In this document: piece after piece, positions 1-64,000 of the stretch
Layout of the letters: every line of letters begins with the position of its first letter
How positions within the stretch are numbered: position 1 is the stretch's first letter
From: Tuwongella immobilis
GTDB lineage: Bacteria > Planctomycetota > Planctomycetia > Gemmatales > Gemmataceae
Direction: 5' to 3'
Assembly: GCF_901538355.1 (NCBI RefSeq)
Contig: NZ_LR593887.1
Span: 2,208,920 to 2,272,919 of the forward strand
Length of the DNA stretch: 64,000 bases
Notes under the pieces: model-generated
The model's input: the letters and a program-made list of their open reading frames with translations, nothing else
What the model was told of the DNA's origin: nothing
Databases searched by the model: none
Translations under genes and position numbers: made by a program

Positions 1-372
1 GAACCCCGCGCCCCGGTCACGTTGCCTCTGTCGGCCACGCTCGCCGAAGTCATCGCACTCATGATCCAACGCGAAGTCGGGGCCGTGCTCCTCATCGACG
101 AAGCCGATCAAGTCTGTGGCATTATCACCGAACGCGATTTCCTGACCAAACTGATCGGTGTCGTGCCCAACTACGACCGACTCCCCGCACGGCAATTCAT
201 GACCCACGATCCCGAAACGGTGGCCCCGCGAGACACCCTTGCCACCGCATTGGGGAAAATGGATCTGGGCGGCTATCGCCACCTTCCTGTCGTCAACGAT
301 GGCAAAGCTGTCGGCCTCATTTCGGTCCGCGATATCATCGACCACATGACCCGCATGACGCTCAAAGGTTGA
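1..372 (+). CDS. CBS-domain protein (5' end outside window)
   Basis: The reading frame is open to the first base of the window, so the start codon lies upstream and this is a 3' fragment. The visible part contains two CBS units: the first has the core GAVLLIDEADQVCGIITERD and the second ends with RHLPVVNDGKAVGLISVRDI. Paired CBS motifs form a Bateman module that binds adenine nucleotides and modulates a partner. No other domain is visible, so it may be a stand-alone CBS protein or the tail of a larger one. Family call is firm; specific role unknown. Confidence 0.85.
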   Translation, partial: EPRAPVTLPLSATLAEVIALMIQREVGAVLLIDEADQVCGIITERDFLTKLIGVVPNYDRLPARQFMTHDPETVAPRDTLATALGKMDLGGYRHLPVVNDGKAVGLISVRDIIDHMTRMTLKG

Positions 373-539
373 TTCCTGGCTTGAAACACCCGCCGATTCC
401 GATCCGCGAGTGGGCAAATTCCGGCAACGGATTGTTGCATCCAACGGAATATGCTAATTTGTCGAAATTGGAGCCTTTCTTTCCACCCGTCCATTGGGAT
501 GGGCACGCAGACACGACGCATTCTCGAAGGGATTGTCAC

Positions 540-1316
540 ATGGATCGGCGAACCGCGATTCTGACGGCAACGGCGACGCTCTTGGCCGGTGCCAAGGTGA
601 GGGCGCAGGGCGATCCGAAGCGAGCCGGGACCGTCAAATCGAATGTCGAATATGCGTCGGTTGGCGGGAAATCGCTCCGCTTGGATGTGCATCTGCCAAC
701 CGGCAAAGGCCCATTCCCGGCGATTGTGTTGGTTCATGGCGGCGGATTCACCGGCGGGGCCAAAGGGGGCTACACCGGGGAGTTGGCCCGGCATTTGGCT
801 CGAAATGGATTCGTGGCATTTGATATCGACTACCGGTTGATGCGCGATTTAGGTCCGGGAGCATCGCTTCCCAAAGCGATTGCCGCCGCTCAGGAAGATC
901 TTGCCCGTGCGTTCGATTTCGTGATTTCCGAGTCGAAGACATTCGGCATCGACCCCGACCGAGTGGCCGTTGGCGGCGGTTCGGCAGGCGCGATCACGTC
1001 GCTGCTGGCCACGTATGGCCCCGACCGCATGAAGCGACGGCCCAAGGCGGTGGTGGGGCTGTGGGGTGGCATGTACGGGCAAGAATCTGCGATTCAACGC
1101 GGAGATCCACCCATGCTGCTGGTGCATGGCACCGCCGATAAGACAGTCGCCTTCGCGCTGTCCGAGGCGATTGTCGCTGCCGCTCGAAAAGTCGGCGTCG
1201 AAGCGGTGTTGATGCGCGTCGAAAATGGCGGCCACACCTTGCCGCTCAACCAGCGCTACCAAGGCCGGACCATCGCGGAGAGCGTCACCGATTTCCTCAA
1301 GCAACAATTGAAGTAA
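540..1316 (+). CDS. secreted alpha/beta hydrolase (esterase/lipase-like)
   Basis: A 258-aa protein starting at ATG 540 with an N-terminal twin-arginine-like export signal (DRRTAIL followed by a short hydrophobic stretch and an Ala-rich cleavage region near residue 23). The alpha/beta hydrolase fold is shown by the oxyanion motif HGGGF (66-70), the nucleophile elbow GGSAG with Ser148, and likely acid and base Asp200 (HGTADK) and His232 (GGHTL). This pattern matches the carboxylesterase/BD-FAE group, which hydrolyses acyl or feruloyl esters. The frame is open further upstream to 369, but the export signal and a GAAGGGA sequence just ahead support 540. Substrate cannot be read from the sequence. 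Confidence 0.85.
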   Translation: MDRRTAILTATATLLAGAKVRAQGDPKRAGTVKSNVEYASVGGKSLRLDVHLPTGKGPFPAIVLVHGGGFTGGAKGGYTGELARHLARNGFVAFDIDYRLMRDLGPGASLPKAIAAAQEDLARAFDFVISESKTFGIDPDRVAVGGGSAGAITSLLATYGPDRMKRRPKAVVGLWGGMYGQESAIQRGDPPMLLVHGTADKTVAFALSEAIVAAARKVGVEAVLMRVENGGHTLPLNQRYQGRTIAESVTDFLKQQLK

Positions 1317-1373
1317 TTGGCGAATCGGAATCTGTCGATCTCATCAGCTCTGGTCACGAATCGAGGCAGTTCG

Positions 1374-1775
1374 TCACGAGATCAACGCTAGGAATTGCTC
1401 CCCGACTTCGATGACCAGTGGAGTCGGGAGTCCCCGGGTGTAAATTGCTTGATTTCCTCCGACCCCAGACCGTGCCAACTCGGCAGGCGAAAGCACGCTG
1501 CCAAGTTGAGTGAGCGATTGTAAGGCTTTGCGAAAATAGCAGGCCAATTGCTCCCGTCGTTGTTGCGAATCGACAAACTTGTCAAGTGCTGGCGACGGGC
1601 CAAAACCAAAGCCCGAAGTCGCCTGAATCCGCCACTCTTTCCGAATTTCATCCGGCCACGGTGCCAAGACCGCGTCAGCATCGATCTGGCGTGCCACCTC
1701 AAGCATCCAGACTTCGATGACCAAATCGTAGGCGATGAACTCGGCATCGCGGTAGCGAACCGTGGTTGCAATCAT
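1374..1775 (-). CDS. hypothetical protein
   Basis: A 133-aa ORF on the minus strand, beginning MIATTVRYRDAEFIAYDLVI if ATG 1775 is used; a longer frame starts at 1868 but its extra N-terminus is low-complexity Pro/Arg/Ser and looks non-coding. Composition is that of a soluble globular protein with no signal peptide, TM segment or recognised motif. It lies between two plus-strand genes and converges with the upstream esterase gene. Two overlapping ORFs exist in the other frames, so the choice rests on the even amino-acid composition and the plausible start. Function unknown. Confidence 0.5.
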   Translation of the reverse strand: MIATTVRYRDAEFIAYDLVIEVWMLEVARQIDADAVLAPWPDEIRKEWRIQATSGFGFGPSPALDKFVDSQQRREQLACYFRKALQSLTQLGSVLSPAELARSGVGGNQAIYTRGLPTPLVIEVGEQFLALIS

Positions 1776-1946
1776 CTTCGAAAAGCCTCCAGATGTCGCT
1801 TTCTGGTTGGATTGTGGTGGTGAGCGTGGTCGTGATTCGCGGGGCAATTCGGGAGTTCGTCGATCCATTGGGTTGCGAACGGTGTTGAATTGCGGGTAGA
1901 ATCGCGATATTGCCTCAACCTCCCGCCTGCCTGGAGAAATCTTCCC

Positions 1947-3437
1947 ATGCGTTCCACACGTCTCTGCTGTTGGCTGTGTGCGCTCGCGTCATTGCTGGCG
2001 ATCTGCTGGCTGACCCACGGCCCCATTTCCACGGTTTCTGCCGCCGATCCTGCCAAACCTGCCGCGGGCAAGCCGGTCAGTTTTTTGAATGATGTCGCCC
2101 CGATCTTCAAAGAACATTGTTTCGCGTGCCACGATGCGAAGAAGCGCAACGGCAAGTATGAAATGACCACCTACGAAAAGATTATGGCGGGTGGTGCCGG
2201 CGGCGAGCAGATTGTCGCCCATAACGCCGACGAAAGCGAATTGTACGATTTGCTCGTGACGCAAGAAGAACGACGGATGCCGCCGCGGGATAAAGGCGAT
2301 GCGATCCCGAAGGAAAAAGCCGAAATCGTCAAACGCTGGATTCAAGAAGGGGCCAAACTCGACGCGGGGGCCGATCCCAAGGCCGATCTGGTGAAGGAGT
2401 TGCGCATTCGCTGGCAGCCGCCGACTCCGCCAGTGGCATACAAATATCCATCGATCGTTAATGCGTTGGCATTCGCTCCAGATGGGAAGTCGCTGGTCGT
2501 CGGCGGGCATCATGAGTTGACCGTCTGGTCGGCCGGAGACGGGAAGTTGCTGCGTCGCATTCACACGCGAGCGGAACGGGCCTATGCGATGGCGTTTTTG
2601 CCGGATGGCAAGTTGGCGGTGGCCGGTGGCCGACCCGGACAGGAAGGTGATGTCCGCATTTATGACATCAACGCGGCTGCCAAGGGAGAAATCGGCGGCG
2701 TGCCATTCTTGGACGGCGTGAACGATCCGAAAGTTTCCGTTGCCAAATTGATCGAAGTCGATGATTCGATTCTTTGCCTGGCGATTTCGCCCGATGGCAA
2801 GAAGCTGGCAGCAGGTGGGTGTGATCGAAATATCCGCGTTTGGGATCTTTCAGCAGGCTACTCCGCAGCGAAGCTCGAACAAGCGATCGAGAATCATGCC
2901 GACTGGGTGTTGGGTGTCATCTTCACGCAAGACGGTAAGCAACTGCTTTCCAGCAGCCGAGATAAGACGGCGAAGGTCTGGGATTTGACCGCCAAGGAAT
3001 CGGTGCTGACCTTCCCACAGCATCAAAATACCGTCTTCGATGTCGCCGTTTCGACCGACGGCAAAACCGGCTACTCAGTGGGGGCCGACAAGCAAATGCG
3101 AGCCTGGGTGACCAGCGGCGACGGCAAGCAAGTGCGAGCCACCGGCGGGCACGGCGACGAAGTCTATAAGCTCCAGTATTTCGCCAAGGGTGAGTGGATG
3201 GTGACCTGCTCCGCAGATAAGACGGTCCGTCTGTGGGATGCCAAGAAGGGCAACCAACTGAAGGAACTCACCGGCATGACCGATTTCGTCTATGGGCTGA
3301 CCATCTCGTCGGATGGAACCCTTGTCGCAGCTGGGGCTTACGATGGCGAAGTGAAGATTTGGTCGGTGCCTGATGGCAAACTCGTGAAGGCATTCAACGC
3401 ATCGCCGGGATTTGTCCCTGCGGCGGCGAAGAAATAA
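1947..3437 (+). CDS. PSC-type cytochrome c plus WD40-repeat protein
   Basis: A 496-aa protein. Residues 1-32 form a Sec signal peptide ending in a VSAADP-type site. A single haem-c site CFACH (58-62) sits in a domain of about 100 residues resembling the planctomycete PSCyt1 cytochrome, including the RRMPP segment and the closing IVKRWIQEGA helix. From about residue 165 the rest is WD40-like blades, each with a DGK turn and a closing VWD, IWS or LWD. The fusion is typical of planctomycetes. ATG 1947 is preferred to the upstream in-frame 1890 because it starts the signal peptide. It probably acts outside the cytoplasmic membrane; electron partner and ligand of the propeller are unknown. Confidence 0.9.
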   Translation: MRSTRLCCWLCALASLLAICWLTHGPISTVSAADPAKPAAGKPVSFLNDVAPIFKEHCFACHDAKKRNGKYEMTTYEKIMAGGAGGEQIVAHNADESELYDLLVTQEERRMPPRDKGDAIPKEKAEIVKRWIQEGAKLDAGADPKADLVKELRIRWQPPTPPVAYKYPSIVNALAFAPDGKSLVVGGHHELTVWSAGDGKLLRRIHTRAERAYAMAFLPDGKLAVAGGRPGQEGDVRIYDINAAAKGEIGGVPFLDGVNDPKVSVAKLIEVDDSILCLAISPDGKKLAAGGCDRNIRVWDLSAGYSAAKLEQAIENHADWVLGVIFTQDGKQLLSSSRDKTAKVWDLTAKESVLTFPQHQNTVFDVAVSTDGKTGYSVGADKQMRAWVTSGDGKQVRATGGHGDEVYKLQYFAKGEWMVTCSADKTVRLWDAKKGNQLKELTGMTDFVYGLTISSDGTLVAAGAYDGEVKIWSVPDGKLVKAFNASPGFVPAAAKK

Positions 3438-3560
3438 GTCGAGAGGCATGATGCGTTTCAGTCGCCTTGGTTCGGATGATTCGGTCCCCGAATCGTTCCG
3501 GGCTGAGGCGATTTTCCCATTCTGGGACGACCATTCCGGACTGGCCATCCGCCGAAATCT

Positions 3561-3577
3561 CCCGATTCAGAATCGGG
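3561..3577 (-). terminator. short hairpin after the double-glycine peptide gene
   Basis: A perfect 7-bp stem (3561-3567 with 3571-3577) and a 3-nt loop begin 10 nt past the stop codon of the minus-strand peptide gene. There is no convincing T-tract, so terminator function is plausible but weakly supported. Confidence 0.35.
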
Positions 3578-3586
3578 GCGACCCGG

Positions 3587-3703
3587 TTAGCTGCAGCTGC
3601 TGCATTCTTCGGCTTCTTCGTCCTTGCGGTTCAGACCGCCCACGACGAGATCCAATTCCAGGTCGCTCAGATCGCGGTCCATCGGTTCGGTGATGTTCAT
3701 CAT
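3587..3703 (-). CDS. 38-aa double-glycine leader peptide with Cys-containing tail
   Basis: A short ORF starting ATG ATG at 3703/3700, preceded at ideal distance by a strong Shine-Dalgarno GAGGA. The N-terminal part contains LSDLELDLVVGG, the LSxxEL...VxGG pattern of double-glycine leaders that C39 peptidase transporters cut after GG. The remaining 15 residues are Asp/Glu-rich and end in CSSCS. This fits a small secreted peptide or RiPP precursor. The frame continues upstream to 3838 (83 aa), but that extension has no good RBS and the SD itself lies inside it. No C39 transporter or modifying enzyme is in the window. Function is inferred only; the peptide itself looks real. Confidence 0.6.
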   Translation of the reverse strand: MMNITEPMDRDLSDLELDLVVGGLNRKDEEAEECSSCS

Positions 3704-3823
3704 GAGATGTTCCTCAAAAGGTGATGGTATCTTCGACCCTTGGACGGGAATGCCCAATTGGGAACGAAGTGGTTTGAAGGTATCCCGATGATTTCTCGCA
3801 ATCAAGAAAAATCTTCTCGAAAT

Positions 3824-3850
3824 ATCCATTTTATCCACTTTATCCGGATT
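3824..3850. repeat. three 9-nt tandem units (ATCC-T-rich)
   Basis: Three consecutive 9-mers, ATCCATTTT, ATCCACTTT and ATCCGGATT, are followed at 3857-3876 by repeated ATCGATTC. They lie in the 259-nt divergent intergenic region between the double-glycine peptide gene (minus) and the hydrolase gene (plus). The stretch is AT-rich for this genome and could hold regulatory sites; no function is shown. Confidence 0.4.
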
Positions 3851-3962
3851 CTCATTCGAATCGATTCAATCGATTCCTTCGGAATGACGCTGGCAATTCC
3901 GTCGCCAATCGCTACCAATGGCAGAAGCCTGTGGCATTCTCCCCGGACGCAAGGAGTGCGGC

Positions 3963-4862
3963 GTGAGCGACTTTCGCCCCGAAGTGGAACCGGATTCATT
4001 GGCCGCCGCGGTGCGGGCCTGCCAGCAAATGGCTCGCAAAGGGGTGGTCGACACTGGTCGCTACCGACTGCGCTATCTGGCTTGGGGCGATTCCGGGCCG
4101 GCAATTGTGTTCATTCACGGGTTGTCCGATTCGGCCATTTCGTTTGCGGGGGTGATGGCCGCACTCCGCGATCGGTATCGCTGCATTGCCTACGAATTAC
4201 CCGATGGCAAAGCCGATGGCGCTCCGCTGATCCGCTACCAACATACCGATCTCGTCAGCGATCTACTCGCCTTGATGGATGAATTGGCAATTGATCGTGC
4301 ATCGATTCTGGGCTCCTCATTCGGTTCCACGGTCGCCTTGCGTGCCCTTGCCGAAGCCCCCAAGCGATTCCCCGTCGGGATGCTCCAAGGTGGCTTTGCC
4401 TATCGACCACTCCACCCATTGGAACGGCTCGCCGCCCAAATCGCACGCTATCTGCCCTGGCGGATGCGGGATCTTCCGATGATCGAACAATCGCAACAAT
4501 TCGTCGATTGGCCGACCTTCCGAAACGGTTCCCCCGAGGCGTGGAATCTGTTTCGTGTCAGCAGTCGAACGCCTCGTGCGGAGAGCGTAGCCCGTCGCGC
4601 ATTGTTGTTACACTCCAACGACTTACGACCGCTGTTACCACGCATCCAGCAACCCGTGTTGATGATTCGCGGCGAAGCGGATCGCGTGATTCCTCCCGAG
4701 GTGGAAGCCACCGCGTTGGATGCGCTGCCGAATGTGACGCAAACGATGATGCCCGGATGTGGGCACTATCCGCAATATTTGCAGCCGCGTCAGATGGCCG
4801 ATGCGATGCACGCCTTTCTGGTGGCCCATGCCGGGATTCTCTCGACGGGAGCAACACGCTGA
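3963..4862 (+). CDS. alpha/beta hydrolase fold protein
   Basis: A 299-aa cytoplasmic alpha/beta hydrolase. I place the start at GTG 3963 because AAGGAG lies 6 nt upstream; an in-frame start at 3918 has no RBS. Motifs in order: oxyanion FIHGLS, nucleophile elbow GSSFGS, acid in GEADRVIPP, and base in GCGHYPQYLQP. This is the MhpC/BioH-type arrangement, but the substrate cannot be deduced. The stop overlaps the start of the ABC permease gene by one base (TGATG), so the two are translationally coupled. Confidence 0.85.
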   Translation: MSDFRPEVEPDSLAAAVRACQQMARKGVVDTGRYRLRYLAWGDSGPAIVFIHGLSDSAISFAGVMAALRDRYRCIAYELPDGKADGAPLIRYQHTDLVSDLLALMDELAIDRASILGSSFGSTVALRALAEAPKRFPVGMLQGGFAYRPLHPLERLAAQIARYLPWRMRDLPMIEQSQQFVDWPTFRNGSPEAWNLFRVSSRTPRAESVARRALLLHSNDLRPLLPRIQQPVLMIRGEADRVIPPEVEATALDALPNVTQTMMPGCGHYPQYLQPRQMADAMHAFLVAHAGILSTGATR

Positions 4863-6316
4863 TGCCTGTTTGGACCATTGCTGGGAAAGATCTGCGATTG
4901 CTGATGCGTGATCCCCGCGCTGCAATCATCCTGCTGCTGATGCCGATTTTGTTTATCCTGGTGCTGGGCTTGAGTTTGGGCGAAGGATTTGGCCGAAACT
5001 CGGATGCCAAATTGCGCATCTCTGTGGTCAACCTGGATGCCGGTCCGCCCGAAGATGCGGGTGATTTTCCCGGGCGTCCCTGGAGCCAAGTCGTGCTCGA
5101 CGATTTGAGCAAGACCGCTGGCATTCGCATCGAACGAATTGACGATCTCGAGACCGCTGAACGGTTGGTCCGTCGTGGAGAGCGACCTGCGGTGGTGGTG
5201 ATTGGCGAGTCATTCAGTCGATCGATGCAGCGTTGTACCTTCTTGGCCGAGGGGGGGCTGTTCGGCATCGGTCGCAGCAAATCGCCGCCGGGAATCAACC
5301 CATTTTACCGCGACGGCATCGATATTCGCCGGTTGGATGTCGCCGTGTTGCGCGACCCCACCCAGGCAGTCGGGGCGGCGGTGGTCGATCAAGTGGTGCA
5401 GGTGTCGCTGTTGCGGGTCGTGATGCCTTGGATGATTGGCCGGGCGTTTGATCGCGTTGCGGAGACCTTGCCCCAACCCGCACCGCTGATGATTCAACGC
5501 ATGTTCAGTCGCTATGATTTGCGGGCGAAAACCTGGGCCGATCTCACGCTCAGTCGCGGGCAATCGCTGGCGATTCTGGGGCAACTGCTGGCCGGGGGGA
5601 CGCTGCCATCGCTGGCGTCGCCGAACTGGGCCGGCCTTTCGCTGCTCGATTCCATCGCCATTCGCGATTCCAAAACCGATGCCTATCAAGAAGATGGGAG
5701 CGGTTGGCTGAAACAAGGGGCGATTCGTTATCAGATTCTGGTGCCATCGTATACGGTGATGTTCGCCTTCTTTTTGGTGCTGACCTGCGGCTGGCTGTTC
5801 GTGGGGGAACGTCGGCAGGGAACGTGGGTCCGATTACGGGCCGCTCCGATTGCCAGACACACGTTACTGCTTGGCAAGATGCTCCCGTGTCTGGGGATCG
5901 CCGTGGTGCAGGGGATGAGTCTATTCCTGGCAGGAAAAATCATCTTTGGCATGAACTGGGGGCCATCGCCCGTCATGCTGTTGCCCGTGATTCTTGGCAC
6001 CGCGTGGGCCGCAACCGGAGTCGCCATGTTAGTGGCCGGATTCGCCCGAACCGAAACGCAGGTTGCCATTTACGGCACGCTGCTGGTGCTGGTGTTGGCC
6101 GGTGTGAGTGGAACGCTGATGCCTCGGGAATTTCTCCCGGAAGAAATGCGGCTGATTCGACTATTCACTCCGCATGCCTGGGCGGTAGATGCCTATTCGC
6201 AACTGCTGATCGCCGAAAAGCCCGAATTGGATCTCGTCTGGCGGAATTCAGCGGTTCTTGGATTATTCGGGTTGGGAACCTTGTTGGTCGCCTGGTGGAA
6301 GTTGCAACGGGACTGA
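4862..6316 (+). CDS. ABC-2 type transporter permease
   Basis: A 484-aa membrane protein of the ABC-2 (DrrB/YhgE/YbhR-like) family. One TM helix near residues 20-40 (ending LGLSLGEGF) is followed by a large extracytoplasmic domain of about 250 residues, then five or six hydrophobic segments in the last 190 residues; GWLFVGERRQGTW before the second TM and the LMP...PEEMR..LFTPHAWA region near the end are typical. No ATPase gene is adjacent, so it must use one encoded elsewhere. The ATG at 4862 overlaps the hydrolase stop; the frame is open to 4508 but that part is a shadow of the hydrolase. Exported substrate unknown. Confidence 0.85.
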   Translation: MPVWTIAGKDLRLLMRDPRAAIILLLMPILFILVLGLSLGEGFGRNSDAKLRISVVNLDAGPPEDAGDFPGRPWSQVVLDDLSKTAGIRIERIDDLETAERLVRRGERPAVVVIGESFSRSMQRCTFLAEGGLFGIGRSKSPPGINPFYRDGIDIRRLDVAVLRDPTQAVGAAVVDQVVQVSLLRVVMPWMIGRAFDRVAETLPQPAPLMIQRMFSRYDLRAKTWADLTLSRGQSLAILGQLLAGGTLPSLASPNWAGLSLLDSIAIRDSKTDAYQEDGSGWLKQGAIRYQILVPSYTVMFAFFLVLTCGWLFVGERRQGTWVRLRAAPIARHTLLLGKMLPCLGIAVVQGMSLFLAGKIIFGMNWGPSPVMLLPVILGTAWAATGVAMLVAGFARTETQVAIYGTLLVLVLAGVSGTLMPREFLPEEMRLIRLFTPHAWAVDAYSQLLIAEKPELDLVWRNSAVLGLFGLGTLLVAWWKLQRD

Positions 6317-6325
6317 AATGAAACA

Positions 6326-6355
6326 AACCACCCTTCCGGGGGAGGAAGGGTGGTT
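6326..6355 (+). terminator. 12-bp hairpin after the ABC permease gene
   Basis: A perfect 12-bp stem (6326-6337 with 6344-6355) and a GGGGGA loop start 9 nt after the permease stop. Flanking GAAATGA and TCATTTC can extend the pairing. There is no long T-tract. It is also the first member of the G-loop hairpin array described in the next entry, so its role could be terminator, RNA element or both. Confidence 0.55.
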
Positions 6356-6517
6356 CTCATTTCGAGCTGTGAGAAGGATTTGGGGAAACGCCTTCTCGGG
6401 GGTTCTGTTCAGATGCAAATGGGGAAATCCGCATCCAAAGCCGGTTGGGGGTTCGACCATCCGGGGGAAGGATGGCTCGTACAACCGAGATCGCGAGTCA
6501 TCGGGGGAGATTTCTCG
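6326..6517 (+). ncRNA. candidate RNA: five hairpins with G4-5A loops
   Basis: Five successive stem-loops each expose a G-run followed by A. Stems: 6326-6337/6344-6355 (loop GGGGGA); 6371-6377/6391-6397 (apical GGGG closed by TTT/AAA); 6412-6416/6431-6435 (TGGGGA in loop); 6457-6462/6470-6475 (loop GGGGGAA); 6494-6497 plus 6500-6502 with 6509-6511 plus 6514-6517 (loop GGGGGA). The stretch codes for nothing convincing. Repeated GGA-presenting hairpins are the hallmark of CsrA-sequestering RNAs such as CsrB/RsmZ, but here that is an analogy, and no promoter was identified. It could also be a 3' UTR or the leader of the gene at 6764. Confidence 0.3.
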
Positions 6518-6763
6518 TCGACGAAAGAGTATGAATGCACTCCGTGTGCCAATTCTTGAATCGTTTTCGATGTCGTGATTCTGAATTCCCGTAAGCTCAA
6601 TTCCGATCGATAGTTGTGGCGAAAAAGAAATTTTTGAGCCATGTCGTGCTTGCGGAGTCGAGAAGATTCCGCTGCGACAAAGTTGGTCAATTTTACCGAT
6701 TGCGTGTAAATCATACCTGCCCGATCGGGCCTCAGGCTCCCGCATTTTCTGGAGAATTGCCGA
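6518..6763. other. non-coding stretch before the glucuronate isomerase-like gene
   Basis: About 245 nt with no credible gene on either strand; the long minus-strand ORFs crossing it are shadows. It contains a weak AAAAA-GAAA-TTTTT hairpin near 6631 and a TGGAGAA that serves as RBS for the gene at 6764. I see no further structure in it. Confidence 0.5.
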
Positions 6764-8032
6764 ATGGCTGCCGACAAGTTGCACGGCGATCTGGTCGCCG
6801 CTTTGACCGCGATTCCGTTGATTGACCCACATTCGCACATTGACCCGTATGCGCCGACATCGCGGACCTTGGACGACATTCTCGGCTACCATTACTACAC
6901 CGAATTGGCCCACTCTGCGGGGATGAGTCAGGCACCGCTCGCGGCGGATGTCCCGCCGGTGGAACGGGTTCGGGCGATTCTCGGGCATATCGATCGCTTC
7001 AACAATACCGCGCAATACCGCTGGCTGATCGATATTCTGCAATCCTTCCTGGGGTGGGAATCGAATCATGTCTCGGCGGCGGATGCGGATGCGCTGTTCG
7101 CCAAGTCGGAAGCGGTCTTCGGACAGGCCGATTGGGAACAGCAAGTCTTCGAGAAGACGAACCTGGAAAAGATCTTTCTGACAAACGAGTTTGATGATTC
7201 GCTCGAAGGCTTTGACACCGCACGCTATGTGCCATGCCTGCGGACCGATGGGTTGGTGTTTCAACTGAATCTGCCGGTGATCCGCGAACGATTGGCCAAG
7301 CGAACGGGAATTCAAGTCGGTGATGCGGCGACGCTGCGAGCGGCGATCCGAAAATTGTTCGAGCACTTTGTCGCTCACGGCGCGCGGGCGTGTGCCATCT
7401 CGCTCCCGCCGAGTTTCACCCCCGTGCATATTCCGAGCGCCGAAATCGACCGCGTTCTGAGCGGATTCGAGCCGAATGACGCCGATGCGGCGGTGCGGGC
7501 GAGCGCGGTATTCTGGACCATCGCCGAATGCTGCCGCGAATTTGCCCTGCCGTTCGATCTGATGATCGGCGTCAATCGTCGAGTCTATCGCAATGGTGTC
7601 TATCAGGGGCAAGATCTCTTCGATTCTCGAACTTCGCTGGTGCAATATCAGGAATTGTTCAATGCCTTCCCGGATGTGGTGTTTCCCGTATCGGTGCTGA
7701 GCAGCTTCCAAAATCAGGAACTGGTGAGTCATTCGTGGATTTTCCCGAATGTCATTACCTCGGGACACTGGTGGTACTCGAACATTCCGACGTACATTGC
7801 CAGCGACTTGCGAGCACGCTTGCAAGCGGTGCCGAAAACGAAGCAGATTGGCTACTATTCCGATGCGTATAAGTTGGAATTCGTCCGACCGAAGTTCGGA
7901 ATGTATCGATCGGTCTTGGCCCATGTGTTGGCCGATGAGTTTGTGCGGCCTGGCATTTTGAGCGAGACGCAAGCCGTCGAATTGGGCCGACAATTGCTGC
8001 GGGAAAACGTGCGGCAGATCTTCAAGATTTGA
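6764..8032 (+). CDS. glucuronate isomerase (UxaC)-like amidohydrolase
   Basis: A 422-aa protein of the metal-dependent amidohydrolase superfamily. Near the N-terminus, LIDPHSHIDP (His23, His25) is the beta-1 metal-binding motif. The C-terminal part, including a GHWWYSN segment and YYSDAYK..EFVRPKFGMYRSVLA, resembles UxaC-family proteins that interconvert glucuronate and fructuronate, though the protein is somewhat shorter than classical UxaC (about 470 aa). Planctomycete homologues are usually annotated as glucuronate isomerase. There is no uxuA/uxuB or kdg gene nearby to confirm the pathway. Starts at ATG 6764 with TGGAGAA upstream. Family firm, substrate moderately sure. Confidence 0.75.
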   Translation: MAADKLHGDLVAALTAIPLIDPHSHIDPYAPTSRTLDDILGYHYYTELAHSAGMSQAPLAADVPPVERVRAILGHIDRFNNTAQYRWLIDILQSFLGWESNHVSAADADALFAKSEAVFGQADWEQQVFEKTNLEKIFLTNEFDDSLEGFDTARYVPCLRTDGLVFQLNLPVIRERLAKRTGIQVGDAATLRAAIRKLFEHFVAHGARACAISLPPSFTPVHIPSAEIDRVLSGFEPNDADAAVRASAVFWTIAECCREFALPFDLMIGVNRRVYRNGVYQGQDLFDSRTSLVQYQELFNAFPDVVFPVSVLSSFQNQELVSHSWIFPNVITSGHWWYSNIPTYIASDLRARLQAVPKTKQIGYYSDAYKLEFVRPKFGMYRSVLAHVLADEFVRPGILSETQAVELGRQLLRENVRQIFKI

Positions 8033-8048
8033 GCGTCGGTAAGCGAAA

Positions 8049-8086
8049 CATCCCGACGAGCGACATTCAAGTCACTCGTCGGGATG
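8049..8086. terminator. bidirectional hairpin between convergent genes
   Basis: A perfect 12-bp stem (8049-8060 with 8075-8086) that can be lengthened inward to 16 positions with one mismatch. It lies between the stop of the gene at 6764 (plus) and the stop of the gene at 9608 (minus), where a shared terminator is expected. No T-tract follows on either side. Confidence 0.7.
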
Positions 8087-8108
8087 CAATTTGACAATCG
8101 GGCGATGA

Positions 8109-9608
8109 TTACTCTTTCGGTGCCATATCGACCATGCCCGCGAGCGCTTTAATCACCATGGCGGAGGGGCGAGTGCCAGCTTGATAGCCCCACATCGAGT
8201 GGAGCAGTTCGTAGCTCATCAGCCCACACAGGAAAATCACGGGGACCGTGAAGAACAGCATGGCGATGGTGAAGGGACCCCACGGCGTGGGACGATAGAC
8301 ACCCGCCGGGGCGACTTCGTCTTCGTCCTCGTCATCGTCGTTTTTGCGGGCACCCGCAAGAGCCTTACTCGCCGAATCGCTGGTATCCAGATCATCGTAG
8401 TCGAGTTCATCATCATCATCCGCTGCCCGGCGGCGACGCGACGAACGACCCGCTTGCAGGTCTTCATCCACAACGACCACTTCGGAGGCCGATTCATCGA
8501 GCGGCGCTTCGTCGTCATCCAAGGCCAGATCGGATGACCCTTCGAGATCGGTATCGGCTTCTTCGAGTTCAAGCGATTCCGAGGCCGAATCTTCGACAGC
8601 CGGAATATCGAAATCGGTTTCGAAGATGTCGCCGCTTGGCTTGTCGATTTCCAGCGACGATGCGGGATCGTCGTCCATCATCGAATCCGGGGCCAAATCC
8701 GGCAGTTCGAGATCGAATTCGCTCGATTCTTCGTTCGCGAGATTCATGCTCGAACGCGGGCCTTTGTGACGTCCCGTGGACGAGGCATTGGTATCCAGGC
8801 TCAGTTCGAAGTCGATATCTTCGTCGGGGTTGGAATCGGCCGGGCGAGATGCTGCCCCACCCAACGTCTTCGGACCTTTGCCTTCCAGCGAGATCCCCGA
8901 ATCGGCAGGCGAGCCGAGGTTGATGCCGCTTTCGCCGCCACGATTGCCCGAACGCGACACTGGGAGATCACCCAGCGACACTTCTTCGCTGTCGGCATCG
9001 GACGAGACATCCAGTTGGAAGTCGCTGGAGCCATCGAGTTGCAGGTCGAATTCCGAGCTATCCGCGGAGGCATCCGCGTTCAGCTTCACGCTGGAATTCC
9101 CGGCAACCGGCGGTGCATCGGGATTGGAATCATCCAATTGGAGCGAGAACGGGGCATCATCGGAGCCACCCGCATTCCCGATCGATGGCGACTTGGTGCC
9201 GAGCTTCACATCCGAGTCAATGGGACGCGAATCGTCGGGGGTCATGACAAACATGTCATCATCGCCACCGAGATCGAGCGGCTCATCATCCGAAGCGGGG
9301 GAACCGATCGAGGATGCCGCGGTGGTGGATTCGTTGTTTTGGAATCCGAACGGAGATGGAGCCACGTCCGCTTGGACAGTCGGTTCCGGTGCATCGAACA
9401 TGAGCGGGTCAATCGCCAGATCCGGCGAGCTGTCTTCGCCCATGGATCGGGCCAGATCGTCAATATCGGTGGCACGGAATCGAAGGGTCGCCCCGTCGCG
9501 GAACGGACGGATGGCCTTCCATTCTTCCCGGAGGCGACGTTTCATCTCTTCGGGCGTGATGCCGAGACGCTGGGCAGCCTCTTCAAGCGTGTAGTAGTTC
9601 TGCGCCAT
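8109..9608 (-). CDS. HTH-headed acidic protein with C-terminal membrane anchor
   Basis: A 499-aa protein in three parts. Residues 1-55 (YYTLEEAAQRLGITPEEMKRRLRE...) look like an excisionase/MerR-type winged helix. Residues about 60-415 are low-complexity and very rich in Asp, Glu and Ser, probably disordered. The last 65 residues hold a strongly hydrophobic segment (GPFTIAMLFFTVPVIFLCGL) and a weaker one. Such an arrangement would tether the acidic region and DNA-binding-like head to the inner membrane. A strong strand-specific codon pattern makes the opposite ORFs shadows. No clear Shine-Dalgarno. Function unknown; similar proteins occur in Gemmata relatives. Confidence 0.8.
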   Translation of the reverse strand: MAQNYYTLEEAAQRLGITPEEMKRRLREEWKAIRPFRDGATLRFRATDIDDLARSMGEDSSPDLAIDPLMFDAPEPTVQADVAPSPFGFQNNESTTAASSIGSPASDDEPLDLGGDDDMFVMTPDDSRPIDSDVKLGTKSPSIGNAGGSDDAPFSLQLDDSNPDAPPVAGNSSVKLNADASADSSEFDLQLDGSSDFQLDVSSDADSEEVSLGDLPVSRSGNRGGESGINLGSPADSGISLEGKGPKTLGGAASRPADSNPDEDIDFELSLDTNASSTGRHKGPRSSMNLANEESSEFDLELPDLAPDSMMDDDPASSLEIDKPSGDIFETDFDIPAVEDSASESLELEEADTDLEGSSDLALDDDEAPLDESASEVVVVDEDLQAGRSSRRRRAADDDDELDYDDLDTSDSASKALAGARKNDDDEDEDEVAPAGVYRPTPWGPFTIAMLFFTVPVIFLCGLMSYELLHSMWGYQAGTRPSAMVIKALAGMVDMAPKE

Positions 9609-9952
9609 AGTAGGGACTCGTAGCCTGCTGAACCGGAGGATGAAACGTGAGACGCTGTCGATGCAACACTTTCTACTGCGATTGTAATCGAGAATCGCAC
9701 AAACGCAAATGAACTCGACGGGGATCGGTCATCGACTGCGAAAGATACGACCGATTAGATAGATTGTACGGGCCGTGTCGAGCGAGGAAAAGTACGTTGA
9801 CCTCGAAGCGGGGCTTTCCACGATGTCACAGTCCCTAAGTGGATTCGCGGATTGGCGGTCAGCCTTGCAAAAAATCTGGCAAACCCCCCTTGTGGCCCCC
9901 CCAAAGTGACGCTAAAGTAGTGGTGTTGGAAGCGAATGCGTCCAATAGTGCA
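9609..9952. other. intergenic region upstream of the tRNA-Asp pair
   Basis: 344 nt between the divergent start of the HTH protein (minus) and the first tRNA (plus). It holds a small inverted repeat (GCGATT...AATCGC near 9678-9698), a C-rich run at 9883-9902 and the tRNA promoter candidate at 9890-9918. I find no coding potential; the minus-strand ORF across the tRNAs is a translation of antisense tRNA. Confidence 0.5.
9890..9918 (+). promoter_or_regulatory. candidate sigma-70 promoter for tRNA-Asp genes
   Basis: TTGTGG (9890-9895) and TAAAGT (9913-9918) separated by 17 nt, ending about 35 nt before the first tRNA. Match to consensus is moderate; position fits well. Confidence 0.4.
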
Positions 9953-10026
<74 letters not shown>

Positions 10027-10030
10027 CCTC

Positions 10031-10062
10031 ACAAACGCCGTAGTCAACTCTGCGGCGTTTGT
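10031..10062 (+). terminator. terminator between the two tRNA-Asp genes
   Basis: A 13-bp stem (10031-10043 with 10050-10062, one T-G pair) and a 6-nt loop start 4 nt after tRNA copy 1; the 3' arm ends in GTTTGT and is followed by TCGTTTGT. Confidence 0.65.
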
Positions 10063-10078
10063 TCGTTTGTGATTGCTT

Positions 10079-10152
<74 letters not shown>

Positions 10153-10164
10153 TCTGAAATTCGC

Positions 10165-10195
10165 AAAACCGTGGGCCATATGCCTGCGGTTTTTT
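10165..10195 (+). terminator. intrinsic terminator after tRNA-Asp copy 2
   Basis: A 12-bp stem (10165-10176 with 10182-10193, two G-T pairs), 5-nt loop and a run of six T at 10190-10195. This is the most canonical rho-independent signal near the tRNAs. Confidence 0.85.
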
Positions 10196-10338
10196 CGTTT
10201 CCAATTCCAATCCACCAGCCCGCATTTCGCTTGATGGAATGGATCGGGGCGAGTCTCGGATGCGAAACTCGCCTGATTGTTGGCCTGTTCATTCGACGGC
10301 GATTTCGCTTCCGCAACTCTCGCCCATTCGACGCAGGC

Positions 10339-11127
10339 TTACTTCTTGCTGAGATCCTTCACGCGGATGTTGCGATAGCGCACGTACGATTTCGTATAGT
10401 CGCCGCCACCATGGACTTGCAGCGCGATGCCACCGGCATCAGGCAGGCGCTTTTCCGTGTCGGTGAATTCCATGAACTTCACGCCCTTGATCCACGTGGT
10501 GATCGTGGGGGGATTGCCGACAATGCGGGCGCGCAGTTCGTTCCATTCGCCGTGCTTCCAGAATTGCGGCCAGTCCTTCGGGGCGACCGGCAGCTTCGTG
10601 GGGGCATCGGATACCGTGATGTCGGTCACTTCGTTGCGGAAGTTGAAGTTGCGCACATGCGGCTTGCCACCAATTCCTTCACCGTAAATGCCCATGAGAT
10701 TGCCGCCGCTGTGGTAATCGATCATGGCTTGGTAGCATTTACCGTCTTCGGTGCTGCGCAGGAACAGTCCAGAATCGGGGATGAAGTCATTCTTCATTTC
10801 CAGGGCGACTTCGAAATCGGTGAATTTCTGGTCGGTGATGATGATGCCGCCGTTGCCGGGAACGTCTTGGCTGCCGATGATGGCTCCGTTTTCGATCACC
10901 CACTTGCCGCCGGATTGATTCTTGCTGGTGCGGCTGTGTCCGGTCTTGGCGCTGATGTGCCAACCCGTGAGCGACTTTCCGTCAAACAAGGAGACGAACC
11001 CATCTTCGGAGAAGGTCTCGGGTTTGGGGAGATTTGATTCTGCCGCGACGCTGACAGCGCGTTGCGGTATCATCAGAGCGGCCAAGGTGATGGCGATCAG
11101 CGAAAAGCCGAGGAAGAGTCGGCGCAT
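10339..11127 (-). CDS. secreted DUF1080 (3-keto-disaccharide hydrolase-like) protein
   Basis: A 262-aa protein with an N-terminal signal peptide (MRRLFLGFSLIAITLAALMI... to about residue 29) and one DUF1080 domain: GFVSLFDGKSLTGWH at the front, a central SGLFLRS, and IALQVHGGGDYTKSYVRYRNIRVKDL at the end. DUF1080 domains have a concanavalin-like jelly-roll fold, are abundant in planctomycetes, and some members hydrolyse 3-keto glycosides. Start at ATG 11127 has AAGAGGAC as RBS; the frame is open to 11394 but without signal peptide. Probably periplasmic carbohydrate processing. Confidence 0.88.
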   Translation of the reverse strand: MRRLFLGFSLIAITLAALMIPQRAVSVAAESNLPKPETFSEDGFVSLFDGKSLTGWHISAKTGHSRTSKNQSGGKWVIENGAIIGSQDVPGNGGIIITDQKFTDFEVALEMKNDFIPDSGLFLRSTEDGKCYQAMIDYHSGGNLMGIYGEGIGGKPHVRNFNFRNEVTDITVSDAPTKLPVAPKDWPQFWKHGEWNELRARIVGNPPTITTWIKGVKFMEFTDTEKRLPDAGGIALQVHGGGDYTKSYVRYRNIRVKDLSKK

Positions 11128-11260
11128 GGTATGTCCTCTTGGAAGAAGCCGGTGGGGGAGTTTCCTGTCGCTGATGGTGACCGCTGGTGAGACAATCAGC
11201 AACTGAAAAATAGGCGATTGAACGATTTCGCAGCCAGACACGCGATTGAGGAGCGATTCG

Positions 11261-11956
11261 ATGGCGGAGCAGACAAGTCGGCGAGTGGTAATCACCGGGG
11301 CAACTCGCGGGATTGGCGAAGCGTTGGTGCATGCGTTGATTGCGCTGGGGCACACCGTGATTGGGTGCGGTCGCTCGTCCACGGCGATTGCCACCCTGCA
11401 ACAGCGTTACCCGCAACCGCATCAGTTCACCACGCTGGATGTGACCGATGCGGCGGCGGTGTCGCAGTGGGCGAATGCGGCGATGGATTCGCTGGGTGTG
11501 CCGGATCTGCTCATCAACAACGCCGCAGTGCTGAATCGGTTGGCTCCGCTGTGGGAGATTCCGACGGAAGAATTCGATCATCTGATTGATGTGAATGTGA
11601 AAGGGGTAGCGAATGTGCTGCGTGCGTTTTTGCCGAGGATGGTCGAACGCCGCACGGGAGTGATTGTGAATCTGTCGTCGGGGTGGGGACGTTCGACGTC
11701 GCCCGAGGTGGCCCCGTATTGTGCGAGCAAATATGCGATTGAAGGGCTGACCTTGGCGTTGGCCGAAGAATTGCCACGCGGAATGGTCGCCGTGCCGCTC
11801 AGTCCCGGAACGGTGAATACCGACATGCTCCGATCGGCCTGGGGTTCCACGGCCCACGCTTCGCCATCGCCGGAACAATGGGCCGCCAAAGCCGCGCCGT
11901 TCCTGCTCAAACTCGGCCCGCGAGACAATGGCCGTTCGTTGAGCATCCAGGGGTGA
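11261..11956 (+). CDS. short-chain dehydrogenase/reductase (SDR)
   Basis: A 231-aa classical SDR. TGATRGIG near residue 12 is the NAD(P)-binding glycine motif, INNAAVL the NAG-type strand-4 motif, and the catalytic triad is Ser in NLSSGW with YCASK (Tyr, Lys). The start at ATG 11261 is favoured over TTG 11246 because GAGGAG lies just upstream. It ends with a short C-terminus (NGRSLSIQG). The cofactor-binding region GRSS suggests NADP(H). Substrate unknown and neighbours do not indicate a pathway. Confidence 0.88.
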   Translation: MAEQTSRRVVITGATRGIGEALVHALIALGHTVIGCGRSSTAIATLQQRYPQPHQFTTLDVTDAAAVSQWANAAMDSLGVPDLLINNAAVLNRLAPLWEIPTEEFDHLIDVNVKGVANVLRAFLPRMVERRTGVIVNLSSGWGRSTSPEVAPYCASKYAIEGLTLALAEELPRGMVAVPLSPGTVNTDMLRSAWGSTAHASPSPEQWAAKAAPFLLKLGPRDNGRSLSIQG

Positions 11957-12126
11957 TTTTGCTCGAACGATCAGGTGGGTGTTCGGTCGATTTGGGCCGA
12001 CAATCCGACGAACCGGTAAAATCGGTACTCGTCGGTTGGTGGATCACCGGTTATGATAGCGGCGGGACTCGTGTCGAGGATCGCCCTCGATAGCCTCGAT
12101 TGTCATTGCCGTTCGGTAACTCATCC

Positions 12127-13353
12127 ATGTCGTCTCCGATCATCGCTCGACTCGGGATCGGCTCCCCATTGCCGGATCGCTCCAACCAGTTCAAAGACCG
12201 GTTTGTCGTCCAGCAACACCCGTGGCCACTCGGCGATTTCAAGTTGCTGCAACCGGCATCGGTGATTTTACTGGAATGCTCCGAGACGCATTTGGTCGAT
12301 GCCGCCGATTGGTGCCGACGCTATCGATCGATTCTGAACGAACCGTATCAGCCGATCGTCTGGATTCTCCCCCGCCACACGCCGGAATGGGTGCAAATGG
12401 CGTTGGACGCTGGTGCCGATGTCTGCCTCGCCTCGCCGGTGCCGTTGGAACTGCTGGCCTCGCAATTGCATGCGCTCTTGCGAAGCCGGCCCGTCTGGGA
12501 TCGACTGCGGAGCCGGGCCGATGATGCCGCCCGCATCAACGCCCAATTGCAGCAAGCGTATCGGCAGATGGATCAGGATTTGGAGCTGACGCGACGCATT
12601 CAGCGGACGTTCGGCCCTCGAATTACCGCAAAATTGGGCAATTGTCAGTTCGCACTCTGCCATCGCCCACGCAGTCGAGTCGGGGGTGACTTCTTTGAGC
12701 AAATCCGCTTGGATGAGCAGCACGTTGCCCTTTGTCTGGGCGATGCCTTGGGGCGAAGTGGCGCGGCCGGAAGTTTGCTGGGAATCTTCGTGAAAACGAC
12801 CCTGCAAACCAAGGAAATCGTCGGGCGATCCTATCGACTGATTCCGCCGGATGAAATTTTGCGGCGAGTGAACCGCGAATTGCTGTCGCTGGGCATGCTC
12901 GAACCGCCGTTGGTGACGATGTTGTATGCCCAGTTGAACATTCACGACGGTCGGATTGATTTCGCGCGAGCCGGTCAGCCTGCGCCGCTACTGATTCCGA
13001 AGGATGGATCGCTGGCGTATTGGACACACGGCGGGATGTTCTTGGGGATGGGGGAAAATCGCTATCCCACCAAAACAGCGCAATTGCGAGCGGGGGATAA
13101 ACTGCTCTTGGTCTCCGATGGAATCCATCAATCGGAGGATCAACCCGATTCCGGCGGGCGGTTGATGGAAGTGGCGGAGCAATGTCGGCATCTGCCGATT
13201 CAGGCGTTTGTCGATCAGGTGGCCCATGGGTTGCTGCAATCGAACCAATTGGTGGACGATGTGACTCTGGTGGGAGTCGAATTTGCTCCGCAGAGTGCCG
13301 CCAGTTCGAATTCCGCATCGACTCCCGCTGGGCAAGCGACCGATGCCCGCTAG
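12127..13353 (+). CDS. PP2C/SpoIIE-type phosphatase with degenerate receiver domain
   Basis: A 408-aa regulator. Residues about 40-120 resemble the last strands of a response-regulator receiver (VILLECSE...PIVWILPRHTP...ALDAGADVCLASPVPLELL...LHALLR), but the first strands are missing, Glu50 occupies the place expected for the phospho-accepting Asp, and the usual Lys of the K-P motif is Ser. A coiled-coil linker (about 130-165) leads to an RsbU/SpoIIE phosphatase domain with metal-binding GGDFF (186-190), GDALGRS (205-211) and a terminal DDVTLV. It likely dephosphorylates an anti-sigma antagonist in a partner-switch pathway; no STAS or kinase partner is adjacent. Confidence 0.85.
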   Translation: MSSPIIARLGIGSPLPDRSNQFKDRFVVQQHPWPLGDFKLLQPASVILLECSETHLVDAADWCRRYRSILNEPYQPIVWILPRHTPEWVQMALDAGADVCLASPVPLELLASQLHALLRSRPVWDRLRSRADDAARINAQLQQAYRQMDQDLELTRRIQRTFGPRITAKLGNCQFALCHRPRSRVGGDFFEQIRLDEQHVALCLGDALGRSGAAGSLLGIFVKTTLQTKEIVGRSYRLIPPDEILRRVNRELLSLGMLEPPLVTMLYAQLNIHDGRIDFARAGQPAPLLIPKDGSLAYWTHGGMFLGMGENRYPTKTAQLRAGDKLLLVSDGIHQSEDQPDSGGRLMEVAEQCRHLPIQAFVDQVAHGLLQSNQLVDDVTLVGVEFAPQSAASSNSASTPAGQATDAR

Positions 13354-13393
13354 AATAGGGTGTTGACAGCAGCGACGGTCTGGAGGCGGTATC

Positions 13394-14470
13394 GTGTGGT
13401 CAGTTCTGGAAAAAAAACTCACTCGATTTGAAGAACTGGAACGGCAGATGGCCGATCCAGACATCGCCGCGGACCCGGTGAAATGCTCGCAGATTGCCCG
13501 CGAGCATGGCAGCCTTGCCCGAATGGCGCAACAGGCCCGCACCTACCGACAACTCGAATCGCAGATCGCCCAGACAGAGGCGATGTTGACCAGCGAAACC
13601 GATCCCGAAATGCGGGAAATGGCAGGCGAAGATCTGTCTGCCTATCGGCAAGAATTCGCGGATTTGCAGCGGGAATTGGAAGATCTGCTGCTGGTCACAC
13701 CGGAAGACGAAATCCCCAGCCTGATCGTGGAAGTGCGGGCCGGTGTCGGGGGCGATGAGGCGGCACTCTTCGCCGGCGATCTCTACGAAATGTACACCCG
13801 CTATTGCCGCGCTCAGGGGTTGAAGGTCGAAGAAATCAGCTTTAGTCCCGGCGAACAGGGCGGCTTCAAGGAAGTCGTGTTTGGGGTGAGTGGCAACGGC
13901 GTTTATCGCCATTTGCGTTACGAATCCGGCGGCCACCGCGTGCAGCGGGTGCCGAAGACGGAAACCAAAGGCCGCATTCATACATCGCTCGCCACGGTGG
14001 CCGTATTGCCCGAACCAGACGAGGTTTCCGTCGAAATTCGACCGCAGGATCTGGAATGGGAAACCATGCGGGCGGGCGGTGCCGGGGGGCAGCACGTCAA
14101 CAAGACCGAATCGGCAGTGCGGGTCCGTCACCTTCCCACCGGCGTGGAAGTGAAGTGCCAAGACGAGCGCTCGCAACATAAGAACCGAGAACGGGCGATG
14201 CGGATTCTGCGCTCGCGGGTGTACGAAATTCAACAAGCGAAAGTCCATGCCGAACGGGCGGAGTTTCGCAAAACGCAGCTCGGCTCGGGGGATCGCAACG
14301 AACGGATTCGCACCTACAATTTCTCCGAGAATCGAGTGACCGATCATCGCATCGAAGTCAGTCTGTATTCGTTGGATTTGGTGCTTCTGGGTCAGTTGGA
14401 TCCGCTGATTCAACTGCTCCAACAGCACGACCGGGAACAACGGTTGGCTCAGTTGCTGGAAAAACCGTAA
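13394..14470 (+). CDS. prfA: peptide chain release factor 1
   Basis: A 358-aa class I release factor. The catalytic GGQ motif is at residues 231-233 within [16 protein letters not shown], and the stop-codon recognition tripeptide is PKT (187-189) within [17 protein letters not shown], the PxT form that marks RF1 (UAA/UAG) rather than RF2. Starts at GTG 13394 with GGAGG 7 nt upstream. It is followed within 30 nt by prmC, whose product methylates the GGQ glutamine, the usual functional pairing. Confidence 0.97.
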
Positions 14471-14497
14471 GATTCATGCAAGGAAGCAGTGATTCTG

Positions 14498-15385
14498 ATG
14501 GCTACCGAATCGACGGATAATCAGCCTTGGACGATTCAACGACTGCTCACCTGGACCGAGCAATTTCTGCGCAGCAAGCAGATTGAGTCGCCCCGGCTGG
14601 AGGCACAACTGCTGCTGGCGCACGTCCTTCGGGTGCCGAAGATCCAGTTGTACGTGCGATCTGCCGAGATTCCCAGTGAGGCCGACCGGACCACCTTCCG
14701 CACCCTGCTGAAGCGGCGAGTGGAAGGGATGCCGGTGGAATATCTCATCGGCGTGCGTGAGTTTTTTCTGCTGCCGTTTCGAGTGACGCCGGCGGTACTG
14801 ATTCCGCGACCCGATACCGAAGTGCTGGTGCTGGAAGGGTTAAAGCGCATTCGCCCGCTCTCTGCGCCGCGTGTGTTGGATCTCGGCACTGGCTCGGGGG
14901 CGATTGCGGTGGTCATTGCCAAGCAGCACGCCCAAGCGCGAGTGACGGCGGTGGATATTTCGCCCGAAGCGCTGGAAGTGGCGGCGGGGAATGCCGAATC
15001 CAACGGCGTCGCCGATCGGGTGCAGTTCCTGCAAGGCGATTTGCTTGCGCCGGTGGCCCGTGATGCGCGATTTGATCTGATTGTCAGCAATCCGCCGTAC
15101 ATTGCACACGATGAATTCCCGGGGTTGGATCGCGAAGTCCGCGATTTCGAGCCACGACTCGCACTCGATGGCGGGGTCGATGGACTCGATTTCTATCGCC
15201 GATTGGCTGTGGAGACGATTCCATTTCTCGCCGCCAACGGCGCGTTGATGGTGGAAATTGGCTACACGCAAGATGTGCTAGTCCGCACCATCCTGGAACA
15301 TCAGGGGTGGCAGGTCGAACAGACGTTTTCCGATGGCGCGGGACATCCCCGAGTCATCGCCGCCTCGCGGTTGCAGACCGCTTAA
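14498..15385 (+). CDS. prmC: peptide chain release factor N5-glutamine methyltransferase
   Basis: A 295-aa HemK/PrmC protein. The N-terminal helical domain (about 1-85) recognises the release factor; the Rossmann methyltransferase domain has the SAM-binding LDLGTGSGAIAV and the catalytic NPPY at 198-201. Start at ATG 14498 chosen over GTG 14489 because AAGGAAG at 14480-14486 is too close to the GTG. Immediately downstream of prfA and overlapped in context by the nuclease gene's leader. Confidence 0.95.
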   Translation: MATESTDNQPWTIQRLLTWTEQFLRSKQIESPRLEAQLLLAHVLRVPKIQLYVRSAEIPSEADRTTFRTLLKRRVEGMPVEYLIGVREFFLLPFRVTPAVLIPRPDTEVLVLEGLKRIRPLSAPRVLDLGTGSGAIAVVIAKQHAQARVTAVDISPEALEVAAGNAESNGVADRVQFLQGDLLAPVARDARFDLIVSNPPYIAHDEFPGLDREVRDFEPRLALDGGVDGLDFYRRLAVETIPFLAANGALMVEIGYTQDVLVRTILEHQGWQVEQTFSDGAGHPRVIAASRLQTA

Positions 15386-15405
15386 GGGCTCACTTGGAGG
15401 ATGGC

Positions 15406-15804
15406 ATGCAAGTCGAAATGCGGCTGAAGCGAATTGTCATCAGCGAAGTCAGCGATCAACAGCAAGTGGTGCTGCGCGAAATCGATGGCGATCGCAGCTT
15501 TACGATCATCATTGGCATTTTCGAGGCCACCAGCATCGATCGCCGGGTGAAACAAATGTCGTCGCCGCGGCCACTTACGCATGATCTGCTGGTGAGCATC
15601 ATCGATCGCATGGGCGGCGAACTGCAAGACATTGTGATTAGCGATTTGCGAGAACATACCTATTTCGCCAAGCTCCGCATCCGGCAGGATGGGGAAATTC
15701 TCGAAATCGATTCTCGCCCCAGCGATGCGATTGCCATCGCCGTCACCGCGAAGGTGCCCATCTTCGTCTCGGAAGAAGTGCTCCGAGATTCCCAGGCGGA
15801 TTGA
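15406..15804 (+). CDS. bifunctional nuclease (BFN) family protein
   Basis: A 132-aa single-domain DUF151/BFN protein with the family features IIIGIFEA near residue 45, RPLTHDLL, and a closing RPSDAIAIAV...PIFVSEEVL segment. Characterised homologues have DNase and RNase activity, and this family is common in planctomycetes, Thermotoga and actinobacteria. GGAGG lies 5 nt before ATG 15406. It follows prmC by 20 nt and is probably cotranscribed. Physiological role uncertain. Confidence 0.85.
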   Translation: MQVEMRLKRIVISEVSDQQQVVLREIDGDRSFTIIIGIFEATSIDRRVKQMSSPRPLTHDLLVSIIDRMGGELQDIVISDLREHTYFAKLRIRQDGEILEIDSRPSDAIAIAVTAKVPIFVSEEVLRDSQAD

Positions 15805-15855
15805 TCCTCTCCCGCGTCGGTTCGGTTCCCTCCTCACGCCCCACGAGAGATTGCC

Positions 15856-18534
15856 ATGATGCACTCGCTTGCCAGGATTGGGTGGCTCGCCCTGCTTTGG
15901 AAGATGCTGCTGCCCATGTCCGGATTCGCCCAAGCCCCGCCGAATCCCACCGAGCCGATGTTCGCCCTGCGCGTCGGGCAGATTCTCCCAGTTTCCGGCG
16001 AGCCCATCCGCGATGGCGTGCTGCTGGTGCAGGGGGGGAAGATTCTGGCAGTCGGGCCGTTTGCCAGTGTACAACTGCCCGCTACGGTGGCGGTGCGCCA
16101 TCTGCCCGATGCAGTGATGATTCCCGGGCTGGTCGATACCCATTCGCACCTGGGGGTTTACAGTCGGCCTGGAATTGCGGCCAACAGCGACGGCAACGAA
16201 ATGTCTGGCCCCGTGCAATCGGGAATTCGGGCGCTCGATGCCCTGTATCCCGACGATCCGGGAATTCGCATGGCGCTCGCCGGCGGCATCACCACCGCGA
16301 ATGTCATGCCGGGATCGGGCAACGTCATTGGCGGACAGACGATTTACGTCAAACTGCGCGGGGCCACCGTCGAGGCGATGGCGATTGTCGATCCGCGCAC
16401 CGTCGGCGGGCTGAAAATGGCCAACGGCGAAAATCCCAAGGGATACGGCCGCACCAAAAGCCAAGCACCGTTCACCCGTATGAAAGTGGCCGCCATGCAG
16501 CGGGAACAGTTCATTCGTGCCCGTGAATATGCCCAACGCTGGACGAAACACCGCGAAGAACTCGCCGCCGGCATGAAAACCACACCGCCTGACCGCGATT
16601 TGGACTTGGAACCGCTGGTGGAAGTGCTGGAACGCAAACGCACGGTTCACTTCCATTGCCATCGCGCCGACGATCTGCTGACCGCCATGCGCATCGCCGA
16701 GGAATTCCAATTCGATCTCGTGCTGCAACATGCGACCGAAGCCTACCGCGTGGTCGATGAGTTAGTGCGTCGCAAACAGCCGGTGTCGCTGACGCTGCTC
16801 GATTCGCCTGGCGGAAAGGCCGAAGCGGTGGGGCTGCTGGCGGAAAATGCGGCGATTTTGGAGAAGGCCGGAGTCGCCGTTTCCGTGAATACCGATGATC
16901 CAGTGACGGAGTCGCGATTTCTGCTGCGAACGACCTCGCTGGCGGTGCGTGGCGGCATGACCGAAGCCGGGGCACTGCGCTCGATCACGCTCAACCCGGC
17001 GAAACTGATGCGGCTCGATCATCGCATTGGCTCGCTGGAGCCGGGCAAAGATGCGGATTTCGTCCTGCTCAACGGCAGTCCCTTCAGCATCTACAGTGCC
17101 GTGTTGGAAACCTACATCGACGGCAAAAAAGTCTTCGATGCCAGCCAAAAACGCGACTGGGCCTATCGAGTCGGGGGCTTTGCGCTGTCGTCGCTCGATC
17201 GACTGCCCGGACCATTTCCGCCGGTGAAACCGTTGGAGAAAGTCGACGCCCCGGCCATGGCCCGACTCCAAGACGGGGAGCAAAAAGAATTCGTCGGCGG
17301 CACCTTCGCAGTGCTTGCCGGGCGGATTCACACGGCGGCGGGTGAGCCGATTCGCGATGGGGTGATTCTGGTTGAAAATGGCAAAATCGCGCAAATTGGC
17401 CCGCGAGCCAAAATCGTCATTCCCAAGGAAATGCCAGTCGTCACCGCTGCGGAAGTGACACCGGGATTGATCGATACGCATTCGGTTGTGGGATTATCGG
17501 GGGCATACAATTCGCCCGCGGATCAGGATCAAGACGAACGCAGTGGGCCGATTCAACCCGCGCTGCGCGTGCTGGATAGCTTCAATCCCAACGAGCCGCT
17601 GCTGGATTTTCTGCGATCCGAAGGCGTGACCGTGATTCATGCCATGCCGGGACCAGTGAATGTGATTGCCGGGCAGACGGGAGTGTTTCGCACGGCGGGA
17701 CGAACGCCAGAGAAAATGGCGATTCGCTTTCCGGCGGGGTTACTCGTCAACCTGGGCGAAAACTCGAAGGGAGCCTACGCGGGCCGGATGCCGCTGACCC
17801 GCATGGGCGTGACGCACTTGCTGCGGAAACAACTCACCGAAGCGCAGGCGTATCGGGCCAAGAAACAAGCCGCCGAGCCAGGCAAACCGGTGGCTCGCAA
17901 TCTCGATCACGAGGCACTCGAGCCGGTGCTGGAAGGCAAGGTGCCGGTGTTCGTGTCGGCGAATCGAGTTGATGATATTCTTTCGGCGATGCGAATTGCC
18001 CGCGAATTTCAGATTCCGATGGCGCTAGCGTCTGGCACAGAGGCGTTCCTGGTGGCCGATGCCATTGCCGAGGCGAAGATTCCCGTCGTGCTGCATCCGA
18101 CCATGCAGCGAGCGGGCAGCACCATGGAGACGCTGCACAGCTATTTGGGCAATGCCAAAGTGCTGACGGATCGCAAAATTCCCGTTTCCATCGGCACATC
18201 CTACGAAGGCTACGTTCCGAAGACGCGGGTGCTGCGCTCCGAAATGGCGATGGCGATTGTCGGCGGATTGTCCCCCGATGCGGCATTGCGAACGGTGACG
18301 ATTGACGCAGCGCGAATTTTGAACATTTCCGAGCAATACGGCAGCCTGGAAGTGGGCAAAGTCGCCGACTTGGTGCTCTATGATGGCGACCCGTTCGAGA
18401 ATGCGACGCATGTGCAGATGACGATTGTTGCCGGCAAGCCGGTCTTCAATCGGGCGGAGTATCTGAAGTTGCCGTTCGAGCGGCGGATGCTCCCGGCCAT
18501 CTCGAACGGCATTGGCTGCTGCATGGGGTGGTGA
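15856..18534 (+). CDS. exported tandem amidohydrolase, second half degenerate
   Basis: An 892-aa protein made of two homologous amidohydrolase (imidazolonepropionase/dihydroorotase-like) units after a signal peptide (1-25). Unit 1 (about 35-450) keeps the metal motif DTHSHLG (His96, His98), HFHCHRADD around residue 265, and NTDDP (345-349). Unit 2 (about 475-880) keeps the fold markers, including PGLID and SLEVGKVADLVL, but the metal motif is HSV (542-544), the second His site reads VSANRVDD, and NTDDP is replaced by SIGTSYEG. So the second unit looks inactive. Substrate unknown; such exported amidohydrolases are often peptidases or cyclic-amide hydrolases. Confidence 0.85.
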   Translation: MMHSLARIGWLALLWKMLLPMSGFAQAPPNPTEPMFALRVGQILPVSGEPIRDGVLLVQGGKILAVGPFASVQLPATVAVRHLPDAVMIPGLVDTHSHLGVYSRPGIAANSDGNEMSGPVQSGIRALDALYPDDPGIRMALAGGITTANVMPGSGNVIGGQTIYVKLRGATVEAMAIVDPRTVGGLKMANGENPKGYGRTKSQAPFTRMKVAAMQREQFIRAREYAQRWTKHREELAAGMKTTPPDRDLDLEPLVEVLERKRTVHFHCHRADDLLTAMRIAEEFQFDLVLQHATEAYRVVDELVRRKQPVSLTLLDSPGGKAEAVGLLAENAAILEKAGVAVSVNTDDPVTESRFLLRTTSLAVRGGMTEAGALRSITLNPAKLMRLDHRIGSLEPGKDADFVLLNGSPFSIYSAVLETYIDGKKVFDASQKRDWAYRVGGFALSSLDRLPGPFPPVKPLEKVDAPAMARLQDGEQKEFVGGTFAVLAGRIHTAAGEPIRDGVILVENGKIAQIGPRAKIVIPKEMPVVTAAEVTPGLIDTHSVVGLSGAYNSPADQDQDERSGPIQPALRVLDSFNPNEPLLDFLRSEGVTVIHAMPGPVNVIAGQTGVFRTAGRTPEKMAIRFPAGLLVNLGENSKGAYAGRMPLTRMGVTHLLRKQLTEAQAYRAKKQAAEPGKPVARNLDHEALEPVLEGKVPVFVSANRVDDILSAMRIAREFQIPMALASGTEAFLVADAIAEAKIPVVLHPTMQRAGSTMETLHSYLGNAKVLTDRKIPVSIGTSYEGYVPKTRVLRSEMAMAIVGGLSPDAALRTVTIDAARILNISEQYGSLEVGKVADLVLYDGDPFENATHVQMTIVAGKPVFNRAEYLKLPFERRMLPAISNGIGCCMGW

Positions 18535-18537
18535 CAA

Positions 18538-19731
18538 TCAGCGATTCGGCGTCAGTGCCGGTGACTCGCTCGGTTTTGCGGCGGGTTTCGGCATCAGCTT
18601 CGACTCGGTTGGTCCGGTCTGATTCGCGGGTGGATTCGGGGGCAGCTTCGGCGGCGCATCATCGCCATTGAAGAACGCATACAGCGCGGGCCGCAGGTCC
18701 GCCCATCCCGGACTGAGCAATTCCCGAATCAGTCCCGATGTCTTGACATGCACGACTCGATCTTCGCGGGTGACTTGCGCTTCGTTCAGCGAGCGAATCA
18801 GCGCATCCACCAGTGTGCGTTGCTCTTGCGTGCATTTCTCAGGTGACAAGCGACTCTTGATGTACGCGGTCTCCAAGCCCATGAAAAACTGGATCGCGGA
18901 GAGTAATTGCCGGGCACGCTCGGCCAGTTCCACTGTCGAATAATGGAACGTGGCATCGAATTCAAATCGATTGTCCACCCGATCGACCAGCACTGCGAGC
19001 AATTGGGTGTCCAGCAGCACGCGGATGGGCAAGCGGGGGCGTTCGCCGATCTGTTCGATGATGACGGGCCGCAACACGCGGCCATTGGCGGCGAGCATCA
19101 CGGGGCGAGTGGGGGCTTTTTCGATCGCCCAGCGCATCGGGCCGGTCAGCGCCGGGGTCGATTCAGCCTTGATGAGGTCGATGCAGTTGGCGCGGTGTTC
19201 GTTGGGTGCCACCAGCATGGTTTGCGTGTTGACCGCGAAGATGGTGCGATCCGCGCCTTTGATTCGGCTATATTTGCCAATGTTGATGTTGAGCGGCTCG
19301 CCTTCTTTGCCCAAAAACGGCGATTGGATCAGCAACGGGGCCAATTTCGCCACCCATTCGCGGCGAACCAACGGCTGATCGGCGGTGATAAAGTACGTGG
19401 CCGCCGGCGAGGTGACATCCAACCAGGTGATGGAGAAGCGGTCCATGCGATCGACCGCAACTCCAAATGCGCGTTCGAATTGCAGCAACAAATCGTAATC
19501 GGCGGCTTCGATTGCCTGTCGTAAGCGGGCAATGTCTTTATCGCGCAGCAGGGTGCCGGGTTGGAAGCTCAGGACTGCGGCAGTGTCGCCTGGCAGAATC
19601 GCCAGATCGCGTGGTAATTTCGCCGGTGCGGTTTTCGATTCGGACCGGGCCGGGAGTGGACCTAGGAGTGCCGTCCCTGTCACCGCGAACCCAAGGCTCA
19701 ATCCCACGAGCCATCGACGCAATCGAGACAT
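18538..19731 (-). CDS. exported hypothetical protein
   Basis: A 397-aa protein with an N-terminal signal peptide (MSRLRRWLVGLSLGFAVTGT...) and a Pro/Ala/Ser-rich C-terminal tail (last 40 residues). The central 320 residues are globular with LPRDLAILPGDTAAVLSFQP at the front, a pattern seen in planctomycete proteins that lack a named domain. ATG 19731 has GAGGTGG upstream and begins the signal peptide; the longer frame to 19749 adds six residues. It converges on the amidohydrolase gene with only 3 nt between stops. Function unknown. Confidence 0.75.
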   Translation of the reverse strand: MSRLRRWLVGLSLGFAVTGTALLGPLPARSESKTAPAKLPRDLAILPGDTAAVLSFQPGTLLRDKDIARLRQAIEAADYDLLLQFERAFGVAVDRMDRFSITWLDVTSPAATYFITADQPLVRREWVAKLAPLLIQSPFLGKEGEPLNINIGKYSRIKGADRTIFAVNTQTMLVAPNEHRANCIDLIKAESTPALTGPMRWAIEKAPTRPVMLAANGRVLRPVIIEQIGERPRLPIRVLLDTQLLAVLVDRVDNRFEFDATFHYSTVELAERARQLLSAIQFFMGLETAYIKSRLSPEKCTQEQRTLVDALIRSLNEAQVTREDRVVHVKTSGLIRELLSPGWADLRPALYAFFNGDDAPPKLPPNPPANQTGPTESKLMPKPAAKPSESPALTPNR

Positions 19732-19829
19732 GCTTGCCACCTCAATCACTCACGCGGATTTGACTATTGTGAGCGTATCAGTCGGCATTTTACGCCGCAA
19801 GCATGCCGTCATCAAAATTACCCAAATTC

Positions 19830-21224
19830 TCAATAGGCATGCCGGTGAAACAGCATCTTCACTACTGTCATCACGAGAATCCGCAAATCCAGCCAGGGAT
19901 TCCAATGCGTGATGTAATAGAGATCGAACTGAATCCGCTTGCGAAGCGACGTATTCCCTCGCCAGCCATGAAGTTGCGCCCAACCAGTGATGCCACACTT
20001 GACACTATGTCGGGCCATGTAGTTGGGGATCGTTTTGGTGAATTCTTGAATGAAATGCGGCCGTTCGGGGCGCGGGCCGACCAGCGACATATCGCCGATG
20101 AGCACGTTGATGAGTTGCGGCAACTCGTCGATGCTGGTCATGCGGAAGAATGTCCCCAATTTGGTTCGTCGGGGATCATTTTCGGCGGTCATCACGGGGC
20201 CGGTGCCAGCTTCGGCATCGACGCGCATTGTGCGGAACTTGAACATGTGGAACGGCTTCCCGTTCAGGCCGCAGCGCACTTGTCGATAAAACACGGGGCC
20301 GGGACTGGTGATTTTGATGGCTGCCGCGACGAGTGCAAACAGCGGAGCCAGCAGAATCAGCCCGATGAGCGACAATGTGAAATCCATTACCCGTTTGACG
20401 ACGACATTCAGGCCAAAGTGCGGGCTTTCTCGCAATCCCACGACCGGCAGACCGTCCAGATTCGACGTGGTCAGCGTCACCCCGGCCAGATACGGAACAT
20501 CCGCCACCAGACGGACTTCCACCACTTTTTGGCTGAGAATGTCGAACACTTTGCGGGCTTCGCTATAGCGGTTGAGCGGCAGGGCGATGAAGACATGCTC
20601 GACGCGGTACTTCTCGATCAACGCGGGCAGATCGGCGGTGGTGCCTAGCAGGTTGAGATCGCTGCTCCAATCGCTGGAACGATCATCCACGAATCCGATG
20701 GTGCGGAACCCCATCCAACTGGCATGGCGCAGCGCACGCGCAGTTTTTCGCGCGGTGCGACCGGTGCCGATGATAATCACGTTGGTGAGATTGTACCCTT
20801 GCCGACGCAGATGCTTCACCACCGTCCAGCTCAATCGGCGATTGATGAGAATGAAGGTGATGGTGAGTCCGGTGAAGATCAGCATCGTGGCGCGGGATTC
20901 GTAACCATCTTGTGTGTAGAAGGTTGCGCCCATGACGAGAAGCGACAATAACGCGCCGCCCTTGGCGACGGCGACCATCTCTTCGCGGAATCGTCGCAAG
21001 CGATGGACCTGATATTGGCCGACCAACCGATAGGCGACGACGGCCAGCACCAGCAGCAACGGGACGTTCGCCAGACAAAGATCGAAGGTGGGAGCGGTTT
21101 TGGTGATGGCAAACCACCCAGATTCGAAGCGAATCCAGTACGCCGCCAACCACGCCGCAGCGGTGACCAGCAGATCGCTGGCCACAAACCAGGCACAGAG
21201 CGTTTGACTGCTGCGCTTAATCAT
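19830..21224 (-). CDS. exopolysaccharide polyprenyl glycosylphosphotransferase (WcaJ-type)
   Basis: A 464-aa membrane enzyme. Four N-terminal TM helices (about 10-110), a Rossmann-like CoA_binding_3 domain (about 140-260, with IIIGTGRTARKTARAL), another TM helix (RVMDFTLSLIGLILLAPLFAL) and the sugar-transferase domain with KFRTM, KLGTFFRMTSIDELPQLINVL, GPRPERP and GITGWAQ. It transfers a sugar-1-phosphate, usually glucose or galactose, to undecaprenyl phosphate, the first step of exopolysaccharide or capsule repeat-unit synthesis. No polysaccharide cluster surrounds it, so it acts as an isolated initiator gene here. Confidence 0.92.
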   Translation of the reverse strand: MIKRSSQTLCAWFVASDLLVTAAAWLAAYWIRFESGWFAITKTAPTFDLCLANVPLLLVLAVVAYRLVGQYQVHRLRRFREEMVAVAKGGALLSLLVMGATFYTQDGYESRATMLIFTGLTITFILINRRLSWTVVKHLRRQGYNLTNVIIIGTGRTARKTARALRHASWMGFRTIGFVDDRSSDWSSDLNLLGTTADLPALIEKYRVEHVFIALPLNRYSEARKVFDILSQKVVEVRLVADVPYLAGVTLTTSNLDGLPVVGLRESPHFGLNVVVKRVMDFTLSLIGLILLAPLFALVAAAIKITSPGPVFYRQVRCGLNGKPFHMFKFRTMRVDAEAGTGPVMTAENDPRRTKLGTFFRMTSIDELPQLINVLIGDMSLVGPRPERPHFIQEFTKTIPNYMARHSVKCGITGWAQLHGWRGNTSLRKRIQFDLYYITHWNPWLDLRILVMTVVKMLFHRHAY

Positions 21225-21364
21225 GTTGCTCCCCCTCCTTGGGGAATCATCCCGGACGGAATCTATTTTGCCTTGTAGCCGACCGGACGGATGCTGTCAA
21301 GCCGCCTACAATAGCCATGATCTCGGCATGTGCCGAGGCGAGACCACCGATGCAGGAATTGCCA

Positions 21365-21547
21365 ATGACCGCCGATCAACTGCTGGCCCGCTTGTATGCG
21401 TTGCGCAAAGATTATGCCGATGATCCCGAGGATGAAACCTATCAGGCGTTGCACGCGGCATTCATGTTTATTTCGTACAACATGTCCGCGTTCAAAACGT
21501 ATGTGGAAGAGAGCAAGAAGAAATCCAAGGATGATTCCGAGGATTGA
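21365..21547 (+). CDS. small acidic helical protein
   Basis: A 60-aa ORF starting at ATG 21365 (AGGAA 6 nt upstream); an alternative ATG at 21350 adds five residues. Composition is highly charged, with an acidic/lysine tail ESKKKSKDDSED and no TM or Cys. It lies divergently between the glycosylphosphotransferase and convergent with PTS enzyme I. Likely a real small gene; function unknown. Confidence 0.6.
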   Translation: MTADQLLARLYALRKDYADDPEDETYQALHAAFMFISYNMSAFKTYVEESKKKSKDDSED

Positions 21548-21562
21548 GCGGGCGAGTGTGCG

Positions 21563-23311
21563 TTAGAGCGTGTCCAGCATGGCGATATTCGGACAAATGG
21601 CCCGTAATCGTTCGCTGAGGTACGCTCGCACTTCATCGGCGCGACGCAGTCGGGTGACTTGCTCGGCGATGGGGATGCAATCTTTCAGATCGATTTTGCG
21701 AATCAATGCCTTGATGGTGGGCACAAACGCGGGGCTCATGCTGAATCGTCGCAGGCCCATGCCCAGCAACGGCAACACACAGCGCGGGCGGCCGGCCATT
21801 TCCCCGCAGAGCGTGACGGGTTTGCCTCGCTCGTTGCAGGTGCGAATCACCGATCGCAGCAGCCGAAATACCGGCGGATGGAACGGTTCGCACAAATGGG
21901 CGACCTTGGGATTGTCGCGGTCGGCGGCCATGACATATTGCGTCAGGTCGTTGGAACCAATGCTGACGAAATCGACTTCATCCAACATTTGATCGATGCA
22001 GAGCGCCGCGGCAGGCACTTCGATCATCACGCCAATGGCGAGTTTGCCTTGGAAGGGGACGTTGCCACGGGTTAATTCCATGCGGGTGCGATCGACCAAG
22101 CGTCGCAGGCGGTGAATTTCTTCGACCGTGCTAATCATCGGAAACAGCAGTCCGACGTCCCCGGCTTGACCGGCCCGCAGAATTGCTCGTAGCTGTGTCT
22201 GAAAGAAGTCGGGATACGCCGACAACAGCCGAACCGATCGCCAGCCCATGAATGGGTTGGCCTCGCGGTGGGTGCCCAGATACGGCACCTGTTTATCGCC
22301 CCCGAGGTCGAGCGTGCGGATGATGACGCGGCGGTTGGGCGCTTGCTCGATGATTTGACGGTAGTTCTCGTACTGTTCGCTTTCCGTGGGAACCGTGGGG
22401 TGCGTCAGAAATAGATACTCGGTGCGATACAGCCCGACGCCGCTGGCCCCAACGCTTTGCGACACTAATGCATCGGGCACACCGTTGACATTGCTCAGCA
22501 GTTCAATGGCGTGCCCGTCTTGACTAACGGCGGGAAGATCCCGATTCTCGACCATTCGGTCGCGTTGATGGACATATTCGCGTTGGAGTTTCCGGTAGGC
22601 GGACTCGACTTCCGGGCCGGGGTTGATGTGGACGTGCCCCTCGCGGCCATCCATGGCGATGAGATCACCTTGGTGAACTTCTTTCCAAATGTCGGGAATC
22701 CCGGAGACAGCGGGAATTCCCAGCGCGCGGGCCAGAATCGCGGCGTGGCCGGTGCTGCCGCCGGTCTCGGTGACAATCCCTTGAATTTGGAAGCGATCGA
22801 ACATGACCGCTTGCGATGGCAGAATTTCGGGGGCAACTAAAATGATCGGCTCGGTGGATTGCAACTTCAGTTGCGTGTCTTCCATGGCGATTTGCGACAT
22901 CAGCCGACCGACGACATCTCGGATATCGGAAATTCGCTCGCGCAGATATTCGTCTTTGAGTTGGCCGAAAAGGGCTTCGTATTCGGCGAGGGCTTCCCCG
23001 AGCGCACTGGTCACATCGATTTGTCGGCGGAGAATGATCGAATGAACTTTCCCCACCAGATTCGGATCGCGGAGCATCGACCGATGCGCGCGGAAAATTT
23101 CGGCGGCTTCGTTGCTCACCTCCGATTGCACCCGCTCAATGGTGCGATCCAATTCCAATCCCACGGCCACGCACGCATGATCGAATCGGACCAATTCGCC
23201 GGACAATGCCGTCGAATCGATCAAATGCGGCGAATGTTGCCCCAGCGCATGTTCCCAACGGAAAGCGCGAGCAACGGCGATGCCAGGAGAGATCGGGATA
23301 CCTTTCTTCAT
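21563..23311 (-). CDS. ptsI: phosphoenolpyruvate-protein phosphotransferase (PTS enzyme I)
   Basis: A 582-aa enzyme I. N-terminal swivelling domain with the phospho-His loop GGSTGHAAILARALGIPAV (normally GG-T-SH), then the PEP-binding TIM barrel with RTLDLGGDKQ, GWRSVRLLS and the signature DFVSIGSNDLTQYVMAADRDN, and the catalytic CGEMAGRP. It autophosphorylates from PEP and passes phosphate to HPr. No HPr, EIIA or sugar permease is adjacent. The Gly before the active His replaces the usual Ser. Start at ATG 23311 (MKKGIPISPG) rather than TTG 23332. Confidence 0.93.
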   Translation of the reverse strand: MKKGIPISPGIAVARAFRWEHALGQHSPHLIDSTALSGELVRFDHACVAVGLELDRTIERVQSEVSNEAAEIFRAHRSMLRDPNLVGKVHSIILRRQIDVTSALGEALAEYEALFGQLKDEYLRERISDIRDVVGRLMSQIAMEDTQLKLQSTEPIILVAPEILPSQAVMFDRFQIQGIVTETGGSTGHAAILARALGIPAVSGIPDIWKEVHQGDLIAMDGREGHVHINPGPEVESAYRKLQREYVHQRDRMVENRDLPAVSQDGHAIELLSNVNGVPDALVSQSVGASGVGLYRTEYLFLTHPTVPTESEQYENYRQIIEQAPNRRVIIRTLDLGGDKQVPYLGTHREANPFMGWRSVRLLSAYPDFFQTQLRAILRAGQAGDVGLLFPMISTVEEIHRLRRLVDRTRMELTRGNVPFQGKLAIGVMIEVPAAALCIDQMLDEVDFVSIGSNDLTQYVMAADRDNPKVAHLCEPFHPPVFRLLRSVIRTCNERGKPVTLCGEMAGRPRCVLPLLGMGLRRFSMSPAFVPTIKALIRKIDLKDCIPIAEQVTRLRRADEVRAYLSERLRAICPNIAMLDTL

Positions 23312-23379
23312 GACGGTAATGTAACCGACCAAGTGGCTGCTTGCAAATTCCCGATTCGATTGGGACGGGAGTTCCCCAC

Positions 23380-24588
23380 ATGAATTTGCTCACCAATCCA
23401 TTATACCAAGCGGTGGTGCATCACGCGGATGAAGATCCACCGCGATTGATTTTTGCCGATTGGCTCGAAGAGCAGGGGCAGCCGATCTGGGCGGAGGTGA
23501 TTCGCACGCAATGTCGGCGGTCGCAACTGGGGCAAATGCCCTGGGAAAATCCTCGAGAATATCAGTCCACCCTACAGCAAATCGAGAAGTACGGGCCGGC
23601 CTGGATGATGGGATTGCCGCGCTATCGCGGGGTGCAAAGCGGGTTGTCGCAGGTGCTTGGAGCGACATTTGTTCGCGGCTTTCCCGAATGGGGACAATTC
23701 CAAAGTATCGAAGCGCTGCGGAATGCCTGGACACGGATTCCGAATGAATCGACCATGCGACGATTCTGGATTGGAATTAGTACCCGCAACGAGGATCGCG
23801 ACAATTGGGTGCGCTGGAATGCCGACGAACCGACGTTGTCGGCGATCCGCGAACTCGATTTTTCGCCCAGTGGAAACGGGTTTGATCCGATTGCTCAGAA
23901 TGCCTGGGCGGAGAGTCCGCATTGGTCGGGATTAACGGGCATTCGCTCCAGGTTCAGCGATTGGGACGAATCCGCCTGGCGGAATTGGCTGATTGCACCG
24001 ACGAAACGGGGAATTCGGGATCTGGTGATTCACGATCTCGATTTCTCGAATTCCAAGCTGCAAGCGATGGCCGATCCGGAACAGGCCGGGCGCTGGCGCT
24101 CGCTGAATGTGGCGTACCACCCCGATGCGGTGTCGTCGGAGACGCTGCGGGATTTATGGCGATCCCCAGCGGTGTCGCGGCTCGAACAGTGGGTATGGAG
24201 CGGCGAACAGATCCATGAAGTCTGGTTCCGTGCCATGGAAGAATCCTCGGCTCCGTTGCGATCGGTTGATTTGCCGAATGTGCGAATCTCGGCGACCCAC
24301 TTGCAGCGTCTGCTACAATCCCATCATCGGCTCCAACGGTTGCGGGTTCCGCTGGCGAACCCCAACGATTTGAGCGTGTTCCAACAGTCGAATATCGCTC
24401 GGTTGACGGAGCTTGAGATTGATTTGGGTTGGCAAGCGGGTCCGGAACTGGAAATTCTCGCGGAATCGCCGGTTTGTCAGTCCCTGGAGCAGTTGACCAT
24501 TCGTGTGCATCGCTGTCCGCGGTCGATCCGGGAACGGCTGCAACAACGATTTGGCGACCGATTGCAGTTGGTGATTTGGGAACGATGA
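23380..24588 (+). CDS. TIGR02996-domain protein (first of tandem pair)
   Basis: A 402-aa protein. Residues 1-50 contain the TIGR02996 'repeat-companion' motif: NPLYQAVVHHADEDPPRLIFADWLEEQGQP then WAEVIRTQC, here split for brevity. This motif family is strongly enriched in Gemmata. The remaining part contains irregular leucine-rich segments (LTELEIDLGW, LEQLTIRVHR) ending in RLQQRFGDRLQLVIWER. Homologous along its length to the following gene, with a 29-nt gap, so a tandem duplication. Likely intracellular; function unknown. Confidence 0.85.
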   Translation: MNLLTNPLYQAVVHHADEDPPRLIFADWLEEQGQPIWAEVIRTQCRRSQLGQMPWENPREYQSTLQQIEKYGPAWMMGLPRYRGVQSGLSQVLGATFVRGFPEWGQFQSIEALRNAWTRIPNESTMRRFWIGISTRNEDRDNWVRWNADEPTLSAIRELDFSPSGNGFDPIAQNAWAESPHWSGLTGIRSRFSDWDESAWRNWLIAPTKRGIRDLVIHDLDFSNSKLQAMADPEQAGRWRSLNVAYHPDAVSSETLRDLWRSPAVSRLEQWVWSGEQIHEVWFRAMEESSAPLRSVDLPNVRISATHLQRLLQSHHRLQRLRVPLANPNDLSVFQQSNIARLTELEIDLGWQAGPELEILAESPVCQSLEQLTIRVHRCPRSIRERLQQRFGDRLQLVIWER

Positions 24589-24617
24589 TTCCCGAGAAAT
24601 CGAGATGAGGATGTCGA

Positions 24618-25850
24618 ATGGATTGGATGGGACATCCGTTAGTGCGGGCGATTGTGGAAAATCTCGACGATGATGCCCCGCGCTTGGTCTTTGCCGACTG
24701 GCTGGATGAGCACGATCACGCGAGTTGGGCGGAATTGATTCGGGTGCAATGTCGCATTGCTGGGCTGGATGAAGCCGCCGTCGAGGTGCCCGTGCTGCGG
24801 TCCCGCGAACAGCAGTTGCTGCGCGGCGCTCATCGCCCCTGGGAAGCGACCATGCCCCGACTCGATGGCTTGGCCTGGAACAGCCGACATCGACAATCCA
24901 CCGGCTTCGAACGCGGCTTCCCCGAATGGGCCACCTGGGGCAGCCTGCGCAATTGGCAGGCGCAACTCTCCCGATTTTGGGAAGAAACTACCATCAATCG
25001 CTTGGCCATTCAATTGGAGCCAAGTCGAAGCGTGGCCGAGGTATTTCGACTCATCACCGGCAGCGATCCACGCATCAACCGCTTGCGGGAATTGGACTTC
25101 CGACTCACCAGCGGACGCATGGAACACTGGGTGCTGGATGCCATGTCGGAATTCGGCGTCTTGAATCAGCTCGAAGGCTTGTCCATTACCGCAGATGGAG
25201 TCAACTGGGACGGGCTGAGCCGCTATTTGCAATCGCATTCCGGCGTGGGGTTGGTCGGACTATCGCTGAAACTGCGGGAAATCGCCCCGTCACTGTTGCG
25301 GGTGTTGGGCGATCCCAAACGACCGGAACCGTGGTTGCTACTACGGTTGGATGGCCGAACCGATTCACCCTGGGAATTGGCCACGTTGTTGCATTCGCCC
25401 AGCGTCGAAGGCATTCATACCTTGGAATTATCCCAAGAGCATGTGCATCCGATGATTCTGGCGGCGTTGATCGAATCCCCGCGATTGGCCCGACTCGAAC
25501 AGTTACGAGTGGCATCCGATTATTGGGATCTCCCCAGTTTGCGGCGATTGGTGGCATCGGGCATGGTGCGGATGGTGCGTCACTTGCAGTTGCGGTTTCA
25601 CGAGCGATCCAGCGAAGCGGTGGCGGCGTTGGCCCAAGTCACGGGACAGACGCGGTGGTTATCGCTGCGGTTGGAATTGGGGCCGATGGGCGATCAAGCC
25701 TGGCGGATGATCGAAGAATCGCCCGCATTTGCGAACTTGCGAAGTCTGCAAATTCGCACGGAATCGCCGGAACCCGAGCGAGAAGCAACGCTCCGGAATC
25801 GCTTTGGCAACCGATTGCGATGGTCGGTTGTGCAATCCCGAAGCGCGTGA
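24618..25850 (+). CDS. TIGR02996-domain protein (second of tandem pair)
   Basis: A 410-aa paralogue of the preceding gene. The N-terminal motif reads DDDAPRLVFADWLDEHDHAS followed by WAELIRVQCRIAGLDE; the shared GFERGFPEWATW segment corresponds to FVRGFPEWGQF in the first copy, and both end with NRFGNRLRW/ QRFGDRLQL-type tails. The middle is leucine-rich and divergent, so the duplication is old. Start at ATG 24618 just after GAGGATGTCGA. Function unknown. Confidence 0.85.
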   Translation: MDWMGHPLVRAIVENLDDDAPRLVFADWLDEHDHASWAELIRVQCRIAGLDEAAVEVPVLRSREQQLLRGAHRPWEATMPRLDGLAWNSRHRQSTGFERGFPEWATWGSLRNWQAQLSRFWEETTINRLAIQLEPSRSVAEVFRLITGSDPRINRLRELDFRLTSGRMEHWVLDAMSEFGVLNQLEGLSITADGVNWDGLSRYLQSHSGVGLVGLSLKLREIAPSLLRVLGDPKRPEPWLLLRLDGRTDSPWELATLLHSPSVEGIHTLELSQEHVHPMILAALIESPRLARLEQLRVASDYWDLPSLRRLVASGMVRMVRHLQLRFHERSSEAVAALAQVTGQTRWLSLRLELGPMGDQAWRMIEESPAFANLRSLQIRTESPEPEREATLRNRFGNRLRWSVVQSRSA

Positions 25851-25879
25851 TGGCATTCGATGAGCGGGGAGAGCGTCGC

Positions 25880-26698
25880 TCACGCGGCGGCGTTTTCCCG
25901 ATCATCGCGGGCTTCGTGGAACGAGTGGCAGACACCCCGCCGGGTGGTGCGAATGAATTGCAGCAATTCCGCGATCACGTCCACAAGTCCGTATTCGGCT
26001 TCGAGTTGCGGAATCACCAAATTCCAAGGCGTCTTCGAGCGATATAGCACGCGATACGCATGTTTGATCGCCTGAATTTGCTGCTGGGAAAATTGACTTC
26101 GTCGCAGCCCCACCAGATTGATGCCGGTCACTTGGCTGATGCGTTGAACGATCATAAACGGCGGCACGTCTTTGCTGGCCGAGGTGGTTCCGGAGACCAG
26201 CGAAAGCCGACCGACGCGGCACCATTGATGCACCGCCGAATTCCCGGACACCATCGAGCGATCTGCCATGAGCACATGTCCGCCCAGGCAGGCATTATTG
26301 ATCAGGTAGCAGTGATTGCCGACTTCGCAATCGTGGGCCACGTGAGCGTTGGCCATGAAATAGTTGTGATCGCCGACCTTGGTGACACCCGTTCCGGCAT
26401 GCGAACCGCGGTGAATCGTGACATGCTCGCGGAAGATGTTGTGATTGCCGACAATCGTGCTCGTCGGCTCATTCTGATAGCCGGCGTGCTGCGGTTTGCC
26501 ACCAATCACGGTGCCGGTGCCAATGTCGTTGCCTTCGCCGATGGTCAGCGGGCCGATCAGATGCGTGAACGGTCGGAGAATGGTTCCGGTGCCGACTTGG
26601 ACTGGCCCCTCGATGACCACATATGGCCCAACCTCAACGCCATCCGCGAGTTGGGCTTCGGAGCTAATCACCGCCGTGGGATGGATGCGCGAGGCCAT
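25880..26698 (-). CDS. lpxA: acyl-ACP--UDP-N-acetylglucosamine O-acyltransferase
   Basis: A 272-aa LpxA. The first 190 residues form hexapeptide repeats of a left-handed beta-helix (IHPTAVISSEAQLADGVEVG...), with the catalytic-His region NAHVAHDCEVGNHC and family-typical IGGKPQ, IFREHVTIHRG and NLVGLRR; the C-terminal helical domain follows. It adds the first acyl chain to UDP-GlcNAc in lipid A synthesis in the cytoplasm. Other lpx genes are not adjacent, but an msbA-type lipid A exporter is encoded at 38907-40940. Its presence supports an outer membrane with lipid A. Confidence 0.93.
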   Translation of the reverse strand: MASRIHPTAVISSEAQLADGVEVGPYVVIEGPVQVGTGTILRPFTHLIGPLTIGEGNDIGTGTVIGGKPQHAGYQNEPTSTIVGNHNIFREHVTIHRGSHAGTGVTKVGDHNYFMANAHVAHDCEVGNHCYLINNACLGGHVLMADRSMVSGNSAVHQWCRVGRLSLVSGTTSASKDVPPFMIVQRISQVTGINLVGLRRSQFSQQQIQAIKHAYRVLYRSKTPWNLVIPQLEAEYGLVDVIAELLQFIRTTRRGVCHSFHEARDDRENAAA

Positions 26699-26857
26699 GA
26701 GAGTCCTTTCCGGCGTTTCCGGGCAATCCGTTGCGAGAAGTTCGTGACAATTGCTCTTATCGCATTTTCGAGGATGCTGCTAGCCCAGATTAGTGGACGG
26801 TGCCGGGGCGGTGGGGTAGGATGGTGCCGGTTTCGCTCGTCCGCTGGAGACTCTCCC

Positions 26858-28231
26858 ATGATCCGAAGATTGAGCTATTTGGCGATGCTGGCCGCCGTGT
26901 TGGGAATTGCCCCATCGGTGCTGGCGGCGAAGAATGTCGTGCTGCTCATTGCCGACGATCTTGGCATCGAGCAAGTGGGATGCTACGGAAATCCGATTAT
27001 TCGCACACCGAATTTGGATGCGCTCGCCAAGTCGGGGGCGCGATTCACCCAGGCGTTCAGCTCCGTCGCGTCGTGCAGTCCCAGTCGTGGATCGCTGCTG
27101 ACCGGATTGCCCACGCATCAATGTGGGCAGTATGGGCTGGCGCACGCAGCGCATCATTCGCAAAGTTTCGACAATGTGGCGAGTTTGCCCGGATTGCTCG
27201 GCAAAGCTGGGTATGCCACTGGAGTGATTGCCAAATTGCATGTCGGACCAAAGGCGGTCTACCCGTTCGATGCGGAACTCGGGCCAGGTGCCGGTCGCAA
27301 TCCGACGGCCATCGAGCGCTTCACGAAGCAATTTTTGCAGCAAGCCGGAGACAAGCCGTTTTTCCTGCTGGTGGGTTACACCGATCCGCATCGAGACGCC
27401 AAAGGCTTTGCCAACAAAGACTATCCGGATGCCCAGCCGATTGTCTACGATCCCAAAGAGGTGATTGTTCCTGCGCATTTGCCGGATCGACCGGAAGTGC
27501 GGCAAGAACTGGCGGAATACTATCAGAGTGTCAGTCGGTTGGATGATGGTGTGGGCCGCGTGCTGAAGGCGATTCAGTCGGCGGGCAAGGCCGATGAGAC
27601 GCTGGTGATTTTCCTCAGCGACAATGGCATTCCGTTCCCCGGAGCGAAGACCACGCTATACGATGCCGGCGTGCATCTGCCGTTGCTGATTCGTGCGCCC
27701 GGCAAGGGGAAGCCCGAGGTGGTCAACCCATCGCTAGTGAGTTTCTTGGATGTCGCGCCAACGATTCTCGATTGGGCCGGTGTCCCCGCACCGAAGGCGA
27801 TGCTTGGCAAGTCGTTACTGCCGCTGTTGGATGGCAGCGCTCCCGCCGATCGTACCGCGGTCTATGGGTCGCATCAATATCATGAAGTGACAATGTATTA
27901 CCCCATGCGAATGATTCGCACCCGCAAATTCAAACTGCTGGTGAATCTGGCGCATCCGTTGGAATATCCTTCAGCGGGGGATCTGTTCGATTCACCGACC
28001 TGGCAGGGGATTTTGGAACGCAAAGACACTCAACTGGGGCGGCGTTCGCTGGCGACATTTTTGCATCGGCCAATGCTGGAGTTGTACGATGTGCAGGCCG
28101 ACCCCAACGAACTGAAAAATCTGGCGGCCGATCCGGCGTATGCCTCGACCGTGCAAGAACTTCGGGCACAATTGCGCGAGTGGCAGAAACTCACCAAAGA
28201 TCCCTGGCTGGTGAAAGATCGCCACGAATAA
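26858..28231 (+). CDS. exported sulfatase
   Basis: A 457-aa arylsulfatase-superfamily enzyme with a signal peptide ending near residue 22 (VLAAKN). Metal ligands are in LLIADDLG, and the formylglycine site is Cys73 in CSPSR (73-77) followed by GSLLTG. The order of motifs (KLHVGP, GYTDPHRD, FLSDNG) resembles heparan N-sulfatase/SGSH-type members. It needs a formylglycine-generating enzyme from elsewhere. Sulfatases are numerous in planctomycetes and release sulfate from polysaccharides. Start at ATG 26858; the long upstream open frame is the shadow of lpxA. Confidence 0.92.
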   Translation: MIRRLSYLAMLAAVLGIAPSVLAAKNVVLLIADDLGIEQVGCYGNPIIRTPNLDALAKSGARFTQAFSSVASCSPSRGSLLTGLPTHQCGQYGLAHAAHHSQSFDNVASLPGLLGKAGYATGVIAKLHVGPKAVYPFDAELGPGAGRNPTAIERFTKQFLQQAGDKPFFLLVGYTDPHRDAKGFANKDYPDAQPIVYDPKEVIVPAHLPDRPEVRQELAEYYQSVSRLDDGVGRVLKAIQSAGKADETLVIFLSDNGIPFPGAKTTLYDAGVHLPLLIRAPGKGKPEVVNPSLVSFLDVAPTILDWAGVPAPKAMLGKSLLPLLDGSAPADRTAVYGSHQYHEVTMYYPMRMIRTRKFKLLVNLAHPLEYPSAGDLFDSPTWQGILERKDTQLGRRSLATFLHRPMLELYDVQADPNELKNLAADPAYASTVQELRAQLREWQKLTKDPWLVKDRHE

Positions 28232-28253
28232 TCCGCGCCAGCGTTCCCGAGAA

Positions 28254-28282
28254 TTGGACAGTTGCGAGCGTGGGAATACAAT
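28254..28282 (+). promoter_or_regulatory. candidate sigma-70 promoter of the gcv cluster
   Basis: TTGGAC (28254-28259) and TACAAT (28277-28282) with a 17-nt spacer; both hexamers match consensus at most positions. Transcription would start near 28289, about 45 nt before gcvT, leaving no room for a glycine riboswitch. Confidence 0.6.
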
Positions 28283-28333
28283 TGCGGTGACGTGGTTGAC
28301 TCACGCTTGCATTCGTCTTGGCCAGGGATGTTT

Positions 28334-29416
28334 ATGTCGAACTTGCGGACGCCGCTCTACGATTGGCACGTTGCCCACAAAGGCCGCATGGTTCCGTTTG
28401 GTGGGTGGGATATGCCCGTGCAATATTCGAGCATTCTCACCGAGCATCTGGCGGTTCGCAACCGGTGCGGCTGGTTCGACATTTCGCACATGGCCCGCAT
28501 CATGCTCAAAGGGCCAGACGCCGAGGCACTCATTCAACTCATTTGGACCGGCGATGCCAGCGCGTTGGCCCCCGGTCGCGTTCGCTATGGCCTGGTCTGC
28601 AACGAACAGGGCGGCATTCTCGACGATATTCTCGTCACGCGCTTCCCAGACGAATGGCTGCTGGTCGTGAATGCCTCGAATCGGCAGAAAATTCTCGCGT
28701 GGCTGCAATTTCATGCCGAAGGAAAATCCGTCACCATCACCGATCACACCCTGGAATGGGCGATGATCGCCGTGCAGGGGCCAACCGCCTCGCTGCATGT
28801 GCCAAGCTGGATGAACGAATTCAGCCGGATGAAATATTACACCGCCGCCGTCACCACTGGCAGCGACGGGCCCGAAATCATCAGCCGAACCGGCTACACC
28901 GGCGAAGATGGCTTTGAATATATCGCTAGCCCCGCCAAGGTGCTTGCGCTGATCGAGCGACTCAGCAGCGGAGACAATCCCGTGGTGCCCTGCGGGTTGG
29001 GCTGCCGCGATACCTTGCGACTCGAAGCCGCCATGCCGCTGTATGGCCACGAGTTGAACGAGAGCATCGACCCGATTACCGCCGGACTCGCGTGGGCGGT
29101 GAAGCTGCAAAAGCCGGATTTTGTCGGCAAAGCAGCGCTCGTGGCAAAATTGGCAGATTCGGCACGATTGCACCGAGTCGGCCTGGAATTGGAAGGACGT
29201 CGCGCGGCTCGAGAAGGGGCCCGCGTGTTGCAAAATGGCGTGGAGATCGGTTCGGTTACCAGCGGGTCATTTGCACCCACGCTGGAAAAGTCGATCGCCA
29301 TGGCGTATGTGCCGAGCAGTGCCGCCGACTTGGGCACCTCGGTGGATGTCGACATTCGCGGCACGATCACCCCAGCGAAGGTGGTGGCGTTGCCGTTCTA
29401 TCAACGCGGTCGCTAA
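28334..29416 (+). CDS. gcvT: glycine cleavage system T protein (aminomethyltransferase)
   Basis: A 360-aa GcvT. N-terminal RTPLYDWHVAHKGRMVPFGGWDMP is diagnostic, with DISHMAR for folate/catalysis, SRTGYTGEDGFEY in the middle, DTLRLEAAMPLYGHEL and the C-terminal ITSGSFAPTLEKSIAMAYV-like segment. It takes the aminomethyl group from lipoyl-GcvH to tetrahydrofolate, releasing ammonia. I prefer ATG 28334 (AGGG 6 nt upstream) to the in-frame ATG 28328. First gene of the gcv cluster, 26 nt ahead of gcvH. Confidence 0.95.
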   Translation: MSNLRTPLYDWHVAHKGRMVPFGGWDMPVQYSSILTEHLAVRNRCGWFDISHMARIMLKGPDAEALIQLIWTGDASALAPGRVRYGLVCNEQGGILDDILVTRFPDEWLLVVNASNRQKILAWLQFHAEGKSVTITDHTLEWAMIAVQGPTASLHVPSWMNEFSRMKYYTAAVTTGSDGPEIISRTGYTGEDGFEYIASPAKVLALIERLSSGDNPVVPCGLGCRDTLRLEAAMPLYGHELNESIDPITAGLAWAVKLQKPDFVGKAALVAKLADSARLHRVGLELEGRRAAREGARVLQNGVEIGSVTSGSFAPTLEKSIAMAYVPSSAADLGTSVDVDIRGTITPAKVVALPFYQRGR

Positions 29417-29442
29417 CCAGCGTCGTCGGAGGACGGAGTTCG

Positions 29443-29829
29443 ATGTATCCTGAATCGCTTCGGTATACCACCAGCCACGAATGGTGCCGGGCTGAAGGTT
29501 CAATCTGCACGGTGGGCATCACCCAATACGCGGTCGATCAATTGACCGACGTGACCAACCTGCAATTGCCCAAAGTCGGTGCTAAACTGACCGCTGGCAA
29601 GCCGTTTGGCGAAATCGAATCGGTGAAGGCCGTCTTCGATCTCAATAGCCCGATCACCGGCGAAGTCGTGGAAGTGCATACCGCGTTGAGCAACGACTTG
29701 GCCCAGATCAACAGCAGCCCGTACGAGGGCGGTTGGATGCTGAAAGTGAAGCTCGCCGATGGCGCATCGCTCGATCATCTGCTGACCGCTGCCCAGTACA
29801 CCGAACAAATCGCCGCCGAAGGACATTGA
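29443..29829 (+). CDS. gcvH: glycine cleavage system H protein
   Basis: A 128-aa lipoyl carrier. The lipoylation site is Lys62 in GEIESVKAVFDL, preceded by YTTSHEW and the conserved VGITQYA. GcvH shuttles the aminomethyl group between GcvPA/PB, GcvT and the L protein. Its lipoate may come from the octanoyltransferase encoded at the end of this cluster. RBS GGAGGACGGAG precedes ATG 29443. Confidence 0.96.
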   Translation: MYPESLRYTTSHEWCRAEGSICTVGITQYAVDQLTDVTNLQLPKVGAKLTAGKPFGEIESVKAVFDLNSPITGEVVEVHTALSNDLAQINSSPYEGGWMLKVKLADGASLDHLLTAAQYTEQIAAEGH

Positions 29830-29912
29830 TCCGCTCGACGGATGGCCCCGCCGCTCGCGGGGAAACGGACCGCCTCTCTTTGAAACCCCACTGATCTTTG
29901 TTTCACTGACAC

Positions 29913-29987
29913 GCACACAATTGCGTGGAATCCCATCCGGTTGTCGCCGGTGTGGTACTCCACGCAATTGCTGTGCTTTATTTTTTT
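29913..29987 (+). promoter_or_regulatory. hairpin plus T-tract (attenuator/terminator) in the gcvPA leader
   Basis: A 17-bp stem with one bulged C (29913-29929 with 29959-29976) encloses a 29-nt loop that itself can pair CCGG with CCGG. It is followed directly by TTTATTTTTTT (29977-29987), then 3 nt later by the gcvPA RBS AGGAG. This has the form of an intrinsic terminator inside the cluster. It could end the gcvT-gcvH transcript or work as an attenuator. No glycine-aptamer consensus was recognised upstream. Confidence 0.6.
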
Positions 29988-30002
29988 GGCAGGAGTTTGC
30001 TC

Positions 30003-31373
30003 GTGTCGTATCTGTTGAATACGCCCGAAGATAAAGACGCGATGTTGGCCTCCATCGGGGTCAAAAGCATCGAGGAATTGTTCGCACCGATTCCCGCCGA
30101 ATTGCGGATGCATCGGCCGCTGAACATTCCCCCCGCCATGACGGAAATCGAACTGACATCTCACCTTGCGGCACTGGCCGATCGCAATCAGGCCGCCGGC
30201 TCGGCAATCTGCTTCCTGGGCGGTGGTGCCTACGATCACTTCATTCCGTCGGTGGTCGATGCCATCTCCGGTCGAAGCGAATACTACACCGCCTACACCC
30301 CGTATCAGGCCGAAGCCAGCCAGGGGAGCTTGCAGGCCTTCTACGAATATCAGACGATGATGGCCAACCTGACCGGGTTGGAAGTCTCGAACGCCTCGCT
30401 GTACGAAGGCGGGTCCGCCGTCGCGGAAGCGGTGCTGATGGCCACCAACTTGGTCGAGGGCCGCAAGAAAGTGCTGATCGCTGGGAGCGTCCATCCCGAA
30501 TACCGCAAAACGCTGCAAACCTATGCTGCGACGCTGGATATGACCGTGCAGACGCTGCCGACCCCGGAAGGATTCCTCAATCCCGACGATCTGAAGGCGG
30601 CCATCGATTCGCAAACGGCTTGCGTGGTTTTGCAGCATCCGAATTTCTTTGGCACGCTGGAAGAAGCCCGCACCATCGGCGAAATCACCAAGGCAGCCGG
30701 GGCGATTTTCATCGTCAGTTTCGACCCCATCAGTCTGGGATTGCTAGAACGACCCGGCGATTACGGGGCCGACATCGCCATTGCCGAAGGGCAAAGCCTG
30801 GGCACCCCACTGGGCTACGGCGGGCCGTATCTGGGCATCATGACCTGCCGAAACGAATACGTGCGGAAGATTCCGGGACGATTGGTCGGTCAGACGGTCG
30901 ATCGCACGGGCAAACGCTGCTGGGTGCTGACGCTGCAAACACGGGAACAGCACATCCGCCGCGACAAGGCCACCAGCAACATCTGCACCAATCAAGGTCT
31001 GTTCGCCCTGCGAGCGGCGATTTATCTGACCGCCCTGGGACCACAAGGGCTGAAGGAAACCGCCGAACTCTGCCTGCGCAAAGCGACCTACGCGGCACGC
31101 CAATTGACGGCGATTCCGGGCATCAGCCTGCGATTCAATCGTCCGTTCTTCAAGGAATTCTCGATCCGCGTGCCGGCCAAGGTGGAGCCGCTGCTCATCA
31201 CCCTGCGCGAACAAGGCTATCTCGCGGGGCTGAATCTGGGCCGCTGGTACCCGAATCTGACGGACAGCATCAGCGTCGCCGTCACCGAAAAACGCACCAA
31301 GGCCGACATTGACGGTCTAGCACAAGCGATCAAGCATCGATTGGAATCCGGAGCACTCGCCGCCAGCTTGTGA
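30003..31373 (+). CDS. gcvPA: glycine dehydrogenase (aminomethyl-transferring) subunit 1
   Basis: A 456-aa alpha subunit of the two-part P protein. Features: FLGGGAYDHFIPSVVDAI near residue 75, YYTAYTPYQAEASQGSLQ, FYEYQTMM, LYEGGSAVAEA, and TREQHIRRDKATSNICTNQ. With GcvPB it decarboxylates glycine on PLP and loads the aminomethyl group on GcvH. The start is GTG 30003 with AGGAG 7 nt upstream; the frame is open to 29925 through the leader hairpin, which I regard as non-coding. Normal length for the family. Confidence 0.95.
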   Translation: MSYLLNTPEDKDAMLASIGVKSIEELFAPIPAELRMHRPLNIPPAMTEIELTSHLAALADRNQAAGSAICFLGGGAYDHFIPSVVDAISGRSEYYTAYTPYQAEASQGSLQAFYEYQTMMANLTGLEVSNASLYEGGSAVAEAVLMATNLVEGRKKVLIAGSVHPEYRKTLQTYAATLDMTVQTLPTPEGFLNPDDLKAAIDSQTACVVLQHPNFFGTLEEARTIGEITKAAGAIFIVSFDPISLGLLERPGDYGADIAIAEGQSLGTPLGYGGPYLGIMTCRNEYVRKIPGRLVGQTVDRTGKRCWVLTLQTREQHIRRDKATSNICTNQGLFALRAAIYLTALGPQGLKETAELCLRKATYAARQLTAIPGISLRFNRPFFKEFSIRVPAKVEPLLITLREQGYLAGLNLGRWYPNLTDSISVAVTEKRTKADIDGLAQAIKHRLESGALAASL

Positions 31374-31396
31374 TCCGCTCACGCAGGAGTCGTTCG

Positions 31397-32209
31397 ATGG
31401 CTGGCCCGTTTCCCGGCATGGACCCCTGGCTGGAGGCTCGCGGCATCTTTCCGGGTGTGCATCATTCGTTGATTGCTCATTTGAAAAGTTGCCTGAATGC
31501 GAGCTTGCCATCGGGATTTGTTGCGGAAATCGCCAACTCCGTCTGGATCGGAATGCCCGAACCGCGTGCGGTTCAACCGGATGTGAGCATTTTGCAATGG
31601 AAATCGCCGCCCGTTCCACCGGCCATGCCGGGAACCGCGACACCGATCTCCATGCTGGTGCCACTGGAAGAATTGCAAGCGAGTCAGGAACTGACCGATT
31701 GGAGCATCGAAATCTTCGAGCAGGAGACTGAGCCACGCCTGGTGACATCGATCGAACTGCTGAGCCGCAAAAACAAGCAACTCGGCGAATTTGCCCGAGA
31801 AGCGTACCGTCGGAAACAATGGCAATTGTGGGAACGCGGTGTGAACATCGTCGAAATCGACCTGCTCCGCTTCGGCCGACACTCGACATTGCTTCCTCGC
31901 GAGCGTCTGGAGGCGATTCGCCGGGATGCCGTGTATCACGTCTCGGTGGCCGATGCCGAGATGCGCGGTCGATTCGATGTTTACGCAATCGGCCAGCGCG
32001 ATCCGCTGCCGGAAATCGCGATTCCGCTGACTCGCCAAGTCGGCACCGTCTCGATTCCGCTGCAATCCGCACTCGATTGGGTCTACGACGACGGCCGATA
32101 CGCCAGCCGAATCAACTACCGCCAGCCGTGCGATCCGCCGTTGAACGCGGAACACACAAGCTGGGCGGAGGCGGTCATCGCTGGATGGCAGCCCGAAATT
32201 GGAACCTGA
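31397..32209 (+). CDS. DUF4058 family protein inside the gcv cluster
   Basis: A 270-aa protein with the family opening AGPFPGMDPWLEARGIFPGVHHSLI, the WIGMPEPRAVQPDVSIL segment and VTSIELLSRKNKQ, as in DUF4058 proteins of cyanobacteria and planctomycetes. The middle (ELLS.KNK, VEIDLLR) has the look of a PD-(D/E)XK-like or Uma2-like core, but this is only an impression. ATG 31397 has GCAGGAGT upstream. It sits between gcvPA and gcvPB, spaced by 23 and 16 nt, so it is almost certainly cotranscribed. Function unknown. Confidence 0.85.
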   Translation: MAGPFPGMDPWLEARGIFPGVHHSLIAHLKSCLNASLPSGFVAEIANSVWIGMPEPRAVQPDVSILQWKSPPVPPAMPGTATPISMLVPLEELQASQELTDWSIEIFEQETEPRLVTSIELLSRKNKQLGEFAREAYRRKQWQLWERGVNIVEIDLLRFGRHSTLLPRERLEAIRRDAVYHVSVADAEMRGRFDVYAIGQRDPLPEIAIPLTRQVGTVSIPLQSALDWVYDDGRYASRINYRQPCDPPLNAEHTSWAEAVIAGWQPEIGT

Positions 32210-32225
32210 TAACCCCGGTGATGGG

Positions 32226-33698
32226 ATGAATAATACACAATCGACTGAACTGATTTACGAAATTTCGAAGCCCGGTCGGCGAGCGCATCGTCTGCCGCCG
32301 TGCGATGTCCCGGTCACGGAGCCAGTCGATCAACTGGTGCCGCCGCAATATCTGGCCAAGAACGCGCCGCCGCTCCCGGAAGTGGCCGAAATCGATCTGG
32401 TGCGGCATTTCAACAATTTATCGACTCGGAATATGTCGATCGACACGAACTTCTATCCCTTGGGTTCGTGTACGATGAAGTACAATCCGAAGCGACACGA
32501 GCGAATCGCGGCGATGCCGGGACTCGCCGGCTTGCACCCGCTGCAAGATGATGACACGGTGCAGGGCATGCTCGAAATTCTCTTCGAGATGCAGGAGTTT
32601 CTGACCGAAATCTCCGGGTTGCCGGCGATCTCGCTGCAACCGGCGGCTGGGGCGCATGGCGAGTTGACCGCGCTGTATGTGGCGGCGGCCTACTTCCGCG
32701 ACATCGGGCAGACCCAGCGGAAGCGCGTGCTGGTGCCGGATAGCGCTCACGGGACCAACCCGGCGAGTGCGGTGCTGGCGGGCTTTGAAGTGGTCACCGT
32801 CAAGAGCGATAGTCGTGGGTTGGTCGATCTGAATGATCTGAAATCGAAGATCGACGATCGCGCTGCGGTGTTCATGATTACCAACCCCAACACGCTGGGG
32901 TTGTTTGAATCGCAGATTCGCACGATCACCGATCTGATGCACGAAGCGGGCGGCTTGGTGTATCTCGATGGTGCGAATATGAATGCGATCCTCGGCATCA
33001 CCCGACCCGGCGACTTCGGGGCGGATATGCAGCATTACAACGTGCATAAGACCTTTACCGGGCCGCACGGCGGTGGTGGGCCGGGGTCGGGGCCGATCAC
33101 GGTGCGGGATTTCCTGGCGCCGTACCTGCCCACGCCGATTGTCGTGAAGGAAGGCGACCGCTTCCGACTCGATTTCAACCGTCCCAAGAGCATTGGCCGC
33201 GTGCGGAGCTTCTTTGGCAACGTCGGCATTCTGCTTCGCGGATACTGCTACATTCGCACGTTGGGGCCGGATGGTCTGAAGGCGGTGAGTGAAAATGCCG
33301 TGCTCAACGCGAACTATCTGCTGTCGCGGTTGAAGGATGTCTACGATGTGCCGCATGGCGATCGTTGCATGCACGAGTTCGTCGCCAGCGCTCGCAAACT
33401 GCGTCGAGAGAAGAAAATTTCGACGATGGACATTGCCAAGCGACTGCTCGATTTCGGCTACCATGCTCCGACGGTTTACTTCCCGTTGGTGGTGCCGGAA
33501 GCGATGATGATCGAGCCGACCGAAACCGAGAGCAAAGAAACGCTCGATGCGTTTGCGGATACGCTGATTCGGATTGCGAGCGAGGAAGCCGATTTCCTGC
33601 ATGCCGCGCCGCATACGATGATTATCAGTCGCCCTGATGAAGTGAAGGCCGCCCGCGAGCCGGTGTTGGCCTGGACCCCGCAATCGGCAGGGAAGTAA
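32226..33698 (+). CDS. gcvPB: glycine dehydrogenase (aminomethyl-transferring) subunit 2
   Basis: A 490-aa beta subunit of the P protein. The PLP lysine lies in HYNVHKTFTGPHGGGGPGSGP (around residue 275; quoted in part), with FYPLGSCTMKYNP near the N-terminus, LQPAAGAHGE, DSAHGTNPASA, and MHEFVASA. ATG 32226 chosen; a TTG at 32199 would overlap the DUF4058 gene. Stop overlaps the next gene's ATG by one base (TAATG), so translation is coupled. Confidence 0.95.
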   Translation: MNNTQSTELIYEISKPGRRAHRLPPCDVPVTEPVDQLVPPQYLAKNAPPLPEVAEIDLVRHFNNLSTRNMSIDTNFYPLGSCTMKYNPKRHERIAAMPGLAGLHPLQDDDTVQGMLEILFEMQEFLTEISGLPAISLQPAAGAHGELTALYVAAAYFRDIGQTQRKRVLVPDSAHGTNPASAVLAGFEVVTVKSDSRGLVDLNDLKSKIDDRAAVFMITNPNTLGLFESQIRTITDLMHEAGGLVYLDGANMNAILGITRPGDFGADMQHYNVHKTFTGPHGGGGPGSGPITVRDFLAPYLPTPIVVKEGDRFRLDFNRPKSIGRVRSFFGNVGILLRGYCYIRTLGPDGLKAVSENAVLNANYLLSRLKDVYDVPHGDRCMHEFVASARKLRREKKISTMDIAKRLLDFGYHAPTVYFPLVVPEAMMIEPTETESKETLDAFADTLIRIASEEADFLHAAPHTMIISRPDEVKAAREPVLAWTPQSAGK

Positions 33699-34381
33699 TG
33701 TCCAACGCTCGCCGCGATGTGCTGCTGATTCACGGAATGGGGCGATCCCCGATTTCCATGATGCTACTTGGCGCACGATTGCGGCGAGCGGGATACCGTC
33801 CGCATTACTTTGGCTATTGGGTGACAATTGAATCGTTCGATGCGATTGTCGCCCGTTTGGTCAAGCGACTGCGCCGCTTTGGCCCTCGACCCGTGGCGAT
33901 TGTGGCGCACTCGCTGGGCGGACTGCTCAGCCGAGTTGCGGTCGATCGCCTCCAAACCGAACGCGATCCAACGATTGTTCGCCTGATTCAACTGGGCACC
34001 CCGAATCAATCGCCCCGCATGGCCCGCTGGTTGAAACCTTGGTGGCTCTTCCACTGGGTTTTCGGCGATTGCGGCCGATTTCTGGCGACACCGGAACGGT
34101 ATGTCCAAATCCCCGCACCATCGTTACCGATTTTCATTGTTGCCGGTTCCATCGGGTGGTATGGTCGAATCTCCCCGTTTGGAGAGGAACCGAATGATGG
34201 TCTGGTCGCGGTCAGCGAAGCCGCGATTGCGAATGTCCCGATGGAAGTCCACCGGGCAACGCATTCCCTGATGTTGTTCAACCGCCACGTGATCCGCCGC
34301 GTTCAGCAGCTACTGGATGCGGATTTTCAGGGTGCCCATGCATGCCAACCCAGCTCGAACTCGCCATTCAAATCGCCGTGA
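33698..34381 (+). CDS. lipase-like alpha/beta hydrolase
   Basis: A 227-aa protein with LLIHGMGRSP as oxyanion motif and the lipase nucleophile elbow AHSLGG (about residue 70), followed by LGTPNQSP; late Asp (EEPNDGLVAV) and His (ATHSLML) complete the triad. This matches the short EstA/PGAP1-like group. It begins at the gcvPB stop and ends 40 nt inside the next gene. Role relative to glycine cleavage is unclear; it may simply ride on the operon. Confidence 0.8.
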   Translation: MSNARRDVLLIHGMGRSPISMMLLGARLRRAGYRPHYFGYWVTIESFDAIVARLVKRLRRFGPRPVAIVAHSLGGLLSRVAVDRLQTERDPTIVRLIQLGTPNQSPRMARWLKPWWLFHWVFGDCGRFLATPERYVQIPAPSLPIFIVAGSIGWYGRISPFGEEPNDGLVAVSEAAIANVPMEVHRATHSLMLFNRHVIRRVQQLLDADFQGAHACQPSSNSPFKSP

Positions 34382-34845
34382 AAGCCCATTGGGGCCAACT
34401 GGATTCCGACCATGAGCCGTATCTCACGCATCCGCTGCGAGTGATGGCGAAAGTGCAGGGCGAGATTGCCCAATGTGTGGCCGTCTTGCATGATGTCATT
34501 GAAGATACCACCGTGACCGCAAATGACCTCCGCAACGCCGGGCTTGCCGACGAGATTGTCGCCGGGGTGGAATGTGTGACCCATCCGAAATCGGAACCGT
34601 ATGCCGATTATGTGATTCGCTGCAAAGCGCACCCGATTGGTCGGCTCGTGAAACTGGCGGATTTGGAAGATAATTCCCGGATTGATCGCGCGCTGGTGCG
34701 GCCGGATAAAATCGAACGGGATTTCGCTCGACTGCATCGCTATCACCTCTCCTACAAATTTCTGAAGGATCAGTTGAGCGAAGCCGACTATCGCCGCTTA
34801 ATGGCCCAATACGGCGAACTGCCCCCGAAACCACGCGTGAGTTGA
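34342..34845 (+). CDS. HD-domain phosphohydrolase (small alarmone hydrolase-like)
   Basis: A 167-aa protein resembling the hydrolase half of SpoT/MESH1. Motifs in order: AVKAHWGQ, YLTHPLRVM (His), VLHDVIEDTT (HD and ED), and LVKLADLEDNSRI (D/N). No synthetase, TGS or ACT domain follows, so it would be a stand-alone (p)ppGpp 3'-pyrophosphohydrolase or a related nucleotide hydrolase. It overlaps the preceding lipase gene by 40 nt in another frame. Substrate is inferred from motifs. Confidence 0.8.
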   Translation: MPTQLELAIQIAVKAHWGQLDSDHEPYLTHPLRVMAKVQGEIAQCVAVLHDVIEDTTVTANDLRNAGLADEIVAGVECVTHPKSEPYADYVIRCKAHPIGRLVKLADLEDNSRIDRALVRPDKIERDFARLHRYHLSYKFLKDQLSEADYRRLMAQYGELPPKPRVS

Positions 34846-34855
34846 AAGGAACCCC

Positions 34856-35617
34856 ATGAGTCTGCCCCGTTCCGGAACCCGATCGATGGTCGTCCGCACT
34901 TTGCCCACCGAACGACTGTCCGGACCGCTGCAAATGGGACTCGATGATGCCCTGCTGGTGGCGGCATCCAAGGGGCAAGCCACGTTCCGCTTCTATGAAT
35001 GGTCGCAGCCGACGCTGTCGTTGGGCTATTTTCAACACGCGGCGGATCGGCAGAATGACCCGCACTTAGACGGCGTTGCGTTTGTGCGGCGGCCATCCGG
35101 TGGCGGGGCGATTTTGCATCATCTCGAACTCACCTACACGCTCGCGCTTCCGGCAGGGCAATCCTGGCAGCCGGCAGGGCGATCGTGGGCGTGTCGATTT
35201 CATGGCATTCTCATTCAAGCGTTGGCGGAATTCGGCGTCCATGCCCGTGCGGTTGCCTGTGGCGAAGAACGCAAGTTGGGGCCGTTTCTCTGCTTCGAGC
35301 ATCAGACTGCCGGGGATTTGCTGCTGGGCGAGCACAAAATCGTCGGCAGTGCCCAACGCCGTCTCCACGGCGCAACCATGCAGCATGGCTCGATTTTGCT
35401 GGAACAATCGCCGCATACGCCGAGTCTGCCGGGCATCGCCGAGTGCGCTGGAATCCGCATCGCACCGCGGGAGTTGGAAGCGGTCATTTCCCGACAGTTG
35501 CTGGCCGATACCGGCTGGGAATTCCAACCCGGCGAATGGGCCGACTGGGAACATCCGCATGCCCAGGAGCAAATCGCGGCCCGATTCGAAAATCCCGATT
35601 GGAACGAAAAGCGCTAA
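34856..35617 (+). CDS. octanoyltransferase, LipM-like (biotin/lipoate protein ligase family)
   Basis: A 253-aa protein of the BPL/LplA/LipB superfamily. RRPSGGGAILHH is the lipoate-binding loop, and LCFEHQTAGDLLLGEHKIVGSAQRR carries Cys146 and the Lys in KIVGSAQ, the arrangement of the LipM/LipL octanoyltransferases rather than ATP-dependent LplA. It would transfer octanoate from ACP to GcvH, with a LipA encoded elsewhere adding sulfur. Position at the end of the gcv cluster fits that role. RBS AAAGGAACCCC precedes ATG 34856. Confidence 0.82.
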   Translation: MSLPRSGTRSMVVRTLPTERLSGPLQMGLDDALLVAASKGQATFRFYEWSQPTLSLGYFQHAADRQNDPHLDGVAFVRRPSGGGAILHHLELTYTLALPAGQSWQPAGRSWACRFHGILIQALAEFGVHARAVACGEERKLGPFLCFEHQTAGDLLLGEHKIVGSAQRRLHGATMQHGSILLEQSPHTPSLPGIAECAGIRIAPRELEAVISRQLLADTGWEFQPGEWADWEHPHAQEQIAARFENPDWNEKR

Positions 35618-35637
35618 TCCACCCACCAGTCCGAAGC

Positions 35638-35672
35638 GGCGGAATCGCGGTCATCGGCACCGAAATTCCGCC
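35638..35672. terminator. hairpin between convergent lipM-like and amidohydrolase genes
   Basis: An 8-bp stem (35638-35645 with 35665-35672) whose loop can form four more pairs (CGGT with ACCG), in the 63-nt gap between convergent stops. No T-tract, so function is inferred from place. Confidence 0.5.
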
Positions 35673-35680
35673 GGGTGTGA

Positions 35681-36523
35681 TTATTCGGGCAATCGATAGA
35701 ATTCGCGGGCGGTTCGGCAGAAGATCTGCTCGCGCTCATCGGCGGAGAGTCCCGCCAAGTTCGCTTCCAGCGCATCGACCACCTGCGCATAACGGCCCGC
35801 CAGCAGACAGACCGGCCAATCCGAGCCAAACATCAATCGTTTGGGCGTGAATGCTTCCAAGGCGATGTCGATGTACGGCTTCAAATCCGCGGGCTTCCAC
35901 GAGGCCCAATCGGCCTCGGTAATCATGCCCGACAGTTTGCAGTACACATTCGGGAATTGGGCCGCCGCGCGGAAATTCGCCTCCCAATCCGCGAGTGATT
36001 GCGCTTTGATGACCGGCTTGGACAAATGGTCGATCACCATCGGCAGATTCGGGAATTCTGTCGCCAGTGCGACCGTGTGCTTGAGATGCTTGACGTAGAA
36101 CAGCAAATCGAATGGCACGCTATGTTTTTCGAGTGCGGCCAATCCGCGGCGGATGTCGGGGCGGATGATAAAGTCGTCGTCAGGCTCATCTTGCGTGATG
36201 TGGCGGATGCCGACGAATTTCGGATGCGGCGTGAACTCCGCCAACTGCTCCTCAACGGCCGGGGATGCCAGATCGACCCAACCCACCACGCCGGCAATGA
36301 ACGGATTCGCCTCCACCAGCTTCAGCACCCAGCGGTTTTCGTCCAACGTGTGCTGCACTTGCACGAAGATGCTCTGCTCGATTCCCGATTGTTGGAGCAT
36401 CGGCGCGAGATCGGCGGGCAGAAAGCTGCGACAGATCGGCTGGAGTGCCGGTGCATGCAACCAGGGGTAGGAGAATGTCTCCAGATCCCAAAAATGCTGA
36501 TGGCTGTCGATGCGGCTGGGCAT
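35681..36523 (-). CDS. amidohydrolase (sugar-lactonase-like, PF04909)
   Basis: A 280-aa TIM-barrel amidohydrolase starting MPSRIDSHQHFWD, with the metal motif SHQHFW, a central VIDHLSKP, and LMFGSDWPVCLLAG near the end. This pattern matches L-fuconolactonase/L-rhamnono-lactonase-type enzymes. ATG 36523 has a strong GGAGGT. It is the last gene of the minus-strand msbA unit, 45 nt after the previous stop. Substrate not determined. Confidence 0.85.
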   Translation of the reverse strand: MPSRIDSHQHFWDLETFSYPWLHAPALQPICRSFLPADLAPMLQQSGIEQSIFVQVQHTLDENRWVLKLVEANPFIAGVVGWVDLASPAVEEQLAEFTPHPKFVGIRHITQDEPDDDFIIRPDIRRGLAALEKHSVPFDLLFYVKHLKHTVALATEFPNLPMVIDHLSKPVIKAQSLADWEANFRAAAQFPNVYCKLSGMITEADWASWKPADLKPYIDIALEAFTPKRLMFGSDWPVCLLAGRYAQVVDALEANLAGLSADEREQIFCRTAREFYRLPE

Positions 36524-36567
36524 GGCGATACCTCCGGTGGCAACGGGAGAGAACGAGCGGCGGTGGT

Positions 36568-37389
36568 TCAGGATGACGATGCGGCTGGGGCGGCGGATTC
36601 CGGGGATACCGCTGGAGGCGATTCCGGGGGCGATCCGGCGGGCGACTGCGAATCGGGCAGGAATGTCGGGCCGAAATCCGGCTTCGAGAAGACTTTCCCG
36701 AAGTCGGGCAACCAGCGACATTTCGCCAGCGGGCGATTCTCGGCCCCCGCCGCGCTCGCCACGGGAATTTCGTCCATATACGAAACGAGAAAGTTCGCCT
36801 TCGCCAGGAATTCCACCAGGGCAAATCGTCCATGCGATTGGATCGGCGTGCGCGGCAACAACTTACGGCGAAACAGCTTCATGCCGCTATCCAGGTCGAT
36901 CATCCGCACCCCGAACAGGAATCGAGCCAATCGCGCCTGAATGTGCTTCACCATGCCCAACCAACCGGGTGCGGGTTCCGCGCGAAGATCGAGCAGCAGA
37001 TTCAGCAATCGTCGCCACAATCCGGCAATCAGGCGGATGGGGAGCGGCGCGGTGCGGCCAGTGCGGAAGCCGTTGACAATGTCCAAGCGGATGGTGCCGC
37101 CTTCGGGAAGATGCTCGATGTGCTTGAGCATGGCGGCGAAATCGTCGGGGGTGAATCCATCCGCGAGTTCCAGCAGCAGCACCAGCGGATATTTTGCGGT
37201 GGCCCAACCGTGGCGTAATTGATCGCCTGGGGTGCCGGGGGTATGCAGCCACTCGAACGGCCGTTGCAGGGATTGCAGATGTTCGGACCAGGGGGCGAGT
37301 TGCGATTCGTCGGGGGCTGGCCCCAAGAGCACAATCGAAACGCCGTCCGGTGGAAGTGGTTCCATCGATGTGGTCACGGTTTCCGTCAT
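36568..37389 (-). CDS. glycosyltransferase family 2-like protein, catalytic motifs unclear
   Basis: A 273-aa protein whose second half resembles dolichyl-phosphate mannosyltransferase-like GT2 enzymes: FGVRMIDLDSGMKLFRRKLL and a following HGRFALVEFLAKAN. The N-terminal half has the strand order of a GT-A fold (VSIVLLGP, PLVLLLELADGFTPDDFAAML) but I do not see a clear DDxS or DxD triad; LADGFTP may be a remnant. The last 35 residues are Ser/Pro/Ala-rich. ATG 37389 begins MTETVTTSM; a frame to 37434 is possible. Likely works with the flanking GT39 gene on envelope glycans or lipids. Confidence 0.65.
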   Translation of the reverse strand: MTETVTTSMEPLPPDGVSIVLLGPAPDESQLAPWSEHLQSLQRPFEWLHTPGTPGDQLRHGWATAKYPLVLLLELADGFTPDDFAAMLKHIEHLPEGGTIRLDIVNGFRTGRTAPLPIRLIAGLWRRLLNLLLDLRAEPAPGWLGMVKHIQARLARFLFGVRMIDLDSGMKLFRRKLLPRTPIQSHGRFALVEFLAKANFLVSYMDEIPVASAAGAENRPLAKCRWLPDFGKVFSKPDFGPTFLPDSQSPAGSPPESPPAVSPESAAPAASSS

Positions 37390-37470
37390 GCCCAGCCCCC
37401 TCGCGCAATCCGACCGAAGAATTGCCATCAGCATAGCCGCCAGGCGTCGGTTGGGCCAGAGAATGCCGAT

Positions 37471-38910
37471 TCAATTCGAGGGAATCGCCAGAAGCGGCCG
37501 CGCAGGTGGCACGGTGAGCGTCTCCGCCAGATCAATTGGCACCGTTGTGGCTCGGTCGGGAAATCGCTGGCGAAATTCGTCGACATTCGCCGGGTGCAGC
37601 ACGACCCACGCCGTCGGAAGTTCGTGCAATCGGGTCGTCAGCATCTGCCAATCGGTGATGGTTTCCACGGGGGGCCGCAAATGCCAAGCCAGGAGATGCG
37701 CCTCGGTTTGAAACAGAATCACCGGCGATGGCTCCGAATGCGCGGCAATGTCCCGCTCCCGAATCCGCTGGGCGAATGCTCGCATTTCTCGCGGGGCGGC
37801 TTGCGGCGGCAACAGCCAGCGATCGTAACCCCACCAGCCGAGCGCGGCGACGGCCAGCAATCCGAATGCGACCGTTCGCCGACGTGGAATCGACCAGCGC
37901 AACAGGAGCGATTCCATGGCACAACCCAGCGCGATGGCCGCGCCGGGATACGCAGGCAGGAGATATTCCGCCCGTTTGAATCGACTCGCGGAGAGCACCA
38001 GCATCATTGCCACCAGCCACACGATGCCCCACACGGCGAATCGATCCATGCTTGCGGTGCCGTGTCGGAGGCGTTGCACGGCGATGGCCAGCAGCAGAAT
38101 CGACCACGGCAGAAAATCGACGATCCAGCGAATCGGGTAAAACCACACCGGATGCGCGGCCAGCGCCTCGGCTCCCCCCATCGCGCGTTGGAAATTGTGA
38201 TACCAAAAGAATGTCTGCGTGAATTCGCCGTTGGTCCGCACATGCACGGCGACAAACCATGGCACCGCCACGATTGCGATGGTCAGCAGTCCCAGCAGGC
38301 ATGGGCCGATCGGCGGGCGACGCCATTCGACGAGGGCGATGCCGAGCAGCGTCGCTATCGGAAGTGCCAACCCGATGGGGCCTTTGAGCAAAATCGCCCA
38401 GCCGAAGGCGATTCCCGCAACAATCGCCGCCAGCCAGAATCGCCGCAGGTGCCAACCGCAGAAAATCGCTAGCAATCCCAGGGTGATCGCCCCGGCCAAG
38501 GGCATGTCGATGCGGCCGACTCGGGCATAGGTGGTGAAGCGAATGGCGGTGGCCAGGATGATTCCCGCCGCGATTCCCGCCCCAGGCCGCCCGACGAGCA
38601 TCAGCGACCCGGTGATGGCCAGCACGGTGAGCATCGCCGCGATGGCGGACGGAGCGCGAACCGTCCACGGAGTGACTTCGCCGCCGGTCAGGGTGGCGAG
38701 AGCGGCAATCATCCAATAATCGGCAGGGGGTTTTTGGTATTCCGGCGTGCCATCGAACATCGTCGGCAGCAGCCAATCGCCGCGAGTGAGCAGCGAAGTC
38801 GCGTTCTGAGCCGCTCGCGCCTCGTGCGATGGCCAACAGTCCTGTTCTCCCAACCGGGGGAAGAACAGGACCGCCGCGAAGAGTCCGACCAGAGCCAGTC
38901 CGCGAATCAT
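37471..38910 (-). CDS. GT39-family (ArnT-like) membrane glycosyltransferase
   Basis: A 479-aa integral membrane protein with about eleven TM helices. The first periplasmic loop has LGEQDCWPSHEARAAQNATS (the D/E pair of PMT/ArnT enzymes, which in ArnT is the catalytic acidic site) and EYQKPPADYWMIA, the typical KPP motif. Such enzymes transfer a sugar from an undecaprenyl-phosphate carrier to lipid A or protein in the periplasm. It overlaps the upstream msbA-like gene by 4 nt (ATGA), so they are coupled. Acceptor unknown. Confidence 0.85.
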   Translation of the reverse strand: MIRGLALVGLFAAVLFFPRLGEQDCWPSHEARAAQNATSLLTRGDWLLPTMFDGTPEYQKPPADYWMIAALATLTGGEVTPWTVRAPSAIAAMLTVLAITGSLMLVGRPGAGIAAGIILATAIRFTTYARVGRIDMPLAGAITLGLLAIFCGWHLRRFWLAAIVAGIAFGWAILLKGPIGLALPIATLLGIALVEWRRPPIGPCLLGLLTIAIVAVPWFVAVHVRTNGEFTQTFFWYHNFQRAMGGAEALAAHPVWFYPIRWIVDFLPWSILLLAIAVQRLRHGTASMDRFAVWGIVWLVAMMLVLSASRFKRAEYLLPAYPGAAIALGCAMESLLLRWSIPRRRTVAFGLLAVAALGWWGYDRWLLPPQAAPREMRAFAQRIRERDIAAHSEPSPVILFQTEAHLLAWHLRPPVETITDWQMLTTRLHELPTAWVVLHPANVDEFRQRFPDRATTVPIDLAETLTVPPARPLLAIPSN

Positions 38911-40940
38911 GCACTTTTCCGCAGAATGGCGGCTTCAAACAGCCGCTGATACATGGGGCAGGTGTGAATGAGTTGTTCGTGCGTGCCGATGCCTTGGACT
39001 CGGCCGCCATCGAGCACCACAATGCGATCCACCATTTGCAGGGTGTGCAATCGGTGGGTGATGATGAACGTCGTGCGACCTTTCATGAATTCCTTGATCG
39101 CTTCGTTCACGTCGGCTTCGCTCTCGGCGTCGTATTGGCTGGTGAACTCGTCGAGAATCAGAATGCTCGGATCACGCACAATCGCACGCGCCAAGGCGAT
39201 CTTCTGCCGGGTGCCCCCGGAGAGGCTGTGGGCCGCTTCACCGGCGACGGTATCGTAACCGTGCGGGAGTTTTTCCAGGATGAAATCATGCACGTGGGCC
39301 GCCCGCGCTGCCGCCTCGACTTCTTCACGTCCGGCTTTGCGGTTGCCATAGGCGATGTTGTTATAAATCGTATCGTCGAAGAGCACGGTTTCCTGGCTGA
39401 CGATGGCGATTTGTCGCCGCAAACTGCGGAGATTCAAGTCCCGCACCGGGACACCGTCGATCAGAATGGCGCCATGGTCGGGATCGTAGAAGCGGGGCAA
39501 CAATCCCAGCAGGGTCGTCTTGCCGCAGCCGTTCTTGCCCACCAGCGCGACGGTTTCGCCCGATTTGACGGTGAGCTGGATATTGGTGAGGATGTCCCGC
39601 CCGGCTTCGTAGCTGAAGCAGATATCGCGGAATTCGATACGATCCTTCACTCGTTCGAGCATCGGGCCGGTCGCATTTGCCTTCACTTGCGGTTCGCGGT
39701 CCATGTAGGCAAAGACGCGATCCGAGGCCGCCGCCGCCGATTGCAGCTTGGTGTAGACGCTCGACAGTTTCCGCACCGGATCGGCGATGGCCGCGAGCAA
39801 CACATACAGTTGCAGCAGCGTTTCGACTTCCATTTGATGCTGGGTCATCCGCATGCCAAACAGGTGCGTCTTGCCTTCCAGCACCAGATACGCCCCCGCA
39901 AGCAAGGCGGTCATCACTGCCGCGATGCCGAGAATTTCGACAATCGGCCCAGCCAGCGAATCGATGGTAATCACCTTCATCGCCTGGTTGTAATATTCTT
40001 TGGTGACGCGGTTGAATCGTCGGCGTTCATACGATTCCATCGTGAAGGCTTTCACGACGCGGATGCCGGTGAAGGTTTCCTGGAGAATTTTGTAAATTTG
40101 CGACATGCCTTCGAGGAGTCGGCGGGTCGCTCGCTTCATCATGCGGCTGACCTTGGTGAGCGTCACCAGCGCCAGCGGCACCAGCACCATGAATAGCAGC
40201 GTGAGTTGCCAGGAAATCAGGCAGGCGATGAACACGCAGGCAAATGCCCGCAGTGGCTCCGCGACGACTCGACCGTACAGCACCTTCAGGCCGTTGCCGA
40301 CGTTCTCCATATCGTTGGTGAATCGCGCCATTAACTCGCTGGAGCCGGCTTGATTGTATTGCCGCATGTCATGATGCAACACCTTGCGATAAAAGCGGTT
40401 GCGCATGTCGTACAAGGTGCGGTTGGTAATCGACCCGACGAGCCATTCTTGGCCGAATTCGAAGATGCCCTTGAGAATAATGCTGGCCAGCACCATGCCC
40501 AACAAGACGGCGAGTGTTTGAAAGCGATCCTGCGGCAAAAAGCGGATGAAGTAGGTTCGCAATTGCTGGCAGCGGAATAGCCAGGTCGATTCGGCAGTGA
40601 TTTTGCTCTCGAGTTTGGCGATGGCACCGGATAACTCGTGCTCCCGTCGTTCGCGGAACGAGCTGGGTTCCAATGTCTGCACGAGTGCCATCTGCGCGCG
40701 GGGACCGCCCGGCGAATCAAGCTGTTCCTTCAGCTTGGCGATATTCACTTCGGTCTCGTCGATGGTCTTATCCACCCATTGCTGGAGGTTTTGGCCTTTG
40801 CCCATGACCTGCAGCGCGGGGTAAATCGCGGTGAAATTCAATCCCCAGAAGCCTGCGGCGATGAACGCACAGACAATGGAGAGAATCAGACGAGTCCGAT
40901 AGACCCATGAATATTTCAGGCAGCGTAGAAAATTCTTCAT
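38907..40940 (-). CDS. MsbA-like ABC transporter (ATP-binding/permease)
   Basis: A 677-aa half-transporter. The TM domain starts LKYSWVYRTRLILSIVCAF and has six helices, with an unusually large first extracytoplasmic loop (about residues 45-155). The ATPase domain has Walker A GKNGCGKTTLL, Q-loop SQETVLF, signature LSGGTRQK (Thr in place of Gln), Walker B ILILDEF and the switch His in ITHRLHT. MsbA-type exporters flip lipid A core or other lipids; lpxA elsewhere in the window fits. ATG 40940 chosen because it begins the TM domain; the frame is open to 41093. Confidence 0.87.
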   Translation of the reverse strand: MKNFLRCLKYSWVYRTRLILSIVCAFIAAGFWGLNFTAIYPALQVMGKGQNLQQWVDKTIDETEVNIAKLKEQLDSPGGPRAQMALVQTLEPSSFRERREHELSGAIAKLESKITAESTWLFRCQQLRTYFIRFLPQDRFQTLAVLLGMVLASIILKGIFEFGQEWLVGSITNRTLYDMRNRFYRKVLHHDMRQYNQAGSSELMARFTNDMENVGNGLKVLYGRVVAEPLRAFACVFIACLISWQLTLLFMVLVPLALVTLTKVSRMMKRATRRLLEGMSQIYKILQETFTGIRVVKAFTMESYERRRFNRVTKEYYNQAMKVITIDSLAGPIVEILGIAAVMTALLAGAYLVLEGKTHLFGMRMTQHQMEVETLLQLYVLLAAIADPVRKLSSVYTKLQSAAAASDRVFAYMDREPQVKANATGPMLERVKDRIEFRDICFSYEAGRDILTNIQLTVKSGETVALVGKNGCGKTTLLGLLPRFYDPDHGAILIDGVPVRDLNLRSLRRQIAIVSQETVLFDDTIYNNIAYGNRKAGREEVEAAARAAHVHDFILEKLPHGYDTVAGEAAHSLSGGTRQKIALARAIVRDPSILILDEFTSQYDAESEADVNEAIKEFMKGRTTFIITHRLHTLQMVDRIVVLDGGRVQGIGTHEQLIHTCPMYQRLFEAAILRKSA

Positions 40941-41091
40941 CGTTGCGTTCCGTCCATCCTGGACCCGACTGCCGACGAGGCGATCCCTCGCAAGAAATCC
41001 TGTACCACAATCGCCCAAACTGCCACAAGTCGAACTTTCCGAGGCAATTGGCGAGGCTGAGGAAAAATCTTTGCCTGCACTAGTCGGCGGC

Positions 41092-41107
41092 ATTAGTCGA
41101 TGCTAAT
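41092..41107 (+). promoter_or_regulatory. palindrome ATTAG-N6-CTAAT over a -10-like site, upstream of the metal ABC operon
   Basis: Inverted 5-bp arms ATTAG (41092-41096) and CTAAT (41103-41107) overlap TAATAT (41104-41109), a likely -10. DtxR/MntR/TroR-family repressors recognise TTAG...CTAA-type dyads, and in Treponema the tro operon operator overlaps the -10. Here a DtxR-type regulator is only inferred; none is encoded in the window. Confidence 0.4.
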
Positions 41108-41147
41108 ATAGAGGCAGAGAATTGGAAACGTCGTGGAGGGACTGTCT

Positions 41148-42173
41148 GTGGATCGCCGTTGGCTGATGAGTGCGATGATGATGGGCGTGGTTGCCAGTCT
41201 GCTCGTCGTTCTGGGCCGCGCCGGAAATGAAACCGCGCATGCGGGGTATCCCACCGCATTGGCTCCGTCGTTGGTCACGCCATCGGGCCACCAGCCGCTG
41301 CCGCTTCGCCCGATTCGGGTGGTCTGCACGACCGCGATGGTCGCCGATCTGGTCCGCAATGTCGGCGGCGACCATGTTGAGGTGCAAACGCTGCTGGGCG
41401 AACGTGTCGATCCGCATACCTACAAGCCCGTGCTCAGCGATCTCAATCGGCTGCAATCCGCGGAGATGATTTTCTATTCTGGGTTGCATCTGGAAGGGAA
41501 AATGGGCCGGTTGCTGCACAAGCTCGAATCGCAACGGCCGACAGTTGCCGTCGCGGAATCGCTGCCGCACTCGCGTCGATTGGCGGAAGACGACACCGGC
41601 ACCACCGATGACCCGCATGTCTGGTTTGATGTCGCGGCCTGGGCTGATTGCCTGCCAGCGGTGCGTGATGCACTCACGCGATATGCACCCCAACATGCAG
41701 ACGAGTTTGCCGCGAATGCGAGCCGCTACCATGCCGACTTGCTGGCACTGGATGCCGAAGTGCGAACCGCGATTGCGACGATTCCGCCCGAACGCCGCGT
41801 GCTGATTACTTCGCATGATGCGTTCCGCTATTTTGGCCGGGCCTATGGAATCGAAGTGGCCGGGATTCAAGGGCTGTCCACCGAATCCGAAGCCGGCGTG
41901 CATGAAATCAATGCCTTGGTCAATCGCTTGGTGGAACAACGGATTCCAGCCGTGTTTGTGGAAACCAGCATTTCGGATCGCAACATGATGGCCCTGCTGG
42001 AAGGTTGTGCCGCCAAGGGACATGCGGTGCGGCTGGGTGGTCGGCTCTATTCGGATGCCATGGGCCACGCCGGTACCACCGAAGGAACGTATCCCGGAAT
42101 GATTCGTGCGAATGTGCAGGCGTTGGTCTCCGCGCTCGGCGGCACCGACGGCACGGGATTGATCCAGCGATGA
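41148..42173 (+). CDS. Mn/Zn ABC transporter substrate-binding protein (TroA-like)
   Basis: A 341-aa cluster A-I binding protein with an N-terminal signal anchor (residues 5-30). Metal ligands appear in DPHTYKP, DPHVWFD and SHDAFRYFGRAY (three His), and a final acidic ligand is expected in the RLYSDAMG region near the C-terminus. The His/His/His/Asp pattern and absence of a His-rich loop resemble TroA more than ZnuA. Start at GTG 41148 has GGAGGG 7 nt upstream; GTG 41133 and ATG 41166 are alternatives. The stop overlaps the ATPase ATG (ATGA). Confidence 0.88.
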   Translation: MDRRWLMSAMMMGVVASLLVVLGRAGNETAHAGYPTALAPSLVTPSGHQPLPLRPIRVVCTTAMVADLVRNVGGDHVEVQTLLGERVDPHTYKPVLSDLNRLQSAEMIFYSGLHLEGKMGRLLHKLESQRPTVAVAESLPHSRRLAEDDTGTTDDPHVWFDVAAWADCLPAVRDALTRYAPQHADEFAANASRYHADLLALDAEVRTAIATIPPERRVLITSHDAFRYFGRAYGIEVAGIQGLSTESEAGVHEINALVNRLVEQRIPAVFVETSISDRNMMALLEGCAAKGHAVRLGGRLYSDAMGHAGTTEGTYPGMIRANVQALVSALGGTDGTGLIQR

Positions 42174-42907
42174 CACCTCCGATTTTGTCCGTCCGCAATC
42201 TATCGGTCGGCTACCATCAACAGCCCATTCTGACCGATGTTCAACTCACCATCGACCAGCCCGCGCTGATTGGCATGATCGGCCCCAACGGCGCGGGGAA
42301 ATCAACGCTGCTGAAAGCCATGCTGGGCCTGCTGCCGGGCATCGCTGGCGAGGTCCGCTTTTTCGGCGAGCCATTCCGCAAGGTCCGTCGTCGCATCGGC
42401 TACGTTCCGCAGCGCGAATCGGTCGATTGGGATTTCCCGGTGAGTGTGGCCGATGTCGTGCGCATGGGCACCTATTCCCGATTGGGCTGGTTCCGGATTC
42501 CTGGCGCGAGCGAACAAGCACTCGTGCGACAATGCCTGGAACGAGTCGGGCTGGCCGATTATGCCAACGCTCAAATCGGTCAGCTTTCCGGCGGTCAACA
42601 GCAACGCACCTTCTTGGCCCGCGCCTTGGCCCAACAAGCCGACTTATATTTGATGGATGAACCGATGGCCGGGGTCGATGCCGTCACCGAGCGCAGTATC
42701 TTTGAACTGCTGCGGGAACTTCGGCAGCAGGGGCGCACCGTGATCGTGGTGCATCACGATTTGCGTTCGGTTCCGGAATATTTCGATGAGGTGATTTTGG
42801 TCAATCGTCGGATTCTGGCGCATGGTGCGACTGCGAGCGTCTTCACTGCGGATCGCTTGCAAGAAACCTATGCCGGACGATTGGCCATTGTGCAACGAGC
42901 CGAATGA
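42170..42907 (+). CDS. Mn/Zn ABC transporter ATPase (TroB/MntB-like)
   Basis: A 245-aa ATPase. Walker A GPNGAGKST, Q-loop YVPQRESVDWDFPVSVADVV (typical of the metal-uptake ABC ATPases), signature LSGGQQQR, Walker B LYLMDEP and switch His VVHHD are all intact. It powers uptake with the two permeases that follow. Starts with ATG overlapping the binding-protein stop and ends overlapping the first permease start. Confidence 0.93.
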   Translation: MTPPILSVRNLSVGYHQQPILTDVQLTIDQPALIGMIGPNGAGKSTLLKAMLGLLPGIAGEVRFFGEPFRKVRRRIGYVPQRESVDWDFPVSVADVVRMGTYSRLGWFRIPGASEQALVRQCLERVGLADYANAQIGQLSGGQQQRTFLARALAQQADLYLMDEPMAGVDAVTERSIFELLRELRQQGRTVIVVHHDLRSVPEYFDEVILVNRRILAHGATASVFTADRLQETYAGRLAIVQRAE

Positions 42908-43797
42908 TGTGGGAATACAACACCCGGATTGTGCTGCTGGGCGTCAGTTTATTGGGGGCGGCCGCCGGGCTGGTGGGCGGCTTTGCAGTCCTTCGCAAGC
43001 AGGCGTTATTCGGTGATGCCGTCGCGCATGCTTCGCTGCCGGGATTGTGCATTGGCGCACTGCTGGCCGGCGAGCGGGCGTTCTTGCCGATGCTGCTGGG
43101 GGCGATTCTCAGTGGCTTGGCCGGCGTGGGCGTGCTGACATTGTTGCGCAAGCATACCCGAGTCCGCCCCGATGCCGCCATTGGCCTGGTGCTGAGCGTT
43201 TTCTTCGGCGTCGGCGTATCGTTGGTCTCGGTCGTGCAGCGCACCGACGCCATCGGCGGAAATGCCGGGATTGAATCCTTTCTGCTGGGCAAAACGGCTG
43301 GGATGATTGCCGCCGATGTCATTCAAATCGGTATCGTCGCCTCTCTTGCCATGCTCATCATTTCCGTGCGATTTGCCGATTTCCGACTCGTGAGTTTCGA
43401 CCCCGACTATGCACGGGTGATCGGGCTGCCGGTCGCGTGGCTCGATGCGCTCCTTTTGGGGTTGATGGTGCTGACGGTGGTGATCGGCCTGCCCGCGGTG
43501 GGTGTGGTGCTGATTGCCGCGCTGCTGATCCTGCCGGCGGCGAGCATGCGATTCTGGACCGATCAGTTACCGACGCTGCTGATCGGTTCGGCGATTCTGG
43601 GGGCGGCAACCGGCTGCGCGGGAGCGATTCTGAGCGCAAGTGGCCCGGATCTGCCTACCGGCCCAATCGTCACCCTGGTGGGGACCGCCGGATTCGTGAT
43701 TTCGCTGCTGTTCGGGCGACGCCGGGGCGTGGTGGTCACCTGGTGGAAACGCCGACAACTCCGCCGACAATCCGCCGGGGGGGAATCGACATGTTAA
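42904..43797 (+). CDS. Mn/Zn ABC transporter permease (TroC-like)
   Basis: A 297-aa ABC-3 family permease with about eight TM helices; GFAVLRKQALFGDAVAHASLPG is the family cytoplasmic-loop signature, and DPDYARVIGLPV is the second conserved motif. Start ATG 42904 overlaps the ATPase stop (ATGA). The C-terminal tail is basic (WWKRRQLRRQ). It is followed with a 7-nt overlap by a second permease, giving the troABCD order. Confidence 0.9.
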   Translation: MMWEYNTRIVLLGVSLLGAAAGLVGGFAVLRKQALFGDAVAHASLPGLCIGALLAGERAFLPMLLGAILSGLAGVGVLTLLRKHTRVRPDAAIGLVLSVFFGVGVSLVSVVQRTDAIGGNAGIESFLLGKTAGMIAADVIQIGIVASLAMLIISVRFADFRLVSFDPDYARVIGLPVAWLDALLLGLMVLTVVIGLPAVGVVLIAALLILPAASMRFWTDQLPTLLIGSAILGAATGCAGAILSASGPDLPTGPIVTLVGTAGFVISLLFGRRRGVVVTWWKRRQLRRQSAGGESTC

Positions 43798-44681
43798 CGC
43801 TCACCATGGCCTGGATTGTTCTGACGGCCATTCTGGCCGCGGTCGCCTGCTCGCTGGTGGGCTGCTTCCTGGTGTTGCGTCGGCTGAGTCTCATGGGCGA
43901 CGCCATCGCCCATGCCGTTCTGCCCGGAATCGCCATCGCCTACTGGCTCACTGGTTCGCGTGGCGGAATGTCGGTCATGCTCGGCGCCATGGCCATGGGC
44001 GTGCTCACCACCTTCACCACACTCATGCTCCAGCGCACCGGCCGCGTGAACGAAGATGCCGGGCTGGGGGTGGTGTTCACCAGCTTTTTCGCGCTGGGGG
44101 TACTGCTGATTACCCGGATTGCGGATCAGATCGATCTCGACCCTGGATGTGTGCTGTATGGCGAACTCGAACTGGTGACGTTGGAGATGATTCCGGTATT
44201 GGGAATCCCGATGCCGCGTGCGTTCCTGGTGCTGGCGATTGCCACGCTGGTGGTGCTGGTCGCGCTGATGCTGCTGGGCAAAGAACTCACCCTGGCGGCG
44301 TTTGATCCGGCATATGCGACCGCCATTGGATTCTCGGCGGGAATGCTCCACTATTTTCTGATGACGTTGGTGGCAGGTGTCACCGTGGCCGCATTTGAAA
44401 CCGTCGGCTCGATTCTGGTGGTGGCCATGCTCGTGGTACCCGCGACGACTGCCCAGTTGGTCGCCAAACGGATGCGGACGATGCTGCTGGCAGCGGCGGG
44501 ATTTGGCACCTTGGCGGCGATTCTCGGTGTAACTGCCGCCTATTGGCTCGACACCAATGCGGCGGGGTCGATCGCAACTGCCAGCGGAGTCATCTTCGCT
44601 GGCGTGCTGGGGATCACGCGGATTCCGGGGCGAGGAATCCGCCACATCGTCAATCCATCCGACAAGTCGGCTGCTGGTTAA
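43791..44681 (+). CDS. Mn/Zn ABC transporter permease (TroD-like)
   Basis: A 296-aa ABC-3 permease, paralogous to the preceding gene: CFLVLRRLSLMGDAIAHAVLPGIA and DPAYATAIGFS align with the first permease. TroC/TroD in Treponema and other spirochaetes work as a heterodimer, so the same is likely here. A GGGGGG run serves as RBS before ATG 43791. Last gene of the operon; a long hairpin follows. Confidence 0.9.
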   Translation: MLTLTMAWIVLTAILAAVACSLVGCFLVLRRLSLMGDAIAHAVLPGIAIAYWLTGSRGGMSVMLGAMAMGVLTTFTTLMLQRTGRVNEDAGLGVVFTSFFALGVLLITRIADQIDLDPGCVLYGELELVTLEMIPVLGIPMPRAFLVLAIATLVVLVALMLLGKELTLAAFDPAYATAIGFSAGMLHYFLMTLVAGVTVAAFETVGSILVVAMLVVPATTAQLVAKRMRTMLLAAAGFGTLAAILGVTAAYWLDTNAAGSIATASGVIFAGVLGITRIPGRGIRHIVNPSDKSAAG

Positions 44682-44724
44682 TTCGGGGCGTGATGCGGTT
44701 GAGACGTGACGGATGTGCGGGCCA

Positions 44725-44773
44725 AATCCGCTGGCGATTGAATCGTCGCCGATTCGTGCATCGCCAGCGGATT
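44725..44773. terminator. long bidirectional hairpin between metal ABC operon and ilvD
   Basis: A perfect 14-bp stem (44725-44738 with 44760-44773) and an inner 6-bp stem (44740-44745 with 44750-44755) with TCGC loop. It lies in the 114-nt gap between convergent stops and ought to stop both transcripts. No T-tract on either side. Nothing else is seen in the gap. Confidence 0.7.
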
Positions 44774-44795
44774 ATCTGCATCATCCAAACGGCAA

Positions 44796-46478
44796 TCAAC
44801 TGGTGATCGCGCCTTCGCTGGCGGAAGTCACGCAGCGAGCGTACTTGGCCAGCACACCGCGAGCCACTCGCACCGGCGGCTTGACCCATTCCGCTTTGCG
44901 GCGAGCAAGTTCCGCATCATCCAACGCCACGCTGAGCACTTTCTTCTCGGCATCGATGGTGACAATGTCGCCGTCTTTGAGCAGCGCAATTGGCCCGCCG
45001 ACCCAGGCTTCCGGCGCGACGTGACCGACCACCAACCCGTGCGACCCGCCCGAGAAGCGACCATCGGTGATGAGTCCGACCTGATCGCCGAGTCCTTGAC
45101 CGATGAGCGCGCCGGTAATCGACAGCATTTCTCGCATGCCGGGGCCACCGACCGGGCCTTCGCCGCGAATCACGACGACATCGCCGGGGACGATCTTGCG
45201 AGCTTGAATCGCCGCAGCGCAGGCTTCTTCGCCATCAAAGACCTTGGCCGGGCCGGTGATGCTGAGCGTCTTCAGCCCGGCGACCTTGGCGACCGAACCT
45301 TCCGGCGCGAGATTCCCGTGCAGAATGACGATGTGGCCGGTGTCGTGCATCGGTTTTTCGAACGGCAGCACGACCGATTGCGGACGGCTGTACACGCTGG
45401 GCACATTGGCGAGATTTTCCGCCAGCGTGCGGCCCGTGCAGGTGATGCAGTCGCCGTGCAGCAACCCCTTGTCCAGCAAGGCTTTCAGCACAGCTGGGGT
45501 GCCGCCGACTTTGTACAGATCGAACATCACATACTGCCCGCCCGGCTTGAGGTCCGCCAGGTGCGGAACCTTGGCTCCGAGTCGGTCGAAGTCGGCGAGT
45601 GTCCATTCCACTTCGGCTTCGCGGGCAATCGCCATCAGGTGCAGCACCGCGTTCGTTGAGCCGCCCAACGCCAGCACGAGTGTGTAGGCATTTTCCAGCG
45701 ACTTGCGCGTAATGATATCGCGTGGGCGAATGTTCTTGGCGATCAGATTGACCAGCGCTTGACCGGCGATCAGCGATTCGCGTTCCTTCGCCGCCGTCAC
45801 CGCCGGGTAGCTTGCATCATACGGCAGCGACATGCCCATGGCTTCAATGGCCGACGACATGGTGTTGGCCGTGTACATCCCGCCGCAGGAACCCGCACCG
45901 GGGCACGATTCGCATTCGATTTTATGGAGTTTCTTGGCGTCGATGCTGCCAGCTTGATATTTGCCCACCGCCTCGAAGATGGAGACGATGTCCACTGCTT
46001 CGCCGTCCGGGCCGATGCCCGGCATGATCGAACCACCGTAGACGAAGATGCTCGGGATGTTCAGACGGGCCATCGCCATCAAACAGCCGGGCATGTTCTT
46101 GTCGCAGCCGCCCAATGCCAGCAGGCCATCGTGATTCATCCCACCGGCCACGACTTCCAGCGAGTCGGCGATCACTTCGCGGCTCACCAGCGAGTAGCGC
46201 ATCCCTTGGTGGCCCATCAGAATGCCGTCCGATGCAGTCGGGGCACCGAAGATTTGCGGCACCCCACCCCCGGTTCGAATCCCTTCGCAGGCTTTTCGCG
46301 CCAGGCGATCCAGGTGGCTATTGCACGGCGTGATGTCGCTAAACAACGACGCCACCCCAACAATCGGACGCGAGAAATCTTCGTCGACAAATCCGACTCC
46401 GCGAAGCATCGCTCGATTCGGTGCGCGGCTGGGGCCGTCAGTGGTGGTCAAACTGGTGCGTGGGGAGGGAGTGGTCAT
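44796..46478 (-). CDS. ilvD: dihydroxy-acid dehydratase
   Basis: A 560-aa IlvD/Edd family enzyme. Iron-sulfur cysteines are in [15 protein letters not shown] and [16 protein letters not shown] (in that order); later [22 protein letters not shown] and [11 protein letters not shown] are also conserved. It forms 2-keto acids for valine, isoleucine and CoA synthesis. Of possible starts, ATG 46478 ([10 protein letters not shown]) has AGGAT at proper distance; ATG 46487 adds three residues. No other ilv gene is adjacent. Confidence 0.94.
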
Positions 46479-46640
46479 CGCAGGCATCCTATGGCGGTAC
46501 GCGAACTTTCCAGACAGACGCAAAGTCGTGCAGATAGGTTACGAAGTTTATCCGAAAAAACAGGATTCCCAGTCGAATTCCGTTCCACGAGCCGCCGTCG
46601 CACCTCAGAAAAAAATCTCGAAAAAAATCACCTCTTCGAT

Positions 46641-46669
46641 TTGCACATCTCCAGAAGCTGACCTAAAGA
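46641..46669 (+). promoter_or_regulatory. candidate promoter of flp copy 1
   Basis: TTGCAC (46641-46646), 17-nt spacer, TAAAGA (46664-46669). The -35 is embedded in CGATTTGCAC, a 10-mer shared exactly with the flp copy 2 promoter at the same place. A 7-bp hairpin (GTTGTTG with CAACAAC, 46670-46711) may form in the roughly 90-nt leader. Confidence 0.5.
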
Positions 46670-46766
46670 GTTGTTGTTCGCAGATGACACGGGTGAAACT
46701 CAAGCAACAACACTCAACGAGTCACCACCCGCAAGCATGGTTCTCCCAAACCCAGGAGTTGCTCCA

Positions 46767-46964
46767 ATGCGTCAGTTGACCAAGAAGTTCGTTTCGTTCA
46801 TCAAGCAAGAAGATGGCCCGACCGCGGTTGAATACGCGGTTATGCTGGCTCTGATCATCGTGGTGTGCATCGCCGCCGTGACGTTCATCGGCAAGCAAGC
46901 CAAGACCGCCTTCATCAAGGCTGGCTCGGCCATCCAAGCCGGTAACACCGACGCCGGCACCTGA
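46767..46964 (+). CDS. flp: Flp-type (type IVb) prepilin, copy 1
   Basis: A 65-aa prepilin: a 17-residue leader (MRQLTKKFVSFIKQEDG) ending at Gly17, then PTAVEYAV and a hydrophobic helix (MLALIIVVCIAAVTFIG). Glu22 and Tyr23, at +5 and +6 after the cut, match Flp/Fap-type pilins processed by a TadV-like peptidase. CAGGAG is the RBS. The protein is nearly identical to copy 2; they differ in Q-A-G-N-T-D-A versus Q-G-G-N-T-D-S near the C-terminus. No tad/cpa secretion gene is in the window. Confidence 0.9.
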   Translation: MRQLTKKFVSFIKQEDGPTAVEYAVMLALIIVVCIAAVTFIGKQAKTAFIKAGSAIQAGNTDAGT

Positions 46965-46969
46965 TCGAC

Positions 46970-46997
46970 GTGGTTCGTGAGCAACGCTCCGAACCAC
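46970..46997 (+). terminator. hairpin just after flp copy 1
   Basis: An 8-bp stem (46970-46977 with 46990-46997) plus an inner GAGC/GCTC stem and AAC loop, with one bulged T. It starts 6 nt after the stop, ahead of a better terminator at 47011. Confidence 0.4.
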
Positions 46998-47010
46998 CCG
47001 GCCCAGATCA

Positions 47011-47052
47011 ATCCATGCCTCGACAACTTTCGTTGCGATGCATGGATTTTTT
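47011..47052 (+). terminator. intrinsic terminator after flp copy 1
   Basis: An 8-bp stem (47011-47018 with 47040-47047) followed by a T-run (47047-47052). This separates copy 1 from copy 2, in keeping with each having its own promoter. Confidence 0.7.
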
Positions 47053-47131
47053 GTCGGGCCGAAAGATTCACGCCGGTTCTCTGACGTGGATCAATATCTT
47101 CTGCAAATCCAGAAAAACTGACAAAAGCGAT

Positions 47132-47160
47132 TTGCACGAGACGAAATCGTCACCTACGTT
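47132..47160 (+). promoter_or_regulatory. candidate promoter of flp copy 2
   Basis: TTGCAC (47132-47137), 17-nt spacer, TACGTT (47155-47160). The -35 hexamer, spacer length, preceding CGATT and the ACC just before the -10 match the copy 1 promoter, although the rest of the two leaders differs. Confidence 0.45.
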
Positions 47161-47245
47161 GTGGGTGTTGGGGGTGGCAAGAAGTACTCTTCCACACAAC
47201 TGTGCGATACTGAATTTTTCCCTCGTCGATTCTCTGGAGTGTACC

Positions 47246-47443
47246 ATGCGTCAATTGACCAAGAAGTTCGTTTCGTTCATCAAGCAAGAAGATGGCCCGA
47301 CCGCGGTTGAATACGCGGTTATGCTGGCTCTGATCATCGTGGTGTGCATCGCCGCCGTGACGTTCATCGGCAAGCAAGCCAAGACCGCCTTCATCAAGGC
47401 TGGTTCGGCTATCCAAGGTGGCAACACCGACTCCGGTACCTGA
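47246..47443 (+). CDS. flp: Flp-type (type IVb) prepilin, copy 2
   Basis: A 65-aa prepilin, same leader, Gly17 cleavage site and Glu22-Tyr23 as copy 1. The first 155 or so bases of the two genes differ at a single position, while most changes fall in the last 45 bases (C-terminus GGNTDSGT). Such a pattern suggests recent duplication or gene conversion. TGGAG is the RBS. A GC-rich hairpin follows the stop. Confidence 0.9.
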   Translation: MRQLTKKFVSFIKQEDGPTAVEYAVMLALIIVVCIAAVTFIGKQAKTAFIKAGSAIQGGNTDSGT

Positions 47444-47450
47444 TTCATCG

Positions 47451-47474
47451 GGTGAGGGATCATTCCTTCACCCC
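47451..47474 (+). terminator. hairpin after flp copy 2
   Basis: A 10-bp stem with one G-T pair (47451-47460 with 47465-47474) and a TCAT loop starts 8 nt after the stop. No T-tract. Confidence 0.5.
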
Positions 47475-47600
47475 GTGTGAGATCTTACAGCCGAGTCGTT
47501 TCCTGGATGTTTCCGGGAAATGGCTCGGTTGTTTGCTTTTCTTTGGAATCGCGGCGAAATCGCCGTGCATTTGCTTGAGAGCGGTGATGCGACTGGTGCG

Positions 47601-48713
47601 TTACTTTCCGTGATCCGGAAAATGCGCGAGCTGCCAGGTTCGTTCGCTCTCCGTTTGAGCGCAGAAGGTCACATGGCCAATTTTGCGACCGGCCCGCTCG
47701 GTTTTGCCGTAGTGGTGCCAGTGTCCGCCCGGAATCGTATGGATCACTTCGGGATTCGGGAAAAATCCTATCAGATTCACCATCGCACTCAATCCACGCA
47801 ATCGCGTGGAACCGAGCGGCCAACCCAGAATCGCTCGCAGGTGATTCTCAAATTGGCTTGTCTCGGCCCCTTCGATGGTCCAATGCCCGGAATTGTGCAC
47901 GCGAGGTGCCATTTCGTTGACCATCAGGCGATCATTCTGCTGGAAAAACTCAATGGCCAGCACTCCGACATAATCCATCGCTCGCATTGCGGTTTCGGCG
48001 TAGGATTCGGCCAAGCGTTGGAGTTCCGGCGACAAATTTGGCGCGGGTGCCAACGTGCGACGCAACATGCCTTCGCGGTGATGGTTTTCCACCAGCGGGT
48101 AAAACGCCGTCTCACCGAGTGCGCTGCGCACGGCTATCAGCGAGACTTCCCGATCGAAATCAATTTTTGCCTCGTAAATCAGTGGACGACCACCGAGACG
48201 CTCCCAGGCCGCATCGACACTGGTCGGATCGGTCAGCATCGCTTGACCTTTGCCGTCGTAGCCGAACCGACACGTCTTCAGGACGGCAGGCAACCCCAAC
48301 TCGGAAATCGCCGCATCGAGATCGCCCCGAGATTCCACGGAGCGAAATGCCGGCACGGGAATGCCGAGATCCCGAAAGAATGTTTTTTCTTGGATGCGAT
48401 CTTGAGCAATGGCCAGCGCGTTCGGTGGTGGGTAGACCGGCACGCGTTCGGATAGCCATTGGGTCGATTCCACCGGGACGTTCTCGAATTCGAGCGTAAT
48501 CACATCGCTGGATTTGGCCAATTCGTATAGTTTCTGCAAATCTTCGAATTCGCCGGAAATTCGCTCAGAGACTTGAGCGGCGGCGGATTCTTTGGCCGGC
48601 TCCAAACATTGGCAGGTGATTCCGAGCGGATACCCGGCCAACGCCAGCATGCGGCCCAACTGCCCGCCGCCGAGAATGCCCACTTTGGGAGTCAACAACA
48701 GTGGCATGGTCAC
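47601..48713 (-). CDS. purK: 5-(carboxyamino)imidazole ribonucleotide synthase
   Basis: A 370-aa ATP-grasp enzyme. [13 protein letters not shown] is the N-terminal nucleotide-binding motif, with [18 protein letters not shown] and [16 protein letters not shown] for ATP/AIR binding. It carboxylates AIR in de novo purine synthesis. GTG 48713 is coupled with the purE stop (GTGA) and has GGGAG 8 nt upstream; ATG 48707 is the alternative. Forms a two-gene unit with purE. Confidence 0.94.
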
Positions 48714-49210
48714 GATTGCATCTCCCGTGGATCACCGATGGCGAGCACTTTTTCCGTCTGTTTCGCGCGAAATTCGTGCAATCGTTGACGCAATTCCGGG
48801 TCGGTGGTGGCGAGAATTGCGGCGGCGAGTAGCCCCGCGTTGGTGGCGCCAGCTTTACCAATCGCTAAGGTGCCGACGGGAATTCCGGCTGGCATTTGAA
48901 CGATGGACAGCAGCGAATCGACGCCGCGAAGCATGGCGGATTCCACGGGCACTCCCAAAATCGGCAGCGATGTCTTGGCGGCTGCCATTCCGGGGAGATG
49001 GGCGGCGCCACCGGCACCGGCGATAATCACCCGCAAGCCCCGTGATTCCGCTTGGGCCGCGTATTCAAACAGTAAGTCCGGCGTGCGATGGGCGGAGACA
49101 ACGCGGGTTTCGTGTGGCACTCCCAATTGGCTGAGTGTCTCGGATGCGTGGCGCATCGTCTCCCAATCGGAGATGCTACCCATGATGATGCCGACCAACG
49201 GGGATGTCAT
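48710..49210 (-). CDS. purE: N5-carboxyaminoimidazole ribonucleotide mutase
   Basis: A 166-aa class I PurE. Motifs [23 protein letters not shown] and [12 protein letters not shown] are diagnostic. It converts N5-CAIR (made by PurK) to CAIR. ATG 49210 ([10 protein letters not shown]) is chosen; the extension to 49258 is not conserved in style. Overlaps purK by 4 nt, so the products are made together. Confidence 0.94.
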
Positions 49211-49273
49211 CGCAAGCGTTCCCAATAAGTTCCAAGCAATCGCCCGAACTGGAACCACCGCAAGCGGTTGCGG

Positions 49274-50707
49274 TTAGCCAGGCGGCAAGGCCCGAGGCGA
49301 CATCATGCCGGAAAAACGCCGTTGGAAGTCCAAAAATTGTTCCAACAACGATGCGGGACCGTTGGTCGATCGGCCTTCGATCCGCAGTTCGTTCGCTTCC
49401 AGATGAATCAGCCCGCTGAAGCCCGTGATGGTGATCGTACAACTCCGGGCATCGCCAGCCAACCGGACTTTCACGCCTTTCGGTTTCGCTTCTTCGATGC
49501 GATCGACAATGGCGATGAGGTCGAGCGGTTGTGCAAAGTCGAAGATGAGTTGGTCGAACAAGTTCCCGAATACGGATTGGAAATCTGGGCCGCGCATCAC
49601 CTCCAAATTGGTCATGCGGCCAATTTCGCGTCGCCAGCGGACGAGAGTGGGATCATCCGGATCAATGCCCACGCTCACGAAATAATCGAATCGTGGAGTG
49701 CGGATGTAGCCGGTGCCGTCGTTCTCGGCCCGCGATTCCAAATCCTTGCGGGCAAAGGAGAACTGATCGCGAAGGGTTTGGTAGACATCATCCAAATCGG
49801 CTTGGACGTCGGTTCGGGCGATGCGGCCGATGAACTGCTCGGCGGCGGCATTGACCGTATCCGGAACGCGGTGAGTCTTCAAAAACCCAGACAATGCTTT
49901 GACTCGGCCTGTCGATTCGGCACGGAAGCGGATGCGTTGAATCTGATCCGCGTCGATCAATGGGCCGTTTGTTTCGGAGGGCTTGGGCACGGTCCCGACG
50001 CCAATGCTGCGATCGCCGAAGGCCATCGGGTGCTGATCGTCAAAATCGTCGAAGTGTTTGCGTAATAATCGGGGCAATTCGCGATTCAGGTAGCGCAGGA
50101 GCGATTCGCCAGTGATCGCGCCTTTGGGGGATGCGGCGGATGGGGCACGTCCCGCGAGTGCTTCCCGGACCAGACTGAGCCAGGCGCGTTGTTTGGTGGT
50201 GTCGATGAATCGGGACGGCTCGCCTTCGCTACAGGCGGTGAGAATCAGACCGGCATTGCCAGATTCGGCGAATTCTTCCAATTCCGATTCCGCGAATGGG
50301 GGCAACCCGCCAGTAGCGGAGGGATCGAGGAGCAAAATCGTGCGGCAGCGTTCCCGAAAGCGATGCCAAATTTCGTCAAGCGGAAAGCTGGTCGCGTCGA
50401 GCAGGTCGGGGAGGGTGTCGAACCCGATCAGGCGATTTTGGCCGGTTTGTTGGAACAACGGTGCCACCACCGCAATCAACGCCGTGTCATCGGGTTGAAG
50501 GGTGGCGGCCCATTGTCGCGTTCGACCGTCGAGAATGGCGCGGGTGGTGAGTTCCCCGGTGAGAACGCACTGCTGGCTGAGCGGAATTCCTTGTTGGATC
50601 AGCACTTGCGACAAGGCTTGAATCTCCGCACGAGCGAACGGCGGCGGATTCCAACTGGTGTCAAGCGACTTATCCACGGCAATTAGCAAAGCCAGTGTGC
50701 GTGCCAT
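49274..50707 (-). CDS. caspase-like (C14) fold protein lacking the catalytic dyad
   Basis: A 477-aa protein. Residues 1-190 follow a caspase p20 layout: LALLIAVDKSL start, an AEIQALSQVLIQQG helix with VLTGELTTRAIL, the strand LIAVVAPLFQQ (78-88) where active caspases have a GHG, a strand LLLDPSATGG (125-134) where DxCHSG is expected, and LTACSEGEPS (156-165) as in real caspases (TAc-g-e-s-E). Both catalytic His and Cys are absent, so it is likely a pseudoenzyme. The remaining 280 residues are a soluble region I do not recognise. Stop lies 63 nt from purE. Homology to C14 is inferred by eye. Confidence 0.6.
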   Translation of the reverse strand: MARTLALLIAVDKSLDTSWNPPPFARAEIQALSQVLIQQGIPLSQQCVLTGELTTRAILDGRTRQWAATLQPDDTALIAVVAPLFQQTGQNRLIGFDTLPDLLDATSFPLDEIWHRFRERCRTILLLDPSATGGLPPFAESELEEFAESGNAGLILTACSEGEPSRFIDTTKQRAWLSLVREALAGRAPSAASPKGAITGESLLRYLNRELPRLLRKHFDDFDDQHPMAFGDRSIGVGTVPKPSETNGPLIDADQIQRIRFRAESTGRVKALSGFLKTHRVPDTVNAAAEQFIGRIARTDVQADLDDVYQTLRDQFSFARKDLESRAENDGTGYIRTPRFDYFVSVGIDPDDPTLVRWRREIGRMTNLEVMRGPDFQSVFGNLFDQLIFDFAQPLDLIAIVDRIEEAKPKGVKVRLAGDARSCTITITGFSGLIHLEANELRIEGRSTNGPASLLEQFLDFQRRFSGMMSPRALPPG

Positions 50708-50716
50708 CCAATCCTC

Positions 50717-51865
50717 TTACGCCGATGGTTGCGTCTTTTTGCCGAATCGCACCAACAAGATGCAGCCGGTGACGGTGCCGATGTTGAGCACGAAGAAAAT
50801 CAGAAACGCAGGAAGGCCACCCACCGTGGATGCTTGCTGATGCAGCTCCATCAGGCGGGTCATCGTCTCCTCGCCAAGCGTGGTGATGCGAATCGCCTCC
50901 CGACACACGGTCATGCCGACGATGGTGAGCAGCACCCCCGCCGTGGTGCAGGCCATGGCGATGGATTCAAACGAGCGTTTTTGCAGCGTGCGAATCCAGC
51001 CGTATCCTTGTACCAACATTCCGAGGGTGGCGACAATCAAAAACGGCAGCGCCATCGATCCCGTGAATGCGGATCGCGTCAATTCACTTGCCATCATGAC
51101 ATACCATCCGGTTGCCACCAAGGTCAGCAGCATTCCGGCCAGGGCGATTTTCGCCAACAACGGCGCTTTCGATTCGCGGGTGGACTCCCCGGCGGCAGCA
51201 TCGCGGCGTTCGTATCCCGCCAGTTGCCAGGCGACCAACACAGCGAATGTGGCAATTGACCCGACTGCCCAGACCAGCAATCGCGGCAGCAATTGCGGTT
51301 CGGTGTGGAAGATCGCATCGGACTGATAGAAGTTCGCCCAGGCCTGTGTCGGTTGGACGCTCAGGAGATGATTTTCGGTCCAGGCGTATCCAGTGAACCC
51401 GACACAGAGCGCGGGGAACAACCCGACAAACCAGACGACCGGCTTGGATTGTCGGCTCAACCAGCCGCCTTTGAGCAGGTACAGCGTGTAGAAGCCGACG
51501 ATCAGCACCGGCAGAATGCTCATCCAGCGGTGAAATAGCAGCAAATTCGCCGTGTAAAACTGCTGTTTGTAGAGAATTTGCACAAACAACAATGGGGCGA
51601 TGCCGGCGGTGATTGCTCCGGAGAGCATCAGCGGCATCCAATCGATGAGCACACTGCGAACGGTGCGTGGCCCCTCGTGGGCTGCGGATTCGGCTGCCGA
51701 GTCGGGGCTGGCGGGTTTACGCTTCAGGAAGCTGGTGACGGCGATGAAGCCGGTTCCCGCCAGGACGTAGTTCATGAACACGACGTGAATCGCCAGTGTG
51801 AGCACGTAAAACGTCAGGTAAAACGCGGTCGCAAACGGAAAGCCAAACGGGAAAACGGTATCCAT
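50717..51865 (-). CDS. membrane partner of the bd-type oxidase-like subunit
   Basis: A 382-aa integral membrane protein with about nine TM helices, beginning FPFGFPFATAFYLTFYVLTLAIHVVFMNYVLAGTG (quoted in part). It lies one base after the oxidase-like subunit I (TAATG overlap) and is surely cotranscribed with it. Several His residues (for instance in AIHVVFM and LLFHRWMS) could ligate haem. I do not match it to classical CydB, so it may be a distinct second subunit. No signal peptide. Confidence 0.65.
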   Translation of the reverse strand: MDTVFPFGFPFATAFYLTFYVLTLAIHVVFMNYVLAGTGFIAVTSFLKRKPASPDSAAESAAHEGPRTVRSVLIDWMPLMLSGAITAGIAPLLFVQILYKQQFYTANLLLFHRWMSILPVLIVGFYTLYLLKGGWLSRQSKPVVWFVGLFPALCVGFTGYAWTENHLLSVQPTQAWANFYQSDAIFHTEPQLLPRLLVWAVGSIATFAVLVAWQLAGYERRDAAAGESTRESKAPLLAKIALAGMLLTLVATGWYVMMASELTRSAFTGSMALPFLIVATLGMLVQGYGWIRTLQKRSFESIAMACTTAGVLLTIVGMTVCREAIRITTLGEETMTRLMELHQQASTVGGLPAFLIFFVLNIGTVTGCILLVRFGKKTQPSA

Positions 51866-53316
51866 TATCGAGCCTCCGATTGCGAGAGTTGCTGAGCGAG
51901 TTTGGGCGAGACTCGGTCATGCGGTTTGGCGGGGGCGGTGCCGGCTTCATCCAGCCAGCGTTGGATCGATGCCAATCGAGCAATGTTCTCCGGTTCGGTT
52001 CGGCTGTCATTCCATTGGGCGGGTTTGTTGGATTGTTGCCATTCGATCCATTGCACCAAGGCTTCGACTTCGTGCGGTGGTCCGGCGAAAGGCGGCATGA
52101 ACGGTTTGAGCCGTTGCAGCTTGGCGATGTTCAGCCGCTTCTGATCGGTGTCCCACGATGCGGTGAGTCCTGTGAGGCTGTTCACCCCGGCGGGTGTGTG
52201 GCAGATGCTGCACTGTTGCCGAAATACCAGGGCACCCGTGCGAACTTGATCGTTCGGGTAGGCATCTGCATCTCGGAGTGGGAACGGATCCAACGAGGTG
52301 CCACCGACTGCCCGCAAATGGGCAATCTCGCTCGGTTTGATGGCATTGGAGTAGAGATTTTCGCGGACGGTGAACGGTTTGCGCACCCCTTCGCGAACAA
52401 ATTCGCCACCGGCCGTGGCACCGAATGCCAGCACACAAAGCAGAGTCGCCGTGGCGCCATTGATATACAACCGTTGGCGAATCAGCCCGACGAGCGCATA
52501 CCCGGCGATCAGCACCGATGCGATCACCGCCAGATTCAAAAACAGCGTCATGGCAATCGAACCGCCCAACACCCATTCGCGGCTATCTTCGGGCAGGCTG
52601 CCCACGAACCACAGCCCCAACAGTGGCATGGTCGCCATTGGCGCCAGCAGCATCGCGGCACGGTTAATCAGCCGGGTGCGCTGGTCGCGGTCGAAATCGG
52701 AAAACGAATTGATCACGACCATCGAAACCAGGCTGGCAGTCGTCAGACAAGCGACGGTGCGATAGAATAGCGATGGCCAGAATGTGGGGTTGAAGAACCC
52801 TTTCCAGACGTGGCCGCTGGTCCATTCGCCGGGTGTGAGTTGCCAGGAGAGAATGCCGTTGATCCAAAACAGGCTGGCCCACGCTCCCACGGTATACAGC
52901 CCCAGCAGAGCGATTCGGGCGCGATCGCTCAACTCGGCACCGTAGCGATAGAAGCAGTAGCCCGCCACGACTTCGAGGCAGAAAAACGTCCATTCCACGC
53001 CCCAAAGCCAATGAAACTCATCAATCATCAGGCCGATGGTGCGCGGGGAAATCTGAATGCTGGTAAACCACATGCCGACGCCGGTGAGTGCGCCGGTGAC
53101 AAAGCTGAGCAGCACGAGAAATTTGAAGTAGCGATCCAGAAACGTGCGGGCTTCCGAACTGCGGCCGGTCATTGCCAGCCATTGAAAGTACATCATCAAC
53201 ATGCCACCGCCGATGGCAAACTGGGCGGTGAACACGTGAAAGATTCCCAATCCCCCGATTACAAGCCCCTTCATGAGAGGCCCAAATTCGTGGATGGGAT
53301 AGTACACCAGGTCCAT
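51865..53316 (-). CDS. cytochrome bd-related oxidase subunit I with fused cytochrome c
   Basis: A 483-aa protein. The first 350 residues hold about nine TM helices resembling CydA: GGLGIFHVFTAQFAIGGGML with a possible haem-b His, and DEFHWLWGVEWTFFCLEVVAGYC. The C-terminal 130 residues contain one haem-c site CSICH (369-373) and MPPF, an axial-Met-like segment. So a quinol oxidase-like core seems linked to its own cytochrome c, giving an alternative electron entry or exit. Start at ATG 53316 with AAAGGG 6 nt upstream; ATG 53322 is too close to that RBS. Confidence 0.72.
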   Translation of the reverse strand: MDLVYYPIHEFGPLMKGLVIGGLGIFHVFTAQFAIGGGMLMMYFQWLAMTGRSSEARTFLDRYFKFLVLLSFVTGALTGVGMWFTSIQISPRTIGLMIDEFHWLWGVEWTFFCLEVVAGYCFYRYGAELSDRARIALLGLYTVGAWASLFWINGILSWQLTPGEWTSGHVWKGFFNPTFWPSLFYRTVACLTTASLVSMVVINSFSDFDRDQRTRLINRAAMLLAPMATMPLLGLWFVGSLPEDSREWVLGGSIAMTLFLNLAVIASVLIAGYALVGLIRQRLYINGATATLLCVLAFGATAGGEFVREGVRKPFTVRENLYSNAIKPSEIAHLRAVGGTSLDPFPLRDADAYPNDQVRTGALVFRQQCSICHTPAGVNSLTGLTASWDTDQKRLNIAKLQRLKPFMPPFAGPPHEVEALVQWIEWQQSNKPAQWNDSRTEPENIARLASIQRWLDEAGTAPAKPHDRVSPKLAQQLSQSEAR

Positions 53317-53439
53317 GCGCATCCCTTTCCAAAATCCCTCGGCCCTCCGTCGGCTACCCATGGCAGCCGACACCGATTGTGTCTATTCTCATGTGCAAGC
53401 CTTGTTCCGAACAGCCAGAATTTTTCGGAGATTTGCCCG

Positions 53440-54747
53440 ATGCGAGCCATGGAAATCATTCGCAAGAAACGCGATGGCGGCGAATTAACCACCGTGGAGA
53501 TTGATGCGTTTGTTCGCGGGGCAATCGACGGCTCGTGGCAAGATTCGCAACTGGCGGCCATGCTGATGGCGATTGTGCTCAAGGGGATGACCGCCGCCGA
53601 AACCGCGCATCTCACCTACGCCATTGCCCATGATGGCACGACCTTTAACTGGGACGATGTGCCCGGAAAGAAGGTCGATAAGCACTCTTCCGGCGGTGTC
53701 GGCGACAAAACGACGATGATTCTGGGGCCGCTTGCGGGGGCTTGCGGCGTGAGGATTCCGAAGATGTCCGGGCGCGGGTTGGGGCACTCCGGCGGCACGC
53801 TGGATAAGTTGGAATCGATCCCCGGATTCCGCACCAGCATCCCCGTGGATGCCTTTCGCCAGGGGTTGCAATCGGTTGGGGTTGTGCTGGGCGGGCAGAT
53901 TGAGAATGTCGCACCGGCAGACAAGAAACTCTACAAGTTGCGCGATGTCACTGCCACAGTTGAGAGTATCCCCCTGTTGACCTCCTCAATTTTGGGAAAA
54001 AAATTGGCCGAAGGTTTGGACGGACTGGTGTTGGATGTCAAATATGGTCGTGGGGCGTTCATGCAAACGCTGGAAGGTGCCCGCGAGTTGGCCGATATGC
54101 TCATGGCCGTCAACCGCGCCAACGGCCTGCCGACAACGGTGATTCTTTCGGGAATGGATGCGCCGTTGGGGCGAGCCATTGGCAATGCCTTGGAAGTGGT
54201 CGAATCGGTGGAGACGCTGCGGGGCAACGGGCCACGCGATCTCCACGAATTGTCGGTGCATCTGGCGGCGCACATGGTGCTGCGTGCGGGATTGGCCGAA
54301 TCGTTGGATGCCGCGTTGGAGCAAGTCGAAACCGCACTTCGCAGCGGGGCCGGGCTGCAAAAATTCCGGGAAATCATCGCCAACCAAGGCGGCGACCCGC
54401 AGATTGTCGACGATTTGTCGCGATTGCCCCAAGCGAAGGAAGTTGTCGAACTCACCGCACCGCGTTCGGGCTATCTGCAACGGATGGATGCGGAAAAACT
54501 CGGATTTGCCGCCGTGCGATTGGGAGCCGGGCGCGACCGCGATGGCGATTCGATCGATCCGGCGGTTGGATTCGTGCTCAAGGCCAAACCAGGCGAGTAT
54601 CTCCATGCCGGGCAGCCGTGGATTGCCGTGCATTTCAACGATTCTCGCCGATTGGAATCTGCCCGCGAATTGCTGGATGCCGCCGTCGAATTCGGCCCGA
54701 CTTCGGTAACGATTCCGCCGATTATCGCGGAAATTCGGATGGGGTGA
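53440..54747 (+). CDS. deoA: thymidine/pyrimidine-nucleoside phosphorylase
   Basis: A 435-aa family 3 glycosyltransferase. KHSSGGVGDKTTMILGPL is the phosphate-binding signature, with KMSGRGLGHSGGTLDKLE, VKYGRGAFM and a C-terminal alpha/beta domain. It cleaves thymidine or uridine with phosphate to base and (deoxy)ribose-1-phosphate. Distinguishing deoA from pdp by sequence alone is uncertain. CGGAGA precedes ATG 53440; the long upstream open frame is the oxidase-gene shadow. Confidence 0.9.
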   Translation: MRAMEIIRKKRDGGELTTVEIDAFVRGAIDGSWQDSQLAAMLMAIVLKGMTAAETAHLTYAIAHDGTTFNWDDVPGKKVDKHSSGGVGDKTTMILGPLAGACGVRIPKMSGRGLGHSGGTLDKLESIPGFRTSIPVDAFRQGLQSVGVVLGGQIENVAPADKKLYKLRDVTATVESIPLLTSSILGKKLAEGLDGLVLDVKYGRGAFMQTLEGARELADMLMAVNRANGLPTTVILSGMDAPLGRAIGNALEVVESVETLRGNGPRDLHELSVHLAAHMVLRAGLAESLDAALEQVETALRSGAGLQKFREIIANQGGDPQIVDDLSRLPQAKEVVELTAPRSGYLQRMDAEKLGFAAVRLGAGRDRDGDSIDPAVGFVLKAKPGEYLHAGQPWIAVHFNDSRRLESARELLDAAVEFGPTSVTIPPIIAEIRMG

Positions 54748-54889
54748 TCTGGGGAAACTGACGAGACTGGAAAAGCCGGGTAATTCGAGGAGAGTCACGC
54801 AAGTTTTGTCCGTCCGCGGTCGATACCACAATCAGCAATCGTGGCTGGACATCTGGGCTGTTCATCGGCGTCGCCTGCGGGGTTGATCC

Positions 54890-55120
54890 ATGTTTCGTCA
54901 TCGGCTTGCGATCGAAAGTGATATTTATCGAGTGCCTGCTCCGCGTGGAGCGGTTGTACCTCAAGCAGCATGGATTGACTGCCCGGCAGAATTTTTGGAA
55001 GGAATGGACCAAGAAGCGATCGACCGAATTGTCGATCTGTACGAACAAGCATTAGAAGACGCCGCGGCGATTCTTCGACCCTCGATTCTGGAGCGAAATC
55101 TCTTCGCCTGTCCGAACTGA
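54890..55120 (+). CDS. small hypothetical protein
   Basis: A 76-aa ORF with an even composition, a PRGAVVPQAAWIDCPAEFLEG core and an acidic helix (DQEAIDRIVDLYEQALEDAAAIL). No recognised domain, no TM. A GGGGTTGA sequence precedes ATG 54890 and a strong hairpin lies 42 nt after the stop, which supports a real transcription unit. Function unknown. Confidence 0.5.
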   Translation: MFRHRLAIESDIYRVPAPRGAVVPQAAWIDCPAEFLEGMDQEAIDRIVDLYEQALEDAAAILRPSILERNLFACPN

Positions 55121-55161
55121 TTTCCGTTTCGGATCGATTCTTCCTAGAATATCCTTGCCAC

Positions 55162-55197
55162 CCCTCGAATCAGACGGATGGAGTCGTGATTCGAGGG
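55162..55197 (+). terminator. strong hairpin between the small ORF and the M16 peptidase gene
   Basis: An 11-bp perfect stem (55162-55172 with 55187-55197), extended by GAC/GTC with one bulged G. It is followed by TTGATGTTT, a weak T-rich tail. Probable terminator of the 54890 gene. Confidence 0.6.
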
Positions 55198-55246
55198 TTG
55201 ATGTTTCCCCGGCGTGGCGATGCCGGCTTGGCGAGGATGCCCGCGC

Positions 55247-58018
55247 ATGACGTTCCGTGTTGCCTGTCACCGACTTTGCTTCTCACTACTGGTCCTGCTC
55301 GGAGGGGTGTCGAGCGGTTCCCTGCGAGCCGACCCACTCGTCGAAGCGGCCAACTCAATCTACTCCGGCATCCGGATGGAGACGCTCCCCAACGGCTTGA
55401 TCGTCTATCTCAAGCCGATTCCCGGTTCCCCGGTGGTCACCACCAAAGTGGCGTATCGCGTCGGCTCTGCCGATGAAGAACTCGCCAGCACTGGATTATC
55501 GCATTATCTCGAGCATCTGATGTTCAAAGGGACAGCCAAGCTGATGCCCGGCGACATCGATCGACTCACGCAAATCAACGGCGGTCGCAATAACGCCAAC
55601 ACCTCCGAAGATTGCACGGTCTACCACTTCGATTTCGCCGCCGATCGCTGGACGGTCGCCTTAGATATCGAAGCGGATCGCATGCGTGGGACGGTGATTG
55701 ATGCCAAGCATGAATTCGAGCAGGAAAAAGGAGCCGTCATCGCCGAATTGGAAGGGGGCGAAGATGAGCCATGGGAAAAAGAACAAAAGACCATTCTGCC
55801 GTTGCTGTTCGGCAAGACCGCGCCGTATGGCCATCCAGTGATTGGCGAGCGCGAGCATGTCCGCAATGCGACGGCGGAGATTATCAAGACGCATTACGAT
55901 CGTTGGTATCATCCGAATAATGCGATCATTGCGGTGGTTGGTGGGTTCGACCCGGACCAAGCCATGGCAGAAATTCGCAAGCGATTTGCGAATATTCCCA
56001 AGGGCGAACTTCCGGCACGTCGGCCGATTCCCGACATTGCTCCGCGAACGGAAACGGTTCGCGTAGAAATTCCGTCGAAGTTCGAATTGCCCCGATTGGT
56101 CATGGGCTACAACGGTGTGACGGTTGGCCACCCAGATGATTATGCGTTCGATGTGATTTCGCAAGTGCTCACGGGGGGCAAGACCGGCCGCTTGTATCGC
56201 AAGTTGGTCGAAGGGGAACAAATTGCGACGAGTGTGAGTGCGTTCAACAGTGCGGGGCGCTATCCTGGCTGGTTCGGCGTCATGCTCGAATTGATGCCCA
56301 ACGGCGATCGCGCGAAGGCGGAGAAGCTGCTGTTGGCCGAAATCGAACGATTAGCCGCCGAACCAATCACGGCCGCCGAGTTGAAGCGTGCCCAACGCGC
56401 GGTCCTGGCTTCGACGATCTTCGGCAGCGAAGACAATCACAGCTTGGCCGACCGGATTGCACGGTCGGCAATCATGGACCCGAACGGTAGCATCGATTAT
56501 CCGCGAACGTATCTCTCGAAGATTCAAGCGGTTACGCCGGAACAAGTGCAAGCCGCTGCCCGAAAATGGCTGGTGGAAGCCAAGCCGGTGATGGTTTGGT
56601 CGGTGCCCGGCGAGCAACAACCGCCGCAAGGGATGGGCAACGCCAGCCAAGCGAATCCGTTGCGTCGCAATATCTTGGCCCGAAAGGGGTTGCGGCATCG
56701 CGAAGCACCGCAAGCCAGCGGTGGTGGCTCGTTCCCGGAGTTGAAAAACGCCCAGCGCGTGACCCTGCCGAACGGAATGCGAGTGGTGCTGCTCGAGAAT
56801 CATCGGTTGCCAATCGTGGTTGCTACAGTGGCGAATCCGCGTGCCGATTTGCTGGAACCCGCGAATCAGCATGGGGTTGCGTCGATGCTCGCCCTGCTGC
56901 TGGATGAGGGGACAACCACCAAGACCGGCCAGCAAATTGCCTCGATGGTCGAAGATACCGGCGGCGAGTTTTCGCTGGGGGTGTCGCAATCCAGCCTGCA
57001 AATGCTCTCCAGCGATGCCGAATTGGGATTGTCGCTGATGTTTGAATGTCTGCAATCCCCGGCATTCCCGGCGGAGTCGGTGGAACGGATGCGGTTGCAA
57101 CTCGTTTCTGCCATTGAAGATAGCGAACGCGACCCCAATGAAACCGCATTGACGGCGTTTCGCAAGACCGTCTACGGCGATCATCCCTATGGCCGCCCCG
57201 GGTTGGGCAATCGGGAAGTGGTCAAGAAACTGACCGTGGACGATCTGAAGGCGTATCATGCAACGATCATGCGGCCATCGGAACTCATCACCGTGATTGT
57301 GGGGGATTTCGATTCCAAGTCGATGGTGACGCTGCTGCAAAAGCTGGTGCCGACACCGGAGAAGCCGCAACTGCCGGTGGCACTCGAATTGCCGAAACCG
57401 CCGACAATTGAACAAGTTACGGAAAAGATCATCAGCAATCCGAACGCGGCCCAGTTGCATGTGTATCTGGGACATTTGGGCATCGCTCGAAATGACCCGG
57501 ACTATTTCAAGCTGCTGGTGATGGATAATGTGCTGGGGACCGGGCCGGGATTCACGGATCGTCTCTCGGCCTCGCTGCGGGATCGCCAGGGGTTGGCCTA
57601 CACGGTGACGGCCCAGATTACCGGAACGGCCAGCGATGGACCTGGCGTGTTCCAAGGCTACATTGGCACATTCCCGGATAAACTGGCGACTGTGAAAGCG
57701 GGCTTTCTGACGGAGATTAACCGGATTCGCGATGAACTTCCGGATGAGGCCGAAGTCGAGAACGCCAAGAAGTATCTGCTTGGGACGCTTGCATTTCGGA
57801 CGGCAACCAATCAAATGATTGCTGGCCAATTGCTGGGATTCGAGCGATTCGGGCTGGGGTTGGATTATCTGGAACGGTATCGCAAGGAAGTGGCGGCCGT
57901 CACTCCGATGAATGTGCAAGCGATGGCCAAAAAACATTTGCAACCGGGCCGATTGGTGTTGACGGCATGTGGGCCGGTGGATGCGACGGGCAAACCGTTG
58001 GCAGCGCCGAAGCCGTAG
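55247..58018 (+). CDS. exported M16 zinc peptidase (two M16 units)
   Basis: A 923-aa protein with a signal peptide (about 1-30). The first M16 unit has the inverted zinc motif HYLEH in GLSHYLEHLMFKGT and the distal Glu in EKGAVIAELE. The second unit (from about residue 500, RVTLPNGMRVVLLE) lacks HxxEH, its counterpart reading HGVASMLALLLDEGT, as is usual for the structural partner half of PqqL/pitrilysin-like proteins. It likely degrades peptides in the periplasm. GAGGA is 9 nt before ATG 55247; in-frame starts at 55214 and 55220 are less likely. Confidence 0.9.
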   Translation: MTFRVACHRLCFSLLVLLGGVSSGSLRADPLVEAANSIYSGIRMETLPNGLIVYLKPIPGSPVVTTKVAYRVGSADEELASTGLSHYLEHLMFKGTAKLMPGDIDRLTQINGGRNNANTSEDCTVYHFDFAADRWTVALDIEADRMRGTVIDAKHEFEQEKGAVIAELEGGEDEPWEKEQKTILPLLFGKTAPYGHPVIGEREHVRNATAEIIKTHYDRWYHPNNAIIAVVGGFDPDQAMAEIRKRFANIPKGELPARRPIPDIAPRTETVRVEIPSKFELPRLVMGYNGVTVGHPDDYAFDVISQVLTGGKTGRLYRKLVEGEQIATSVSAFNSAGRYPGWFGVMLELMPNGDRAKAEKLLLAEIERLAAEPITAAELKRAQRAVLASTIFGSEDNHSLADRIARSAIMDPNGSIDYPRTYLSKIQAVTPEQVQAAARKWLVEAKPVMVWSVPGEQQPPQGMGNASQANPLRRNILARKGLRHREAPQASGGGSFPELKNAQRVTLPNGMRVVLLENHRLPIVVATVANPRADLLEPANQHGVASMLALLLDEGTTTKTGQQIASMVEDTGGEFSLGVSQSSLQMLSSDAELGLSLMFECLQSPAFPAESVERMRLQLVSAIEDSERDPNETALTAFRKTVYGDHPYGRPGLGNREVVKKLTVDDLKAYHATIMRPSELITVIVGDFDSKSMVTLLQKLVPTPEKPQLPVALELPKPPTIEQVTEKIISNPNAAQLHVYLGHLGIARNDPDYFKLLVMDNVLGTGPGFTDRLSASLRDRQGLAYTVTAQITGTASDGPGVFQGYIGTFPDKLATVKAGFLTEINRIRDELPDEAEVENAKKYLLGTLAFRTATNQMIAGQLLGFERFGLGLDYLERYRKEVAAVTPMNVQAMAKKHLQPGRLVLTACGPVDATGKPLAAPKP

Positions 58019-58032
58019 GAGCAACAGGGGTT

Positions 58033-58800
58033 ATGGCACAGGACATTGATTTCGTCCTGAAGACGTGGAAGTTTCGCCCGGACTCGGTGCTGGCTCGGCT
58101 GGTCACCGCGTCCGATGGGCGAGAGGTCTTGCAACTGCGGCTCGAACTGGGGCTGATGCAGTTGGAAGTCGCCGATCGTCCCGATGGACAGCGACCGGGC
58201 GGATTCCCGACCTATTTTGCCTATTTGCAAGACCTTGCGAGCCTCGCCGAACAAGCGGGGCGTCGCTTCGTGCTCGATGCGAATCAGTGCGATGAGGCCG
58301 ACCGCGAATTCATGCAATTCTACCATCGTCGCATTTGTTGGATGACGTTGGAACGATTCGATCGCGCGGTGGCCGATGCCGAACATACCCTCGCGTTCAT
58401 GGATTTCGTCCGCGATCATTCGCCCAACGACGAATTCACGCAAGCGCACGAACAATATCGCAGTTTCGTGTTGTTCCATTGGGCGCAAAGCAAAGCGAAC
58501 GCCGCCCAACAGCGCGAAGATTGGGAAGCCGCGCTCGATGCCTTGCGCGACGGCATGGAACGCATCCATACCTTCTATCGCGATCACGACCGCGAAGAAG
58601 AGTTCGAAGCGAATTTGATGGTGCAGCAGTTGCAGCATCAACTCGCCTCCCTTCGCAAACGACACGGAATCCCGTCGACATTGGAAGAACAATTGGCGGC
58701 GGCCATTGCTGCGGAAGATTACGAACGTGCCGCACAACTCCGCGATGCCATCAAGCAGCGGCAATCGGCGCGGCGAACTGAACCCGACGCTGAAGCGTAA
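58033..58800 (+). CDS. UVR-motif protein
   Basis: A 255-aa soluble protein. The C-terminal 35 residues match the UvrB/UvrC (UVR) helical hairpin: LEEQLAAAIAAEDYERAAQLRDAI. The rest is helical and rich in Asp/Glu/Arg, with an FDRAVADAEHTLAFMDFV segment and a TPR-like WEAALDALRDGMERI. UVR motifs mediate protein contacts, for example in McsA and in nucleotide excision repair. It follows the M16 gene by 14 nt and may be cotranscribed. Function unknown. Confidence 0.78.
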   Translation: MAQDIDFVLKTWKFRPDSVLARLVTASDGREVLQLRLELGLMQLEVADRPDGQRPGGFPTYFAYLQDLASLAEQAGRRFVLDANQCDEADREFMQFYHRRICWMTLERFDRAVADAEHTLAFMDFVRDHSPNDEFTQAHEQYRSFVLFHWAQSKANAAQQREDWEAALDALRDGMERIHTFYRDHDREEEFEANLMVQQLQHQLASLRKRHGIPSTLEEQLAAAIAAEDYERAAQLRDAIKQRQSARRTEPDAEA

Positions 58801-58840
58801 TAGATTCAACCAGCCAGTTTCGCATCGGGAAGGGGATTTC

Positions 58841-60289
58841 ATGAAGTCCGTGACGCAAATTGCGGTGCCAATCGCCCTGGTGGTGGGGTTGATCTTCGGC
58901 GTGACCTTCATTGCCAACTACACCACCAACGAAGCGGTTGATCCGTTGCTGGATCCCGCAGCCAACGCTTCCAACTCGGCATCCCCCGCCGAGAAATCGC
59001 TCCCGTTGAACGAAGTCCCGCTGCGATTCGGGCTGACCGTCGCGGAGCCGAAGCCGGACTACTACTATCTGCGCGATTACAAGACCCATTACGAAGTGGG
59101 CGAAAAAGGCTCATTCGATTTCTGGTTTTCCAACAAGCATCCATCCATGGTCAATCTGACGTTGGGTGGGGTGTCTTGCCAATGCACCGATGCGGCCATT
59201 GCACTGGTGCCCATGACCGTTTGGAATCGCTTTCAAGAACATTCCGGCGTCAGCAGTCTCTTGCAAATCGGCGGCGTCCACGTTGGCGCACCATTGGCGG
59301 GGCTGTCGTTGCTGAGCATCGCGCACAATCCCAACGCGGTGCAGTTTAAGACGTTGCAGATGAAAGGCGTGGAAGAAATTCCCGCCGCGGATCCCAAGTC
59401 CGGCCCGCAAATGGGGATCTTCCGGCTGAATTGGGAGGGGAAATCGCCCGTGGGACCGAAGCGGTTAACCGCCACGCTGTTCGCGGGCTTTCCGGGCATT
59501 AACTCGCGGATGTTCACCATCGAAGCCGTTGAAACGGTTACGCCCGGCTTCCGATTCTGGCCGATGGAACTCAGCGTTGGCGACCTCACCGCCGGTGCCG
59601 TCAAGCAACGCGACTTCTACATCTTTTCGTGCACGCGCGAGCCTGGCCAATTGCGGATCGACATGACGGATTCCAATCCGAATCCGAATGTTGTCATTCA
59701 GCCGGGCAGCGAGTTGACCGAACCCGAATTGCGGGAACTGGAAAAGACGCTCCGCGGACTCGCCAAGGATGAACCGAATCTGGTCGTGAAGTCGGCCTTG
59801 CGATTCCGGTTGGATGTGCATGAGACCAAAGACGGGAAACAGATGGACCTGGGACCGTTGAATCGTCGTCTGATCGCGAAGACTCCCAAAGGTGAAGAAT
59901 TATCCTTGCCCGTCACGGGGGTGGTGCGTGGCGAAGTCCGCATCGCCGGGGGCGATCGCAATAACGATCTGATTGATCTGGGACAATCGTTCCCCAGCAA
60001 TCGGGAGCATGTCCAAGAAGTGCGTCTGGTTTCGGATAATCCGACATTAGAATTGCAGTTGCTGAAAGAAGAAATCCGCCCCAGTTATCTGGAAATTACG
60101 CTGGAGCCCAAAGGCGTGGTGGACGGAAAAAAAACGTGGATGCTCCGCGTGATCGTCCCGGCAGGCAAGCTCTTTGGGCAACTGCCCAGCGAAAGCAAAG
60201 TGGTGTTGAAGGTGCAGGGGGCTGTGGAACGGAAAATTCGTATCCCCATCAAGGGGCAGACGTTCGACAAGAACCCCGCGCCGTTTTGA
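58841..60289 (+). CDS. membrane-anchored exported protein with SCxCT motif
   Basis: A 482-aa protein with one N-terminal TM anchor (about 6-28) and an extracytoplasmic region rich in beta-strand. LTLGGVSCQCTDAAI resembles the cysteine motif of DUF1573/Ig-like periplasmic proteins (VxxSCGCT), though the rest is too divergent for me to be sure. RBS AAGGGGA precedes ATG 58841. It lies just upstream of the multihaem gene and may share its transcript. Function unknown. Confidence 0.7.
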   Translation: MKSVTQIAVPIALVVGLIFGVTFIANYTTNEAVDPLLDPAANASNSASPAEKSLPLNEVPLRFGLTVAEPKPDYYYLRDYKTHYEVGEKGSFDFWFSNKHPSMVNLTLGGVSCQCTDAAIALVPMTVWNRFQEHSGVSSLLQIGGVHVGAPLAGLSLLSIAHNPNAVQFKTLQMKGVEEIPAADPKSGPQMGIFRLNWEGKSPVGPKRLTATLFAGFPGINSRMFTIEAVETVTPGFRFWPMELSVGDLTAGAVKQRDFYIFSCTREPGQLRIDMTDSNPNPNVVIQPGSELTEPELRELEKTLRGLAKDEPNLVVKSALRFRLDVHETKDGKQMDLGPLNRRLIAKTPKGEELSLPVTGVVRGEVRIAGGDRNNDLIDLGQSFPSNREHVQEVRLVSDNPTLELQLLKEEIRPSYLEITLEPKGVVDGKKTWMLRVIVPAGKLFGQLPSESKVVLKVQGAVERKIRIPIKGQTFDKNPAPF

Positions 60290-60432
60290 TTCCCCGGATT
60301 GGCTCGATTTGCGTGCGAGTCGTGCCGATCTGATTCCGGTATCACCGCGTGCCGGGAGCTGATCTCGCACCAAAAACCAAGAATCGGTATGCTGGTGGGG
60401 AATGGAATCCCGGATCAGGAGGAACGCGAGCC

Positions 60433-62268
60433 ATGCAACGCCCCGATCAGGAGCGATCGACGACGACCCGACTCCCCCAAACACGCCTCAATCGCCGTTG
60501 GACGGTGCGATTGTTGGGAGTGTTGGGGGTCGCTTGTTTGCTGACCCTTGCCGGAGTCGCGATGCGATCGACGGTCAGCGTTCATGCCGATGAAGAAGGC
60601 CCGCCGCTTCCCGGAACCGGCCCATCCTTCCCGATCCCAACCAATTCTGGTGCCGCCCCGGTTGCCCCGGCGGCGCTCTCCGGCGAATCGCCCTACGCCA
60701 AGTCGGTGGATGCCAATGCCGGCCCCACCGCGCTGGCCAAATTGTTCTCCACTTGGCCGCAAGACCAGCAACCGGAATTGGTTCTGGTGTTGTCCGGACA
60801 AATGTACGGATATTTGCAACCATGCGGCTGCTCCCGTCCACAATTGGGCGGCTTGGAACGACGGTATAATTTAATTGACCTGCTGAAGCGGGAACGCAAG
60901 TGGAACGTCCTGCCGCTGGATCTGGGCGACCTGGCGAATAAGAAGGGGCTGCACAAGCAAAATCTGCTGAAGCACCGCGTCACCATGGAAGCCCTCGATG
61001 CCATGGGCTATCAAGCGGTGGGGGTGGGGATTCAAGACTTCCGGCTGCCGCTTCTCGATGCGCTGGCAGGGTTTACGCTCCAAAAGGGAGATGTTCCGCC
61101 GTTCGTGTTGGGTGGCAATATCGCCAAACGCTCGGTTAACTATCCCGGCGTCGGTTCCAAGCCAATGGTCGGTCTGGCGGAAGTGATTGCCAAAAAGAAT
61201 CAGCCGACCGTTGGAGTGGTGGGAGTGATCGGCTCGCAGACCGCCGAGACGGTCGTGCGCGAAGTCGATCCGAAAGTCGAATTTGAATCGAATGGTGTGA
61301 TTCTGCGCGATGCACTCAAGCAGATCGATGCCGCGAATCCCGCCCCGGAAGTTCGGGTGCTCTTGTACCAAGGCGGCTCGAAGGAAGCCAAGTTGGCCGC
61401 TGAAGCCTTCACCGACTTCAACGTGGTTCTGTGCAAGACCGAAGAAGAAGAACCGCCCACGTTCCCGACGATGATTGGCAAAGACGGCGAACCGAAGCGA
61501 ATGCTCATTGGCGTTGGACACAAAGGTCGCCATGTGGGGGTTGTGGGGATCTTCCGCAATCAGGGCAAAATCGATCTGCGCTACCAACTTGTGTCGTTGG
61601 GCGAAGATTACGAAACACCCGATGATCGCGTGGAAGCGCATCCGGTGCTGAAATCGTTGGAAGCCTACACCGCCGAATTGAAACGGGATCAGTATTTGCG
61701 AATGTATCCGAAGGTGAAGCACCCCGTTCAAGTCTCGAATCCGGGTGCCCGGTTTGTTGGCTCGCAAGCCTGCCAATCGTGCCATGTGAACGAATATGCG
61801 ATCTGGGCCGATTCGAAGCATGCCAAGGCGTACGAAGCTCTTTCGACGATTGCGACCAAACCCGCCAATCGGAATTTCGACGGCGAGTGCATCATTTGTC
61901 ACACGGTTGGCTTTGCGTTTGAGGGCGGATTCGTCGACATGACCACCACTCCGCAACTCAAGGGTGTTGGCTGCGAAAACTGTCACGGGCCGGGCAGCCT
62001 CCACGTTGCCGAACCCCGCAATCAGGCATTCTACGCGGCACTCTCGCCTTGGAAGGTGAATCCGAAGGACCGCCTGCCCGAAGTCGCCCGCATGATGCAC
62101 GCGTCCGCCAACTTGACCACCGACGAAAAACGGACGCTCGGCCGCGTGGACGAAACCTGCCAAAAGTGTCACGATACCGACAATGATCCGCACTTCCGCC
62201 TGGAAGATGCGAAATATTGGCCGTCGATCGTTCACGGCAACGGCAATCGCCCGCTGAAGAAAAAATAA
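60433..62268 (+). CDS. nucleotidase-like domain fused to four-haem cytochrome c
   Basis: A 611-aa exported protein. A TM/signal segment lies at about 25-50. Residues about 110-440 resemble a 5'-nucleotidase/CapA-like metallophosphatase but with its usual first metal motif replaced by SGQMYGYLQPCGCSRPQLGG; LPLDLGDLAN and GVGIQDF are the family-like remnants. The last 170 residues carry four CxxCH sites at Cys447, 486, 514 and 576 and resemble cytochrome c554-type multihaem domains. GGAGGA precedes ATG 60433. Electron partner and substrate unknown. Confidence 0.78.
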   Translation: MQRPDQERSTTTRLPQTRLNRRWTVRLLGVLGVACLLTLAGVAMRSTVSVHADEEGPPLPGTGPSFPIPTNSGAAPVAPAALSGESPYAKSVDANAGPTALAKLFSTWPQDQQPELVLVLSGQMYGYLQPCGCSRPQLGGLERRYNLIDLLKRERKWNVLPLDLGDLANKKGLHKQNLLKHRVTMEALDAMGYQAVGVGIQDFRLPLLDALAGFTLQKGDVPPFVLGGNIAKRSVNYPGVGSKPMVGLAEVIAKKNQPTVGVVGVIGSQTAETVVREVDPKVEFESNGVILRDALKQIDAANPAPEVRVLLYQGGSKEAKLAAEAFTDFNVVLCKTEEEEPPTFPTMIGKDGEPKRMLIGVGHKGRHVGVVGIFRNQGKIDLRYQLVSLGEDYETPDDRVEAHPVLKSLEAYTAELKRDQYLRMYPKVKHPVQVSNPGARFVGSQACQSCHVNEYAIWADSKHAKAYEALSTIATKPANRNFDGECIICHTVGFAFEGGFVDMTTTPQLKGVGCENCHGPGSLHVAEPRNQAFYAALSPWKVNPKDRLPEVARMMHASANLTTDEKRTLGRVDETCQKCHDTDNDPHFRLEDAKYWPSIVHGNGNRPLKKK

Positions 62269-62324
62269 TCGTCTCGGCGAGAATCAACCTTGGGGACGTC
62301 CATCGATGGATGTTCCCTCACGTT

Positions 62325-62371
62325 CGGATCGCTGGCCCCAGAATCGGGACGGCGATCCGCCGGTTTTTTTT
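62325..62371 (+). terminator. terminator after the multihaem gene
   Basis: An 8-bp stem (62325-62332 with 62352-62359), four bases, then eight T (62364-62371). It sits 56 nt after the stop and immediately before the rpsU promoter. Confidence 0.65.
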
Positions 62372-62380
62372 GAAAAAGGT

Positions 62381-62408
62381 TTGTCTTGATTGCGGGAATC
62401 GCTATGAT
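62381..62408 (+). promoter_or_regulatory. sigma-70 promoter of rpsU
   Basis: TTGTCT (62381-62386), 16-nt spacer, TATGAT (62403-62408), with transcription start expected near 62415. The 70-nt leader has a 6-bp hairpin (62446-62451 with 62456-62461) and an SD GAGGG ahead of ATG 62484. Confidence 0.65.
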
Positions 62409-62483
62409 GACTCAATCGAGTGACCTATTTTGATGACCTTTTTACCGCTCACCTGTGAGCGTGATGGGAGTATGTGAGGGCCT

Positions 62484-62684
62484 ATGTCGATCCGGATGCG
62501 TGTTCATGATCGTGAGCCAATCAGCGCGGCTCTGCGTCGTTTCAAAAAACTGCTCGAACGAAGCGGGCTGAAAAAAGAATTGCGTAAGCACGAACATTAC
62601 GAAAAACCTTGTGAAGTTCGCCGACGTGCCGAACTCCGGAAGCAACGAGCGATTCGCAAGGGCATGAGCCCGACCGGTTCCTAA
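62484..62684 (+). CDS. rpsU: 30S ribosomal protein S21
   Basis: A 66-aa bS21: MSIRMRVHDREPISAALRRF, KKLLERSGLKKELRKHEHYE and a basic C-terminus (RRRAELRKQRAIRKG). It is involved in translation initiation on the small subunit. Own promoter and a strong terminator frame it, so it is expressed alone. Confidence 0.96.
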   Translation: MSIRMRVHDREPISAALRRFKKLLERSGLKKELRKHEHYEKPCEVRRRAELRKQRAIRKGMSPTGS

Positions 62685-62695
62685 TGGCGACGAAT

Positions 62696-62729
62696 GACGG
62701 TTCGGAGAAATCCGGGCCGTCTTTTTGTT
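62696..62729 (+). terminator. intrinsic terminator of rpsU
   Basis: An 11-bp stem (62696-62706 with 62711-62721, two wobble pairs) closed by a GAAA tetraloop and followed by TTTTTGTTT. Very canonical. Confidence 0.88.
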
Positions 62730-62916
62730 TGCAAATCCGATTTTCCCCGGTATCGTGTCAAGGTAACTGGCCATCGTCGGATCGTGCATCGGGCCGATTG
62801 TCCCCACCTCGATTCTGCCAGCGGTTCAGACATGATTCCCCTGTCTGGTTGGCCAGACCTTGGATGTGTCTGGCATTGTTCTCTTGCCTCCTACACCCGG
62901 GAGCTTGTTGCTTCTT

Positions 62917-63870
62917 ATGTCGTCTCTTCATCTGGTGCGCGCCTCGGTTCCCACTCCGAAAGTGACACTTCGCCATCGGTTGCTGGATTTCGTTGGCCGC
63001 GGCCCATTCCTGCTCATGCACCTCGCTTGCTTGGGCGTCTTTTTCGTCCCTGTCACATGGACCGCCTTGGCCATGTGCGTTGCGTTCTATGTCATTCGAA
63101 TGTTCGGCATCACGGCGGGGTATCACCGATACTTCTCGCACCGTGCGTACAAGACCAGCCGAATCTTCCAATTTATCCTCGGGTTCATCGGAGCTTCCGC
63201 GCTACAGAAAGGGCCGCTCTGGTGGGCATCGCACCATCGTCATCATCACCGTCATTCCGATTCTGAACTGGATCCGCATTCGCCGGTCGCTAACAGTGTT
63301 TGGTGGTCGCACGTCGGTTGGGTACTTTCCCGCAAGTACCACGCTTACGACGCAGACAGCATCAAAGACTTCATGAAATATCCCGAGCTGCGCCTGCTGA
63401 ACTTCTTCCACGTCGTTCCGGGCATCCTGCTCGCCGTTCTCTGCTATTGGTTGGATGGTGCGTCGGGGCTGTTCTGGGGCTTCTTCGTCTCCACCGTCCT
63501 GCTCTACCACGGAACCTTCCTGGTGAATTCCGTCTGCCATATCTTTGGCAAGAAGCGATACGTCACCGGTGATGAGTCCCGCAACAATGCCGTGGTCGCG
63601 ATTCTGACCCTCGGCGAAGGTTGGCACAATAATCACCACTGCTACCAATCGTCCGCCAATCAAGGCTTCTTCTGGTGGGAAGTGGACCTGAGCTACTACA
63701 CCCTGAAGACCTTGAGCGCATTCGGCATCGTCTGGGGATTGCGCAAGCCGCCCCTGGCCAAGTTGCCGCTCTTGGGCCAAGCTAAGTCGGATGCCACCCC
63801 CGCGGCGGTTTCCGAACCCGTGGTCGAAGCCGCGACGGAAGTGGTTCCGCAGGAAGTGGTTAAGTCTTGA
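62917..63870 (+). CDS. fatty acid desaturase (stearoyl-CoA desaturase type)
   Basis: A 317-aa membrane di-iron enzyme. Histidine boxes [14 protein letters not shown] and EGWHNNHH appear in the correct order, with four TM helices around them. It introduces a double bond in membrane acyl chains. The start is placed at ATG 62917 (MSSLHLVR); the upstream in-frame GTG at 62860 is less likely. The Ala/Val/Glu-rich C-terminal 30 residues are extra. Its last 11 bases overlap the 3' end of the minus-strand MBL gene. Confidence 0.9.
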
Positions 63871-64000
63871 TCGTTAAAAACTGATTCGTTCGCCACTCGT
63901 GGCCGAGCGTTGTCACAGGGCCATGCCCGGGGTAAATTACCGTATCCTCGGGCAATGGCCTTAGCTTTTGATGAATGCCGCTGAGCAACTGCTTCATCGA
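63860..64000 (-). CDS. MBL-fold metallo-hydrolase, C-terminal fragment
   Basis: On the minus strand a frame open to the last base of the window gives 46 residues including [20 protein letters not shown] and then [13 protein letters not shown] before the stop TAA at 63860. PGHGP.TT.G.E...NP.. is the typical C-terminal motif of glyoxalase II-like MBL-fold hydrolases (YPGHGPATTIG). The rest of the gene is beyond the window. It converges on the desaturase gene with an 11-bp overlap of the two 3' ends. Confidence 0.8.

What the first reader, a model, noticed from the sequence alone, without database searches (positions are those of the whole stretch)
3587..3703. Tiny double-glycine leader peptide with a CSSCS tail
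The sequence shows a 38-aa ORF with strong SD, a leader reading LSDLELDLVVGG and a Cys-containing acidic tail. Double-glycine leaders are known to be removed by C39 peptidase-ABC transporters in bacteriocin and RiPP systems. Here it stands alone beside a hydrolase/ABC-2 permease pair transcribed the other way, with repeated motifs in the shared intergenic region. It may be a secreted signal or RiPP precursor of a kind not described for planctomycetes.
Basis: partly seen in the sequence, partly recalled or inferred. Interest (0 to 1): 0.7.

Follow-up and report, generated by a model that had tools for sequence, protein, structure and literature searches.

The report
Minimal double-glycine exported peptide, Gemmataceae
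A real 38-residue gene in a Gemmataceae planctomycete encodes a short leader of the kind that is cut off during export plus a 15-residue Cys tail; it belongs to a small scattered family in this genome that probably shares one exporter, and what the released peptide does is unknown.

Summary
The 38-aa ORF (3587-3703, -) has a ribosome site and gene-like codon use; the upstream part of the 83-aa frame does not, so the short start is right. The leader fits the published C39 rule: L-12, E-8, L-7, V-4, G-2 G-1.

It is not alone. The genome (one 6.69-Mb contig) has exactly four DR[ED]L[ST]xxELxx[IV]x[GA]G leaders, each on a short ORF with a different tail; three cluster 2.95 Mb away. None occur in 297 other Planctomycetia (control 0). 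In 257 Gb of other genomes the pattern hits 16 sites, about 14 of them evident double-glycine precursors.

The genome has one C39 peptidase, in an NHLP/NHLM-type exporter with its HlyD partner, 571 kb away. Of 61 Gemmataceae only this genome and one other have such an exporter; the other encodes an NHLP precursor ending LSDLELETVAGG. A distant planctomycete has Nif11-type precursors ending LSDLELELVSGG with short Cys tails, some near C39 exporters.

Best reading: an orphan precursor cleaved after GG and exported by the distant C39 exporter. Modification and role are not shown (no YcaO or SPASM enzyme found; one kinase-LanC protein elsewhere). New member of a known kind.

The parts
3587..3703 (-). 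38-aa gene MMNITEPMDRDLSDLELDLVVGGLNRKDEEAEECSSCS
   Evidence: ORF; gene-like codon use, 0.4% of false-frame slices as good; leader shared with three other short ORFs of the genome
3635..3703 (-). Leader peptide, 23 aa, ending GG; C39 positions L-12, E-8, L-7, V-4, G-2, G-1
   Evidence: sequence; rule from PMC6363468; paralogues
3590..3634 (-). Predicted mature peptide LNRKDEEAEECSSCS, 15 aa, acidic, two Cys
   Evidence: inferred from cleavage after GG; cleavage not shown
3711..3715 (-). Shine-Dalgarno-like GAGGA, 7 nt before the ATG
   Evidence: sequence
3704..3838 (-). Upstream part of the 83-aa GTG frame; probably the untranslated 5' region
   Evidence: codon score -10.4, like false frames
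3828..3855 (-). Weak sigma-70-like match (ATGAGA-16-TAAAAT), possible promoter
   Evidence: 9 of 12 consensus; 0.2 expected in the region; not evidence of function
3561..3577 (-). Short inverted repeat just after the stop codon, no U-run
   Evidence: fold z-score -0.38, no terminator match: not significant

Best explanation
The ORF encodes a minimal double-glycine precursor. The 23-residue leader (amphipathic stretch DRDLSDLELDLVVGG) is bound by the peptidase domain of a C39 peptidase-ABC exporter, cut after GG, and the 15-residue tail LNRKDEEAEECSSCS leaves the cell through a type-1-like channel with the HlyD-type adaptor. Shown: the gene, the leader rule, the four-member leader family, one apparently intact C39 exporter of the NHLP/NHLM kind in the genome. 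Inferred: cleavage, export, and that this exporter 571 kb away is the one used, on the pattern of one exporter and several dispersed precursors with unrelated tails. Most likely fate of the tail (inferred, weak): an unmodified secreted peptide, its two Cys oxidised to a disulfide, acting outside the cell as a matrix/biofilm component, competition peptide or signal.
For: Codon use and ribosome site. BLAST to a second short ORF of the same genome, E 0.008, whose neighbourhood proved to hold two more. The pattern DR[ED]L[ST]xxELxx[IV]x[GA]G: 4 exact in this genome, 0 at one mismatch, 0 in 101 other Gemmatales, 0 in 297 other Planctomycetia with control 0; 16 sites in 257 Gb, about 14 in evident precursors. 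Single C39: 120.6 bits, TIGR03796 828 bits and TIGR03794 271 bits over its cut-off 156; Q14, C20, H93, D109 present. Only this genome and G081 of 61 Gemmataceae have such an exporter with the peptidase region, and G081 encodes an NHLP precursor with LSDLELETVAGG, 9/12 identical. In G330 leaders 9-10/12 identical sit on Nif11 precursors with short, mostly Cys-bearing tails; at one of its three loci they lie within a few kb of C39-ABC genes. Leader rule: PMC6363468. Precursors far from exporters are known: PMC2887384.
Against: Exporter and precursor are 571 kb apart, so the link rests on the leader and on there being one C39 only. The exporter scores just under the TIGR03796 cut-off (828 v 853). 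No orthologue of this peptide in any other genome, so selection on the tail cannot be tested. The DR pattern was drawn from the four members themselves. Codon support for the three paralogues is weak or absent. Looser motifs also occur inside long open frames here.
Confidence: 0.77

Rival explanations
1. RiPP precursor: the CSSCS tail is modified (for example lanthionine formed by the kinase-LanC protein encoded 4.1 Mb away) before export.
For: A kinase + LanC-like protein exists (PF05147 67.8 bits, NF038150 146 bits); the tail has Ser and Cys; the exporter kind is that of RiPP systems; unclustered partners are known (PMC2887384).
Against: That enzyme has its own Cys-rich candidate peptide next door (L055:6482-6685) and scores far below the class III/IV cut-offs; of the four tails only this one has Cys, and one has no Ser, Thr or Cys; no YcaO or SPASM match.
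Confidence: 0.12
2. The short ORF is not translated, or is a cytoplasmic micropeptide, and the leader likeness is chance.
For: Only 38 codons; no orthologue; codon evidence is for one short ORF; paralogue p2 has poor codon use.
Against: General motif expected 0.13 times in the window by chance; tight pattern 4 times in this genome and never in 297 relatives or in the reversed controls; largely specific to precursors across 257 Gb.
Confidence: 0.07
3. The 83-aa GTG frame is the real protein.
For: Open frame of 92 codons.
Against: The upstream 45 codons score like non-coding DNA, GC3 0.42 v 0.68 for genes, and a ribosome site sits before the inner ATG.
Confidence: 0.03

Closest known systems
Nif11-like leader precursors (TIGR03798) with short Cys tails, as in planctomycete G330
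   Same: Leader end 9-10 of 12 identical (LSDLELELVSGG), GG site, tails of 3-13 residues, most with a Cys; at one locus C39 exporters lie within a few kb
   Different: They have the Nif11 domain; the window peptide has none and matches no NCBIfam model above cut-off
NHLP precursors (TIGR03793) and the NHLM exporter (TIGR03796/03794/03797)
   Same: Same exporter kind in this genome; G081's NHLP ends LSDLELETVAGG
   Different: No nitrile-hydratase-like domain; precursor not beside the exporter; no TIGR03797 gene seen beside the exporter here
Short class II bacteriocin-type leaders (TIGR01847; CTB family NF038167)
   Same: Leader about 24 aa ending GG; weak NF038167 match at the leader, 14.7 bits
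   Different: Below the cut-off of 32; no family matches the tail; no immunity gene recognised
EbfG1-4 / PteB of Synechococcus elongatus (PMC4997328)
   Same: Several small double-glycine proteins served by one C39 transporter
   Different: EbfG precursors are 9-10 kDa and lie next to pteB; their role in biofilm is shown, here it is not

Membership tests
C39-processed double-glycine leader peptides | L-12, E-8, L-7, hydrophobic -4, G/A-2, G-1 (PMC6363468) | tested here: met
   sequence; all four members
C39-processed double-glycine leader peptides | C39 peptidase-ABC exporter in the genome with catalytic residues | tested here: met
   one, Q14/C20/H93/D109 by position
C39-processed double-glycine leader peptides | Cleavage after GG and export | not testable with these tools
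   needs experiment
C39-processed double-glycine leader peptides | Gene next to its exporter (usual, not defining) | tested here: not met
   571 kb apart; distant precursors are described in PMC2887384
Nif11-like RiPP precursors (TIGR03798) | Nif11-like leader domain above cut-off | tested here: not met
   no TIGR03798 match
NHLP precursors (TIGR03793) | Nitrile-hydratase-like leader domain | tested here: not met
   no match
CTB family bacteriocins (NF038167) | Score at least 32 bits | tested here: not met
   14.7 bits
Lanthipeptides | Lanthionine synthetase linked to the precursor | tested here: not met
   only one LanC-like protein, 4.1 Mb away with another candidate peptide
EbfG-like matrix peptides | Needed for biofilm | not testable with these tools
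   no functional data

The most novel reading that the evidence does not exclude
One C39 exporter serves a lineage-specific set of dispersed mini-precursors whose leaders are pared down from Nif11/NHLP leaders to the bare recognition helix, with unrelated tails (acidic CSSCS, Lys/Glu-rich, Gly/Tyr-rich, Arg/Trp): a planctomycete peptide secretome invisible to current family models, used for attachment or cell-cell signalling.
Probability: 0.25. Interest if true: 0.6.

Novelty: new member of a known kind. Interest (0 to 1): 0.42.

Why it matters
Few secreted small molecules or peptides of planctomycetes are known. A small leader-defined family with one exporter gives named candidates that can be tested directly (one exporter knockout, four peptides), and shows that precursors with a bare 23-residue leader are missed by the curated families, while a pattern for the leader helix alone finds them.

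Tried and rejected
Protein search of the 38-mer in 58 relatives: only chance-level matches outside the genome. 83-aa frame: rejected on codon use. Terminator hairpin and Rfam: nothing significant. Looser C39 motif in the genome: the extra LTDAELDQITAG-type hits lie in frames open across the whole 3-kb stretch and are not short-leader genes. LanC-kinase cluster as partner: not linked. L040 (DRDLNAMDVRLTMGG): looks like the inside of a long coding stretch, not a short ORF (read by eye). Pattern hits in G437 and G503 look like chance: they lie in long frames (281 and 755 codons), and G437 showed no full-length C39 exporter nearby. L072 and L077 likewise lie in longer frames and are not evident precursors. 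SagH-like score of the neighbouring permease (71 bits, cut-off 450) is a general ABC-2 likeness. Other ABC proteins of the genome that match TIGR03796 lack the peptidase region.

Full report
What is there. The ORF at 3587-3703 (-) reads MMNITEPMDRDLSDLELDLVVGG|LNRKDEEAEECSSCS. GAGGA stands 7 nt before its ATG. A codon model trained on the window's 37 longest non-overlapping ORFs scores it 18.2 (real slices 10.3 +/- 7.6; 0.4% of stop-free false frames reach it), whereas the 45 codons that would extend it to 83 aa score -10.4, like false frames. With a reference from four regions the synonymous score is again gene-like, reached by 1.4% of false frames. The third, no homologue in a related genome, is passed only in part: no whole-length homologue exists outside this genome, but the leader has paralogues in it and close likenesses in other planctomycetes.

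The leader. Published work on C39 domains gives L(-12)-x3-E(-8)-L(-7) with a hydrophobic -4 and GG/GA/GS (PMC6363468). The ORF has L-12, E-8, L-7, V-4, GG. BLAST in 59 genomes found one paralogue in the same genome at E 0.008 and nothing convincing elsewhere. That paralogue, MQSVASLSGSVLTHQDRELTELELDGIQGG|MAPKDDEKEKPEKKEKE (C1:5162063-5162206), lies beside two more: MIEQKKTEEVRISAPVEVKADRELSMQELEQIVAG|GAPSNPVRRGGLSINGWKQ (GTG start, C1:5160902-5161066) and MTHIPAHQPTSSTPAPEQRVDRELTDIELEQIVAG|SDGPGYRGVGVSVGFGGGGFGRPGFGYGGFGGPGFGYGRGRYGRW (C1:5160519-5160761). Codon support for these three is mixed: weak for the last two, absent for the first.

How special is the leader. A DNA pattern for the shared part matches the genome four times exactly, with nothing at one mismatch and only chance-like hits at two and three. 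It matches none of 101 other Gemmatales and, slightly tightened, none of 297 other Planctomycetia, with reversed-pattern controls at zero. The pattern was drawn from these four, so its power lies in the relatives and controls, not in the four themselves. In 257 Gb of other bacterial and archaeal genomes it matches 16 sites in 13 stretches; by reading the frames, about 14 are double-glycine precursors: four NHLP-like ones in a row in a cyanobacterium, Nif11-like ones in Ruminiclostridium and Ramlibacter, short ones in Bradyrhizobium and Ruminococcus, and a gammaproteobacterial 38-codon frame ...DRDLTDFELEMISGG|GRSQNSGC much like ours. Two sites lie in longer unrelated frames. This classification is by eye, except where a family model is cited.

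The exporter. The genome has one Peptidase_C39 domain, in a 712-aa ABC protein (C1:1639418-1641556) that scores 828 bits with TIGR03796 (cut-off 853), preceded in the same orientation by a 501-aa TIGR03794 HlyD protein (C1:1641566-1643071) at 271 bits (cut-off 156). Residues Q14, C20, H93 and D109 correspond by motif to LahT Q21, C27, H101 and D117. Of 61 Gemmataceae only this genome and G081 have a TIGR03796-type exporter that includes the peptidase region.

The comparison that carries most weight. G081 encodes an NHLP precursor (TIGR03793, 77 bits) ending EELSDLELETVAGG. A distant planctomycete, G330, has Nif11-type precursors (TIGR03798; three scored at 41-51 bits, cut-off 32) ending ELSDLELELVSGG|GSADCGTSSSTRG, ELSELELDLVAGG|TPNCGGSNV and alike; they lie at three loci, and at one of them (L109) they are within a few kb of C39-ABC genes, while no C39-ABC was seen in the fetched stretches of the other two. 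G481 has an NHLP precursor beside a full TIGR03796/03794 pair. The window leader is 9-10 of 12 identical to the G081 and G330 ones. So the leader end is the one that NHLM-type exporters meet in this phylum, here without the Nif11 or NHLP domain.

Mechanism. I commit to export and cleavage by the single C39 exporter 571 kb away. Shown: gene, leader, family, exporter. Inferred: the pairing, cleavage, export, and the fate of the tail. Precursors distant from exporters, and in genomes without recognised modifying enzymes, are described for NHLP and Nif11 families (PMC2887384). Several small double-glycine proteins served by one C39 transporter, and required for biofilm, are known in Synechococcus (PMC4997328). 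The Gly/Tyr-rich third tail would suit a matrix role, but nothing here tests that.

Modification. No YcaO and no SPASM-type (TIGR04085) match; one kinase-LanC protein 4.1 Mb away with its own Cys-rich candidate peptide. Other radical SAM types, LanB and P450s were not searched. Since only one of four tails has Cys, lanthionine formation is unlikely for the family though open for this tail.

Novelty. The kind is known; this member is new in having only the bare leader, and it escapes the curated families (best NF038167, 14.7 bits against 32). Searches of the held papers for double-glycine peptides or RiPPs in planctomycetes found no description of such a family, which covers open-licence papers only.

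Noticed in passing
L055 (C1:6346000-6364000), 5645-10271: Separate RiPP-looking cluster: methyltransferase, small Cys-rich ORF MTMKMIDLMVAVLPGPAMANCGATCGATCTCSPACSHLPKAGNDTAKPVVSSDDLDALLAAVESISA, ~380-aa unknown, 912-aa kinase + LanC-like protein (NF038150 146 bits, cut-off 650).
   Followed up: partly
L012 8233-9060 (-), C1:5161232-5162059: Gene weakly like YiiX/C92 papain-like enzymes (PF05708 14.5 bits, cut-off 27) lying between two of the double-glycine peptides; may be chance or a partner.
   Followed up: no
L109 (G330:C275:29000-47000): Planctomycete with three Nif11-type precursors with 3-12-residue tails within a few kb of two C39-ABC genes; no modifying enzyme seen among the few ORFs scanned.
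   Followed up: partly
C1:5391996-5398600 and C1:575716, 2910051: LTDAELDQITAG-type motifs inside very long open frames, perhaps repeats of large surface proteins; they imitate the C39 motif.
   Followed up: partly
L078 7034-7077 (-): Gammaproteobacterial MAG with a 38-codon frame ending DRDLTDFELEMISGG|GRSQNSGC, a look-alike of the window peptide; no exporter on the 8-kb stretch.
   Followed up: partly
window 4862-6316 (+): ABC-2 permease without an ATPase gene beside it, preceded by an alpha/beta hydrolase; ordinary families, divergent from the peptide gene.
   Followed up: no
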